Assembly: GCA_003242955.1 (NCBI GenBank)
Contig: QJPH01000279.1
Span: forward strand, 1-32,158
Source: Candidatus Methylumidiphilus alinenensis
GTDB lineage: Bacteria > Pseudomonadota > Gammaproteobacteria > Methylococcales > Methylococcaceae
Direction: 5' to 3'
Length of the DNA stretch: 32,158 nt
Both the position numbers and the translations under genes were made by a program. Shown here piece by piece: positions 1-32,158 of this stretch. Each line of letters opens with the position of its first letter. Position 1 is the stretch's first letter. Under the pieces are notes generated by a model. That model was not told the origin of the DNA, made no database searches, and was given only the letters and a program-made list of their open reading frames with translations.

Positions 1-76
1 CATGTTCTGGCATTTTGAACGCTAGAATCGAATTTTTGGTTTTCACACAACGACACATAGGCACAAAACCTTGGCA

Positions 77-433
77 ATGCAAAGTAAACAGTTACTCACC
101 CTCGTATTGGCCGCGCTGGACGACGGCAAGGGCAACGACATCAAGGTCATTGATGTCAGGGATAAAACCAATATCACCGATTACATGGTAATCGCTAGCG
201 GCACGTCTGATCGGCATGTGGTGTCTCTTGCCGACCGCGTGGTGGAAAGATTGAAGGATAACCATCTGAAGCCCTTGGGTGTGGAAGGTGAAAACACCGG
301 TGAATGGGTGTTGGTCGATTTTGGCGATGCCATCGTCCATGTCATGAAACCACAAACCCGTGAATTTTATCAACTGGAAAAGCTTTGGCAGGGGGATTTT
401 CCCACGTCTGCCTCAGCCATGGCAAACCACTAA
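77..433 (+). CDS. rsfS: Ribosome silencing factor RsfS
   Basis: RsfS/Iojap-family protein of 118 residues, which binds ribosomal protein uL14 on the 50S subunit and blocks subunit joining when nutrients are short. The family core is visible: a start-proximal helix, then I-x-V-I-D-V-R (about residues 22-30), ITDYMVIASGTSDRHV and EGENTGEWVLVDFGDAIVHVM near the middle, and a C-terminal YQLEKLWQ. Length is normal for the family. An in-frame TTG lies 6 bases upstream, but ATG at 77 gives the usual N-terminus (MQSKQLLTLV). In many Gammaproteobacteria this gene follows nadD; the 76 upstream bases are too short to test that. The next gene starts 33 bp downstream on the same strand and could be co-transcribed. 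Confidence 0.93.
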   Translation: MQSKQLLTLVLAALDDGKGNDIKVIDVRDKTNITDYMVIASGTSDRHVVSLADRVVERLKDNHLKPLGVEGENTGEWVLVDFGDAIVHVMKPQTREFYQLEKLWQGDFPTSASAMANH

Positions 434-466
434 GGCCACACTTTAACTCATAAAGGTAGACCCAAC

Positions 467-1483
467 ATGAGCACGACGACCAAACTGCGCTGGGGCATAC
501 TCGGCGCGGCCCGCATCAACGAACGCTTGATGCCCGCCATTGTGCAGGCATCCAACTCCGAACTAGTCGCCATTGCCAGCCGCAGGCCCGGTGCAGCCAC
601 TGAAACACTGGCGAAATATGCGCCTGATCAAACCCATGTTCGAGCTTATGACGACCTGAACGCCCTACTAAACGATGATGATGTCCAGGCGGTCTACCTG
701 CCCATGGCCAATCATGAACACGGTGAATGGGCGTTGCGGGCCATTCAACACGGCAAACATGTGCTGGTTGAAAAGCCGATGGCGTTGACGGTGACGGATA
801 TCGAAGCCATTGAAGCCGCCGCACAGGAACATCATGTCACCGTCATGGAAGGTTTCATGTACCGCTTCCACCCGCAACATGGTCGGGTGCAGGAACTGAT
901 CCGCTCCGGCATTATCGGCGAAGTCCGTTCGGTGCGATCCAGTTTCTCGTTCATCATGCGCCCTGCCCGGTTGTACCGGCTGGCCGAAGACGTATCGCGG
1001 GGCGGCGGGGCGATGTGGGACATCGGTCCCTACGCCATTCATTCCGCCCGCTGGTGTTTTGACACACAACCTGTCGCTGTGACAGCCATCGCCAAATACG
1101 TCGCCAGCGGCGCGGACATCACCACTAGCGGCGTGATTGATTTCGGTGACGGCAAACACGCGCATTTCGATGTCAGCTTTGAATGGGCCAGGCAATCTCT
1201 TTACGAAGTGACCGGCACTCAAGGCGGCATCAAATGCCATGCGGCTTGGCGCTTGCCCGAGGATGTGCCGGTGATTTCCTGGTGGACCGAAGACGGCAAG
1301 GGGGCTGAGGAAAAGCTGCCCCTAGCCGATCATTTCGTGCTGGAAGTCGAGCATTTCAGCGATTGTGTGCTGAATGGCAAAACCCCCCTATTAAGCTTAG
1401 ACGATGCCAAAGCCAATTGCCGGACGATAGAGGCCGTATTGCAATCGGCGGCTAGCGGGCAAACGGTGAAACTAACGGGGTAA
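467..1483 (+). CDS. Gfo/Idh/MocA family oxidoreductase
   Basis: NAD(P)-dependent oxidoreductase of the glucose-fructose oxidoreductase/inositol dehydrogenase/MocA family, 338 residues, presumably cytosolic. The N-terminal Rossmann fold is marked by WGILGAARI (about residues 9-17), and the family motif EKP with its catalytic-site lysine is at residues 102-104 (VLVEKPMALT). The C-terminal alpha/beta domain contains the G-G-G-A-M-W-D-I-G-Y-type loop seen in trans-1,2-dihydrobenzene diol dehydrogenase-like members. The ATG at 467 follows an AAAGG-like site. The substrate cannot be told from sequence and neighbours give no help; sugar or cyclitol dehydrogenation is the family norm. It lies 33 bp after rsfS. 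Confidence 0.88.
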   Translation: MSTTTKLRWGILGAARINERLMPAIVQASNSELVAIASRRPGAATETLAKYAPDQTHVRAYDDLNALLNDDDVQAVYLPMANHEHGEWALRAIQHGKHVLVEKPMALTVTDIEAIEAAAQEHHVTVMEGFMYRFHPQHGRVQELIRSGIIGEVRSVRSSFSFIMRPARLYRLAEDVSRGGGAMWDIGPYAIHSARWCFDTQPVAVTAIAKYVASGADITTSGVIDFGDGKHAHFDVSFEWARQSLYEVTGTQGGIKCHAAWRLPEDVPVISWWTEDGKGAEEKLPLADHFVLEVEHFSDCVLNGKTPLLSLDDAKANCRTIEAVLQSAASGQTVKLTG

Positions 1484-1509
1484 TTCCGACTTTAGGGCGA
1501 AAGCAATTC

Positions 1510-1538
1510 TTGAAGAATGGCCTATGTTGGTATACGAT
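1510..1538 (+). promoter_or_regulatory. Candidate sigma70 promoter for ccdAB
   Basis: TTGAAG at 1510-1515 and TACGAT at 1533-1538 are separated by 17 bp and lie 33 bp before the ccdA start. The match is by eye, with four or five of six consensus positions in each box. In known ccd systems the CcdA-CcdB complex represses its own promoter, so an operator would be expected here; I see no clear palindrome. Confidence 0.35.
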
Positions 1539-1570
1539 GCGCATAAATAGTCCCCATCAGGAAATCATCC

Positions 1571-1810
1571 ATGCCTCCAATGCTTGCCACCCCCAAGAAA
1601 GCCACCAACATCACCCTTTCTGCCGATGTGCTAAGCGAAGCCAAAGCCCTAGGCATCAACCTATCTCAAGCCTGCGACCAGTTTCTGCGGGAACTGGTGC
1701 GCCGTGAGCGGGAAAAACGCTGGCTGGTGGAAAATGCCGAATTCATCGCCGCATACAACAGCAGCGTGGAAACCGAAGGGCTACCGCTGGACGAATGGCG
1801 GGGCTTTTGA
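1571..1810 (+). CDS. ccdA: Type II antitoxin CcdA
   Basis: Antitoxin of a CcdAB toxin-antitoxin pair, 79 residues. The N-terminal half (ITLSADVLSEAKALGINLSQ) is the ribbon-helix-helix DNA-binding part. The C-terminal half (about residues 45-79, with RREREKRWLVENAEFIAAYN and a final LDEWRGF) is the disordered toxin-binding tail, close to the F-plasmid CcdA pattern ERWKAEN...FADENRDW. The first ATG is at 1571; an in-frame ATG at 1580 is also possible. The toxin gene starts 1 bp after the stop, the usual coupled arrangement. In the known system CcdA neutralises CcdB and the complex represses the operon. Confidence 0.9.
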   Translation: MPPMLATPKKATNITLSADVLSEAKALGINLSQACDQFLRELVRREREKRWLVENAEFIAAYNSSVETEGLPLDEWRGF

Positions 1811-1811
1811 C

Positions 1812-2129
1812 ATGGCACGCTTCGATGTGTACCGCAACAGTGGCGCACACCTAGGCACCGTACCCTACCTGCTTGATGTGCAAAGTGATCTACTGCACGG
1901 CTTGGAAACGCGGGTCGTTGTGCCGCTACGCCGACGGGACCACTTCGCCGCCGAGCGCATACCCGAACGGCTGACTCCCGTATTCGAGATCGAAGGGATT
2001 GTCTGTCTCATGGAAACCCCCAAGCTGGCCGCCATACCCTTGCGTCTATTGAAAAACCCATTGATTTCCCTTGCAGACAACCAGACAGTCATCACCGACG
2101 CGCTGGATTTTCTGTTTCAGGGGTACTGA
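1812..2129 (+). CDS. ccdB: Type II toxin CcdB (gyrase inhibitor family)
   Basis: CcdB-family toxin of 105 residues. It aligns by eye with F-plasmid CcdB along its length: FDVYRN, LLDVQSDLL, VVPLRRRDHF (cf. MVIPLASARL), LTPVFEIEG, METPKLAAIP (cf. MTTDMASVP) and ITDALDFLF (cf. IKNAINLMF). Known CcdB traps DNA gyrase through its C-terminal W-G-I residues; here the protein ends F-Q-G-Y, so the tryptophan is replaced. Gyrase poisoning may therefore be altered or lost while the fold and CcdA binding remain. ATG at 1812 is 1 bp after the ccdA stop, so translation is probably coupled. Confidence 0.88.
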   Translation: MARFDVYRNSGAHLGTVPYLLDVQSDLLHGLETRVVVPLRRRDHFAAERIPERLTPVFEIEGIVCLMETPKLAAIPLRLLKNPLISLADNQTVITDALDFLFQGY

Positions 2130-2141
2130 CGTGGAAACGAT

Positions 2142-2310
2142 GGCTATCAGCTTAAGGCGGGACAGGCGCAAAGCTTAACCGTTCGCCCTGAGCTGCGAGC
2201 CTGTCGAGCAGTCGAAGGGTGGACGGTTGAGACGTTCATGGTTCGACCCTTCGACAAGCTCAGGACTCACCACGAACGCCCTTGAACTGTCCCGCCTTAA
2301 GTTTGTAGCC
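2142..2310. repeat. MITE-like element with 24-bp terminal inverted repeats
   Basis: Ends at 2142-2165 and 2287-2310 are inverted copies matching at about 21 of 24 positions; the inner 15 bp (CTTAAGGCGGGACAG) are perfect. The interior carries a second inverted pair built around the CCCTTCGAC/GTCGAAGGG motif common in proteobacterial intergenic repeats. There is no coding capacity. It separates the convergent ccdB and small secreted-peptide genes and could act as a bidirectional terminator. Confidence 0.7.
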
Positions 2311-2318
2311 TGTTACGT

Positions 2319-2573
2319 TTATCGACACACCCGCACACCATTCACCCAATAGCACCTTGATCTACCGCGACGATGGTGGCGGTGAGGCGAGCCGCACACC
2401 CAGCGACCATTTATCCACGCACAATTATTACGATGGTGGCTGCGGTGGTGCGTTGAGCCGCACACATAACGGCCATTGATCCAAGCACAATTGGATCTGC
2501 GTGAGTGGGCATTGGCATCCACAAACACAAGCATCAGTAAAGCAGCTAAAATAACGAGCAGAGGGTTTTTCAT
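2319..2573 (-). CDS. Small secreted Cys/His-rich repeat protein
   Basis: I recognise no named family. The 84-residue product starts with a clear signal peptide (MKNPLLVILAALLMLVFVDANA, hydrophobic core about residues 4-17). The mature part is three tandem copies of a C-x-W-[IV]-N-G-x-x-V-C unit separated by linkers rich in His and Arg. Each unit has two cysteines, giving six in all, which suggests three small disulfide-closed loops after export; the His-rich linkers could bind metal or nucleic acid (inference). ATG at 2573 is preferred over an in-frame TTG at 2585 because it begins directly at the signal peptide and has GAG at a suitable distance upstream. It faces away from the NACHT gene and stands alone. 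Confidence 0.72.
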   Translation of the reverse strand: MKNPLLVILAALLMLVFVDANAHSRRSNCAWINGRYVCGSTHHRSHHRNNCAWINGRWVCGSPHRHHRRGRSRCYWVNGVRVCR

Positions 2574-2728
2574 GATTTTTCTCAAATATGTTTGCTTGAA
2601 ATGAACAATTTAAGGATAGGGTCGAAAATAACTTCCGTGTTGCTCGTACCCAATATCCCGCTTAGTAATGTGGTTTTTGAAGCTCCTGCTTCCCGAAAAA
2701 CAGCCAAGCAGGGACTTGCAATAAAAGG

Positions 2729-3010
2729 GTTCCCAAGCCGGAGATATCATCGTTATACACAAGTCAGGGAAAGCGGGGAAAGCCGTCATTTCGGCAGGGA
2801 TGCCGAAATCCAGGCCATGGACGGTAATCAGCAGGTTGTGCAAGTGCTTGATTCAGGTGACTTGCCTAGCCTTAGTTTACCGTCCGAGGATACAAGGGCA
2901 TCTCTTGTACCCCACAGTTTGCCATCCTTGGACGCTGGATTTCGGCATCCCTGCCGAAATGACGGGCCTCCAACACTTGTGTATAACGATGAGAGTCCGA
3001 GCTTGGGAAC
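2729..3010. repeat. 282-bp MITE with 36-bp terminal inverted repeats
   Basis: The ends 2729-2764 and 2975-3010 are 36-bp inverted copies (about 30/36 identical), starting GTTCCCAAGC and ending ATCGTTATACACAAGT. Inside sits a copy of the GTCATTTCGGCAGGGATGCC palindrome family (2767-2965). The same 36-bp ends occur at 5569 and 6013. The open frame through it is a by-product of the repeat and is not called as a gene. A 15-bp near-perfect direct repeat (AACAATTTAAGGATA at 2604, AACGATTTAAGGATA at 3020) lies outside the ends. Confidence 0.75.
2767..2965 (+). repeat. Palindromic repeat, long form, copy 1
   Basis: A roughly 199-bp palindromic element bounded by GTCATTTCGGCAGGGATGCC and its complement, with a unique spacer containing GGTTGTGCAAGTGCTTGATT. 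A second copy, in inverted orientation and with only scattered differences, lies at 6461-6659 on the other side of the NACHT and DUF3301 genes. Shorter relatives occur at 5816, 23945, 25011 and 30989. Confidence 0.75.
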
Positions 3011-3111
3011 CTGCCAGAGCAACGATTTAAGGATAAGTATAGATTCAGATCGTGGAAAAATCCATTTGAAAACCGTAGTATTGTCGCTGAACGAAGGGCG
3101 GGGTTTCTGAC

Positions 3112-5244
3112 ATGGAGCCATTAACCTTTGTCAACATCCAGTGGGTCAAGCCGCTGCTGCAAAAGCTGAACGATATCCGAGGCCAACGGGCCAAGGACGT
3201 GACGGCCTTGGCCGATGTGTTTGGCGACCCCAGGGTGTTGTTGAATTATTACGTCGTCCCCAACTGCCAACACCACAACCCGGCGGACCACGACGAGGAC
3301 GAACGTTCGCGTTCCTATGTAAAAGCACCGATTGATGCCACCTTGCAAGCGTTTCTCGGCGCGGAGACCTTGCTACGGGACGGGCGCAACCAACTCTTCA
3401 TCCTCGCCGATGCCGGCATGGGCAAGACAACCTTGCTGTTGATGCTAAAAATGTGGCATCTGTTTTCGTTCTGGCCCAAAGGGTACGACTGTTTGTTGCT
3501 AAAACTGGGCGATGATAGCTTGGAACACATCGCCAAACACGAAAACAAGGCCAACACCGTGCTATTGCTGGATGCGCTGGACGAAGACCCGAAGGCGCAT
3601 GGGCGGATTGACGAGCGGTTGAAAGAACTCTTGGAAGCCTCGCGCAATTATCGCCAAGTGTTGATTACCTGCCGGACCCAGTTCTTCCCTGCCATCGGCT
3701 TGGACCCGTTAGGCGATGCTGGCCGTGTGACCTTGGGCGGCAATCGTTGCCCGATGTTGTTTTTGTCCTTGTTCGACAATGACCAAGTGGATGAGTATCT
3801 GCGCAAACGCTTCCCCAACCCTTGGCATGCAAGATTTAGCCACCGTACCGACCCGCGCCGGATTAAAGCGCATGAAATTCTTGGTTCGATGCAATCCTTG
3901 CGTTTCCGGCCCTTGCTATTGGCCCATGTGGACGAATTGCTGAAAGCCAAAGACCGGCTGACCAATGCCTACGAGATTTTCCAAGCCTTGGTGGGGGTTT
4001 GGCTGATACGCGAAATTGGCAAGATGGAACGGCAAAAACTCAACCCCATCCCGACGGCGCAGCAACTTTGGGGTGCTTGCCGCTTGCTGGCGGTGTATCT
4101 GCAAATTCAGGGCAAGCGCGAAATGACCGAGGCGGAAATGGGCGAATTGATGCGGCATCTGCCTGCCGTCGCCCATCTGGAAAAGCTAGATTTCGGGGGA
4201 CGTTCTTTACTGAACCGCAATTCCAAGCGCGAATACCGATTTTCCCATTACAGCATCCAGGAATTCCTCGTCGTCCATGCGCTGAAAGAAGGGGCTTTGC
4301 AGCGCGATCTGGCACACTGCCCTAAAACTGTGCTAGGTGGCAAATTGAAACTGACCGCGCAGATGCTGAGTTTTTTGGTAGCCGGTTCAAGCGTGGCCGT
4401 ACTTGAAAAAAGTTCGGCCTTTTTGGATTGGCAAGATTTGTTCCCAGCCAAACTGTTGAATTGGATGGGCAAAGGGGAATTAAAACCTGATGATTTTTTG
4501 GGTTTGGGATGGCGCAGTGAATTGACAGTGGGCGGCTTAGGCCCGGAGATGGTCATCGTACCCGCCGGAACCTTCTGGATGGGTTCCAAGAAAGGCGAGA
4601 AGGATGCGCGAGAAAACGAAATGCCCCGCCATTCCGTGACAATAGCCAAACCTTTCGCGGTAGGCCGTTATCCGGTGACGTTTGATGAGTATGACCGCTT
4701 TTGCGAGTCCACTGGCAGGAACAAGCCAAATGACCAAGGCTGGGGACGGGAAAATCGCCCGGTGATTAACGTGTTCTGGGAAGATGCCCAGGCGTATTGT
4801 GCTTGGTTGGCTGAACAGACCGGACAGCCTTACCGTTTGCCCACTGAGGCGGAATGGGAATATGCCGCCAGGGCAGGCACGGAAACGGCGTATTGGTGGG
4901 GTGATGACATCGGTGTCAACCGGGCGAATTGTGATGGTTCTGGTAGCCAATGGTCCGGCAAACAAACTTCCCCGGTGGGTTCATTCCCGGCCAATCCGTT
5001 TGGGCTGCATGACACCTCGGGCAATGTTTGGGAATGGGTGCAAGACAATTGGCGCGACACTTATCAAGGTGCACCAAAAGATGGCAGGGCTTGGGAGTCA
5101 GGTGACAGTGATTATCGGGTTTTTCGCGGCGGTTCTTGGTACAATCAGACCGGCCTCGTCCGCTGTGCGTTCCGCGTCAGGTTCCATTCCGACTATCGGA
5201 ACTTTAATTTCGGCTTTCGGTTGGTGTTGGGTTCTCCCTGGTGA
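3112..5244 (+). CDS. NACHT NTPase with C-terminal FGE/C-type-lectin domain
   Basis: A 710-residue STAND-type NTPase, probably a conflict or antiphage sensor (inference). The NACHT domain has a Walker A ADAGMGKTT with Lys105, a Walker B LLLLDALDED around Asp154 and a sensor-like ITCRTQF at about 182-188. A helical region (about 230-460) is followed from residue 480 by an FGE-sulfatase/SUMF1 domain of the C-type lectin fold: MVIVPAGTFWMG, YRLPTEAEWEYAARAG, GNVWEWVQDNW, RVFRGGSWYN. The active-site Cys pair of true formylglycine-generating enzymes is absent, so a ligand-binding role is likelier. Codons 677-699 resemble a diversity-generating retroelement variable region: 19 of 23 end in C or T. 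No reverse transcriptase or template repeat is in the window. The region before the ATG resembles the end of ccdA. Confidence 0.85.
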   Translation: MEPLTFVNIQWVKPLLQKLNDIRGQRAKDVTALADVFGDPRVLLNYYVVPNCQHHNPADHDEDERSRSYVKAPIDATLQAFLGAETLLRDGRNQLFILADAGMGKTTLLLMLKMWHLFSFWPKGYDCLLLKLGDDSLEHIAKHENKANTVLLLDALDEDPKAHGRIDERLKELLEASRNYRQVLITCRTQFFPAIGLDPLGDAGRVTLGGNRCPMLFLSLFDNDQVDEYLRKRFPNPWHARFSHRTDPRRIKAHEILGSMQSLRFRPLLLAHVDELLKAKDRLTNAYEIFQALVGVWLIREIGKMERQKLNPIPTAQQLWGACRLLAVYLQIQGKREMTEAEMGELMRHLPAVAHLEKLDFGGRSLLNRNSKREYRFSHYSIQEFLVVHALKEGALQRDLAHCPKTVLGGKLKLTAQMLSFLVAGSSVAVLEKSSAFLDWQDLFPAKLLNWMGKGELKPDDFLGLGWRSELTVGGLGPEMVIVPAGTFWMGSKKGEKDARENEMPRHSVTIAKPFAVGRYPVTFDEYDRFCESTGRNKPNDQGWGRENRPVINVFWEDAQAYCAWLAEQTGQPYRLPTEAEWEYAARAGTETAYWWGDDIGVNRANCDGSGSQWSGKQTSPVGSFPANPFGLHDTSGNVWEWVQDNWRDTYQGAPKDGRAWESGDSDYRVFRGGSWYNQTGLVRCAFRVRFHSDYRNFNFGFRLVLGSPW
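5137..5220 (+). other. Candidate DGR variable region (VR)
   Basis: The last part of the C-lectin domain runs GGSW, then residues 677-699, then FGFRL, the layout of known DGR target proteins (GGSW ... NNxGFR). The candidate variable codons are TAC, AAT, ACC, GGC, CTC, GTC, TTC, GTC, TTC, TCC, GAC, TAT, AAC, TTT and AAT, as expected if adenines of AAY codons in a template had been mutated. This is inference: no template copy lies in the window. Confidence 0.45.
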
Positions 5245-5299
5245 TTGCTGAATTCTGTCTGCTGATTTCTGATTGCTTTTTTCTGTTTTCTGCTCTTTT

Positions 5300-5395
5300 A
5301 TCGTTCCCACGTTCCTGCGTGGGAATGCAGCCTTTACCGCTCCTGCGGTCCGATTCCGACGCTGGAGGCATTCCCACGCAGAGCGTGGGAACGAT
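5300..5395. repeat. Palindromic repeat (CGTTCCCACG family)
   Basis: Left arm 5300-5328 (ATCGTTCCCACG...CGTGGGAATGC) and right arm 5368-5395 are inverted copies; each arm is itself partly palindromic. It is the first of several repeats filling the 825 bp between the NACHT gene and the DUF3301 gene, where no gene is supported. It may also terminate the NACHT transcript. Confidence 0.65.
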
Positions 5396-5433
5396 CAAAA
5401 ACCGAGTCGGTCTATAGCCTAATCCGTAAGCGA

Positions 5434-5527
5434 TGTAGCCCGGATGGAGCCGCCCACGGCGCAATCCGGGGTTTGCGGCTCGGTTCACCCGGATTCCACC
5501 CGCAAAAGCGGGTTTCATTCGGGCTAC
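5434..5527. repeat. BIME-like repeat (GTAGCCCGGATG family)
   Basis: TAGCCCGGATGGAGCC at the left and an inverted ATTCGGGCTACG at the right bound a palindromic unit. Related units occur within the MITE at 20104-20198 and at 28468-28555. A half copy of the AAGACCGAC palindrome (ACCGAGTCGGTCTATAG, near 5401) lies just before it. Confidence 0.6.
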
Positions 5528-5568
5528 GCTTTGAGCCGCACCCTTTGTCGGGTTTTTATCGTTTTATC

Positions 5569-6013
5569 GTTCCCACGCTCCTGCGCTCGTCGTTATACAC
5601 AAGTCCGCCCGAGTGGAAATATTCCGAGGGATACGGGGTTTACCATCGTTACTGGAAAAAGAAGTTTCACGCAAAGGCGCAAAGAAGAGCGATTTTCTTT
5701 GCGCCTTTGCGTGAAACTTGCTCTTTGGAATTGTCGAACATTCATGTGTTCTAACAGGTATCGCCACACTTGTGTATTAAGGATGAGCGCAGAGCGTCAC
5801 TGCCATTAAGTTAAGCCGTCATACCGGCAGGGATTGCCGGTATCCAGTCCACAGGGATGTGAAACTGTGGGCTGCAAATTACCAAAATCAAACACTTGCT
5901 CTGCAACGAGTTTGCCCTCCATGGCTTCTGGATTCCGGCAATCCCTGCCGGAATGACGGCGTTTTTGGTCCGAAGGGACTTGTGTATAACGGAGAGAGCA
6001 GGAGCTTGGGAAC
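5569..6013. repeat. Nested mosaic element with 36-bp inverted ends
   Basis: The left end 5569-5604 and right end 5978-6013 are 36-bp inverted copies of the same termini found at 2729 and 3010. Inside are a TTTCACGCAAAGGCGCAAAG hairpin (about 5666-5719), a second right-type end truncated at 5768-5797, a CACTGCCATTAAGTTAA terminus (5798-5814) that belongs to the MITE family seen at 9701, and a GTCATACCGGCAGGGATTGCC palindrome (5816-5959). At least three insertion events are needed to explain this order. Confidence 0.65.
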
Positions 6014-6069
6014 CAGCCAGACTTCTTTCGGGAAGTTGTTTTTGACCATAGCCTATCATTACCGCCACC

Positions 6070-6390
6070 ATGGAAATCGCAATTCTTTTTATCATTGGAA
6101 CAGTCGTTTGGTTCTGGTTTGACAGCCTCAAATCCCGCGAGGCCGGCATCCGCGCCGTGCGACACGCCTGTGAGGAAGAGGGTCTGCAATTGCTTGACGA
6201 GACGATTTCTGTCATCCATATGAAACCAGCAAGGAACGAGTATGGACGGCTGGTGTGGTTGCGAGTGTACCAATTTGAATTCAGCGATACGGGTGAAAAC
6301 CGCCGACGGGGCAGTGTGCATCTAAAAGGCCAGCAGGTGGTGATGCTCAATCTGGGGCTGAGGCTGGTTAAAAATGACATGACATTGTAA
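6070..6390 (+). CDS. DUF3301 domain membrane-anchored protein
   Basis: A 106-residue DUF3301 protein of unknown function. It begins with one hydrophobic segment (about residues 3-17, IAILFIIGTVVWFWF) followed by D-S-L-K-S-R-E-A, the family signature of a membrane anchor running into a cytosolic helix. The body has ACEEEGLQLLDETISV and the family-typical YQFEFSDTGENRRRG (about 74-88), then a short beta-rich end. ATG at 6070 opens directly at the membrane segment. The gene is isolated between repeat clusters; a strong hairpin follows it. Membership of the family is clear from the motifs, but nothing in the context suggests a role. Confidence 0.82.
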   Translation: MEIAILFIIGTVVWFWFDSLKSREAGIRAVRHACEEEGLQLLDETISVIHMKPARNEYGRLVWLRVYQFEFSDTGENRRRGSVHLKGQQVVMLNLGLRLVKNDMTL

Positions 6391-6453
6391 ATGATGTTAC
6401 GCATGGAGTGGCAAAGCTCGCTTTGCCTGTCAAGGCGAGCCTTGACACTCCAA
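6391..6453 (+). terminator. Hairpin downstream of the DUF3301 gene
   Basis: TGGAGTGGCAAAGCTCGC near 6404 pairs with GCGAGCCTTGACACTCCA about 14 bases later, giving a long imperfect stem just after the stop codon. No T-run follows, so it could be only a repeat. Preceding GATGTTACGCA (6393-6403) equals the terminus of the MITE at 20104. Confidence 0.4.
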
Positions 6454-6460
6454 ATCAAAT

Positions 6461-6659
6461 CGCCGTTCGGCAGGGATGCCGAAATCCAGCGTCCAAGGAT
6501 GGCAAACTGGGGATCACAGCAGATGCCCTTTTATCCACGGACGATACCCTAAGGCTAGGCAAGCCTCCTGAATCAAGCACTTGCACAACCTACTGATTAC
6601 CGTCCATGGCCTGGATTTCGGCATCCCTGCCGAAATGACGGCTTTTCCGGCTTTCCCTA
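6461..6659 (-). repeat. Palindromic repeat, long form, copy 2 (inverted)
   Basis: Read on the minus strand this copies 2767-2965 almost throughout, including the spacer GGTTGTGCAAGTGCTTGATT and the ends. It lacks the 36-bp termini that surround copy 1. It lies in the 323-bp gap between the convergent DUF3301 and cobS genes; apart from the hairpin before it, I see nothing else there. Confidence 0.72.
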
Positions 6660-6713
6660 CACGGACATCCTAATTTCATGGCAACCCTCCCGATGGGCTA
6701 AGGTGTGCATACG

Positions 6714-7469
6714 TCAGCCCGATGGGAGAGGGGCTTGAATTGCCAAAGCACAAACCACCAACACTAAAGCCTCGGCAATTTCGATGCTGGCGCCCAGTGT
6801 GTCGCCGGTACATCCACCGATCCGCTTAAGCATCAGCCGTCTTAACCACCAAAAAGTCAAAACCGTGGCCAATATCGGCCATGGACCTAGCATGATGAGT
6901 GCGCAAATTAGATAGATCAAAGCGGCCAGCCAAGCAGGTTTGCGGGGAAGGTTTTCAGCCATGGGACGCCCTAACCCATTTTCCCGGACATAAGGCGTGG
7001 TCAGCAACAGAATGGGGACTAGGCTTCGTGCTAGCATAGGTGTCCACAACAGTGGCATCAGGTTGGATCGTCCGGCTAATTCTTCCAACGCAGCAAATTT
7101 CATCAGCAATAGCAAAATCAAGGCGACCACCGCAATCGGGCCTGAATTGGGGTCTTTCATAATCCTCAAACTGCGCGCCTGATCGCCCTGCCCACCCGCC
7201 CAAGCATCGGCGCAATCGGCCAAGCCGTCAAGATGCAAGCCGCCAGTAATTGACACCCAAGCCGTCAGCAACAGGGCGGAAGCCAACGGCGGTCCAACAC
7301 CAACCAAAAGGCTCTGTATTGACAGCAGCAAAGCCCCAATTAACAAGCCCACCAAAGGATGCCACAGCAGCGACCAAGCTTGCCCCTTGGGGGTGAAATG
7401 GATTTTAAAGGGAATTGGAAGGCGGGTAAGGAATTGCAAGGCTATGGCGAAATCGTTGAGACCCTTCAT
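6714..7469 (-). CDS. cobS: Adenosylcobinamide-GDP ribazoletransferase (cobalamin synthase)
   Basis: CobS joins adenosylcobinamide-GDP with alpha-ribazole (or its 5'-phosphate) to give adenosylcobalamin (phosphate), the last step of nucleotide-loop assembly, in the inner membrane. The 251-residue protein shows FLTRLPIP near the N-terminus, the family hallmark GGLHLDGLADCADAW (about 76-90), MKDPNSGPIAV, and GGCTGDTLGA near the C-terminus. Several hydrophobic stretches (about 34-70, 110-125, 143-158, 180-210, 230-245) are membrane segments. The ATG at 7469 overlaps the cobC stop in ATGA, so it is translationally coupled as the last gene of cobU-cobT-cobC-cobS. Confidence 0.93.
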   Translation of the reverse strand: MKGLNDFAIALQFLTRLPIPFKIHFTPKGQAWSLLWHPLVGLLIGALLLSIQSLLVGVGPPLASALLLTAWVSITGGLHLDGLADCADAWAGGQGDQARSLRIMKDPNSGPIAVVALILLLLMKFAALEELAGRSNLMPLLWTPMLARSLVPILLLTTPYVRENGLGRPMAENLPRKPAWLAALIYLICALIMLGPWPILATVLTFWWLRRLMLKRIGGCTGDTLGASIEIAEALVLVVCALAIQAPLPSG

Positions 7470-8056
7470 AGCCTTCCCCCATGAAAAACCAGCCGGGAAG
7501 GATAGTCGTCATTCTGCTCAATCCGAGTCAGTCCGGCATAAGGCACATGGAGGGAGAATAAGCGCTCCTCGGGGAAGCCCAGCACCATTCGCAAAACGGC
7601 CCTCAAGACGCCGGCATGGGTAACCACCAGCCAATGCCCACCCCGTGCATTGGTCAGCAGATCATTCCAGGCATCGGCAACGCGAGCCTCAAAATCTTGG
7701 TAATCCTCGCCACCCGGCGCGGGATTCAAGCCGGGGCAGCGCTGGAACTCGATTAACCGGTCACCTTCTTGTCCATATAAATCAATCCAGCTTTTTCCTT
7801 CCCAAGAACCAAAGCCTAATTCACGCAGTCGCCCGTCGAACTTCAACGGAAGGCCGTGAAACTCCGTTAGCTCTTCGGCGAAGGCCGAGCAACGAATCAA
7901 GGGGGAACTGATCACGCCATCCCATGGCGGCTGCGCCCACGCCAGAACATTGCGAATCTGCAACCAGCCTTTTTCGGTCAGAGGCGCATCGAATACTGCT
8001 CCTAGGCAACAACCTGGAGCGGCTTCACCGTGGCGCAATAGGTCAATGGTTGTCAT
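7466..8056 (-). CDS. cobC: Alpha-ribazole phosphatase-like histidine phosphatase
   Basis: Histidine phosphatase family member of 196 residues placed to remove the 5'-phosphate of alpha-ribazole phosphate or adenosylcobalamin phosphate. The phosphohistidine motif LLRHGEA is at residues 5-11, the second-histidine motif VVTHAGVLRAVL lies near 143-154, and the family-typical ELGFGSWEGKSW is in between. The frame is open further upstream, but ATG at 8056 puts MTTIDLLRHGE at the N-terminus as in homologues and overlaps the cobT stop by ATGA. Its assignment to cobalamin synthesis rests on the operon; histidine phosphatases are otherwise diverse. Confidence 0.88.
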   Translation of the reverse strand: MTTIDLLRHGEAAPGCCLGAVFDAPLTEKGWLQIRNVLAWAQPPWDGVISSPLIRCSAFAEELTEFHGLPLKFDGRLRELGFGSWEGKSWIDLYGQEGDRLIEFQRCPGLNPAPGGEDYQDFEARVADAWNDLLTNARGGHWLVVTHAGVLRAVLRMVLGFPEERLFSLHVPYAGLTRIEQNDDYPSRLVFHGGRL

Positions 8057-9096
8057 TTTGTGGGAATCCCTGCCTCGGCGAAGGTAGCCATTTCGCCATG
8101 TAACAAACAAGCAGCGCGAAGGATAGGCAAGGCGACTGCCGCACCGCTGCCTTCTCCCAATCGCATGGAAAGGTCTAGGATAGGCTGGGCATCCAGTGCA
8201 TCCAGCACTAGCCGGTGGCCGGGTTCGGCTGAACGGTGAGCATAAATCAGCCACTGCGAACATACCGGTTGCAACCTCACCGCCAACAGCGCTGCGACAC
8301 TGCTGATAAAGCCATCGACTAGCACAGGCAATTGCAAAGACGCTGCCTCCAAATAGGCTCCAGTCAACGCGGCAATTTCAAAGCCACCCAAGTGGCGGAG
8401 GATTTCCATAGGCGTTTGCAAACCGGCGGCGTGGTAATTCAAGGCCCGTGCTATCACTGCGCTTTTATGCGCTACGCCCAGCTTGTCCAACCCCGTTCCT
8501 GGCCCAACGAGCAAATCCGGCACTACATTGAGCAAGGCGCAGGCCATGGCGGTGGCAGAGGTGGTGTTGGCAATGCCCATCTCCCCACCTAGAAATATTT
8601 CAGCACCGTATTCAACAGCCCGCCGAGCTGCCGCCGACCCGGCGGAAAGGGATGACAGCAATTGGGTTTCGTCCATGGCCGATTGCTTGGTGAAATTGGC
8701 TGTGCCTTTGCCGGCGCGGGCAATGATGATCTCCTTGCAGTCTTCCAAAGGTTCGGCAACGCCTACATCCACCACTTCCAGCCGGGCATCCAAGTGGTGG
8801 GCGAGCACACTAATTGCTGCCCCGCCTTGGACAAAATTTCGCAACATCAACCGCGTCACCGTCTGGGGAAAGGCCGAAACGCGTTCTTCGGCAATGCCGT
8901 GGTCGGCGGCGAATACGCTAATCCAAACCCTATCCAAGGTCGGTTTTGCCTTGCCTTGCATGGCCGCAAAGTGTACGGCCAAATCCTCCAATCGCCCCAA
9001 CGAACCGGGTGGCTTGGTCAGTTGGGATTGGCGCTCCAAAGCTTGGCGGCGGGTTGCCGGGCAGGGCGCATTAATTTCCGGCATTGTCCAATCCAT
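8053..9096 (-). CDS. cobT: Nicotinate-nucleotide--dimethylbenzimidazole phosphoribosyltransferase
   Basis: CobT transfers phosphoribose from nicotinate mononucleotide to 5,6-dimethylbenzimidazole, making alpha-ribazole phosphate for the lower ligand of cobalamin. The 347-residue protein is full length, with TKPPGSLGRLE near the N-terminus, ADHGIAEE, GEMGIANTTSATA (glycine commonly seen where this has Ala), DGFISSVAAL, HRSAEPGH and RLGEGSGAAVALP, the motif that carries the catalytic glutamate. ATG at 9096 shares a base with the cobU stop (TGATG) and has GAAGG 7 bases upstream; a GTG one codon earlier is the alternative. The order cobU-cobT-cobC-cobS is one tightly packed operon. Confidence 0.95.
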   Translation of the reverse strand: MDWTMPEINAPCPATRRQALERQSQLTKPPGSLGRLEDLAVHFAAMQGKAKPTLDRVWISVFAADHGIAEERVSAFPQTVTRLMLRNFVQGGAAISVLAHHLDARLEVVDVGVAEPLEDCKEIIIARAGKGTANFTKQSAMDETQLLSSLSAGSAAARRAVEYGAEIFLGGEMGIANTTSATAMACALLNVVPDLLVGPGTGLDKLGVAHKSAVIARALNYHAAGLQTPMEILRHLGGFEIAALTGAYLEAASLQLPVLVDGFISSVAALLAVRLQPVCSQWLIYAHRSAEPGHRLVLDALDAQPILDLSMRLGEGSGAAVALPILRAACLLHGEMATFAEAGIPTK

Positions 9097-9608
9097 CACG
9101 TTTCCTTCAAAATTTGCGGCAAGCCCGCAGCAATCCAGACGACACGCTCACATAGTTGCGCCAAATCTTGGTGCAGCCATCCGGCCTCATCAACGAAGCG
9201 GCGCGCCAATGGGTTGATGGGGACTATCCCTAGGCCAACTTCGTTGCTGACGAGACATAGGGTCCCCGGCAAACTAGGTAGCGTATCCAGCAAGGCCCCC
9301 CGTTCTTGTTGAAATCGCCCGTCTCCTTGCTCCAAAAGATTGGCAAGCCAAAGGGTCAGGCAATCAACGATGAGGCAACGGTTGACGGCGGCGTGGGTTT
9401 GCAGCGCCTTAGCAAGAGCGCAAGGCTCTTCCACGGTCAGCCAAGCTTGCGGTCTTTGTTCGCGGTGACGGGCTATCCGGGCAGACATCTCCTCGTCGCC
9501 AGCCCAACCCGTGGCAATGTAAACGGTTTCTTTTCCAGATTCGAGGGCAAGTCTTTCGGCATAACGGCTCTTGCCAGAACGGGCACCGCCAACGATTAGA
9601 ATGCGCAA
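9096..9608 (-). CDS. cobU: Adenosylcobinamide kinase/GTP:adenosylcobinamide-phosphate guanylyltransferase
   Basis: Bifunctional CobU (CobP) phosphorylates adenosylcobinamide and then transfers GMP to form adenosylcobinamide-GDP, the activated partner for CobS. The 170-residue protein has the P-loop GGARSGKS at residues 7-14, YIATGWAGDEEM, ARHREQRP with the histidine that is guanylylated in the known enzyme, VDCLTLWL and SNEVGLGIVP. The start codon is TTG at 9608: no in-frame ATG precedes MRILIVGG and a GGAG site lies 7 bases upstream. It heads the cob operon. I looked for a cobalamin riboswitch in the bases upstream and saw none; repeats begin about 90 bp away. Confidence 0.94.
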   Translation of the reverse strand: MRILIVGGARSGKSRYAERLALESGKETVYIATGWAGDEEMSARIARHREQRPQAWLTVEEPCALAKALQTHAAVNRCLIVDCLTLWLANLLEQGDGRFQQERGALLDTLPSLPGTLCLVSNEVGLGIVPINPLARRFVDEAGWLHQDLAQLCERVVWIAAGLPQILKET

Positions 9609-9700
9609 GGGACGGCTCCGATCATCCAGAAGTTTTGCCGTTGGTTTTTTTTAAGGCTTATCTTTCCCATATCAGTCCATTCGTTAGTAGGCTTTGGTCA

Positions 9701-9832
9701 CACTGCCATTAAGTTAAGCGTTTATCGGAACGCCAAGCTCCAGCTTGGCATCGGCAATCTAACCCCAAGCTGGGGCTTGGCGTTCCGTCAAGGGCTGATT
9801 TCACGCTCAATGTATTTAACTTAATGGCAGTG
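9701..9832. mobile_element. 132-bp MITE with 17-bp inverted ends and 12-bp target duplication
   Basis: The ends CACTGCCATTAAGTTAA (9701-9717) and its complement (9816-9832) are perfect 17-bp inverted repeats. AGGCTTTGGTCA stands immediately outside on both sides (9689-9700 and 9833-9844), a perfect 12-bp direct repeat. The interior holds an inverted pair around AACGCCAAGC. A 12-bp duplication is typical of some IS4-related transposases. The same terminus occurs alone at 5798 and 11167. Confidence 0.82.
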
Positions 9833-9837
9833 AGGCT

Positions 9838-9955
9838 TTGGTCATCGTTCAGCCCGAAGGGTGAGTTTGTGGAGTGCGGCGACTCGTCGTAGCATGGTTC
9901 GGAAAGCGGCGACGAGTCGCCGCACTCCACATTGGGTGGGCTGAACGATGACCAA
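9838..9955. repeat. 118-bp inverted-repeat element, copy 1
   Basis: The ends TTGGTCATCGTTCAGCCC and complement enclose a strong stem of TGGAGTGCGGCGACTCGTCG and its complement. A near-identical copy in the same orientation lies at 11184-11310, so the two bracket moxR. The MITE at 9701-9832 has duplicated the left border of this copy. Confidence 0.75.
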
Positions 9956-10029
9956 GGCACGTTTGTAACGTGTTGGATTATTATATCAAGCATTACTACT
10001 CCCAATTTACTCATATAATATACACGAAA

Positions 10030-10220
10030 GTAGGTCGGGTTAGCGTAGTGTAACTCGACAAAGGCAAGCGTTCACTCCCCCGCTTTTTCCTGGGAGTGCG
10101 GCCATCTTGGCCGCCCTCAACGGGCGAGACGCCCGCGCTTCCAGGGGTGAACGCTTACCGACAAGAACTGCCCATCCATGTTGGGTTACGGCGCAAAACG
10201 ACTCGCCTAACCCAACCTAC
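10030..10220. repeat. Repeat within a repeat upstream of moxR
   Basis: The outer unit runs from GTAGGTCGGGTTAGCG (10030) to CTAACCCAACCTAC (10220). Inside it, 10063-10159 is a second element with inverted ends GGCAAGCGTTCAC and GTGAACGCTTACC, flanked by GACAAA and GACAAG, a possible 6-bp target duplication with one mismatch. The 640 bp between cobU and moxR is otherwise repeats; 9956-10029 shows only AT-rich sequence that could hold the moxR promoter. Confidence 0.6.
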
Positions 10221-10249
10221 AGCGCTAATATGATCTGGAAACAAACCCC

Positions 10250-11164
10250 ATGCATGAGCAACTGAATCGCCTATTGGCCTTGGCAAGCACCATTATCCTA
10301 GGCAAAGAGCGGCAAATCCGCCTCGCGGTTTGTTGCCTGCTGGCAAGGGGACATTTGCTTATAGAAGACATACCCGGTGTCGGCAAGACCACGCTTGCAC
10401 ACACACTGGCTCATTTGTTGGGCTTGAATTACCAGCGCATCCAATTCACCAGCGATTTGTTGCCAGCGGATGTGATCGGCTCGTCCATTTTCGACGGCCT
10501 AAGCCATAGCTTCAGATTTCAGCCCGGACCCATCTTCCACCAAATGGTCTTGGCCGATGAGATCAACCGCTCCACTCCAAAAGCCCAAAGCGCACTGTTG
10601 GAGGCCATGGAGGAACGCCAAGTGACGGTGGAAGGCGAGACTCGTCCTTTACCTGCCCCTTTTTTCGTCATTGCCACGCAAAACCCTCTTACTCAGATTG
10701 GCACTTTCCCTTTGCCCGAATCCCAACTTGACCGCTTTCTGATGCGCATTGAGCTTGGCTACCCTGACCGGCGTTCCGAGCGGGGATTGCTGCAAGGCGA
10801 AGAGCGGCAAATCCTTCTGGAAAGGATACCGTCTTGCCTAGATACCGAGATGCTCAAATCAATGCAGGAGGAAAGCCGGACAGTCCATGCTTCCGATGCC
10901 CTGCTTGATTATATTCAGGCATTAATCCAACATACCCGCGAATCGGGAACCTATCAAATTGGACTGTCGCCCCGTGCCGGTGTGGCATTGCTCAACGCGG
11001 CCAGGGCTTGGGCCTTCATGGACCAGCGCAAATCCATTCTGCCCGAAGATGTGCAGGCGGTGCTGTCTTCGGTCGCAGGCCACCGCCTGAGACTCGCCAT
11101 GAGCGGTGCCACAGACTCACGGGCAGTGGTTGCCCCATTATTGGCGGAAGTGGCTATCCCATGA
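10250..11164 (+). CDS. MoxR-family AAA+ ATPase
   Basis: MoxR-type AAA+ ATPase of 304 residues, thought to act as a chaperone in protein maturation or envelope stress together with a DUF58 partner. Walker A is GVGKTT with Lys46, Walker B is LADEINRS (about 101-108), and the family motif QSALLEAMEERQVTVEG and ATQNP follow. The C-terminal lid contains GLSPRAGVALLNAARAWA. ATG at 10250 is used; a second ATG 4 bases on is out of frame. The DUF58 gene follows after 220 bp, a gap created by a repeat element. In methylotrophs MoxR proteins are linked to methanol dehydrogenase assembly, but no mox genes are in the window, so that role is not claimed. Confidence 0.93.
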   Translation: MHEQLNRLLALASTIILGKERQIRLAVCCLLARGHLLIEDIPGVGKTTLAHTLAHLLGLNYQRIQFTSDLLPADVIGSSIFDGLSHSFRFQPGPIFHQMVLADEINRSTPKAQSALLEAMEERQVTVEGETRPLPAPFFVIATQNPLTQIGTFPLPESQLDRFLMRIELGYPDRRSERGLLQGEERQILLERIPSCLDTEMLKSMQEESRTVHASDALLDYIQALIQHTRESGTYQIGLSPRAGVALLNAARAWAFMDQRKSILPEDVQAVLSSVAGHRLRLAMSGATDSRAVVAPLLAEVAIP

Positions 11165-11183
11165 TTTCACTGCCATTAAGACG

Positions 11184-11310
11184 GCCCTTGGTCATCGTTC
11201 AGCCCGATGGATGAGTTTGTGGAGTGCGGCGACTCGTCGCCGCATGGTTCGGAAAGCGGCGACGAGTCGCCGCACTCCAAATTGGGTGGGCTGAACGATG
11301 ACCAGGGCCC
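11184..11310. repeat. Inverted-repeat element, copy 2, between moxR and the DUF58 gene
   Basis: Same element as 9838-9955, in the same orientation, with outer arms extended to GGCCC(T)TGGTCATCG. A lone 13-bp MITE terminus CACTGCCATTAAG (11167-11179) precedes it. It sits 20 bp after the moxR stop and inside what is usually a compact moxR-DUF58 operon; its long stem may weaken read-through. Confidence 0.75.
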
Positions 11311-11312
11311 AT

Positions 11313-11349
11313 CAAGACCGACTCGATTTTCAAAACCGCGTCGGTCTTG
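11313..11349. repeat. AAGACCGAC palindrome, copy upstream of the DUF58 gene
   Basis: CAAGACCGACTCG and CGCGTCGGTCTTG form a stem with AT-rich centre ATTTTCAAAAC. An equivalent hairpin lies at 26251-26283 and half of one near 5401. The shape (GC stem followed by AT-rich sequence) resembles a terminator, and here it precedes the DUF58 gene by 36 bp. Confidence 0.5.
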
Positions 11350-11384
11350 GCTATATCATAACTTTATCGCTGTGAAGCACTGAC

Positions 11385-12344
11385 ATGGCAAAACCTAAGC
11401 TATACGAAAGCCTAAACCTGCGGCGTTTTATTCAAGGCGAAAAAGCCACCGACGGGCGAATTATCCTAACCCATAGACGTATATTCATCATTCCGAACAG
11501 GCGTGGATGGGGATTGTTTCTATTGTTGTGTATCCAGCTCATCGCATCGATCAACTACAACAATAGCTTGGGATTCATTCTAACTTTCTTGGTCGGGAGC
11601 ATCGCCACCCTCGGCACACTTTACGGTTTCCGCAACCTCTCCGGGTTAAGCCTACGAGTAGGCCACCCAAAACCGGTATTTGCCTGCGATTCGGCAAATA
11701 TCATGCTTACCATAGACAATCCAACCCAAACGCACCGTATCACCATTTATGCCGGTTTCCGCGATGGGCAGCAGCAAGAGCTGAATCTGCCTCCTGATAA
11801 TAGCGCACCTGTCATTTTAGCTTTTCAAGCTAAGCAGCGCGGTTGGATGGCCCTGCCCACAGTGGTACTATCCAGTGAATTTCCATTAGGGATATTCCAT
11901 GCCTGGTCACCGGTCAGGTTTGAACAACGGGTGCTAGTGTATCCCAGGCCCGCCCAGGATCAGATTCCATTCCCTTCGACACCCGGCGGTGGGGAAAGCG
12001 GAACAAAACGCGCCACTGACGACGACTTCCACGGCTTTCAAAGTTACCAGCAGGGGGATCCCTTGCGGCGGATTCACTGGAAAGGCGTGGCTAAAGGGCA
12101 GGGTGTGCATGTCAAGGAATACCGGGGGGAGGAAACCACCCATCTTTATTTGGACTGGTTGCAAACCCCTGGTTTCGATGCCGAGGCAAGGCTAAGCCGT
12201 CTTTGCCGATGGGTGTTAGATGCGGAAAAGATGGGGGCCGTTTACGGTCTTCGCCTGCCAGGAACCGATATCAAGCCTTCTTCGGGGCAGACGCAGTTGC
12301 GCTTATGCCTAGAAAGCCTTGCGCTGTTTGGAATTAACGGATGA
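11385..12344 (+). CDS. DUF58 domain protein (MoxR partner)
   Basis: DUF58 protein of 319 residues, membrane-anchored with a large cytosolic domain. Two hydrophobic segments lie at about residues 41-60 and 63-80 (GLFLLLCIQLIASI, LGFILTFLVGSIATLGTLYG). The family signature is near the C-terminus: FHGFQSYQQGDPLRRIHWKG and VHVKEYRGEE. DUF58 proteins pair with MoxR ATPases, usually followed by VWA and transglutaminase-like genes; here those are missing and a sensor kinase begins 10 bp after the stop. The molecular function of DUF58 is not settled. Start ATG at 11385. Confidence 0.9.
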   Translation: MAKPKLYESLNLRRFIQGEKATDGRIILTHRRIFIIPNRRGWGLFLLLCIQLIASINYNNSLGFILTFLVGSIATLGTLYGFRNLSGLSLRVGHPKPVFACDSANIMLTIDNPTQTHRITIYAGFRDGQQQELNLPPDNSAPVILAFQAKQRGWMALPTVVLSSEFPLGIFHAWSPVRFEQRVLVYPRPAQDQIPFPSTPGGGESGTKRATDDDFHGFQSYQQGDPLRRIHWKGVAKGQGVHVKEYRGEETTHLYLDWLQTPGFDAEARLSRLCRWVLDAEKMGAVYGLRLPGTDIKPSSGQTQLRLCLESLALFGING

Positions 12345-12354
12345 GCATTGAACG

Positions 12355-15300
12355 ATGTTGAATTTCTCACCTCTAGCCCTCTCGAAGCCAGACATTAGCC
12401 TGCTTTATACAGGTAGCCATACCTTTTATTTAGTAATCCTTTCGGTGGTGCTGCCGATCTTTGCCTTTTATGCAGCACTAAAAGTTTCCCAGCGAGCCAC
12501 ATTTTCCTCATCGGTTACGACACGGCGCCTTTGGATTGGCATCGGCGGGGTGTGCATGGGTTCTGGCATTTGGTCCATGCACTTTGTTGGCATGCTGGCT
12601 TTCGCCTTGCCATGTGCAACCCGTTTCGACTTGAGGATTACGTTGTTCTCGATGATTCCAAGCATCTTGTCTAGCCTGTTGGCCATGACTCTGATCAGCC
12701 GCCAAAGCATTTCCCCGGCTAGGCTTGCAGCCGGCGGAGGGCTTTTCGGAACCGGAATTGGAGTAATGCATTATTCAGGCATGTTAGCCTATCAGTTTGA
12801 TGGCCTGATTCAGTTCGATGCCAAGTTGTTTCTTGTATCCATCCTTGTCAATGCTGTTCTTGGGATGCTTGCCATTTGGATCAAATTTAATGTCCAAACT
12901 TGGAGTGGACGCTGGCGAGCCTATGCAACCCCAACCAGTGCGTCCGTCATGGGTTTGGCGGTTGGGGGCATGCACTATACTGCAATGGCAGCAAACTATT
13001 TCGTCCACCAGAACGGCATGTCCGCCGGTAGTCATGAACTGGCAAACGAGTTTCTGGCGGTCATTGTTTTAATCATCACAAGCGCAATCATCGCCGTTAC
13101 GCTCGTTGCCGTTTTCTTTAACACATCGCATCTCGGATCATCTTGGGGCATTTATAGGCTGGCAGTCATCTCGGTGCTGGCTTGGGCCGCACTGGCCTGG
13201 TTGGGTTCTTCTTACTACACTGACCATATGTCCGACCTCGCCTATCGGAACGCGATGGCGCAAGCGCACCAACAAGTCAATGGTGTCGCTGACGACATCC
13301 AAGATGCGATCACGATCTTGCGGGGCATCCCACAAGTGCTGGTTACCGAAGAAGTGGTGCGCAAACAATTGGAACGCTTCGGCCCGGAGGTCAAGGCATC
13401 AGCGCTGGATTATGAAGTTCGCAAGCGATTATGGAGCAACGACACGGACCTCGGCAAACTCAACGCCTTCCTCGCGACTGCCGCACATGGATTCCAAGCC
13501 GACATTGTCTGGATAATCAACGCGGCGGGGGACTGCATAGCCGCCAGCAATGCCGATAAAATAACCAGTTTCGTCGGCACCAACTACAGCGAACGCGAGT
13601 ACTATCAGATGGCACAAGCCGGGCAACCAGGCCGGCAATATGCGATTGGGAAAGTTAGCAAGAAACCCGGCCTATTTTATTCGTATCCTGTCAAAGACGA
13701 CCAAGGTCGCTTCATAGGCGCTGTAGTGGCCAAACGCGATATAGCGGATTTCTCCCATTGGACAAAACCGGCTAATGCCTTTATCACCGATTCTGAGGGT
13801 GTAGTCGTATTGACTGAGGACAAGGCATTCGAATATCGCAGCTTGCCTGATGCCGCTCAGACCTTCCTCGTCACACATGACCGGTCATTACGCTACGAGC
13901 AAGCGACCATCACGCCACTAGACATCCGGCCTTGGAAAGATAGACGCTACCCAGGGCTGGTCACCATAGGCGACAAGCCGATGCCTATTGTCTTGGCCTC
14001 GCAGACCGTCCCCGACGGGGGCATTACCGTCCATATACCACTGCCACTGCCCGAATTCATTCGTTTCGAAACCGAACGCCCCTGGCTTTTCCTATTAATC
14101 ACCGTTGCCGGTGCAATGCTCATTGTCGCAGTAGTCGCCGTGGCGCTCTACATGAGCGCCAATCGCACTGCACGGTTTGCCGCTGAGAGTGCCAACCGGG
14201 CCAAGTCGGAGTTTGTGGCCAATATGAGCCACGAAATCCGAACGCCGATGAACGGTATTATCGGGATGGCGCAACTGCTACTCGATTTTCAGCTCCCTGA
14301 CGAGGCTCGCGAGTTTGCAAAAATCATCAACGACAACGGCGAATCCCTGCTAAAAATCATCAACGATATTTTAGATTTCTCAAAGATTGAGGCTGGCAAG
14401 CTTGATCTGGACAAAATTGAATTCGACCTTGATTGCGTCCTCGACCAAGTCACCGACATGATGTCCCTCAAGGCATACGAAAAAGGCCTTGAATTTATTT
14501 GCTTGTTTCAACCGGGGTTGCCGCAACGTCTGCGAGGCGATCCAGGGCGCCTACGCCAAATCCTCACCAACTTAGTAGCCAACGCCATCAAGTTCACGGC
14601 CCAAGGGGAGGTTGTCGTAGAGGTCACACAAATTGCGCGGGGCAAAGAGACGATTACCCTGTGTTTCGAAATTCAAGATACCGGCATTGGCATTCCGTCC
14701 AATAGACTTCACTGTCTATTCACGCCCTTTACCCAAGTCGATGGCTCGACGACACGAAATTTTGGCGGCACTGGCCTTGGCTTGTCGATTTGCAAGCGAT
14801 TAACCGAGGCAATGGGAGGCGAAATCAACGTCACTAGTGTGGAGGGGAAAGGATCTGCATTCCGTTTTACTGCCGTATTTGAACGGGTTGCCGACAACGC
14901 AGAGGGCCTCCCTTCATTGGCGGAAGCCGACGATCTACAAGGCTATCGCGTATTAGCAGTAGATGACAACGCCACGAACCGGAAGCTGCTTTCCACCCTG
15001 CTGCAAATATGGGGCTGCAAGTTTTCTGAAGCGGTCAGCGGAGCCGATGCGATCGAGAAATTGCAGTCGGCGGCAGCCATTGGCGAACCGTTTGAACTGG
15101 CACTCATCGACATGAATATGCCAGAAATGGACGGGGAGGCGCTAGGAAAAATGATCCGTTGCAACCCGTCGTTTGCTGCGACACGCTGCGTATTGCTAAC
15201 TTCGTCACCCCAGCGCGGCGATGCGGAACGGATGCGCCGCGTAGGCTTTGATGCTTATATGATAAAACCCATAAAAAGGGGATTGCTGCGAGGTTGCCTA

Positions 15301-15774
15301 ATCGCCCTGCGGGGCGGCATTGCGGCGGAGAGTCCGGCCCAGCCGATTTTGACGCGCTTCACTATTGAGGAAAAGCTACGCGACAGAAGCCGCATCCTGC
15401 TGGTCGAAGATAATATTGTAAATCAGAAGGTTGCCACCGCCATGCTGGCAAAGCAGGGCTATCGTGTGGATGTCGCAGGCAATGGTAAAGAAGCGCTTGA
15501 TGCGCTGCCCCAAAAAACCTACGGCCTAGTTTTGATGGATTGCCAAATGCCAGTGATGGATGGATTCGATGCAACCCGCCGCATCCGTGCCGGCGAAGCG
15601 GGCGAACCCAATCGAAACATTCCTATAATAGCGATGACAGCCAATGCCATGACGGGCGACCAGGAGCGATGTCTCGCGGCAGGAATGGACGATTATTTAG
15701 CGAAACCGGTTTCCAAAGACAAACTCAACGCCATGATCGCGTCATGGTTGTCGAATGACAGAGGCGAAGAGTGA
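12355..15774 (+). CDS. MHYT-Cache hybrid sensor histidine kinase with two receiver domains
   Basis: Inner-membrane hybrid kinase of 1139 residues. The N-terminus is a seven-helix MHYT sensor with three motif copies (SMHFVG at about 74, VMHYSG at 137, GMHYTA at 205); MHYT domains are proposed to bind copper and sense O2, CO or NO. Next comes a transmembrane helix (about 265-285), a periplasmic Cache-like domain (about 290-570), a second helix (about 580-600), HisKA with phosphoacceptor His626 in [11 protein letters not shown], HATPase_c with [17 protein letters not shown] and GGTGLGLSI, then REC1 (Asp919 in [10 protein letters not shown]) and REC2 (Asp1062 in [11 protein letters not shown]). 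There is no Hpt domain, so the next phosphotransfer partner must be elsewhere. It starts 10 bp after the DUF58 gene and is probably co-transcribed with it. Confidence 0.92.
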
Positions 15775-15807
15775 TGGCAATGTTCCAATGAAAACCGACA
15801 GCCTTTT

Positions 15808-17277
15808 CTACTGCTTGCTGTAAGCCGAACCAACCTTGGCTTTTGAGTTCGTGGGGCTGGTCGTTCCGGAACCTGACGGGTATGGATGCATGGCCTTGAA
15901 ATAGTTCAGCAGCGTCAGCATCGCGGCGGCTTTGTGGTAGCACTCTTGGTATTCCTTCTCGGCATCCGAATCGGCGACGATGCCGCCGCCTGCCCAGAAG
16001 CGGATGCGGTTTTCGGAATGGACCAAGGTGCGGATGGCGATATTGCTGTCCATGTTGCCGTCGTAGCCGATGTAGCCAATTGACCCGCAATAGATGCCGC
16101 GCCGATGGGGCTCCAATTCTTCGATGATTTCCATAGCCCGGATTTTTGGCGCTCCAGTTATCGATCCGCCAGGGAAGCTATCCCGCAGCAAATCCAAGGC
16201 ATCGCGGCCCGCCGCCAACTTGCCGCGTACCGTGCTGACGAGATGATGGACGGTGGCATAGCTTTCGGTGGCAAACAAATGCGGCACATGCACGGAACCG
16301 GGTTGGCAATTTTTGCCGATGTCGTTGCGTAGCAAGTCCACAATCATCAGGTTCTCGGCCCTGTCCTTCAGGCTTTCTTGTAGCGCCTGTAGGCTGTACA
16401 TGTCTTCTTCAGGGTTTGGGGAACGTGGGCGCGTGCCTTTTATCGGCTTGGTTTCCACAATGTTGGCCGTGACCTTTAGGAAGCGCTCGGGCGAGGAGCT
16501 TAATATCTGCACCATGGGGAAGTTAAGGAAAGCACTGAACGGGGCGGGGTTGATATGGCGCAGGGTTTCGTAGGCAGTCCAAGGGTCGCCTTGGCATTTG
16601 GCTGAAATACGTTGCGCCAGATTCACTTGGTAACAATCGCCCTCGCGGATGTAGTGTTGGATGCGGTTGAATGCTTTGGTGTATATCGCACGGTCCATAT
16701 TAGACTGAATTTCACCCGCTACCCTGAAGCCCTCACGGGGCCAATTGATGATGGGGATTTGGCTGAAACTTTGGCACAGATGCGGCCAGCGAACGAGGGT
16801 TGCCGGGTCGCGCCCTAAACCCACTAGCCAAGAGCGGCGTTCCAGATGGTCAACCACCACCGCCCAATCGTATATGCCGACCACCATGTCAGGAATGTTT
16901 TCCCCATCGGCGGCGATGGACGGTAATTTTTCCAGCCGACGCGCCAGATCATAAGCAAAATAGCCAATGGCCCCGCCATAAAAAGGCAATTGCGAATCGG
17001 TCTCAACGCTTTCGCCCAACGCTTCCTTGAGCAATTGGAATGGGTCGTCGGGAGACAGCCTGACATTATCCCCTTCCCGAATTTCAGTGATGTCGCCCTT
17101 GGTGACCAAGGTGCAAAAGGGATCCGCCGCGATGATGTCAAACCGGCCTTGCCGGCTATGGGGGAAGCCGCTGTCTAGGAATATCGCCCAATCCTGATCC
17201 GCCCAAGGCGCAAACAAGGCCGCGCTGTCCTCAAAAAAATAAGGCAGTTCTTCGATTTTGGGCTTTTTATCCAGCAT
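15808..17277 (-). CDS. pabB: Aminodeoxychorismate synthase component I
   Basis: PabB (489 residues) aminates chorismate with ammonia from PabA to form 4-amino-4-deoxychorismate, the precursor of p-aminobenzoate. The chorismate-binding domain shows CYQVNLAQRI, LSSSPERFL, PIKGTRPR with the active-site lysine, DLLRNDIGK and GGSITGAPKIRAMEIIEELEP, then FWAGGGIVADSD. ATG at 17277 has GAGG upstream; a TTG 24 bases earlier is the alternative. It overlaps the upstream MfnF-like gene by 11 bp. Its place inside the cofactor block is meaningful: p-aminobenzoate is the substrate of beta-RFAP synthase (27427-28428) as well as a folate precursor. It converges on the kinase gene with 33 bp between. Confidence 0.93.
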   Translation of the reverse strand: MLDKKPKIEELPYFFEDSAALFAPWADQDWAIFLDSGFPHSRQGRFDIIAADPFCTLVTKGDITEIREGDNVRLSPDDPFQLLKEALGESVETDSQLPFYGGAIGYFAYDLARRLEKLPSIAADGENIPDMVVGIYDWAVVVDHLERRSWLVGLGRDPATLVRWPHLCQSFSQIPIINWPREGFRVAGEIQSNMDRAIYTKAFNRIQHYIREGDCYQVNLAQRISAKCQGDPWTAYETLRHINPAPFSAFLNFPMVQILSSSPERFLKVTANIVETKPIKGTRPRSPNPEEDMYSLQALQESLKDRAENLMIVDLLRNDIGKNCQPGSVHVPHLFATESYATVHHLVSTVRGKLAAGRDALDLLRDSFPGGSITGAPKIRAMEIIEELEPHRRGIYCGSIGYIGYDGNMDSNIAIRTLVHSENRIRFWAGGGIVADSDAEKEYQECYHKAAAMLTLLNYFKAMHPYPSGSGTTSPTNSKAKVGSAYSKQ

Positions 17278-18319
17278 CGGTTTGCCTCGAAAGACAGGCA
17301 ACCGCCAGCGCGGGGGCGCAATCCGCTAAGTTGAATTGTGATGCAGACGATTTCATGGGGTACAAGTCGGCGAAATCCAAGTAGTTGAGTCCAAGTCTTT
17401 TGGCTAATTCTTGCACTAGAAAGCGTCCGACGCCAGCACCGATTATAGAAGCGTCAAAATCCAGCCATCCAAGGGACAATTGTCTCATGCAGGCTTCCAT
17501 AAGAAAATCCAATTGCCGTTCGCGAAAATAACCAGCTAACTGTTTCCATGCCTCTTGCGTTGAGGGTTCCAAGTCCCGCCCCAGCAACCGGGCAATGCGC
17601 CTTGCACTGGCGGTGACTGTCTTTGCCCCACCATCGGCAGTGGGCGACTGGTCGGCATATTCGGGCAGTTCACCGGTCAGGCGATAGACATCTGCAGTGG
17701 TGGCGAAATGTTCGGCCATCAATCCAATCCAATCGCCTGCAAAGGGTGCTCGTTTGGTCAGTGACATTAAGGAGGTGCGGACCACTCCAGAATAAACCAG
17801 TTCGCCGTGTCGCAGTCGCTCAAAATCGGAATAGCCGCGACTCAGAACCTCACCATGGCGCAAAACCAGGAAATCACTAGTGGAGCTGCCTATGTCGATG
17901 AGCAGCCCCTGATCGAGCCTGGAGGCGGCATAGAACCCTGTGGCAAGCCAGTTCGCGGAGGCGATGACAAGGACATCTTTTGCTTTTACACTGCTGGCAG
18001 GCAGAAAACCGACAAACCCTGCAAATACCAAGACGTTTTCAATCGGCACATGATCGCCAAACGCATTTAACAAGCCAAACACGCCTTCTTCGCGATTGCT
18101 AAACATGTCTGCCAATTCTCCGGTCATGGTAACAGCATGGCGGCAATCGGCGACCGGTTTTAATTCACCCAGGATGGCATTTAAGGCAGTGTGGAAATGA
18201 TCTAGCCCCAACCATAAAGGACAGGGCTTTTGTAAGACGTTGATGATCTGCTCCCCCGCCATCGCCACGGCTTTGAGATGAGCGCCGCCTATGTCCCAGC
18301 CGATGAGGTCAATTGCCAT
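17267..18319 (-). CDS. MfnF-like H4MPT-linked C1 pathway protein (ASKHA fold)
   Basis: A 350-residue protein of the hydantoinase/oxoprolinase-like family long labelled 'H4MPT-linked C1 transfer pathway protein'. The archaeal homologue MfnF couples the furan diphosphate unit to gamma-glutamyl-tyramine in methanofuran synthesis. The ASKHA fold is marked by GWDIGGAHLKA (about 7-17), TMTGELADMF, LLIDIGSSTSDF (about 144-155) and IIGAGVGRFL. ATG at 18319 has GGGGAAA upstream; the frame is open further back but the family starts here. It overlaps the MfnD-like gene by 11 bp and pabB by 11 bp. Function in methylofuran assembly is inferred from the family and from the adjacent ligase. Confidence 0.85.
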   Translation of the reverse strand: MAIDLIGWDIGGAHLKAVAMAGEQIINVLQKPCPLWLGLDHFHTALNAILGELKPVADCRHAVTMTGELADMFSNREEGVFGLLNAFGDHVPIENVLVFAGFVGFLPASSVKAKDVLVIASANWLATGFYAASRLDQGLLIDIGSSTSDFLVLRHGEVLSRGYSDFERLRHGELVYSGVVRTSLMSLTKRAPFAGDWIGLMAEHFATTADVYRLTGELPEYADQSPTADGGAKTVTASARRIARLLGRDLEPSTQEAWKQLAGYFRERQLDFLMEACMRQLSLGWLDFDASIIGAGVGRFLVQELAKRLGLNYLDFADLYPMKSSASQFNLADCAPALAVACLSRQTDAG

Positions 18320-19310
18320 GCGAATTTCCCCAACGGATGTCAATTGGCTTGCCTTTGTGGTCAGGCAATGTAGGTAATTCACCCGTTGTTAGCAATTGCA
18401 AAACCCACGCCGCCGGATTTTCACCCTTGGCCAAGCATAGGCCGGCATAGGAAGTCGTCAAACGGGGGTTTATTTCCAGTATGACTGGTCCGTCGCCCGT
18501 CAGGACTAGGTCTATGCCTGCATAGCCCCAAAGTTCGGGCATGGCGCGGGCTACGCTTTCAGCAAGGAATTGCAGGCTTCCATCTTGGTCAGGCATGGCG
18601 TTGACTGTAACCCCCTTCAAGGCAAATCCCCCGCCAATCCGCTCAATCTGCTGCAAGTTACAACTTAACAGCCGTGCCCCGCCATTGGCGAACAGAACGC
18701 AAAGGCTGATGGCTTCACCTTCAAGCAGCGGTTGGACGATCCAGCCCTCCCTATCGGCCAGTGTTTGGAATTGGACCGGATCGCGAATGATTAAAGTGCC
18801 TTCGCAACCCGCCCCATCGTCAGGTTTGACCACTGATGCAGGCCAAGCCGGAAGGGATGTCCTGTCCAGTATTTCAGTAGGCACAACCGGCAAGCCAGAC
18901 TCGGCAAGGCGTCGTGCGGTTTTAAGTTTGCTGGCGGCGAGACGGACGGCGGAAGAGGGGCAAGTCAACAGGTTTTTTCCGGCGGCTTCCACGTCTAGGC
19001 AGAGTTGTTCAAGAATCCCTCCAGTCTCAGGGGCGATGGGCCAAATGAAGTTGCAACGACCGACCCATTCCATCCACAAGGTCTGGAATGAATCGGCATC
19101 AGTGACCATGACTGTTTGAATGCCGTCACCTTGAAAAGGCAGGGGTAGCCGGTTGTCGCGGAATATTGTCAACTCTAAATCAAGGGATAAGGCACGAAGA
19201 TCACTGATAAGCGCAGACAGCATCAGCTCGCCCTCGCTCGCCAATGAGGCAGGCAGGGTTTCCCTGCGCATCCCCCCGCCGGTAATATATTCCAACACCA
19301 ATAACTTCAA
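18309..19310 (-). CDS. ATP-grasp ligase, MfnD-like (tyramine-glutamate ligase family)
   Basis: ATP-grasp protein of 333 residues. The N-terminus KLLVLEYITGGGM and the core SVVKPDDGAGCEGT, WIVQPLLEGEAISLCVLF and the metal-binding LEINPRLTTSYAGL match the archaeal MfnD family, which ligates glutamate to tyramine in methanofuran synthesis. In methylotrophs it probably builds the tyrosine- or tyramine-glutamate part of methylofuran (inference). The start is TTG at 19310, forced by the conserved N-terminus and supported by GAGGT 7 bases upstream; the first ATG is 13 codons inside. It heads an operon with the MfnF-like gene and pabB, and its start lies 11 bp from that of the divergent HisA-like gene. 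Confidence 0.84.
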   Translation of the reverse strand: MKLLVLEYITGGGMRRETLPASLASEGELMLSALISDLRALSLDLELTIFRDNRLPLPFQGDGIQTVMVTDADSFQTLWMEWVGRCNFIWPIAPETGGILEQLCLDVEAAGKNLLTCPSSAVRLAASKLKTARRLAESGLPVVPTEILDRTSLPAWPASVVKPDDGAGCEGTLIIRDPVQFQTLADREGWIVQPLLEGEAISLCVLFANGGARLLSCNLQQIERIGGGFALKGVTVNAMPDQDGSLQFLAESVARAMPELWGYAGIDLVLTGDGPVILEINPRLTTSYAGLCLAKGENPAAWVLQLLTTGELPTLPDHKGKPIDIRWGNSHGN

Positions 19311-19321
19311 GAGTGTACCTC

Positions 19322-20008
19322 ATGCAAATTATTCCCGTGATCGATCTGATGCACGGCTGCGTCGTCCACGCCAGGAAAGGCCAACGTGACCATTACAAGC
19401 CCATACAAACACCCTTGTGCAGCGGGTCTTCTCCGCATGCTGTGATTGACGGTCTGATGGCTTTGCATGGCTTCAAAACCCTCTATGTCGCCGATTTGGA
19501 CGCGCTGATGGGGGTTGGGGACCACCATGAATTGCTTGGGTGCTTGCAACACGACTATCCCGGCTTGCAATTTTGGATAGACCAGGGTTTGCCCCCATCC
19601 CGGCTGCCAGCCTCCGGCTTGAATTGTAGGCCTGTCATTGGCAGTGAATCGCTGGTCGGTAAAAGTCCGTTGTTGCTTACAAGCTTAGGCAGGGAGTTCA
19701 TCCTCTCGTTGGATTTCATCGGGGAGGATTTAGTGGGAGGAACAGGGCTACTAGAAGATTCCGGCCTTTGGCCCGACACAGTAATCATCATGAGTCTTTC
19801 CCTCGTTGGTTCGGGCGAGGGTCCTGATTTTCTGCGTTTGGAACAGTTTCGGACGCAGATGCCTGAAAAGAATTTCATCGCGGCAGGAGGTGTCAGGGAT
19901 GTGGATGATTTGTATCGCTTGGAGGGGTTGGGCGTTGGCGGCGTATTGCTTGCCAGTGCCCTACATTTGGGAAAAATGGACACATCAGTTCTGCGCAGTT
20001 TCGGATGA
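19322..20008 (+). CDS. HisA-like TIM-barrel protein of the C1 cofactor cluster
   Basis: A 228-residue protein related to phosphoribosylformimino-AICAR isomerase (HisA) but of the separate family conserved in methanogens and H4MPT-using methylotrophs. HisA-like features are IPVIDLMHGCVVHARKG at the N-terminus, TLYVADLDALMG (about 52-63) and the phosphate-binding FIAAGGVRDVDDLYRL followed by GVGGVLLASALH. True HisA would be found with other his genes, which are absent. A role on a phosphoribosyl intermediate of H4MPT or methylofuran is plausible but unproven. ATG at 19322 fits the N-terminus; the upstream in-frame GTG at 19313 is less likely. A hairpin (20049-20073) follows. Confidence 0.82.
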   Translation: MQIIPVIDLMHGCVVHARKGQRDHYKPIQTPLCSGSSPHAVIDGLMALHGFKTLYVADLDALMGVGDHHELLGCLQHDYPGLQFWIDQGLPPSRLPASGLNCRPVIGSESLVGKSPLLLTSLGREFILSLDFIGEDLVGGTGLLEDSGLWPDTVIIMSLSLVGSGEGPDFLRLEQFRTQMPEKNFIAAGGVRDVDDLYRLEGLGVGGVLLASALHLGKMDTSVLRSFG

Positions 20009-20048
20009 GTTTGGTATTAAAGCAATCGCCCTAACGCCTACTCAAGGT

Positions 20049-20073
20049 AGCACTGCCCCGTGGGGGCAGCGCT
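20049..20073 (+). terminator. Hairpin after the HisA-like gene
   Basis: AGCACTGCCCC, loop GTG, GGGGCAGCGCT forms a stem with one mismatch 41 bp after the stop. Only a weak T-run (CTTT) follows, so termination is likely but not certain. It also lies between convergent transcripts, the HisA-like gene and fae. Confidence 0.45.
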
Positions 20074-20092
20074 TTGCATCTCTCGCAGCTTA

Positions 20093-20209
20093 AGTTATTA
20101 ATTGATGTTACGCACTGTAGGCCGTAGCCCGGATGGAGCCGTTTACGGCACAATCCGGGCAACGATAATGGGGTTCAACAGCAAGGGTGCGTAACGTCAG
20201 TTATTAATT
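20093..20209. mobile_element. 95-bp MITE with 11-bp target duplication at the fae stop codon
   Basis: The element 20104-20198 has inverted ends GATGTTACGCAC and GTGCGTAACGTC (one mismatch). It is flanked by a perfect direct repeat AGTTATTAATT at 20093-20103 and 20199-20209. The fae stop codon (20204-20206) lies in the right-hand copy, so insertion occurred at the very end of fae without harming it. The interior is the GTAGCCCGGATGGAGCC palindrome. Confidence 0.82.
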
Positions 20210-20713
20210 AGGGGCGAAGGGGTGCTTGAACGAGCCTTTTTGCGCCACTACCTCTGCGGCCGTCGGTGTACCCTCAACGGCGCGTTTGATGGCTTCGCGG
20301 GTGGCTTTGTAGTTGAAGTCTTGAATCTTCGCATCGTCTTCAGCCAGCCAGTGAATGAAAACGCCTACGCAAATGAAAACATCGTCGGCTTCCTCAGCTG
20401 GAATAGTGCCATCTTCAACCGAATCGGCAACAGCCAAGGCAACGCCGCGTTGCGCTGGGCCGAACATCTGCACAGCCTGCTTGCCGTTATTGATAGTGAC
20501 CTTATTGAAAAGGATGGTGTTTGGCTTAACTGCCAAATTAGGCGCAACCACTGCCAGCAGAGTGCTGAAGCCATCCTTGTTGTTGACCAAGGCGCTGGCG
20601 AAGGCCGTTTCTGCGCTGCTGCCACGGGGCCCCATAATCAGGTCGATGTGAGCAATTTCATTCCCATCACCCACCAAAGATTCGCCTACCAGCAATTTAT
20701 TAATTTTCGCCAT
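20204..20713 (-). CDS. fae: 5,6,7,8-tetrahydromethanopterin hydro-lyase (formaldehyde-activating enzyme)
   Basis: Fae (169 residues) condenses formaldehyde with H4MPT to methylene-H4MPT, the entry to C1 oxidation in the cytosol of methylotrophs. The sequence is nearly collinear with Methylobacterium Fae: [23 protein letters not shown] (His22 equals the proposed catalytic histidine), [50 protein letters not shown], and a C-terminus ending HPFAPN. GAGGAAAA lies 5 bases before ATG at 20713. It is preceded by a 129-bp gap with a likely promoter, so it can be expressed independently of the CitG-like gene upstream. The stop codon abuts a MITE. Confidence 0.97.
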
Positions 20714-20731
20714 TTGCTTTTCCTCTTGTAA

Positions 20732-20760
20732 TTTAAAAATGGTCAGTATTTTATAGTCAA
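20732..20760 (-). promoter_or_regulatory. Candidate fae promoter
   Basis: On the minus strand TTGACT (20760-20755) is followed after 17 bp by TTTAAA (20737-20732), about 18 bp before the start codon. This leaves a short leader with the ribosome binding site. A strong separate promoter would suit an abundant enzyme such as Fae. Called by eye. Confidence 0.38.
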
Positions 20761-20842
20761 CGACATTGCCAAGTCTTCATTTTATTCTAAGAAAAAGACA
20801 ACGTCTTAGTTTGGCTTAAAGCTAGACCCGTGAAACGGTTAA

Positions 20843-21700
20843 TTAGCTAGCCTCCAGTAACCTTTCTAGCCTTACCGCTAGAAGACAGGCCACCGTTAGG
20901 TCTGCAGTCGTACCGGGATTGATCCCGGCTGACTTGAGTTCGGCATCCACCTCCCTAAGAATCCGCATGACTTGCTCTGGACTTTCGAAAAGGTCCATCG
21001 CTTGCTCGACCCGCTTCATTCTGTCCGCCACCATTTCGGTGAATTGATCCCCGAAGTTGCGTTCTATGTGGCTATCTGGGAACGCCCTGAGCAATCCCGT
21101 AAAGACGCCCAAAGTAGCCCATTGTTCATCACCCCATAGATGTAGCCGACTATGATAACGTGGAATTGCCAAATCAAAAACATTTGTGTAGTAATTAGTA
21201 TATTGCCAAGCGATGCGATCCCGCCCCTCGGCGATTTTCATGGCCTCCAGAAGAGTCACCGTGGGTTCGGACTGTACATTCTGTTGCTCGGATTCGCCCA
21301 ATCCGCCAGGTGAAGCTAGGTGGATGGCTCGAAAAGCCCAGCAGGCATCTTCACGAGTGGTGTGGTCCAGCACATGCCGCAAATTTTCCCTCAGCGCCGT
21401 ACCCTTTGGGCTATTCAAACAGGCATGTATCATTGGCGCAGCCAACAGCACGATGCCCAGATTAGTGTTGCAGCCAACGGCATCTTGGGTTGCAGCAATA
21501 GCGCGGAAAATTCTCTCGCCCAAAGACAGCACCGGATCGCAAAGGGGCGGGGTGCTGGCTTTGGCGCTTTCGCGGAAATCCTCCACCGACAGATAGTTTC
21601 CTGTTGAATGGATGCTGACATTGCCCGGCTTGAACGCCAGCAATTCGGCTTCGCAGGCTTCCAGATAGGCTTGTTGCAGGGCTTCCGGGTTAATTGGCAT
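20843..21700 (-). CDS. CitG-like triphosphoribosyl-dephospho-CoA synthase family protein
   Basis: A 285-residue member of the CitG/MdcB family. Known CitG attaches a triphosphoribosyl group to dephospho-CoA through an alpha-glycosidic bond; homologues beside H4MPT genes probably do something similar with another acceptor. The family pattern is visible in ELLAFKPGNVSIHSTG (about 18-33), GCNTNLGIVLLAAP (about 75-88) and INPGTTADLTVACLLA near the C-terminus. No citrate or malonate lyase genes are near. ATG at 21700 overlaps the stop of the RimK-like gene by one base (TAATG), so the two are translationally coupled. A role in the ribose-containing side chain of the pterin cofactor is inference. 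Confidence 0.83.
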   Translation of the reverse strand: MPINPEALQQAYLEACEAELLAFKPGNVSIHSTGNYLSVEDFRESAKASTPPLCDPVLSLGERIFRAIAATQDAVGCNTNLGIVLLAAPMIHACLNSPKGTALRENLRHVLDHTTREDACWAFRAIHLASPGGLGESEQQNVQSEPTVTLLEAMKIAEGRDRIAWQYTNYYTNVFDLAIPRYHSRLHLWGDEQWATLGVFTGLLRAFPDSHIERNFGDQFTEMVADRMKRVEQAMDLFESPEQVMRILREVDAELKSAGINPGTTADLTVACLLAVRLERLLEAS

Positions 21701-22644
21701 TAAGGTGACACCGCTTGTATTTGAGGCGCAGGGGATGCGCACAATGAAAGAAAATCGTCCGCCAGCAAGTCGGCAATGATGGCTTTGCTGACACTTTGCA
21801 AACCCTTCCAAGCCGGTACGCTGTTGACCTCAATGACGGTGTAGCAGCCTTGGGCATCGCGGATGATATCCACCCCGGCATAAGCCATGCCGATGGATTT
21901 AACCGCATCCTCGGCGAGACTGCAAAGCAGCAAGTCATCCAACCGCATTGGCTCGCAACGACCGCCTTGGGCTACATTGTTGAGCCAGCTTTGCCCGCAT
22001 CGCCGCATCGCAGCCACGGTCTTGTCACGGATGACGAACACCCTAAAGTCATGGGATTGTTGACCGCAATGGACGAAACGTTGCAAATAGAAAATCCCGT
22101 TGCTTTCGGCTAGGTAATCCAAATCTTGCAGATTTTGATGGCGTTGTAGCCCCTCCCCTTGCGAACCGAACAAAGGCTTGCTGACGATTTGGTGGCCGTT
22201 TTCCATCTCCCGTTTAGCCAAGGCCAGCGCGTCTTCACGGTTGCTCAAGACCCAGGCGGGGGGTGTGGGCAGGCCCGCCTGGCGCAACAAGAAGCTGGTC
22301 ATGCCCTTATCCACTGTGCGTTCGATGGCATGGGCATCGTTGTAGACCGGAATGCCGAGTAGTTTAAGACCGTGCAAGATGTCCAGATAGAAAGTCACCT
22401 GTTCCAGCGACCCCCCCGGAATGCCGCGCACGAACGCGCCATCCGGCAAGCTTTCCGCAAAACCAGGTATGCTGATGGGTGGGCCATTGCCGTCCAGATT
22501 GAGGCGGCAGGCGGTAAGGGACACATAACAGGAGTGAAATCCCCGCGCTGCAAAGGCGCGTTTGAGCCGTGCCCCGTGCCAGCCGGGGTCGTCGGTGAAG
22601 ATGGCGATTTGGGTCACAGCGTTTTCAACCAGCGTTTTCAACAT
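21700..22644 (-). CDS. RimK-like ATP-grasp glutamate ligase
   Basis: ATP-grasp protein of 314 residues, similar to RimK and archaeal MptN, the alpha-glutamate ligase for tetrahydromethanopterin. It shows VYNDAHAIERTVDKGMTSFLL (nucleotide-lid region, about 101-121), IVSKPLFGSQGEGL with the ATP-binding lysine and glycine loop, FYLQRFV, DFRVFVI, and the Mg-binding TVIEVNSVPAWKGLQ. Glutamate addition to H4MPT or methylofuran is the likely role, given its coupling to the CitG-like gene. ATG at 22644 begins MLKTLVENAV; no strong ribosome site is visible. The 165 bp upstream is AT-rich and may hold the promoter. Confidence 0.85.
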   Translation of the reverse strand: MLKTLVENAVTQIAIFTDDPGWHGARLKRAFAARGFHSCYVSLTACRLNLDGNGPPISIPGFAESLPDGAFVRGIPGGSLEQVTFYLDILHGLKLLGIPVYNDAHAIERTVDKGMTSFLLRQAGLPTPPAWVLSNREDALALAKREMENGHQIVSKPLFGSQGEGLQRHQNLQDLDYLAESNGIFYLQRFVHCGQQSHDFRVFVIRDKTVAAMRRCGQSWLNNVAQGGRCEPMRLDDLLLCSLAEDAVKSIGMAYAGVDIIRDAQGCYTVIEVNSVPAWKGLQSVSKAIIADLLADDFLSLCASPAPQIQAVSP

Positions 22645-22809
22645 CGAATAATTGCTTGATAGGCTTATGGTTGTGCAGGATATTTTTTTTAATCAGAGAT
22701 TGTTTGAACATTCATTTTTAGTTAGTTTATTAACATGAAAACGCTGTATATTGCTGGCTCCCTCACGGTCTTGAAAACGCAGTAAGAATATTTCAATAGG
22801 CGGCATTCA

Positions 22810-23025
22810 TCATGCCGCTTTTAAATGCTGCAACGGCAGGTTGGGCAGAATGACCGACTGGATGTCAGCCCTCTCGCTGGCATGTTGCACGTCTATGCCC
22901 ACCAATGCGCCGCTTGCGGAAAAATCCAGCACGATGCCATCCGCCACTTCGTCTGAATCCGCTGATGGGGTTTCCGATAAATGAATGTATAGCGAATCGG
23001 TCTCTATGTCATAGCTTAATTTCAC
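22810..23025 (-). CDS. DUF2283 family protein
   Basis: A 71-residue DUF2283 protein. The family pattern is MKLSYDIETDSLYIHLSETP, then VADGIVLDFSASGALVGIDVQHASE. The start is GTG at 23025, with AGGTGG upstream and a GTGA overlap with the stop of the preceding gene. DUF2283 genes are often found next to small DUF4258-type genes, and the pair has been suspected to be toxin-antitoxin-like; the coupling here fits, but function is unproven. Confidence 0.82.
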   Translation of the reverse strand: MKLSYDIETDSLYIHLSETPSADSDEVADGIVLDFSASGALVGIDVQHASERADIQSVILPNLPLQHLKAA

Positions 23026-23285
23026 GGTTTAAACCACCTGCCTGGAAAGGCGTTGTGCAGAGTCTTGCCGTCGTCCAAAGTGACCACGCGCAAATACTTG
23101 CTTAATTCAGGCACGAACACCCATTGCCGGATGCGACCGTCTGGCCGGCCTTGCCAATGCACTGGGCTGGCAATCGCCGCAACGCACCATTCCAGCCGAA
23201 GATAGGGGCGCTTGACCAATACATCATTGCGGAAGTAGGGGGTCGTTGGCCAAGTGCTGAATTCGTCGGGCTTGGCAGTGAACAT
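23022..23285 (-). CDS. Small DUF4258/BrnT-like protein
   Basis: An 87-residue basic protein. The second half, GRIRQWVFVPELSKYLRVVTLDDGKTLHNAFPGR, has the pattern of DUF4258-type proteins that precede DUF2283 genes and resemble RelE-fold toxins. ATG at 23285 is preferred; the open frame extends 24 codons upstream into Cys-rich sequence unlike the family. It is translationally coupled to the DUF2283 gene by GTGA, suggesting a toxin-antitoxin-like pair (inference). Confidence 0.68.
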   Translation of the reverse strand: MFTAKPDEFSTWPTTPYFRNDVLVKRPYLRLEWCVAAIASPVHWQGRPDGRIRQWVFVPELSKYLRVVTLDDGKTLHNAFPGRWFKP

Positions 23286-23352
23286 GTTATGAATGTTACA
23301 CCACTGATAACAGCAACACAACGCAGGGTGAAGGAGGGAACAGGTTCGTAGG

Positions 23353-23384
23353 TCCAAGGCCGCTATTGCGCCTTACGGCCTTGG
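23353..23384. repeat. Hairpin CCAAGGCCG/CGGCCTTGG
   Basis: A 9-bp stem around CTATTGCGCCTTA. Related sequence (GGTCCAAGGGCGCAATAGCGG) recurs near 24094, pointing to another repeat family around the DUF1413 gene. Confidence 0.4.
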
Positions 23385-23391
23385 AAAAGAA

Positions 23392-23450
23392 CTGAAACAA
23401 CAAAGTTCTTGACAAAACAATTCGCAGAATTAGAGTTGTTTCAGTTTTTT
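23392..23450 (+). promoter_or_regulatory. Leader hairpin and T-run before the DUF1413 gene
   Basis: CTGAAACAAC (23392-23401) and GTTGTTTCAG (23435-23444) are a perfect 10-bp inverted pair followed by seven Ts, the form of an intrinsic terminator or attenuator 37 bp before the start codon. The second arm occurs again directly after the stop codon (23921-23930), so these could instead be ends of a small insertion. Confidence 0.45.
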
Positions 23451-23486
23451 TATAAACAACTAAATAACAACAGGAGATTAAATGAT

Positions 23487-23918
23487 ATGCAAATTGTTCT
23501 TGATATTGACGATACAGCCGTTTCTGATGCCTTGCAACTAGCGGTAAAGGAGGATATCACTTTCATCCAATTATTGGAAAATCTGATTAGGAAAGCTGTG
23601 GATCTGACTACACCTATCGAAACCGTCGAATTGAGCGAAAAAAAAATTAAAGCAACCCTTGAACAAATGCTGAAAGTCGCCGTAGGTTCAGATATCGATA
23701 AGCTTTTCCAAGTTTCCGAACTTTACTTTACCGCGACAGGGCAATCTTGGAAGGAGTTGTCACCTAACACGAGAAAAGCCATAGGACGACAATTCCGGAA
23801 ACGTGCCAACGTGCATTACAAAAGCGCAGACGAAGGTGATATTGTTGTCAACTTTGAGGGGCGTACTCTGCAAAATGCAGCTATGTATAGGGTTATACAA
23901 CGCGACCTTCTGACTTAG
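23487..23918 (+). CDS. DUF1413-like protein
   Basis: A 143-residue protein. The N-terminal part (MQIVLDIDDTAVSDALQLAV) resembles short antitoxin-like leaders, and the C-terminal part LFQVSELYFTATGQSWKELSPNTRKAIGRQFRKRAN fits the DUF1413 pattern (W-x-x-L-S, R-x-x-x-G-R-x-F). ATG at 23487 has AGGAG 10 bases upstream; the open frame extends to a TTG at 23409 inside the leader hairpin, which is unlikely. An out-of-frame ATG at 23482 would make only a short peptide. Its strand is opposite to its neighbours and its base composition is more AT-rich, suggesting acquisition. Function unknown. Confidence 0.68.
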   Translation: MQIVLDIDDTAVSDALQLAVKEDITFIQLLENLIRKAVDLTTPIETVELSEKKIKATLEQMLKVAVGSDIDKLFQVSELYFTATGQSWKELSPNTRKAIGRQFRKRANVHYKSADEGDIVVNFEGRTLQNAAMYRVIQRDLLT

Positions 23919-23944
23919 AAGTTGTTTCAGCTAAACTCAAAACA

Positions 23945-24044
23945 CCGTCATTCCGGCAGGGATCGCCGGAATCTAGGCTCCATGGACGGCGGGGTTTTTG
24001 GCATCCCTGCAATCTGGATTCCGGCGATCCCTGCCGGAATGACG
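23945..24044. repeat. Palindromic repeat, short form
   Basis: A 100-bp unit from CCGTCATTCCGGCAGGGATC to the complementary end GACG. It is close to the copy inside hsdR (30989-31090) and, in its outer parts, to 25011-25182. The rest of 23919-24354 holds AT-rich and repeat sequence (GCGCAATA units near 24100 and 24170) and no supported gene. Confidence 0.75.
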
Positions 24045-24279
24045 AAATAGCTAAAATCTCTTTCTAATTACAACTATATAAGTTCAGCTTTTCAGGTCCA
24101 AGGGCGCAATAGCGGCCCCCGCCGCGTATTGCGCCGAATGGGAACCGTCCAACATACGGCGAAAAACGACTTACGCCTATTGCGACTACGAATGCGCCTT
24201 ACCGCCTTAGTTGTTAAAACCGAATCCTTAGCATAAGGAGCTTGGGAATCGGCAAACCGACGGAATATTAGCCGGGTAG

Positions 24280-24320
24280 GTCGGGCGCATCTCTTTGCGG
24301 TGCGCCCGACATTCCGGTTC
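24280..24320. repeat. 41-bp direct repeat, left copy
   Basis: GTCGGGCGCATCTCTTTGCG and following bases to CATTCCGGTTC recur at 24934-24974 with about six differences. The two copies bracket the frameshifted toxin and its antitoxin. Confidence 0.6.
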
Positions 24321-24354
24321 GTCGGGCAACGATGGAGCCGTTGCCTGACCTTGG

Positions 24355-24626
24355 TTAAGGGAAAAACCGGTAGATTTCTTTTCTGTGCATGACTAGCCTG
24401 ACGACACTAGAGTTCCATCGCTTTCGAGCTTCATACCGACCCGGTAGGAACCGAAGCGGGCTTTATAGTAGCCATCGTAACCCTGCATTTTCTCGATGAT
24501 TCCCGCATCGGCTAGGGAATTGTACCGGGGCAAATCAGTGAAAACGAATTCTTCGATTACGCTGCGGATATCACCCGGCAAATCCCTCAATTGCTTTAAA
24601 AACTTTTTCTTGAACTTCAGTTGCAT
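24355..24626 (-). pseudogene. RelE/ParE-superfamily toxin, frameshifted near the C-terminus
   Basis: The N-terminal 77 codons read as a RelE-type toxin: MQLKFKKKFLKQLRDLP, then QGYDGYYKARFGSYRVGMKLE. The frame then stops at 24393 after ...DGTLVSSG. One frame over, from about 24402, the sequence continues RLVMHRKEIYRFFP and a stop at 24355, the expected RelE end. Thus a one-base loss (or two-base gain) near 24400-24406 separates the body from the C-terminal Arg and Tyr that are catalytic in RelE. The toxin is probably inactive as written, unless a sequencing error or programmed frameshift restores it. It overlaps its antitoxin by 10 bp. Confidence 0.78.
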
Positions 24627-24823
24627 CGGCTCTGGCCTAAAGTTTGGTAATGCTTTACCGCGTCATCTAGGTTGAGTTCCTCGTCACCGTCGTGAGCCTG
24701 CATCAACTGATAGAGCGCTTGGTTTTCCAGGATTGTTTCAATTTTCTCAAACGTTTCGATGTCCAGTTGGACGGCTATTTTTCGGTTGTTTTCATCGACG
24801 ATATAGCGGCGTTCTATGTTCAT
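24617..24823 (-). CDS. Antitoxin of the RelE-type pair
   Basis: A 68-residue protein upstream of and overlapping the toxin, the typical antitoxin position. The N-terminus MNIERRYIVDENNRKIAVQLDIETFEKIE looks like the DNA-binding, operator-autoregulating part; the C-terminal LDDAVKHYQ would bind toxin. I cannot place it firmly in Phd, RelB or another class. ATG at 24823. It remains intact although the toxin has lost its end. Confidence 0.72.
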   Translation of the reverse strand: MNIERRYIVDENNRKIAVQLDIETFEKIETILENQALYQLMQAHDGDEELNLDDAVKHYQTLGQSRCN

Positions 24824-24933
24824 GGGGTGTTCTCGGTTGGCCTGTGAGGCATGATTGGGGTGGCCGGAACTGAATTATAACCAACATGGGTTAGATTGGG
24901 TTCGTGGACTCTTTTTTCCTACGGAATAACCGG

Positions 24934-24974
24934 GTCGGGTGCGTCTCTTTGCTTTTCGCCCGACATTCCGGTTC
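24934..24974. repeat. 41-bp direct repeat, right copy
   Basis: GTCGGGTGCGTCTCTTTGC to CATTCCGGTTC, matching 24280-24320. Upstream bases (ACGGAATAACCGG) also match those before the left copy. Confidence 0.6.
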
Positions 24975-25010
24975 CTGATTAGGAAGATGTTTCAGCTAAA
25001 CCCAAAACGT

Positions 25011-25182
25011 CGTCGTTCCGGCATGGATCGCCGGAACCTAGGCTCCATGGATGGCATGGACTTTGGGGCTTCCCTGCAATCTGGATGCATGAGGGACATC
25101 CATGTCCCTCACCCTTCGGACGGCGGAGCCGTGCAAATCGGCTTTCCTGCCGATTTGTCCGGAGATCCATGCCGGAATGGCG
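25011..25182. repeat. Palindromic repeat carrying an internal insertion
   Basis: The left part matches 23945-24044 and 30989-31090 up to CTGCAATCTGGAT; then about 75 unrelated bases with their own hairpins (GGACATCCATGTCC; AAATCGGC...GCCGATTT) interrupt it before the right end GGAGATCCATGCCGGAATGG. The upstream 25 bases (TGTTTCAGCTAAACCCAAAAC) also match those before 23945. It fills the gap between the antitoxin gene and the mch stop. Confidence 0.65.
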
Positions 25183-25201
25183 AAATATATGACCAAAATA
25201 C

Positions 25202-26197
25202 TCACCCCCCAAACGACTTCTCCAACAACTCTTCATCCAATTGCCCGGCATGGAAGCTATTGCCGGTGTCGATATTGGTGACGATGACCTTGGCAGGGCT
25301 GAACAGCATGGCATCGACTTTGAAAAAGTCGTAGCCGTAGTCTTTGAAAACGTTGGCAAAGGGTCTGCCGTAATCTTTTGAAACCGAACTGGGGAGTTCA
25401 TTGGCTAGGTTTTCCGCCGCTTCGTCCCCCCCTTTGACAAACAAATGCACCGTGCCGCCAAACAAGATGGCATCGTTAGTGCGTCCCATGGCTTGGACGA
25501 AATTAGGATGTGGCGGCGGAACCGGGGCAGAGGCCACGCCGTCAATGATATTTTCCAGCGGAAAGTGCAACGAGTGTGCTTTGTGCAAGGCGACCTCCAA
25601 TACGCGGGAGACGACCTGCATCCCGCCGGCCAAGCTGCTGGTCGGAGTCAGGATGACGCTGATCTTGGACGGGTCAAGTTGGCAGGCTTTGGCGACGTGG
25701 TCGATCAGTTCCACAGGCGGAATCTTGTCCACCTCCAGTACGATGGCGGTTTCGCCACTGGCATCGCGATAGCCAAGTTCTTTGTACAAATCCTCCACCG
25801 GCACTTCAACACCGTCTCTGGTTTTGACCGCCAGCGCCCGCGCCGGACCTGAACCCAAGGCGTAGAAAGCCGCCTTGCCTTCCCCGTGGGACAGGCTCCA
25901 ACCCGCGTATTGGCTACCTAGGCAAGAAATGACCGGGTTGGTGGAGTGGACATTAACCATGGTCGGCCATCCGCTGAACGGCCCCCCTTGCGTCAGGGTG
26001 ACAGTGCCTAGCCCCCCCATGCAGATTTCTCCAATTAGCCGTCCGGCTTCCAAGCTGCCCAATGTTTCGATACCTGCGTCAATTAGCGTCGCACCATTGG
26101 CAAACGTGTCAATTTTCAACCTTAGCTTGTCGGCGTTGGCGATTAGATATTTGACGATGGGCAGTGCATGGGCGTTGACGCTGACGGGTTTTGTCAT
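25202..26197 (-). CDS. mch: Methenyltetrahydromethanopterin cyclohydrolase
   Basis: Mch (331 residues) hydrolyses methenyl-H4MPT to formyl-H4MPT, the middle step of H4MPT-linked formaldehyde oxidation. The protein is full length and matches the family: [127 protein letters not shown] at 26197 follows AGAGAATAACC. It is the last gene of the mptG, ATP-grasp, mch group; a hairpin 54 bp upstream (26251-26283) may attenuate read-through or mark a separate promoter. Confidence 0.97.
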
Positions 26198-26250
26198 GGT
26201 TATTCTCTTATCAAACTATTGTTTTTAATCCCCTACCCAAAAACCAGCGA

Positions 26251-26283
26251 AGACCGACTCGGTTTTGTAAACCGTGTCGGTCT
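26251..26283. repeat. AAGACCGAC palindrome between mch and the ATP-grasp gene
   Basis: AGACCGACTCGGTTTTG and AAACCGTGTCGGTCT form a stem with one internal mismatch, the same family as 11313-11349. On the minus strand it lies 11 bp after the ATP-grasp stop and could end that transcript before mch. Confidence 0.5.
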
Positions 26284-26293
26284 CACATCGGGG

Positions 26294-27421
26294 TTACTGT
26301 GTAGAGTTAGGGTTAGGGCGGTCAAACAGGCCACCTAAAATTTCGATTTCCAGCAATTTTACCAATTTTTCGGCCTCTTGCCTGTTTTCACCTCGCACAA
26401 GCAAACTGCAAAGCGGCTGACCGGCTTCTATTTTTGCACCTGGATTGGGAATGTCCGCACATTCCTCGGGCCAATGGAAGTCAACCGGTATCAAGGCGGC
26501 ACTCTGGCTATAGACTATCCACAAAGCCCGTACTGGGCCGTTGTGGCTAACCGGCGGCGGCAACTCGCCACGACAAGCGGCGATATGCAAAGCCAAAAGC
26601 CCTTGGGTAAAATCCTCGTCGTACAGTGCCATGGTTGCGCTGGGCCTTGGGTTGACCTCCAGAACCTGGCACACGCCGCCCGACAGCACGAAATCCAGGC
26701 TATTCAAGCCGACCAGCCCCGATGCAGCGGTAAGCTTCGTTGCATATTCCTCTACGGCGGAACGTTGTAACTCGGTCAAATCGGTTCGATTGATTGCCCC
26801 GGCAAATAAGAACGGCTGGGCAGGTTCATGCTTGGCAGTCCATTGTGTATTGAAGCCAATCGCCCGGTTTTCCTTGCCATTGGACAAAAAAAGCAAAGAA
26901 TAAGCATCGCCTTGCGTCAAGCGTTGGTAATAAGCGCCATTGGCCGATTGCGGATTATTTGCGCAAAAGACTACACCCTTGCCGCCCTCACTGCAACCGG
27001 GTTTGATTAGCCAGCCTTTGGCCTGATCGGGGGGTACAAAACGGGTTTCCGGGTAGGGTATGCCCAATTGTTCCAACAGCCCGAAAAAGGCTTGCGGATG
27101 GTTAATTTTTTTAAGCGTCGCAGGGGTATTGCCGAGTAGTTTTCGCTTCTCCGCCAATTTTTCCACCAGCCTAGGACGGGAGTCGATGCCGCTACCGAAA
27201 ATCAATGAAAACTCTTTGTCTGAGAATGCCAAATCTTCGACAGTCACGAGAAGGGCGGCTTCATCAAAGCCGTCCGCGCCCGGCGTCATCGGGATGCATT
27301 GTCCGGCGTAACGGCGGGTATCGGAGTCCGCAAAAAAATCAATGGTACAACAACAAAATCCCCCTCGAGCTGCGGATTGTGCCAACATCCTGGCAGATTG
27401 GGCAATCAGCAGTAAGTTCAT
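26294..27421 (-). CDS. ATP-grasp carboligase-like protein of the C1 cofactor cluster
   Basis: A 375-residue protein of the ATP-grasp family related to biotin carboxylase-like carboligases and conserved in H4MPT users. Visible are LLGNTPATLKKINHP (about 96-110), GWLIKPGCSEGGKGV (ATP lid with lysine and glycine loop), LNSLDFVLSGG and the metal-binding QVLEVNPRPSATMALY. A C-terminal extension of about 90 residues follows the ATP-grasp core. The substrate is unknown; ligation of an amino acid or carboxylate to a pterin or furan precursor is inferred from its position 5 bp after mptG. ATG at 27421 has AGG upstream. Confidence 0.83.
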   Translation of the reverse strand: MNLLLIAQSARMLAQSAARGGFCCCTIDFFADSDTRRYAGQCIPMTPGADGFDEAALLVTVEDLAFSDKEFSLIFGSGIDSRPRLVEKLAEKRKLLGNTPATLKKINHPQAFFGLLEQLGIPYPETRFVPPDQAKGWLIKPGCSEGGKGVVFCANNPQSANGAYYQRLTQGDAYSLLFLSNGKENRAIGFNTQWTAKHEPAQPFLFAGAINRTDLTELQRSAVEEYATKLTAASGLVGLNSLDFVLSGGVCQVLEVNPRPSATMALYDEDFTQGLLALHIAACRGELPPPVSHNGPVRALWIVYSQSAALIPVDFHWPEECADIPNPGAKIEAGQPLCSLLVRGENRQEAEKLVKLLEIEILGGLFDRPNPNSTQ

Positions 27422-27426
27422 ACAGC

Positions 27427-28428
27427 CTAAGCCCTTAATATATCGACTTTGGTAAATAGGGTTTCCGGCAGTATTTCCGCACCTTGGTTGCGGGCGGTGG
27501 CGACGAGGAAATCCAGCCCGTCGAAGCGTTGGCCCGCTAGGCTAGAAAGTAGGAGGGCGTGCTCCGGGTTCTCCACCATGCAAAAACCGGTAGGGCCCCA
27601 TGACGTTTGCCCTAATCCCACAGCCCCCTGCTTTTGTAGCCAGTCCAAAGCCATTCCCACTACGGGGCTGGTGAAACGCCCCCCTTGGGCCGGGGCAAAG
27701 TGGTCGCCCACGGCATTTTGCAATTCGGTGATGACCGCGCCAAAACCCTTGATATCGCCCTCGGCAAGCGCGGGCAATGCCTGCATCATCAACAAATGGC
27801 ACAAGCGGGCGGTTTCCGCGACTGGAAAGGGCAGCAGGGTTTTGAAGGCTTCCACCTCTTGCTTGCCATGCAAACCTTGGCCGCGCCGGTCAAAAACGAG
27901 GATAAATCGCCACGCTGGCGGAATTTCCATGCGGGAAAGCAAAGGCGGTGTGGCCGTACCGGCTCCCCGGCCACCATCTACGACCAACCCACCCTGTTCG
28001 AACACGGCGATGCCTATCCCCGAGCGCCCCCCGCGTTGAATCAGTTTTGCGATGTCGCGCACCCCGAGTTCCAGCCCACGGTAACGCGCCATCCCCATTC
28101 CAACGGCTAACGCAAGCTGAGTGCCTGAACCCAAGCCGATATGTTCCGGTATGGCTTCATGGATGCGGATGGACAGACTGCAATCCACGCCTAATTTTTC
28201 CGCGATTTTTCGTGCGTATTTGACTGCCCGTTCGCAGGAAGGCCCAGTCGCATTCAATTCATCGGCACCGCTAATACTCAAACGGGTGGCGATTTCATTG
28301 ACACCCACGCCGATGCTGCCGAATTGGCGTCCCAGCGTCCCGCCCAAGTCGATGAAGCCCATGTGCAGACGGGCAGGCGCAAACACGCTAACAGAATATT
28401 GATGATCGCAGGGAAGGTCGCCGGCCAT
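27427..28428 (-). CDS. mptG: Beta-ribofuranosylaminobenzene 5'-phosphate synthase
   Basis: MptG (RFAP synthase, 333 residues) condenses p-aminobenzoate with PRPP, losing CO2 and PPi, the first committed step of methanopterin synthesis. It belongs to the GHMP kinase fold: VFAPARLHMGFIDLGG near the N-terminus, the GHMP motif PEHIGLGSGTQLALAVG (about 94-110), RGGRSGIGIAVFEQGGLVVDGG and GQTSWGPTGFCMV near the C-terminus are characteristic. ATG at 28428 gives MAGDLPCDH; no strong ribosome site is visible and a later start is possible. The ATP-grasp gene begins 5 bp after its stop. Together with pabB it links the two parts of the cofactor block. Confidence 0.93.
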   Translation of the reverse strand: MAGDLPCDHQYSVSVFAPARLHMGFIDLGGTLGRQFGSIGVGVNEIATRLSISGADELNATGPSCERAVKYARKIAEKLGVDCSLSIRIHEAIPEHIGLGSGTQLALAVGMGMARYRGLELGVRDIAKLIQRGGRSGIGIAVFEQGGLVVDGGRGAGTATPPLLSRMEIPPAWRFILVFDRRGQGLHGKQEVEAFKTLLPFPVAETARLCHLLMMQALPALAEGDIKGFGAVITELQNAVGDHFAPAQGGRFTSPVVGMALDWLQKQGAVGLGQTSWGPTGFCMVENPEHALLLSSLAGQRFDGLDFLVATARNQGAEILPETLFTKVDILRA

Positions 28429-28467
28429 GGGTTGTCTGGATTGAAGGGTTGGAGGGCTACGGAGTAT

Positions 28468-28555
28468 TGTAGCCCGGATGAAGCCGCTTGGCGTAATCCG
28501 GGGGAACCAGGACGCAAACCCGGATTACGCTGCGCTTCATCCGGCTCCGGCCTAA
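28468..28555. repeat. BIME-like repeat (GTAGCCCGGATG family) between mptG and hsdR
   Basis: TGTAGCCCGGATGAAGCCGC at the left and CGCTTCATCCGGCTCCGG at the right, with internal GTAATCCGGG/CCCGGATTAC, form a double palindrome. It lies after the hsdR stop and before the mptG start on the minus strand, so it may terminate the hsdR transcript. Confidence 0.6.
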
Positions 28556-28602
28556 GCAGCAATGTAGCCCCGGAATGCACAGCCAAGTTGGATGAATCCG
28601 CA

Positions 28603-31600
28603 TTAAGCCTGCTTCCCACGCAAACGCTGATAAACCTGTTTAGAAATCCATTCCCCCACTAACTGCTGAAATTCCTTTTCGTTCATAAACCGCGCAAAGA
28701 TGTCTTCGTTTTGTTCCATGCGCTCTGCGAACAAGGTTTGCAGCAGATTGCCAAACAACAGGGCGAACTTGTCTTCCGGGTTGGCATCGGCGGCTTGCTT
28801 TAAGTCATCATCAAGCATTGCCGCTTCGATGATTTGGTCAAAAAATAGTTGGTCGGCTTCTGTGAACTCTGTGCCAAATCGGTCATTGATTAAGTCAATC
28901 AGCCGCGAAAGGGCGATCTTATCTCGTGAAACGCCGCTGCCGGTTTCGTTAGGCCCATCCAGTGGCTTGGCTTCACCTTCCTTCAAACCGATAGCCCCTT
29001 CGCTAATTTTTTGTAGCCGGTAATATTCCAGACGGATTTCTTCATCAAAATTGTATTGCTTTTCTCCCCGGCGTTTACGCAACTTAGGGGCAAGATGCCG
29101 CAAGAAGGTATACAGCTTTTCCAAGTCTGAATCTTGGTAAGGGATGATTTGCGAAAGAAAGGCATAGAGATTGCGGAAGGCAAATAGTTTTCCGCGCCAA
29201 AGTTCGGCGTCCTCCTCCTTTTCATCCAGCCAGTGGGCAAAGCGGTCCACTGCCGGATCAAGCGCTGCATTCATAGTTTGATGGTCTGCGGCACTTTGGC
29301 GCAATTTCGGCTTGAAATATACCGCAATAAACCGCTCCACTTCTTCGGTCAAGTAAATGCCGGTCGCATCCAGTTCTGCCTTGATTTCATACATTCTGGC
29401 CGGTGCGACTTCTTCGCCCATCAACGCGCCATCGAAATATTGTTTGAAGGCTACGCGGATTTCCTCTCTGTCGTTGACGAAATCCAAAATGAAGGTGTCC
29501 TCCTTCAGTGGATGGACACGATTAAGCCGCGTCAGCGTTTGTACAGCCTGAATACCCGCCAACCGCTTGTCTACATACATCGTATGCAATAAAGGTTGGT
29601 CAAAGCCCGTCTGGTACTTTTCTGCCACCAACAAGACTTGGTAATCCTTAGAGGCAAATTTATCAGGAATCTCTGATTCTTTGATCCCGTCATTCATGCC
29701 AATTTCGGTGTAGGCTGTTCCCGGAAGTTTATCGTCCTCCACAATCCCGGAGAAGGCCACCAAAGTCTTGATCCAGTGATAGCCCTTGGCTTTGATATAA
29801 GTGTCGAAAGCTTGTTTGTAGCGCACGGCTTCAAGCCGTGAACCAGTGACAACCATGGCTTTTGCTCTGCCGCCAATGCGATGGCGTGTGACCGAATTGA
29901 AGTGTTCCACCATCACCTCGGTTTTTTGGGCGATGTTATACGGGTGTAGGCGCATGAACCGGGTCAAGGCTTTGGCGGCACGTTTACGCTCGACGTTGGG
30001 GTCTTCCTCGCAGGATTTCAGCAGCTTGTAATAAGTCGCGTAAGTCGTGTAATGCTTCAACACATCCATGATAAAGCCTTCCTCGATGGCTTGGCGCATC
30101 GTATAGCGGTGAAATGCCAGTCCCGGTTTACCGTCCTTTTCTCGCCCAAAGACGGCGAGCGTTTTGTGTTTGGGCGTGGCGGTGAACGCAAAAAAACTAA
30201 TATTGGCCTGTCGCCCTCGTTTGGCCATGCTACGGAAGAGTTCTTCCAGGTTCTCCACGCCTTCCTCAAGGGCGTAACGTGCCGCTTCCTGCCTCAAGTC
30301 GTACCCACCTAGCAGCTCCTTCAAATCGGCTGCCGATTCGCCCGACTGCGAACTGTGTGCCTCGTCGATAATCACCGCGCAGCGGCGAGTTGGCAACACG
30401 CCATCACTGGATTCCCCGCGTTCCTCTGCCAGCTTGTTCAATTGCCGGGTAACGAAAGGGAACTTCTGCAAGGTGGTGATGATAATCGGGATGCGTGATT
30501 CCAAGGCTTCGGCCAATTGACGCGAATCCTCATCAATCTTTTGCACTACGCCCTTGCGGTGTTCAAATTGGTAGATCGTGTCCTGTAATTGGCGATCCAA
30601 CACCCGCCGGTCGGTGATGACGATCACCGTGTCAAAAACCTTTTCATCCCGTTCATTATGCAAGGATGCCAGCCGGTGGGCGATCCAGCCGATGGTATTG
30701 CTCTTGCCACTACCCGCCGAATGTTCAATCAAATAATTATGCCCCGGCCCTTCAAGCCGTGCTTGAGCTTCCAATTCACGCACCGCCTGTAATTGATGCC
30801 AACGCGGGAAGATTAGGGTTTCTTTCTTGATCTTGTGGCCTTCGTCCGTGAAGTATTCATCCACTTGCAGATGCAGGAAACGGGCGAACAAATCCAACAG
30901 GCTTTCCCTTTGCCAAACCTCTTCCCACAAATAAGCCGTGCGGCAACGGCCTTCCTGTCCGGGCAATGTTGTTGAATTAAGAATAACCCCGTCGTTCCGG
31001 CAGGGATCGCCGGAACCTAGGCTCCATGGATGGCATGGATTGGTGGCATCCCTGCAATCTGGATTCCGGCGATCCCTGCCGGAATGACGGCTAATTTCAA
31101 CGGTATTGTCCTGTCTGGGTGGGTTACCCGCACCGCCCTCATAGCCTTGGTTGAAAGGCAGAAAATGTGTCGCGTTGCCCGCCAGTCGTGTCGTCATGAA
31201 CACGGCTTCGGTGTCCACGGCAAAATGCACCAGCGCCCGCTTCTTGAACTCAAACAGCTTTTCGCGGTGGTCGCGGTTCTGCCTGTATTGTTCCAACGCA
31301 TCTTCCACGGTTTGCCCGGTCAAGGGGTTTTTCAATTCAGCCGTGCAAACCGGCAAGCCGTTAATCGTCAGCGTCAAGTCCAGTTCATTGGTATTGCGGC
31401 TGCTGTAACGCAACTGCCGGATTACGCCTAGCCGGTTGGCGACATACCGCGCCGATAATTCCGGGTTCATGCCATGGGCGGGTTTAAAGAAAGCCACGCG
31501 CAAAGTCCGACCATAACATTTGAAGCCATTGCGCAACACCGCCAAAGTGCCGTAAGTGTCCAGCCATTGGGCCAAATCAGCCAGTACGATTTCGGAGGTT

Positions 31601-31791
31601 TTCTCTGCGTGTAGGGCTTCCAACCTTGTCCATTCCTTGGGTTGGGTTTTCTGGATGAATTCCAAGACAACGGAGGGGGAGAAAGCGCGGTCGGTGTCGT
31701 AGTCTTTGGAGGATAAGGATTCGTAACCGTGCGTGATTAAGTGAGCTTCGATCTGGGATTCAAAGGCGTGTTCACGGGTTTGATCATTCAT
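28603..31791 (-). CDS. hsdR: Type I restriction endonuclease subunit R with in-frame repeat insertion
   Basis: HsdR (1062 residues) is the motor and nuclease subunit of a type I restriction system. The nuclease region has TAELKNPLTGQ (about 150-160), the helicase has Walker A EHSAGSGKSNT with lysine near 363, DEAH at about 475 (VIIDEAHSSQSG), FTATPKHKTL, and a helicase C domain with EKYQTGFDQPLLHTMYVDK and QTLTRLNRVHP. Between GNPP (near residue 230) and RTAYLWEEVWQRESLL, normally adjacent or nearly so, the protein carries about 50 extra residues, of which about 34 are encoded by a palindromic repeat (30989-31090). The frame is intact. ATG at 31791 has AAGGAT upstream and starts 5 bp after the preceding gene. 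hsdM and hsdS are not in the window. Confidence 0.9.
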   Translation of the reverse strand: MNDQTREHAFESQIEAHLITHGYESLSSKDYDTDRAFSPSVVLEFIQKTQPKEWTRLEALHAEKTSEIVLADLAQWLDTYGTLAVLRNGFKCYGRTLRVAFFKPAHGMNPELSARYVANRLGVIRQLRYSSRNTNELDLTLTINGLPVCTAELKNPLTGQTVEDALEQYRQNRDHREKLFEFKKRALVHFAVDTEAVFMTTRLAGNATHFLPFNQGYEGGAGNPPRQDNTVEISRHSGRDRRNPDCRDATNPCHPWSLGSGDPCRNDGVILNSTTLPGQEGRCRTAYLWEEVWQRESLLDLFARFLHLQVDEYFTDEGHKIKKETLIFPRWHQLQAVRELEAQARLEGPGHNYLIEHSAGSGKSNTIGWIAHRLASLHNERDEKVFDTVIVITDRRVLDRQLQDTIYQFEHRKGVVQKIDEDSRQLAEALESRIPIIITTLQKFPFVTRQLNKLAEERGESSDGVLPTRRCAVIIDEAHSSQSGESAADLKELLGGYDLRQEAARYALEEGVENLEELFRSMAKRGRQANISFFAFTATPKHKTLAVFGREKDGKPGLAFHRYTMRQAIEEGFIMDVLKHYTTYATYYKLLKSCEEDPNVERKRAAKALTRFMRLHPYNIAQKTEVMVEHFNSVTRHRIGGRAKAMVVTGSRLEAVRYKQAFDTYIKAKGYHWIKTLVAFSGIVEDDKLPGTAYTEIGMNDGIKESEIPDKFASKDYQVLLVAEKYQTGFDQPLLHTMYVDKRLAGIQAVQTLTRLNRVHPLKEDTFILDFVNDREEIRVAFKQYFDGALMGEEVAPARMYEIKAELDATGIYLTEEVERFIAVYFKPKLRQSAADHQTMNAALDPAVDRFAHWLDEKEEDAELWRGKLFAFRNLYAFLSQIIPYQDSDLEKLYTFLRHLAPKLRKRRGEKQYNFDEEIRLEYYRLQKISEGAIGLKEGEAKPLDGPNETGSGVSRDKIALSRLIDLINDRFGTEFTEADQLFFDQIIEAAMLDDDLKQAADANPEDKFALLFGNLLQTLFAERMEQNEDIFARFMNEKEFQQLVGEWISKQVYQRLRGKQA
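30989..31090. repeat. Palindromic repeat inserted inside hsdR
   Basis: A 102-bp copy, 34 codons exactly, of the family at 23945-24044, with about 90% identity by eye. It contributes residues including RHSGRDRRNP and NPCHPWSLGSGDPCRNDG to HsdR. The bases just outside (GTTGAATTAAG and CTAATTTCAAC) are themselves inverted near-copies, so the mobile unit may be slightly larger. Confidence 0.85.
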
Positions 31792-31796
31792 AATCC

Positions 31797-32158
31797 TTAA
31801 TCCCTAGCTTTCCCACGCATACGAGCCGCTTGTCTTTCTTCGCGTGAAGCATATTCCTCAGCGACTTGCGATAGTGCCAGACAAAACGCGGGAAGGTGTA
31901 AGTTTGCATCCTTTTGTAAGCACTCTTGTATTAAACGACGTGCCATCATTGCGGATAATGGTTTATCGCTAGTGCGAGTCAGTCCCGCCGCTTCAATAGC
32001 TGCTCTGCGTAACTCGATAAGCTTAGGGTTGTCTAGCCTCAATAGTTTTATCGTGTTAGTCGCTGCCCCGTCATTGGGCGAATTAGCGGCAATCCCGCCA
32101 TTCCGCGCATATTTAAAACGCTGTTCAACTTTGGAATGAGTTGGCGAGACGAAATTAT
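31797..32158 (-). CDS. Unidentified protein upstream of hsdR (partial)
   Basis: I recognise no family. The reading frame is open from the stop at 31797 to the window edge, at least 120 codons, so the gene probably continues beyond the window; an internal TTG at 32042 is the only start I could otherwise use. The visible C-terminal part is helical and polar, with LDNPKLIELRRAAIEAAGLTR, LSAMMARRLIQECLQKD and a basic end EERQAARMRGKARD. It ends 5 bp before hsdR, so it is in the same operon and could be an accessory gene of the restriction locus. Confidence 0.55.
   Translation of the reverse strand, partial: NFVSPTHSKVEQRFKYARNGGIAANSPNDGAATNTIKLLRLDNPKLIELRRAAIEAAGLTRTSDKPLSAMMARRLIQECLQKDANLHLPAFCLALSQVAEEYASREERQAARMRGKARD

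Follow-up and report, generated by a model that had tools for sequence, protein, structure and literature searches.

A STAND/NACHT-like NTPase gene of Candidatus Methylumidiphilus alinenensis is probably an orphaned target of a diversity-generating retroelement found in sister species

The gene at 3112-5244 encodes an NTPase with a C-terminal FGE/C-lectin domain, and the original prediction took it for a sensor whose ligand-binding tip is diversified by a retroelement located elsewhere in the genome. Is this tip the variable repeat (VR) of a diversity-generating retroelement (DGR), and if so, where are the template repeat (TR) and the reverse transcriptase (RT) that wrote it? We addressed these questions in the window, which is the whole 32,158-nt stretch of DNA analyzed here and corresponds to contig C53 of its own genome, G000. 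In the translation of the window, the NTPase ORF is intact (plus strand, 710 aa), and it has the following domains and motifs.

3112-5244, plus strand: STAND/NACHT-like NTPase with a C-terminal FGE/C-lectin domain, 710 aa (translation, Pfam, orthologues)
3415-3432, plus strand: Walker A, GMGKTT, residues 102-107 (from the translation; identical in two full-length orthologues)
3562-3585, plus strand: Walker B, LLLDALDE, residues 151-158 (from the translation)
4543-5226, plus strand: FGE/C-lectin-fold domain, residues 478-705, without the FGE cysteine pair (Pfam PF03781, 209 bits; sequence relatives in the PDB)

The protein had been described as a NACHT protein with intact Walker motifs. The P-loop GMGKTT and a Walker B of the LLLDxLDE type are both present, but the scores against Pfam NACHT (19.9 bits, cut-off 26.7) and nSTAND3 (24.6 bits, cut-off 27.2) are sub-threshold, and therefore STAND/NACHT-like is the safe wording at the sequence level. 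For comparison, the target gene belonging to the DGR of sister genome G003 scored 42.9 bits against NACHT. The C-terminal domain matched the FGE-sulfatase model over residues 478-705, far above its cut-off of 23.3 bits, and its sequence relatives in the PDB are PvdO (5hha), FGE (2aft) and, more weakly, the DGR protein TvpA (2y3c). In the alignment to 2aft the cysteine pair is absent from the window domain; the aligned positions are those that we take to be the active-site pair of FGE, and the 2aft chain itself has Ser at the first of the two. The motif GGSW-x23-FGFRL is present at the C-terminal end, so this part of the description held. No Pfam domain was found in residues 1-69, and neither Pfam nor PADLOC recognized an effector domain. 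PADLOC matched 0 defence families, and the EruA model gave only 20.3 bits against a cut-off of 1000. The AlphaFold models are of low confidence (pLDDT 46 for the full protein, 44 for the FGE domain). Going by the family, the variable residues would lie on the ligand face of the domain. The protein might thus bind a ligand, switch through its NTPase and take part in defence, possibly as an antiphage sensor.

The DGR proposal started from the codons of the tip. The count was exact: 19 of the 23 codons 677-699 end in C or T, with p = 0.0023 against the gene's own rate of 369/711 for this one chosen window of codons. However, sliding windows with at least 19 such codons occur 14 times among the 688 of the gene, all of them starting at codons 663-681. 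The bias is real, but because of this single-window p value and these 14 windows it is weak alone, and we rejected it as proof.

We compared the tip with the TRs of seven genomes of the genus, namely G000 and its sisters G001-G006. A TR was inferred from two VRs (that of the window and that of a 79% identical orthologue) and used to search the seven genomes, and the real TR sequences were then compared with the tip. Family TRs were found in four of the six congeners (G002:C572, G003:C528, G006:C113 and G001:C157), and in two of these four the TR is accompanied by a full-length DGR RT. The repeat and its surroundings are as follows.

5125-5220, plus strand: VR core, residues 672-703 (compared with the G002 TR, 17 differences at adenines and 6 elsewhere; codon-position test)
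5212-5244, plus strand: constant 3' end of the repeat, GFRLVLGSPW-stop, IMH-like (over bases 5221-5244, ten targets of five sister genomes share 20-24 of 24 and three TRs 19-20 of 24)
5245-5299, plus strand: downstream element common to the family's targets and absent from the TRs (ungapped comparison)

The window VR differs from the G002 TR at 23 of 96 bases, and 17 of these differences are at TR adenines, which occupy 30 of the 96 sites (p = 1.4e-6). At no site does the VR have A where this TR has another base, and of the six non-adenine differences five fall at third codon positions and one at a first position. Against the G006 TR, 16 of 22 differences are at adenines (p = 1.3e-6), with one site where only the VR has A. 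The fractions are 16 of 26 for the G003 TR (p = 9.4e-5) and 15 of 25 for the G001 TR (p = 1.7e-4). As a control, the five unrelated TRs resident in G000 gave 14-19 adenine-site differences of 34-41 (p = 0.002-0.044), and we ascribe this mild excess to a background from the shared codon plan. Since the tip matches these TRs with differences concentrated at adenines, and since orthologues vary at the same codons, the sequences support a genuine DGR VR at the tip of the window gene. The original prediction of a DGR-diversified tip is thus borne out, most clearly against the two closest sister TRs.

Orthologues were searched in 81 genomes with an E-value limit of 1e-60, and up to 14 candidates were scored in each. 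Those found in congeners and in one other genus of the family are 79, 75, 65, 58 and 52% identical over nearly the whole protein. The G001 orthologue lies at a contig end, with one TGA inside the match, and is 70% identical over residues 265-710. The orthologue on G004:C123 is syntenic with the window gene. Between these two, the amino acid changed in 11 of the 17 TR-A codons (65%), compared with 138 of 671 codons (21%) outside the VR (p = 1.3e-4). Changes at codon positions 1+2 and at position 3 numbered 13:3 in the VR and 183:249 outside it (p = 0.003). The same contrasts were seen with G003:C274 (14 of 17 codons changed; 18:4 vs 213:271, p = 6.5e-4) and with G001:C154 (12 of 17; 18:7 vs 150:186, p = 0.011). 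In the paralogue-like G004:C246, 15 of 17 codons changed and the position bias was absent (17:9 vs 306:277, p = 0.23). The third-base rate alone was not significantly lower in the VR in any of the four comparisons (p = 0.13-0.81).

We also compared 18 other tips of the family, 14 of them in TR-bearing genomes. Five of these 14 (G003 C528 and C525, G002 C572, G006 C141 and G001 C153) have 0 non-adenine differences from the TR of their own genome, which is what an active DGR would leave, and 3-11 when they are compared with the TRs of sister genomes. The tips orthologous to that of the window fit their own-genome TR poorly, with 14 non-adenine differences in G001 and 8 in G003. Compared with the 0 of the fresh targets, these numbers make the orthologue group of the window look older than freshly written targets, and the group may use another template.

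The similarity between targets continues beyond the stop codon. Over 5245-5299, without gaps, the window shares 49 of 55 bases with two G004 targets, 27-38 with eight other targets and 13-17 with the three TRs. Within G000, the target end of the family has one strong match, the window gene itself (110 bits), and the best other match to the downstream element has 31 bits. One of the two G004 targets, on C169, is differently built: it encodes about 1200 aa, the N-terminal domains are its own, and the FGE domain has diverged. It matches the window at 16 of the 60 bp before the VR, as expected by chance, at 60 of the 66 non-adenine VR sites and at 49 of the 55 bp after the stop. Because the similarity to C169 covers the VR and the following 55 bp and leaves out the preceding 60 bp, the VR and the downstream element appear to behave as a target cassette, in which the element is presumably functional. 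An inverted-repeat hairpin of at least 7 nt was looked for downstream of the VR and was not found in 5245-5299.

The machinery of the family was found in sister genomes. In G003 the TR is followed by a 1008-aa NACHT-FGE target, RT, Avd, a putative porin and a putative 6-phosphogluconate dehydrogenase-like gene. G002 has the same DGR parts split over two contigs, and its Avd is identical to that of G003 at 91 of 109 residues. In the stretches fetched from G001 and G006, the TR is kept and the RT is reduced to its N-terminal part (64 and 104 aa matched, respectively).

G001, L163 7420-7611: N-terminal DGR RT remnant, TR still present
G006, L162 11688-11999: N-terminal DGR RT remnant, TR still present

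The DGR adjoins a bfr-like gene in G001 and G002 and the porin in G001, G003 and on the second G002 contig, while that of G006 sits elsewhere than this bfr-porin site. In G000 the site is empty: about 425 bp separate the porin from the bfr-like gene, and where G001 has about 4.0 kb, the matches to the two flanks meet within 32 bp. It is likewise empty in G005 (about 120 bp) and in G004, where the bfr side runs on into the far flank (about 200 bp). No family DGR machinery was found in G000 or G004. The G000 assembly (6.57 Mb, a draft of 597 contigs) has seven RVT_1 matches, all on contigs other than that of the window, so the window indeed has no RT. None of the seven, when compared, was the cognate family RT, and DNA searches of this draft with the window VR or the inferred TR found no family TR. 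The near-copy of the VR next to a DGR RT that the original prediction had called for in the own genome did not turn up in this draft. Two candidates from the first DNA search were rejected as templates: C345 lies in a non-template ORF, helicase-like by reading, and C319 is another target tip.

We therefore think that the window gene is probably an orphaned DGR target: a sensor that was diversified in the past and has since lost the retroelement that did so. The FGE/C-lectin domain would be the sensing part, with its last ~30 residues as the ligand-contact surface, coupled to the P-loop switch. The tip would have been written by mutagenic retrohoming from a TR of the GFRLVLGSPW family, and RT errors at template adenines would have scrambled AAY codons in positions 1-2. 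Since the family machinery was not found in G000, the binding surface of the window copy was most likely diversified once and is now frozen. The machinery, with TR, RT and Avd beside their own NACHT-FGE target, is complete in G003 and, across two contigs, in G002, and it is kept with a truncated RT in G001 and G006. By analogy with the NACHT-CLec DGR targets of PMC10907252, the scrambled residues would bind a ligand and the NTPase would then switch to a signalling state. We observed the TR match, the adenine bias, the orthologue pattern, the shared downstream element and the empty site; that the family template is truly absent from G000, and not merely unassembled, is what we infer, together with ligand binding, NTPase switching and any role in defence.

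The main alternative is that a DGR still acts on the gene from a distance and that its template and RT were simply left unassembled in the draft, and we consider this rather unlikely. With 597 contigs the assembly is fragmented, and a TR or an RT could have been missed. In G004, moreover, the targets on C123 and C169 show 7 differences over the 96 VR bases, every one of them at a TR-adenine site (p = 1.7e-4). This is a sign of recent DGR activity in that lineage, although the search of the G004 assembly gave no family TR either. The six non-adenine differences between the window VR and a foreign TR are also within the 3-11 that active targets show against sister TRs, so the VR alone is no proof that diversification has stopped, and the poor fit of the G001 and G003 orthologues to their own TRs may point to another template. 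On the other side, the completeness of G000 is given as 100%, five other DGRs did assemble, and the site that holds the DGR in sisters is empty in both G000 and G004. Between two sisters the RT of the family is 90% identical, and none of the five resident DGR RTs exceeds 50-52% identity to it. The other two contigs with RVT_1 matches, C188 and C210, have no TR-like frame and did not match the family RT.

That the tip belongs to an ordinary FGE-like binding domain without any DGR past, shaped by strong diversifying selection, was already disfavored and is very unlikely. Surface loops of binding proteins can evolve fast, and selection on a binding surface would also raise change in these codons, so the raised first- and second-position change alone could reflect it. 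However, the tip directly matches TRs of congeners, two of them in loci with a DGR RT, and the adenine bias is directional. Selection also fits poorly with the differently built gene that has the same VR and following 55 bp without the same 60 bp before them.

It is just as improbable, and was likewise disfavored, that a resident DGR now diversifies the tip in trans. The five DGRs of G000 (C59, C107, C128, C160 and C172) each have an RT beside an AAC-rich TR, and all the RTs carry IGxxxSQ, which we take to be typical of DGR RTs. The one resident Avd tested, that of C59, is above the NCBIfam cut-off. These DGRs have other remote targets in G000. We examined 45 VR-like FGE tips, which are only those in regions fetched around matches to the window FGE domain and in the RT contigs, and 22 of them fit a resident TR with 0-2 non-adenine mismatches. 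The other 23 do not fit or are not comparable; among the 45, L082 3043 is spurious (stop), L077 looks like an ordinary FGE, and three, L082 included, have no resident TR of equal length. The window VR has 17 (C59), 22 (C172), 22 (C107), 23 (C128) and 24 (C160) non-adenine mismatches of 96, and on these counts we rejected the resident DGRs as its donor. The original prediction was therefore right that diversifying retroelements exist elsewhere in the genome, but no template among them fits this gene. Besides the window, five G000 tips fit a sister TR of G004 with 1-8 non-adenine mismatches, the closest being C68 with 1 to the C185 template, and a second template of the C160 type was seen on C317.

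A formylglycine-generating or related oxidase enzyme fused to the NTPase is hardly credible: PvdO and FGE are among the best single sequence relatives, but the cysteine pair is absent in the 2aft alignment, the NCBIfam enzyme models score far short of their cut-offs (PvdO, 170.7 vs 500) and the tip is hypervariable between orthologues.

What began as a codon-bias hunch becomes a case in which the gain, decay and loss of a DGR can be tested within a single genus. The same DGR is seen in three states, with related sensors in each, and we can ask whether hypermutated sensors are kept once the mutator is gone. It is possible, though on balance doubtful, that the DGRs of this genus are transient diversifiers, in which a TR/RT family spreads its VR cassette to many sensors and is then lost or left without an RT. 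Fixed sensors selected from the scrambled pool would then stay behind and record past ligands in the germline. The window gene would be a frozen receptor of this kind, and up to about half of the VR-like tips examined in G000 (23 of 45) may be others.

Several other elements were noted in the window. The repeat search found the following around the gene.

2728-3018, no strand assigned: MITE-like element with inverted ends, upstream of the gene
5569-6021, no strand assigned: MITE-like inverted repeats, downstream of the gene
6466-6658, no strand assigned: inverted copy of 2766-2958 (193 nt, 92% complementary) on the far side of the gene

A palindromic repeat at about 30987-31092 lies in frame inside a type I restriction HsdR gene (28603-31791), and the same kind of repeat occurs at about 5814-5961 and 23943-24047. 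A CcdB toxin gene (Pfam, 112.9 bits), preceded by a putative CcdA-like frame, is found at about 1560-2129. This region lies between a Gfo/Idh-like gene and the NTPase, and that gap is only ~240 bp in the syntenic G004. On the minus strand, 2319-2585 encodes a small secreted-looking protein with three NGRYVCG-like Cys repeats and no family above cut-off. The genes at 20204-20713 and 25202-26197 are putatively fae and mch, which belong to the methanopterin C1 pathway and would fit a methylotroph.

Among known DGR proteins, TvpA of Treponema (PDB 2y3c) has a similar FGE/C-lectin-type domain (phmmer E = 2.9e-13, query residues 572-705). Its chain has 294 aa and, unlike the window protein, is presumably not an NTPase fusion. 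The closest parallels are in multicellular bacteria: in PMC10907252, DGRs 3 and 6 of Thiohalocapsa PB-PSB1 have NACHT/nSTAND-CLec(FGE) targets, which, like the window gene, combine a STAND NTPase with a C-terminal FGE/CLec domain containing the VR. Like G000, these bacteria have numerous DGRs in one genome, with degenerate loci and surrounding MITE-like repeats, and DGR loci degraded by transposons are in print in the same paper, according to which the CLec domains of STAND proteins have not been characterized experimentally. Unlike the Thiohalocapsa case, the template and RT of the window VR were not found in the own genome and are carried by sister species, and the genus belongs to the methanotroph family Methylococcaceae, which the text of the paper does not name. 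Among the papers listed in literature searches for DGR and methanotroph, none was on DGRs of methanotrophic bacteria by title or abstract, and one of these lists was too short to say much.

Remote DGR targets are in print as well (PMC7517822 and PMC8144416). The remote variable proteins of cyanobacteria resemble the window gene in having the VR at the 3' end of a CLec gene and in one apparently abandoned VR, that of Anabaena all3226, which keeps remnant TR-VR homology with no RT nearby (PMC7517822). In contrast to the cyanobacterial case, the comparison here runs across congeners in which one DGR is intact, has a truncated RT or is absent. NTP-dependent conflict systems, gammaproteobacterial ones among them, also have an FGS (FGE-type) effector or sensor domain diversified by DGRs, and in the excerpts of PMC7159879 they are vWA-MoxR ternary systems, unlike the STAND NTPase fused to the variable domain in the window. 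In Bordetella phage BPP-1, the short region directly 3' of the VR is part of the target (PMC3240598), as may be the ~55 bp common to targets only in this family, and unlike BPP-1 the window has no inverted repeat of at least 7 nt in 5245-5299. Thus, NACHT-CLec DGR targets, remote targets and one cyanobacterial VR without a nearby RT were already known; as far as searched, what is new is this member, its genus and the series across species in which the DGR is intact, truncated or absent.
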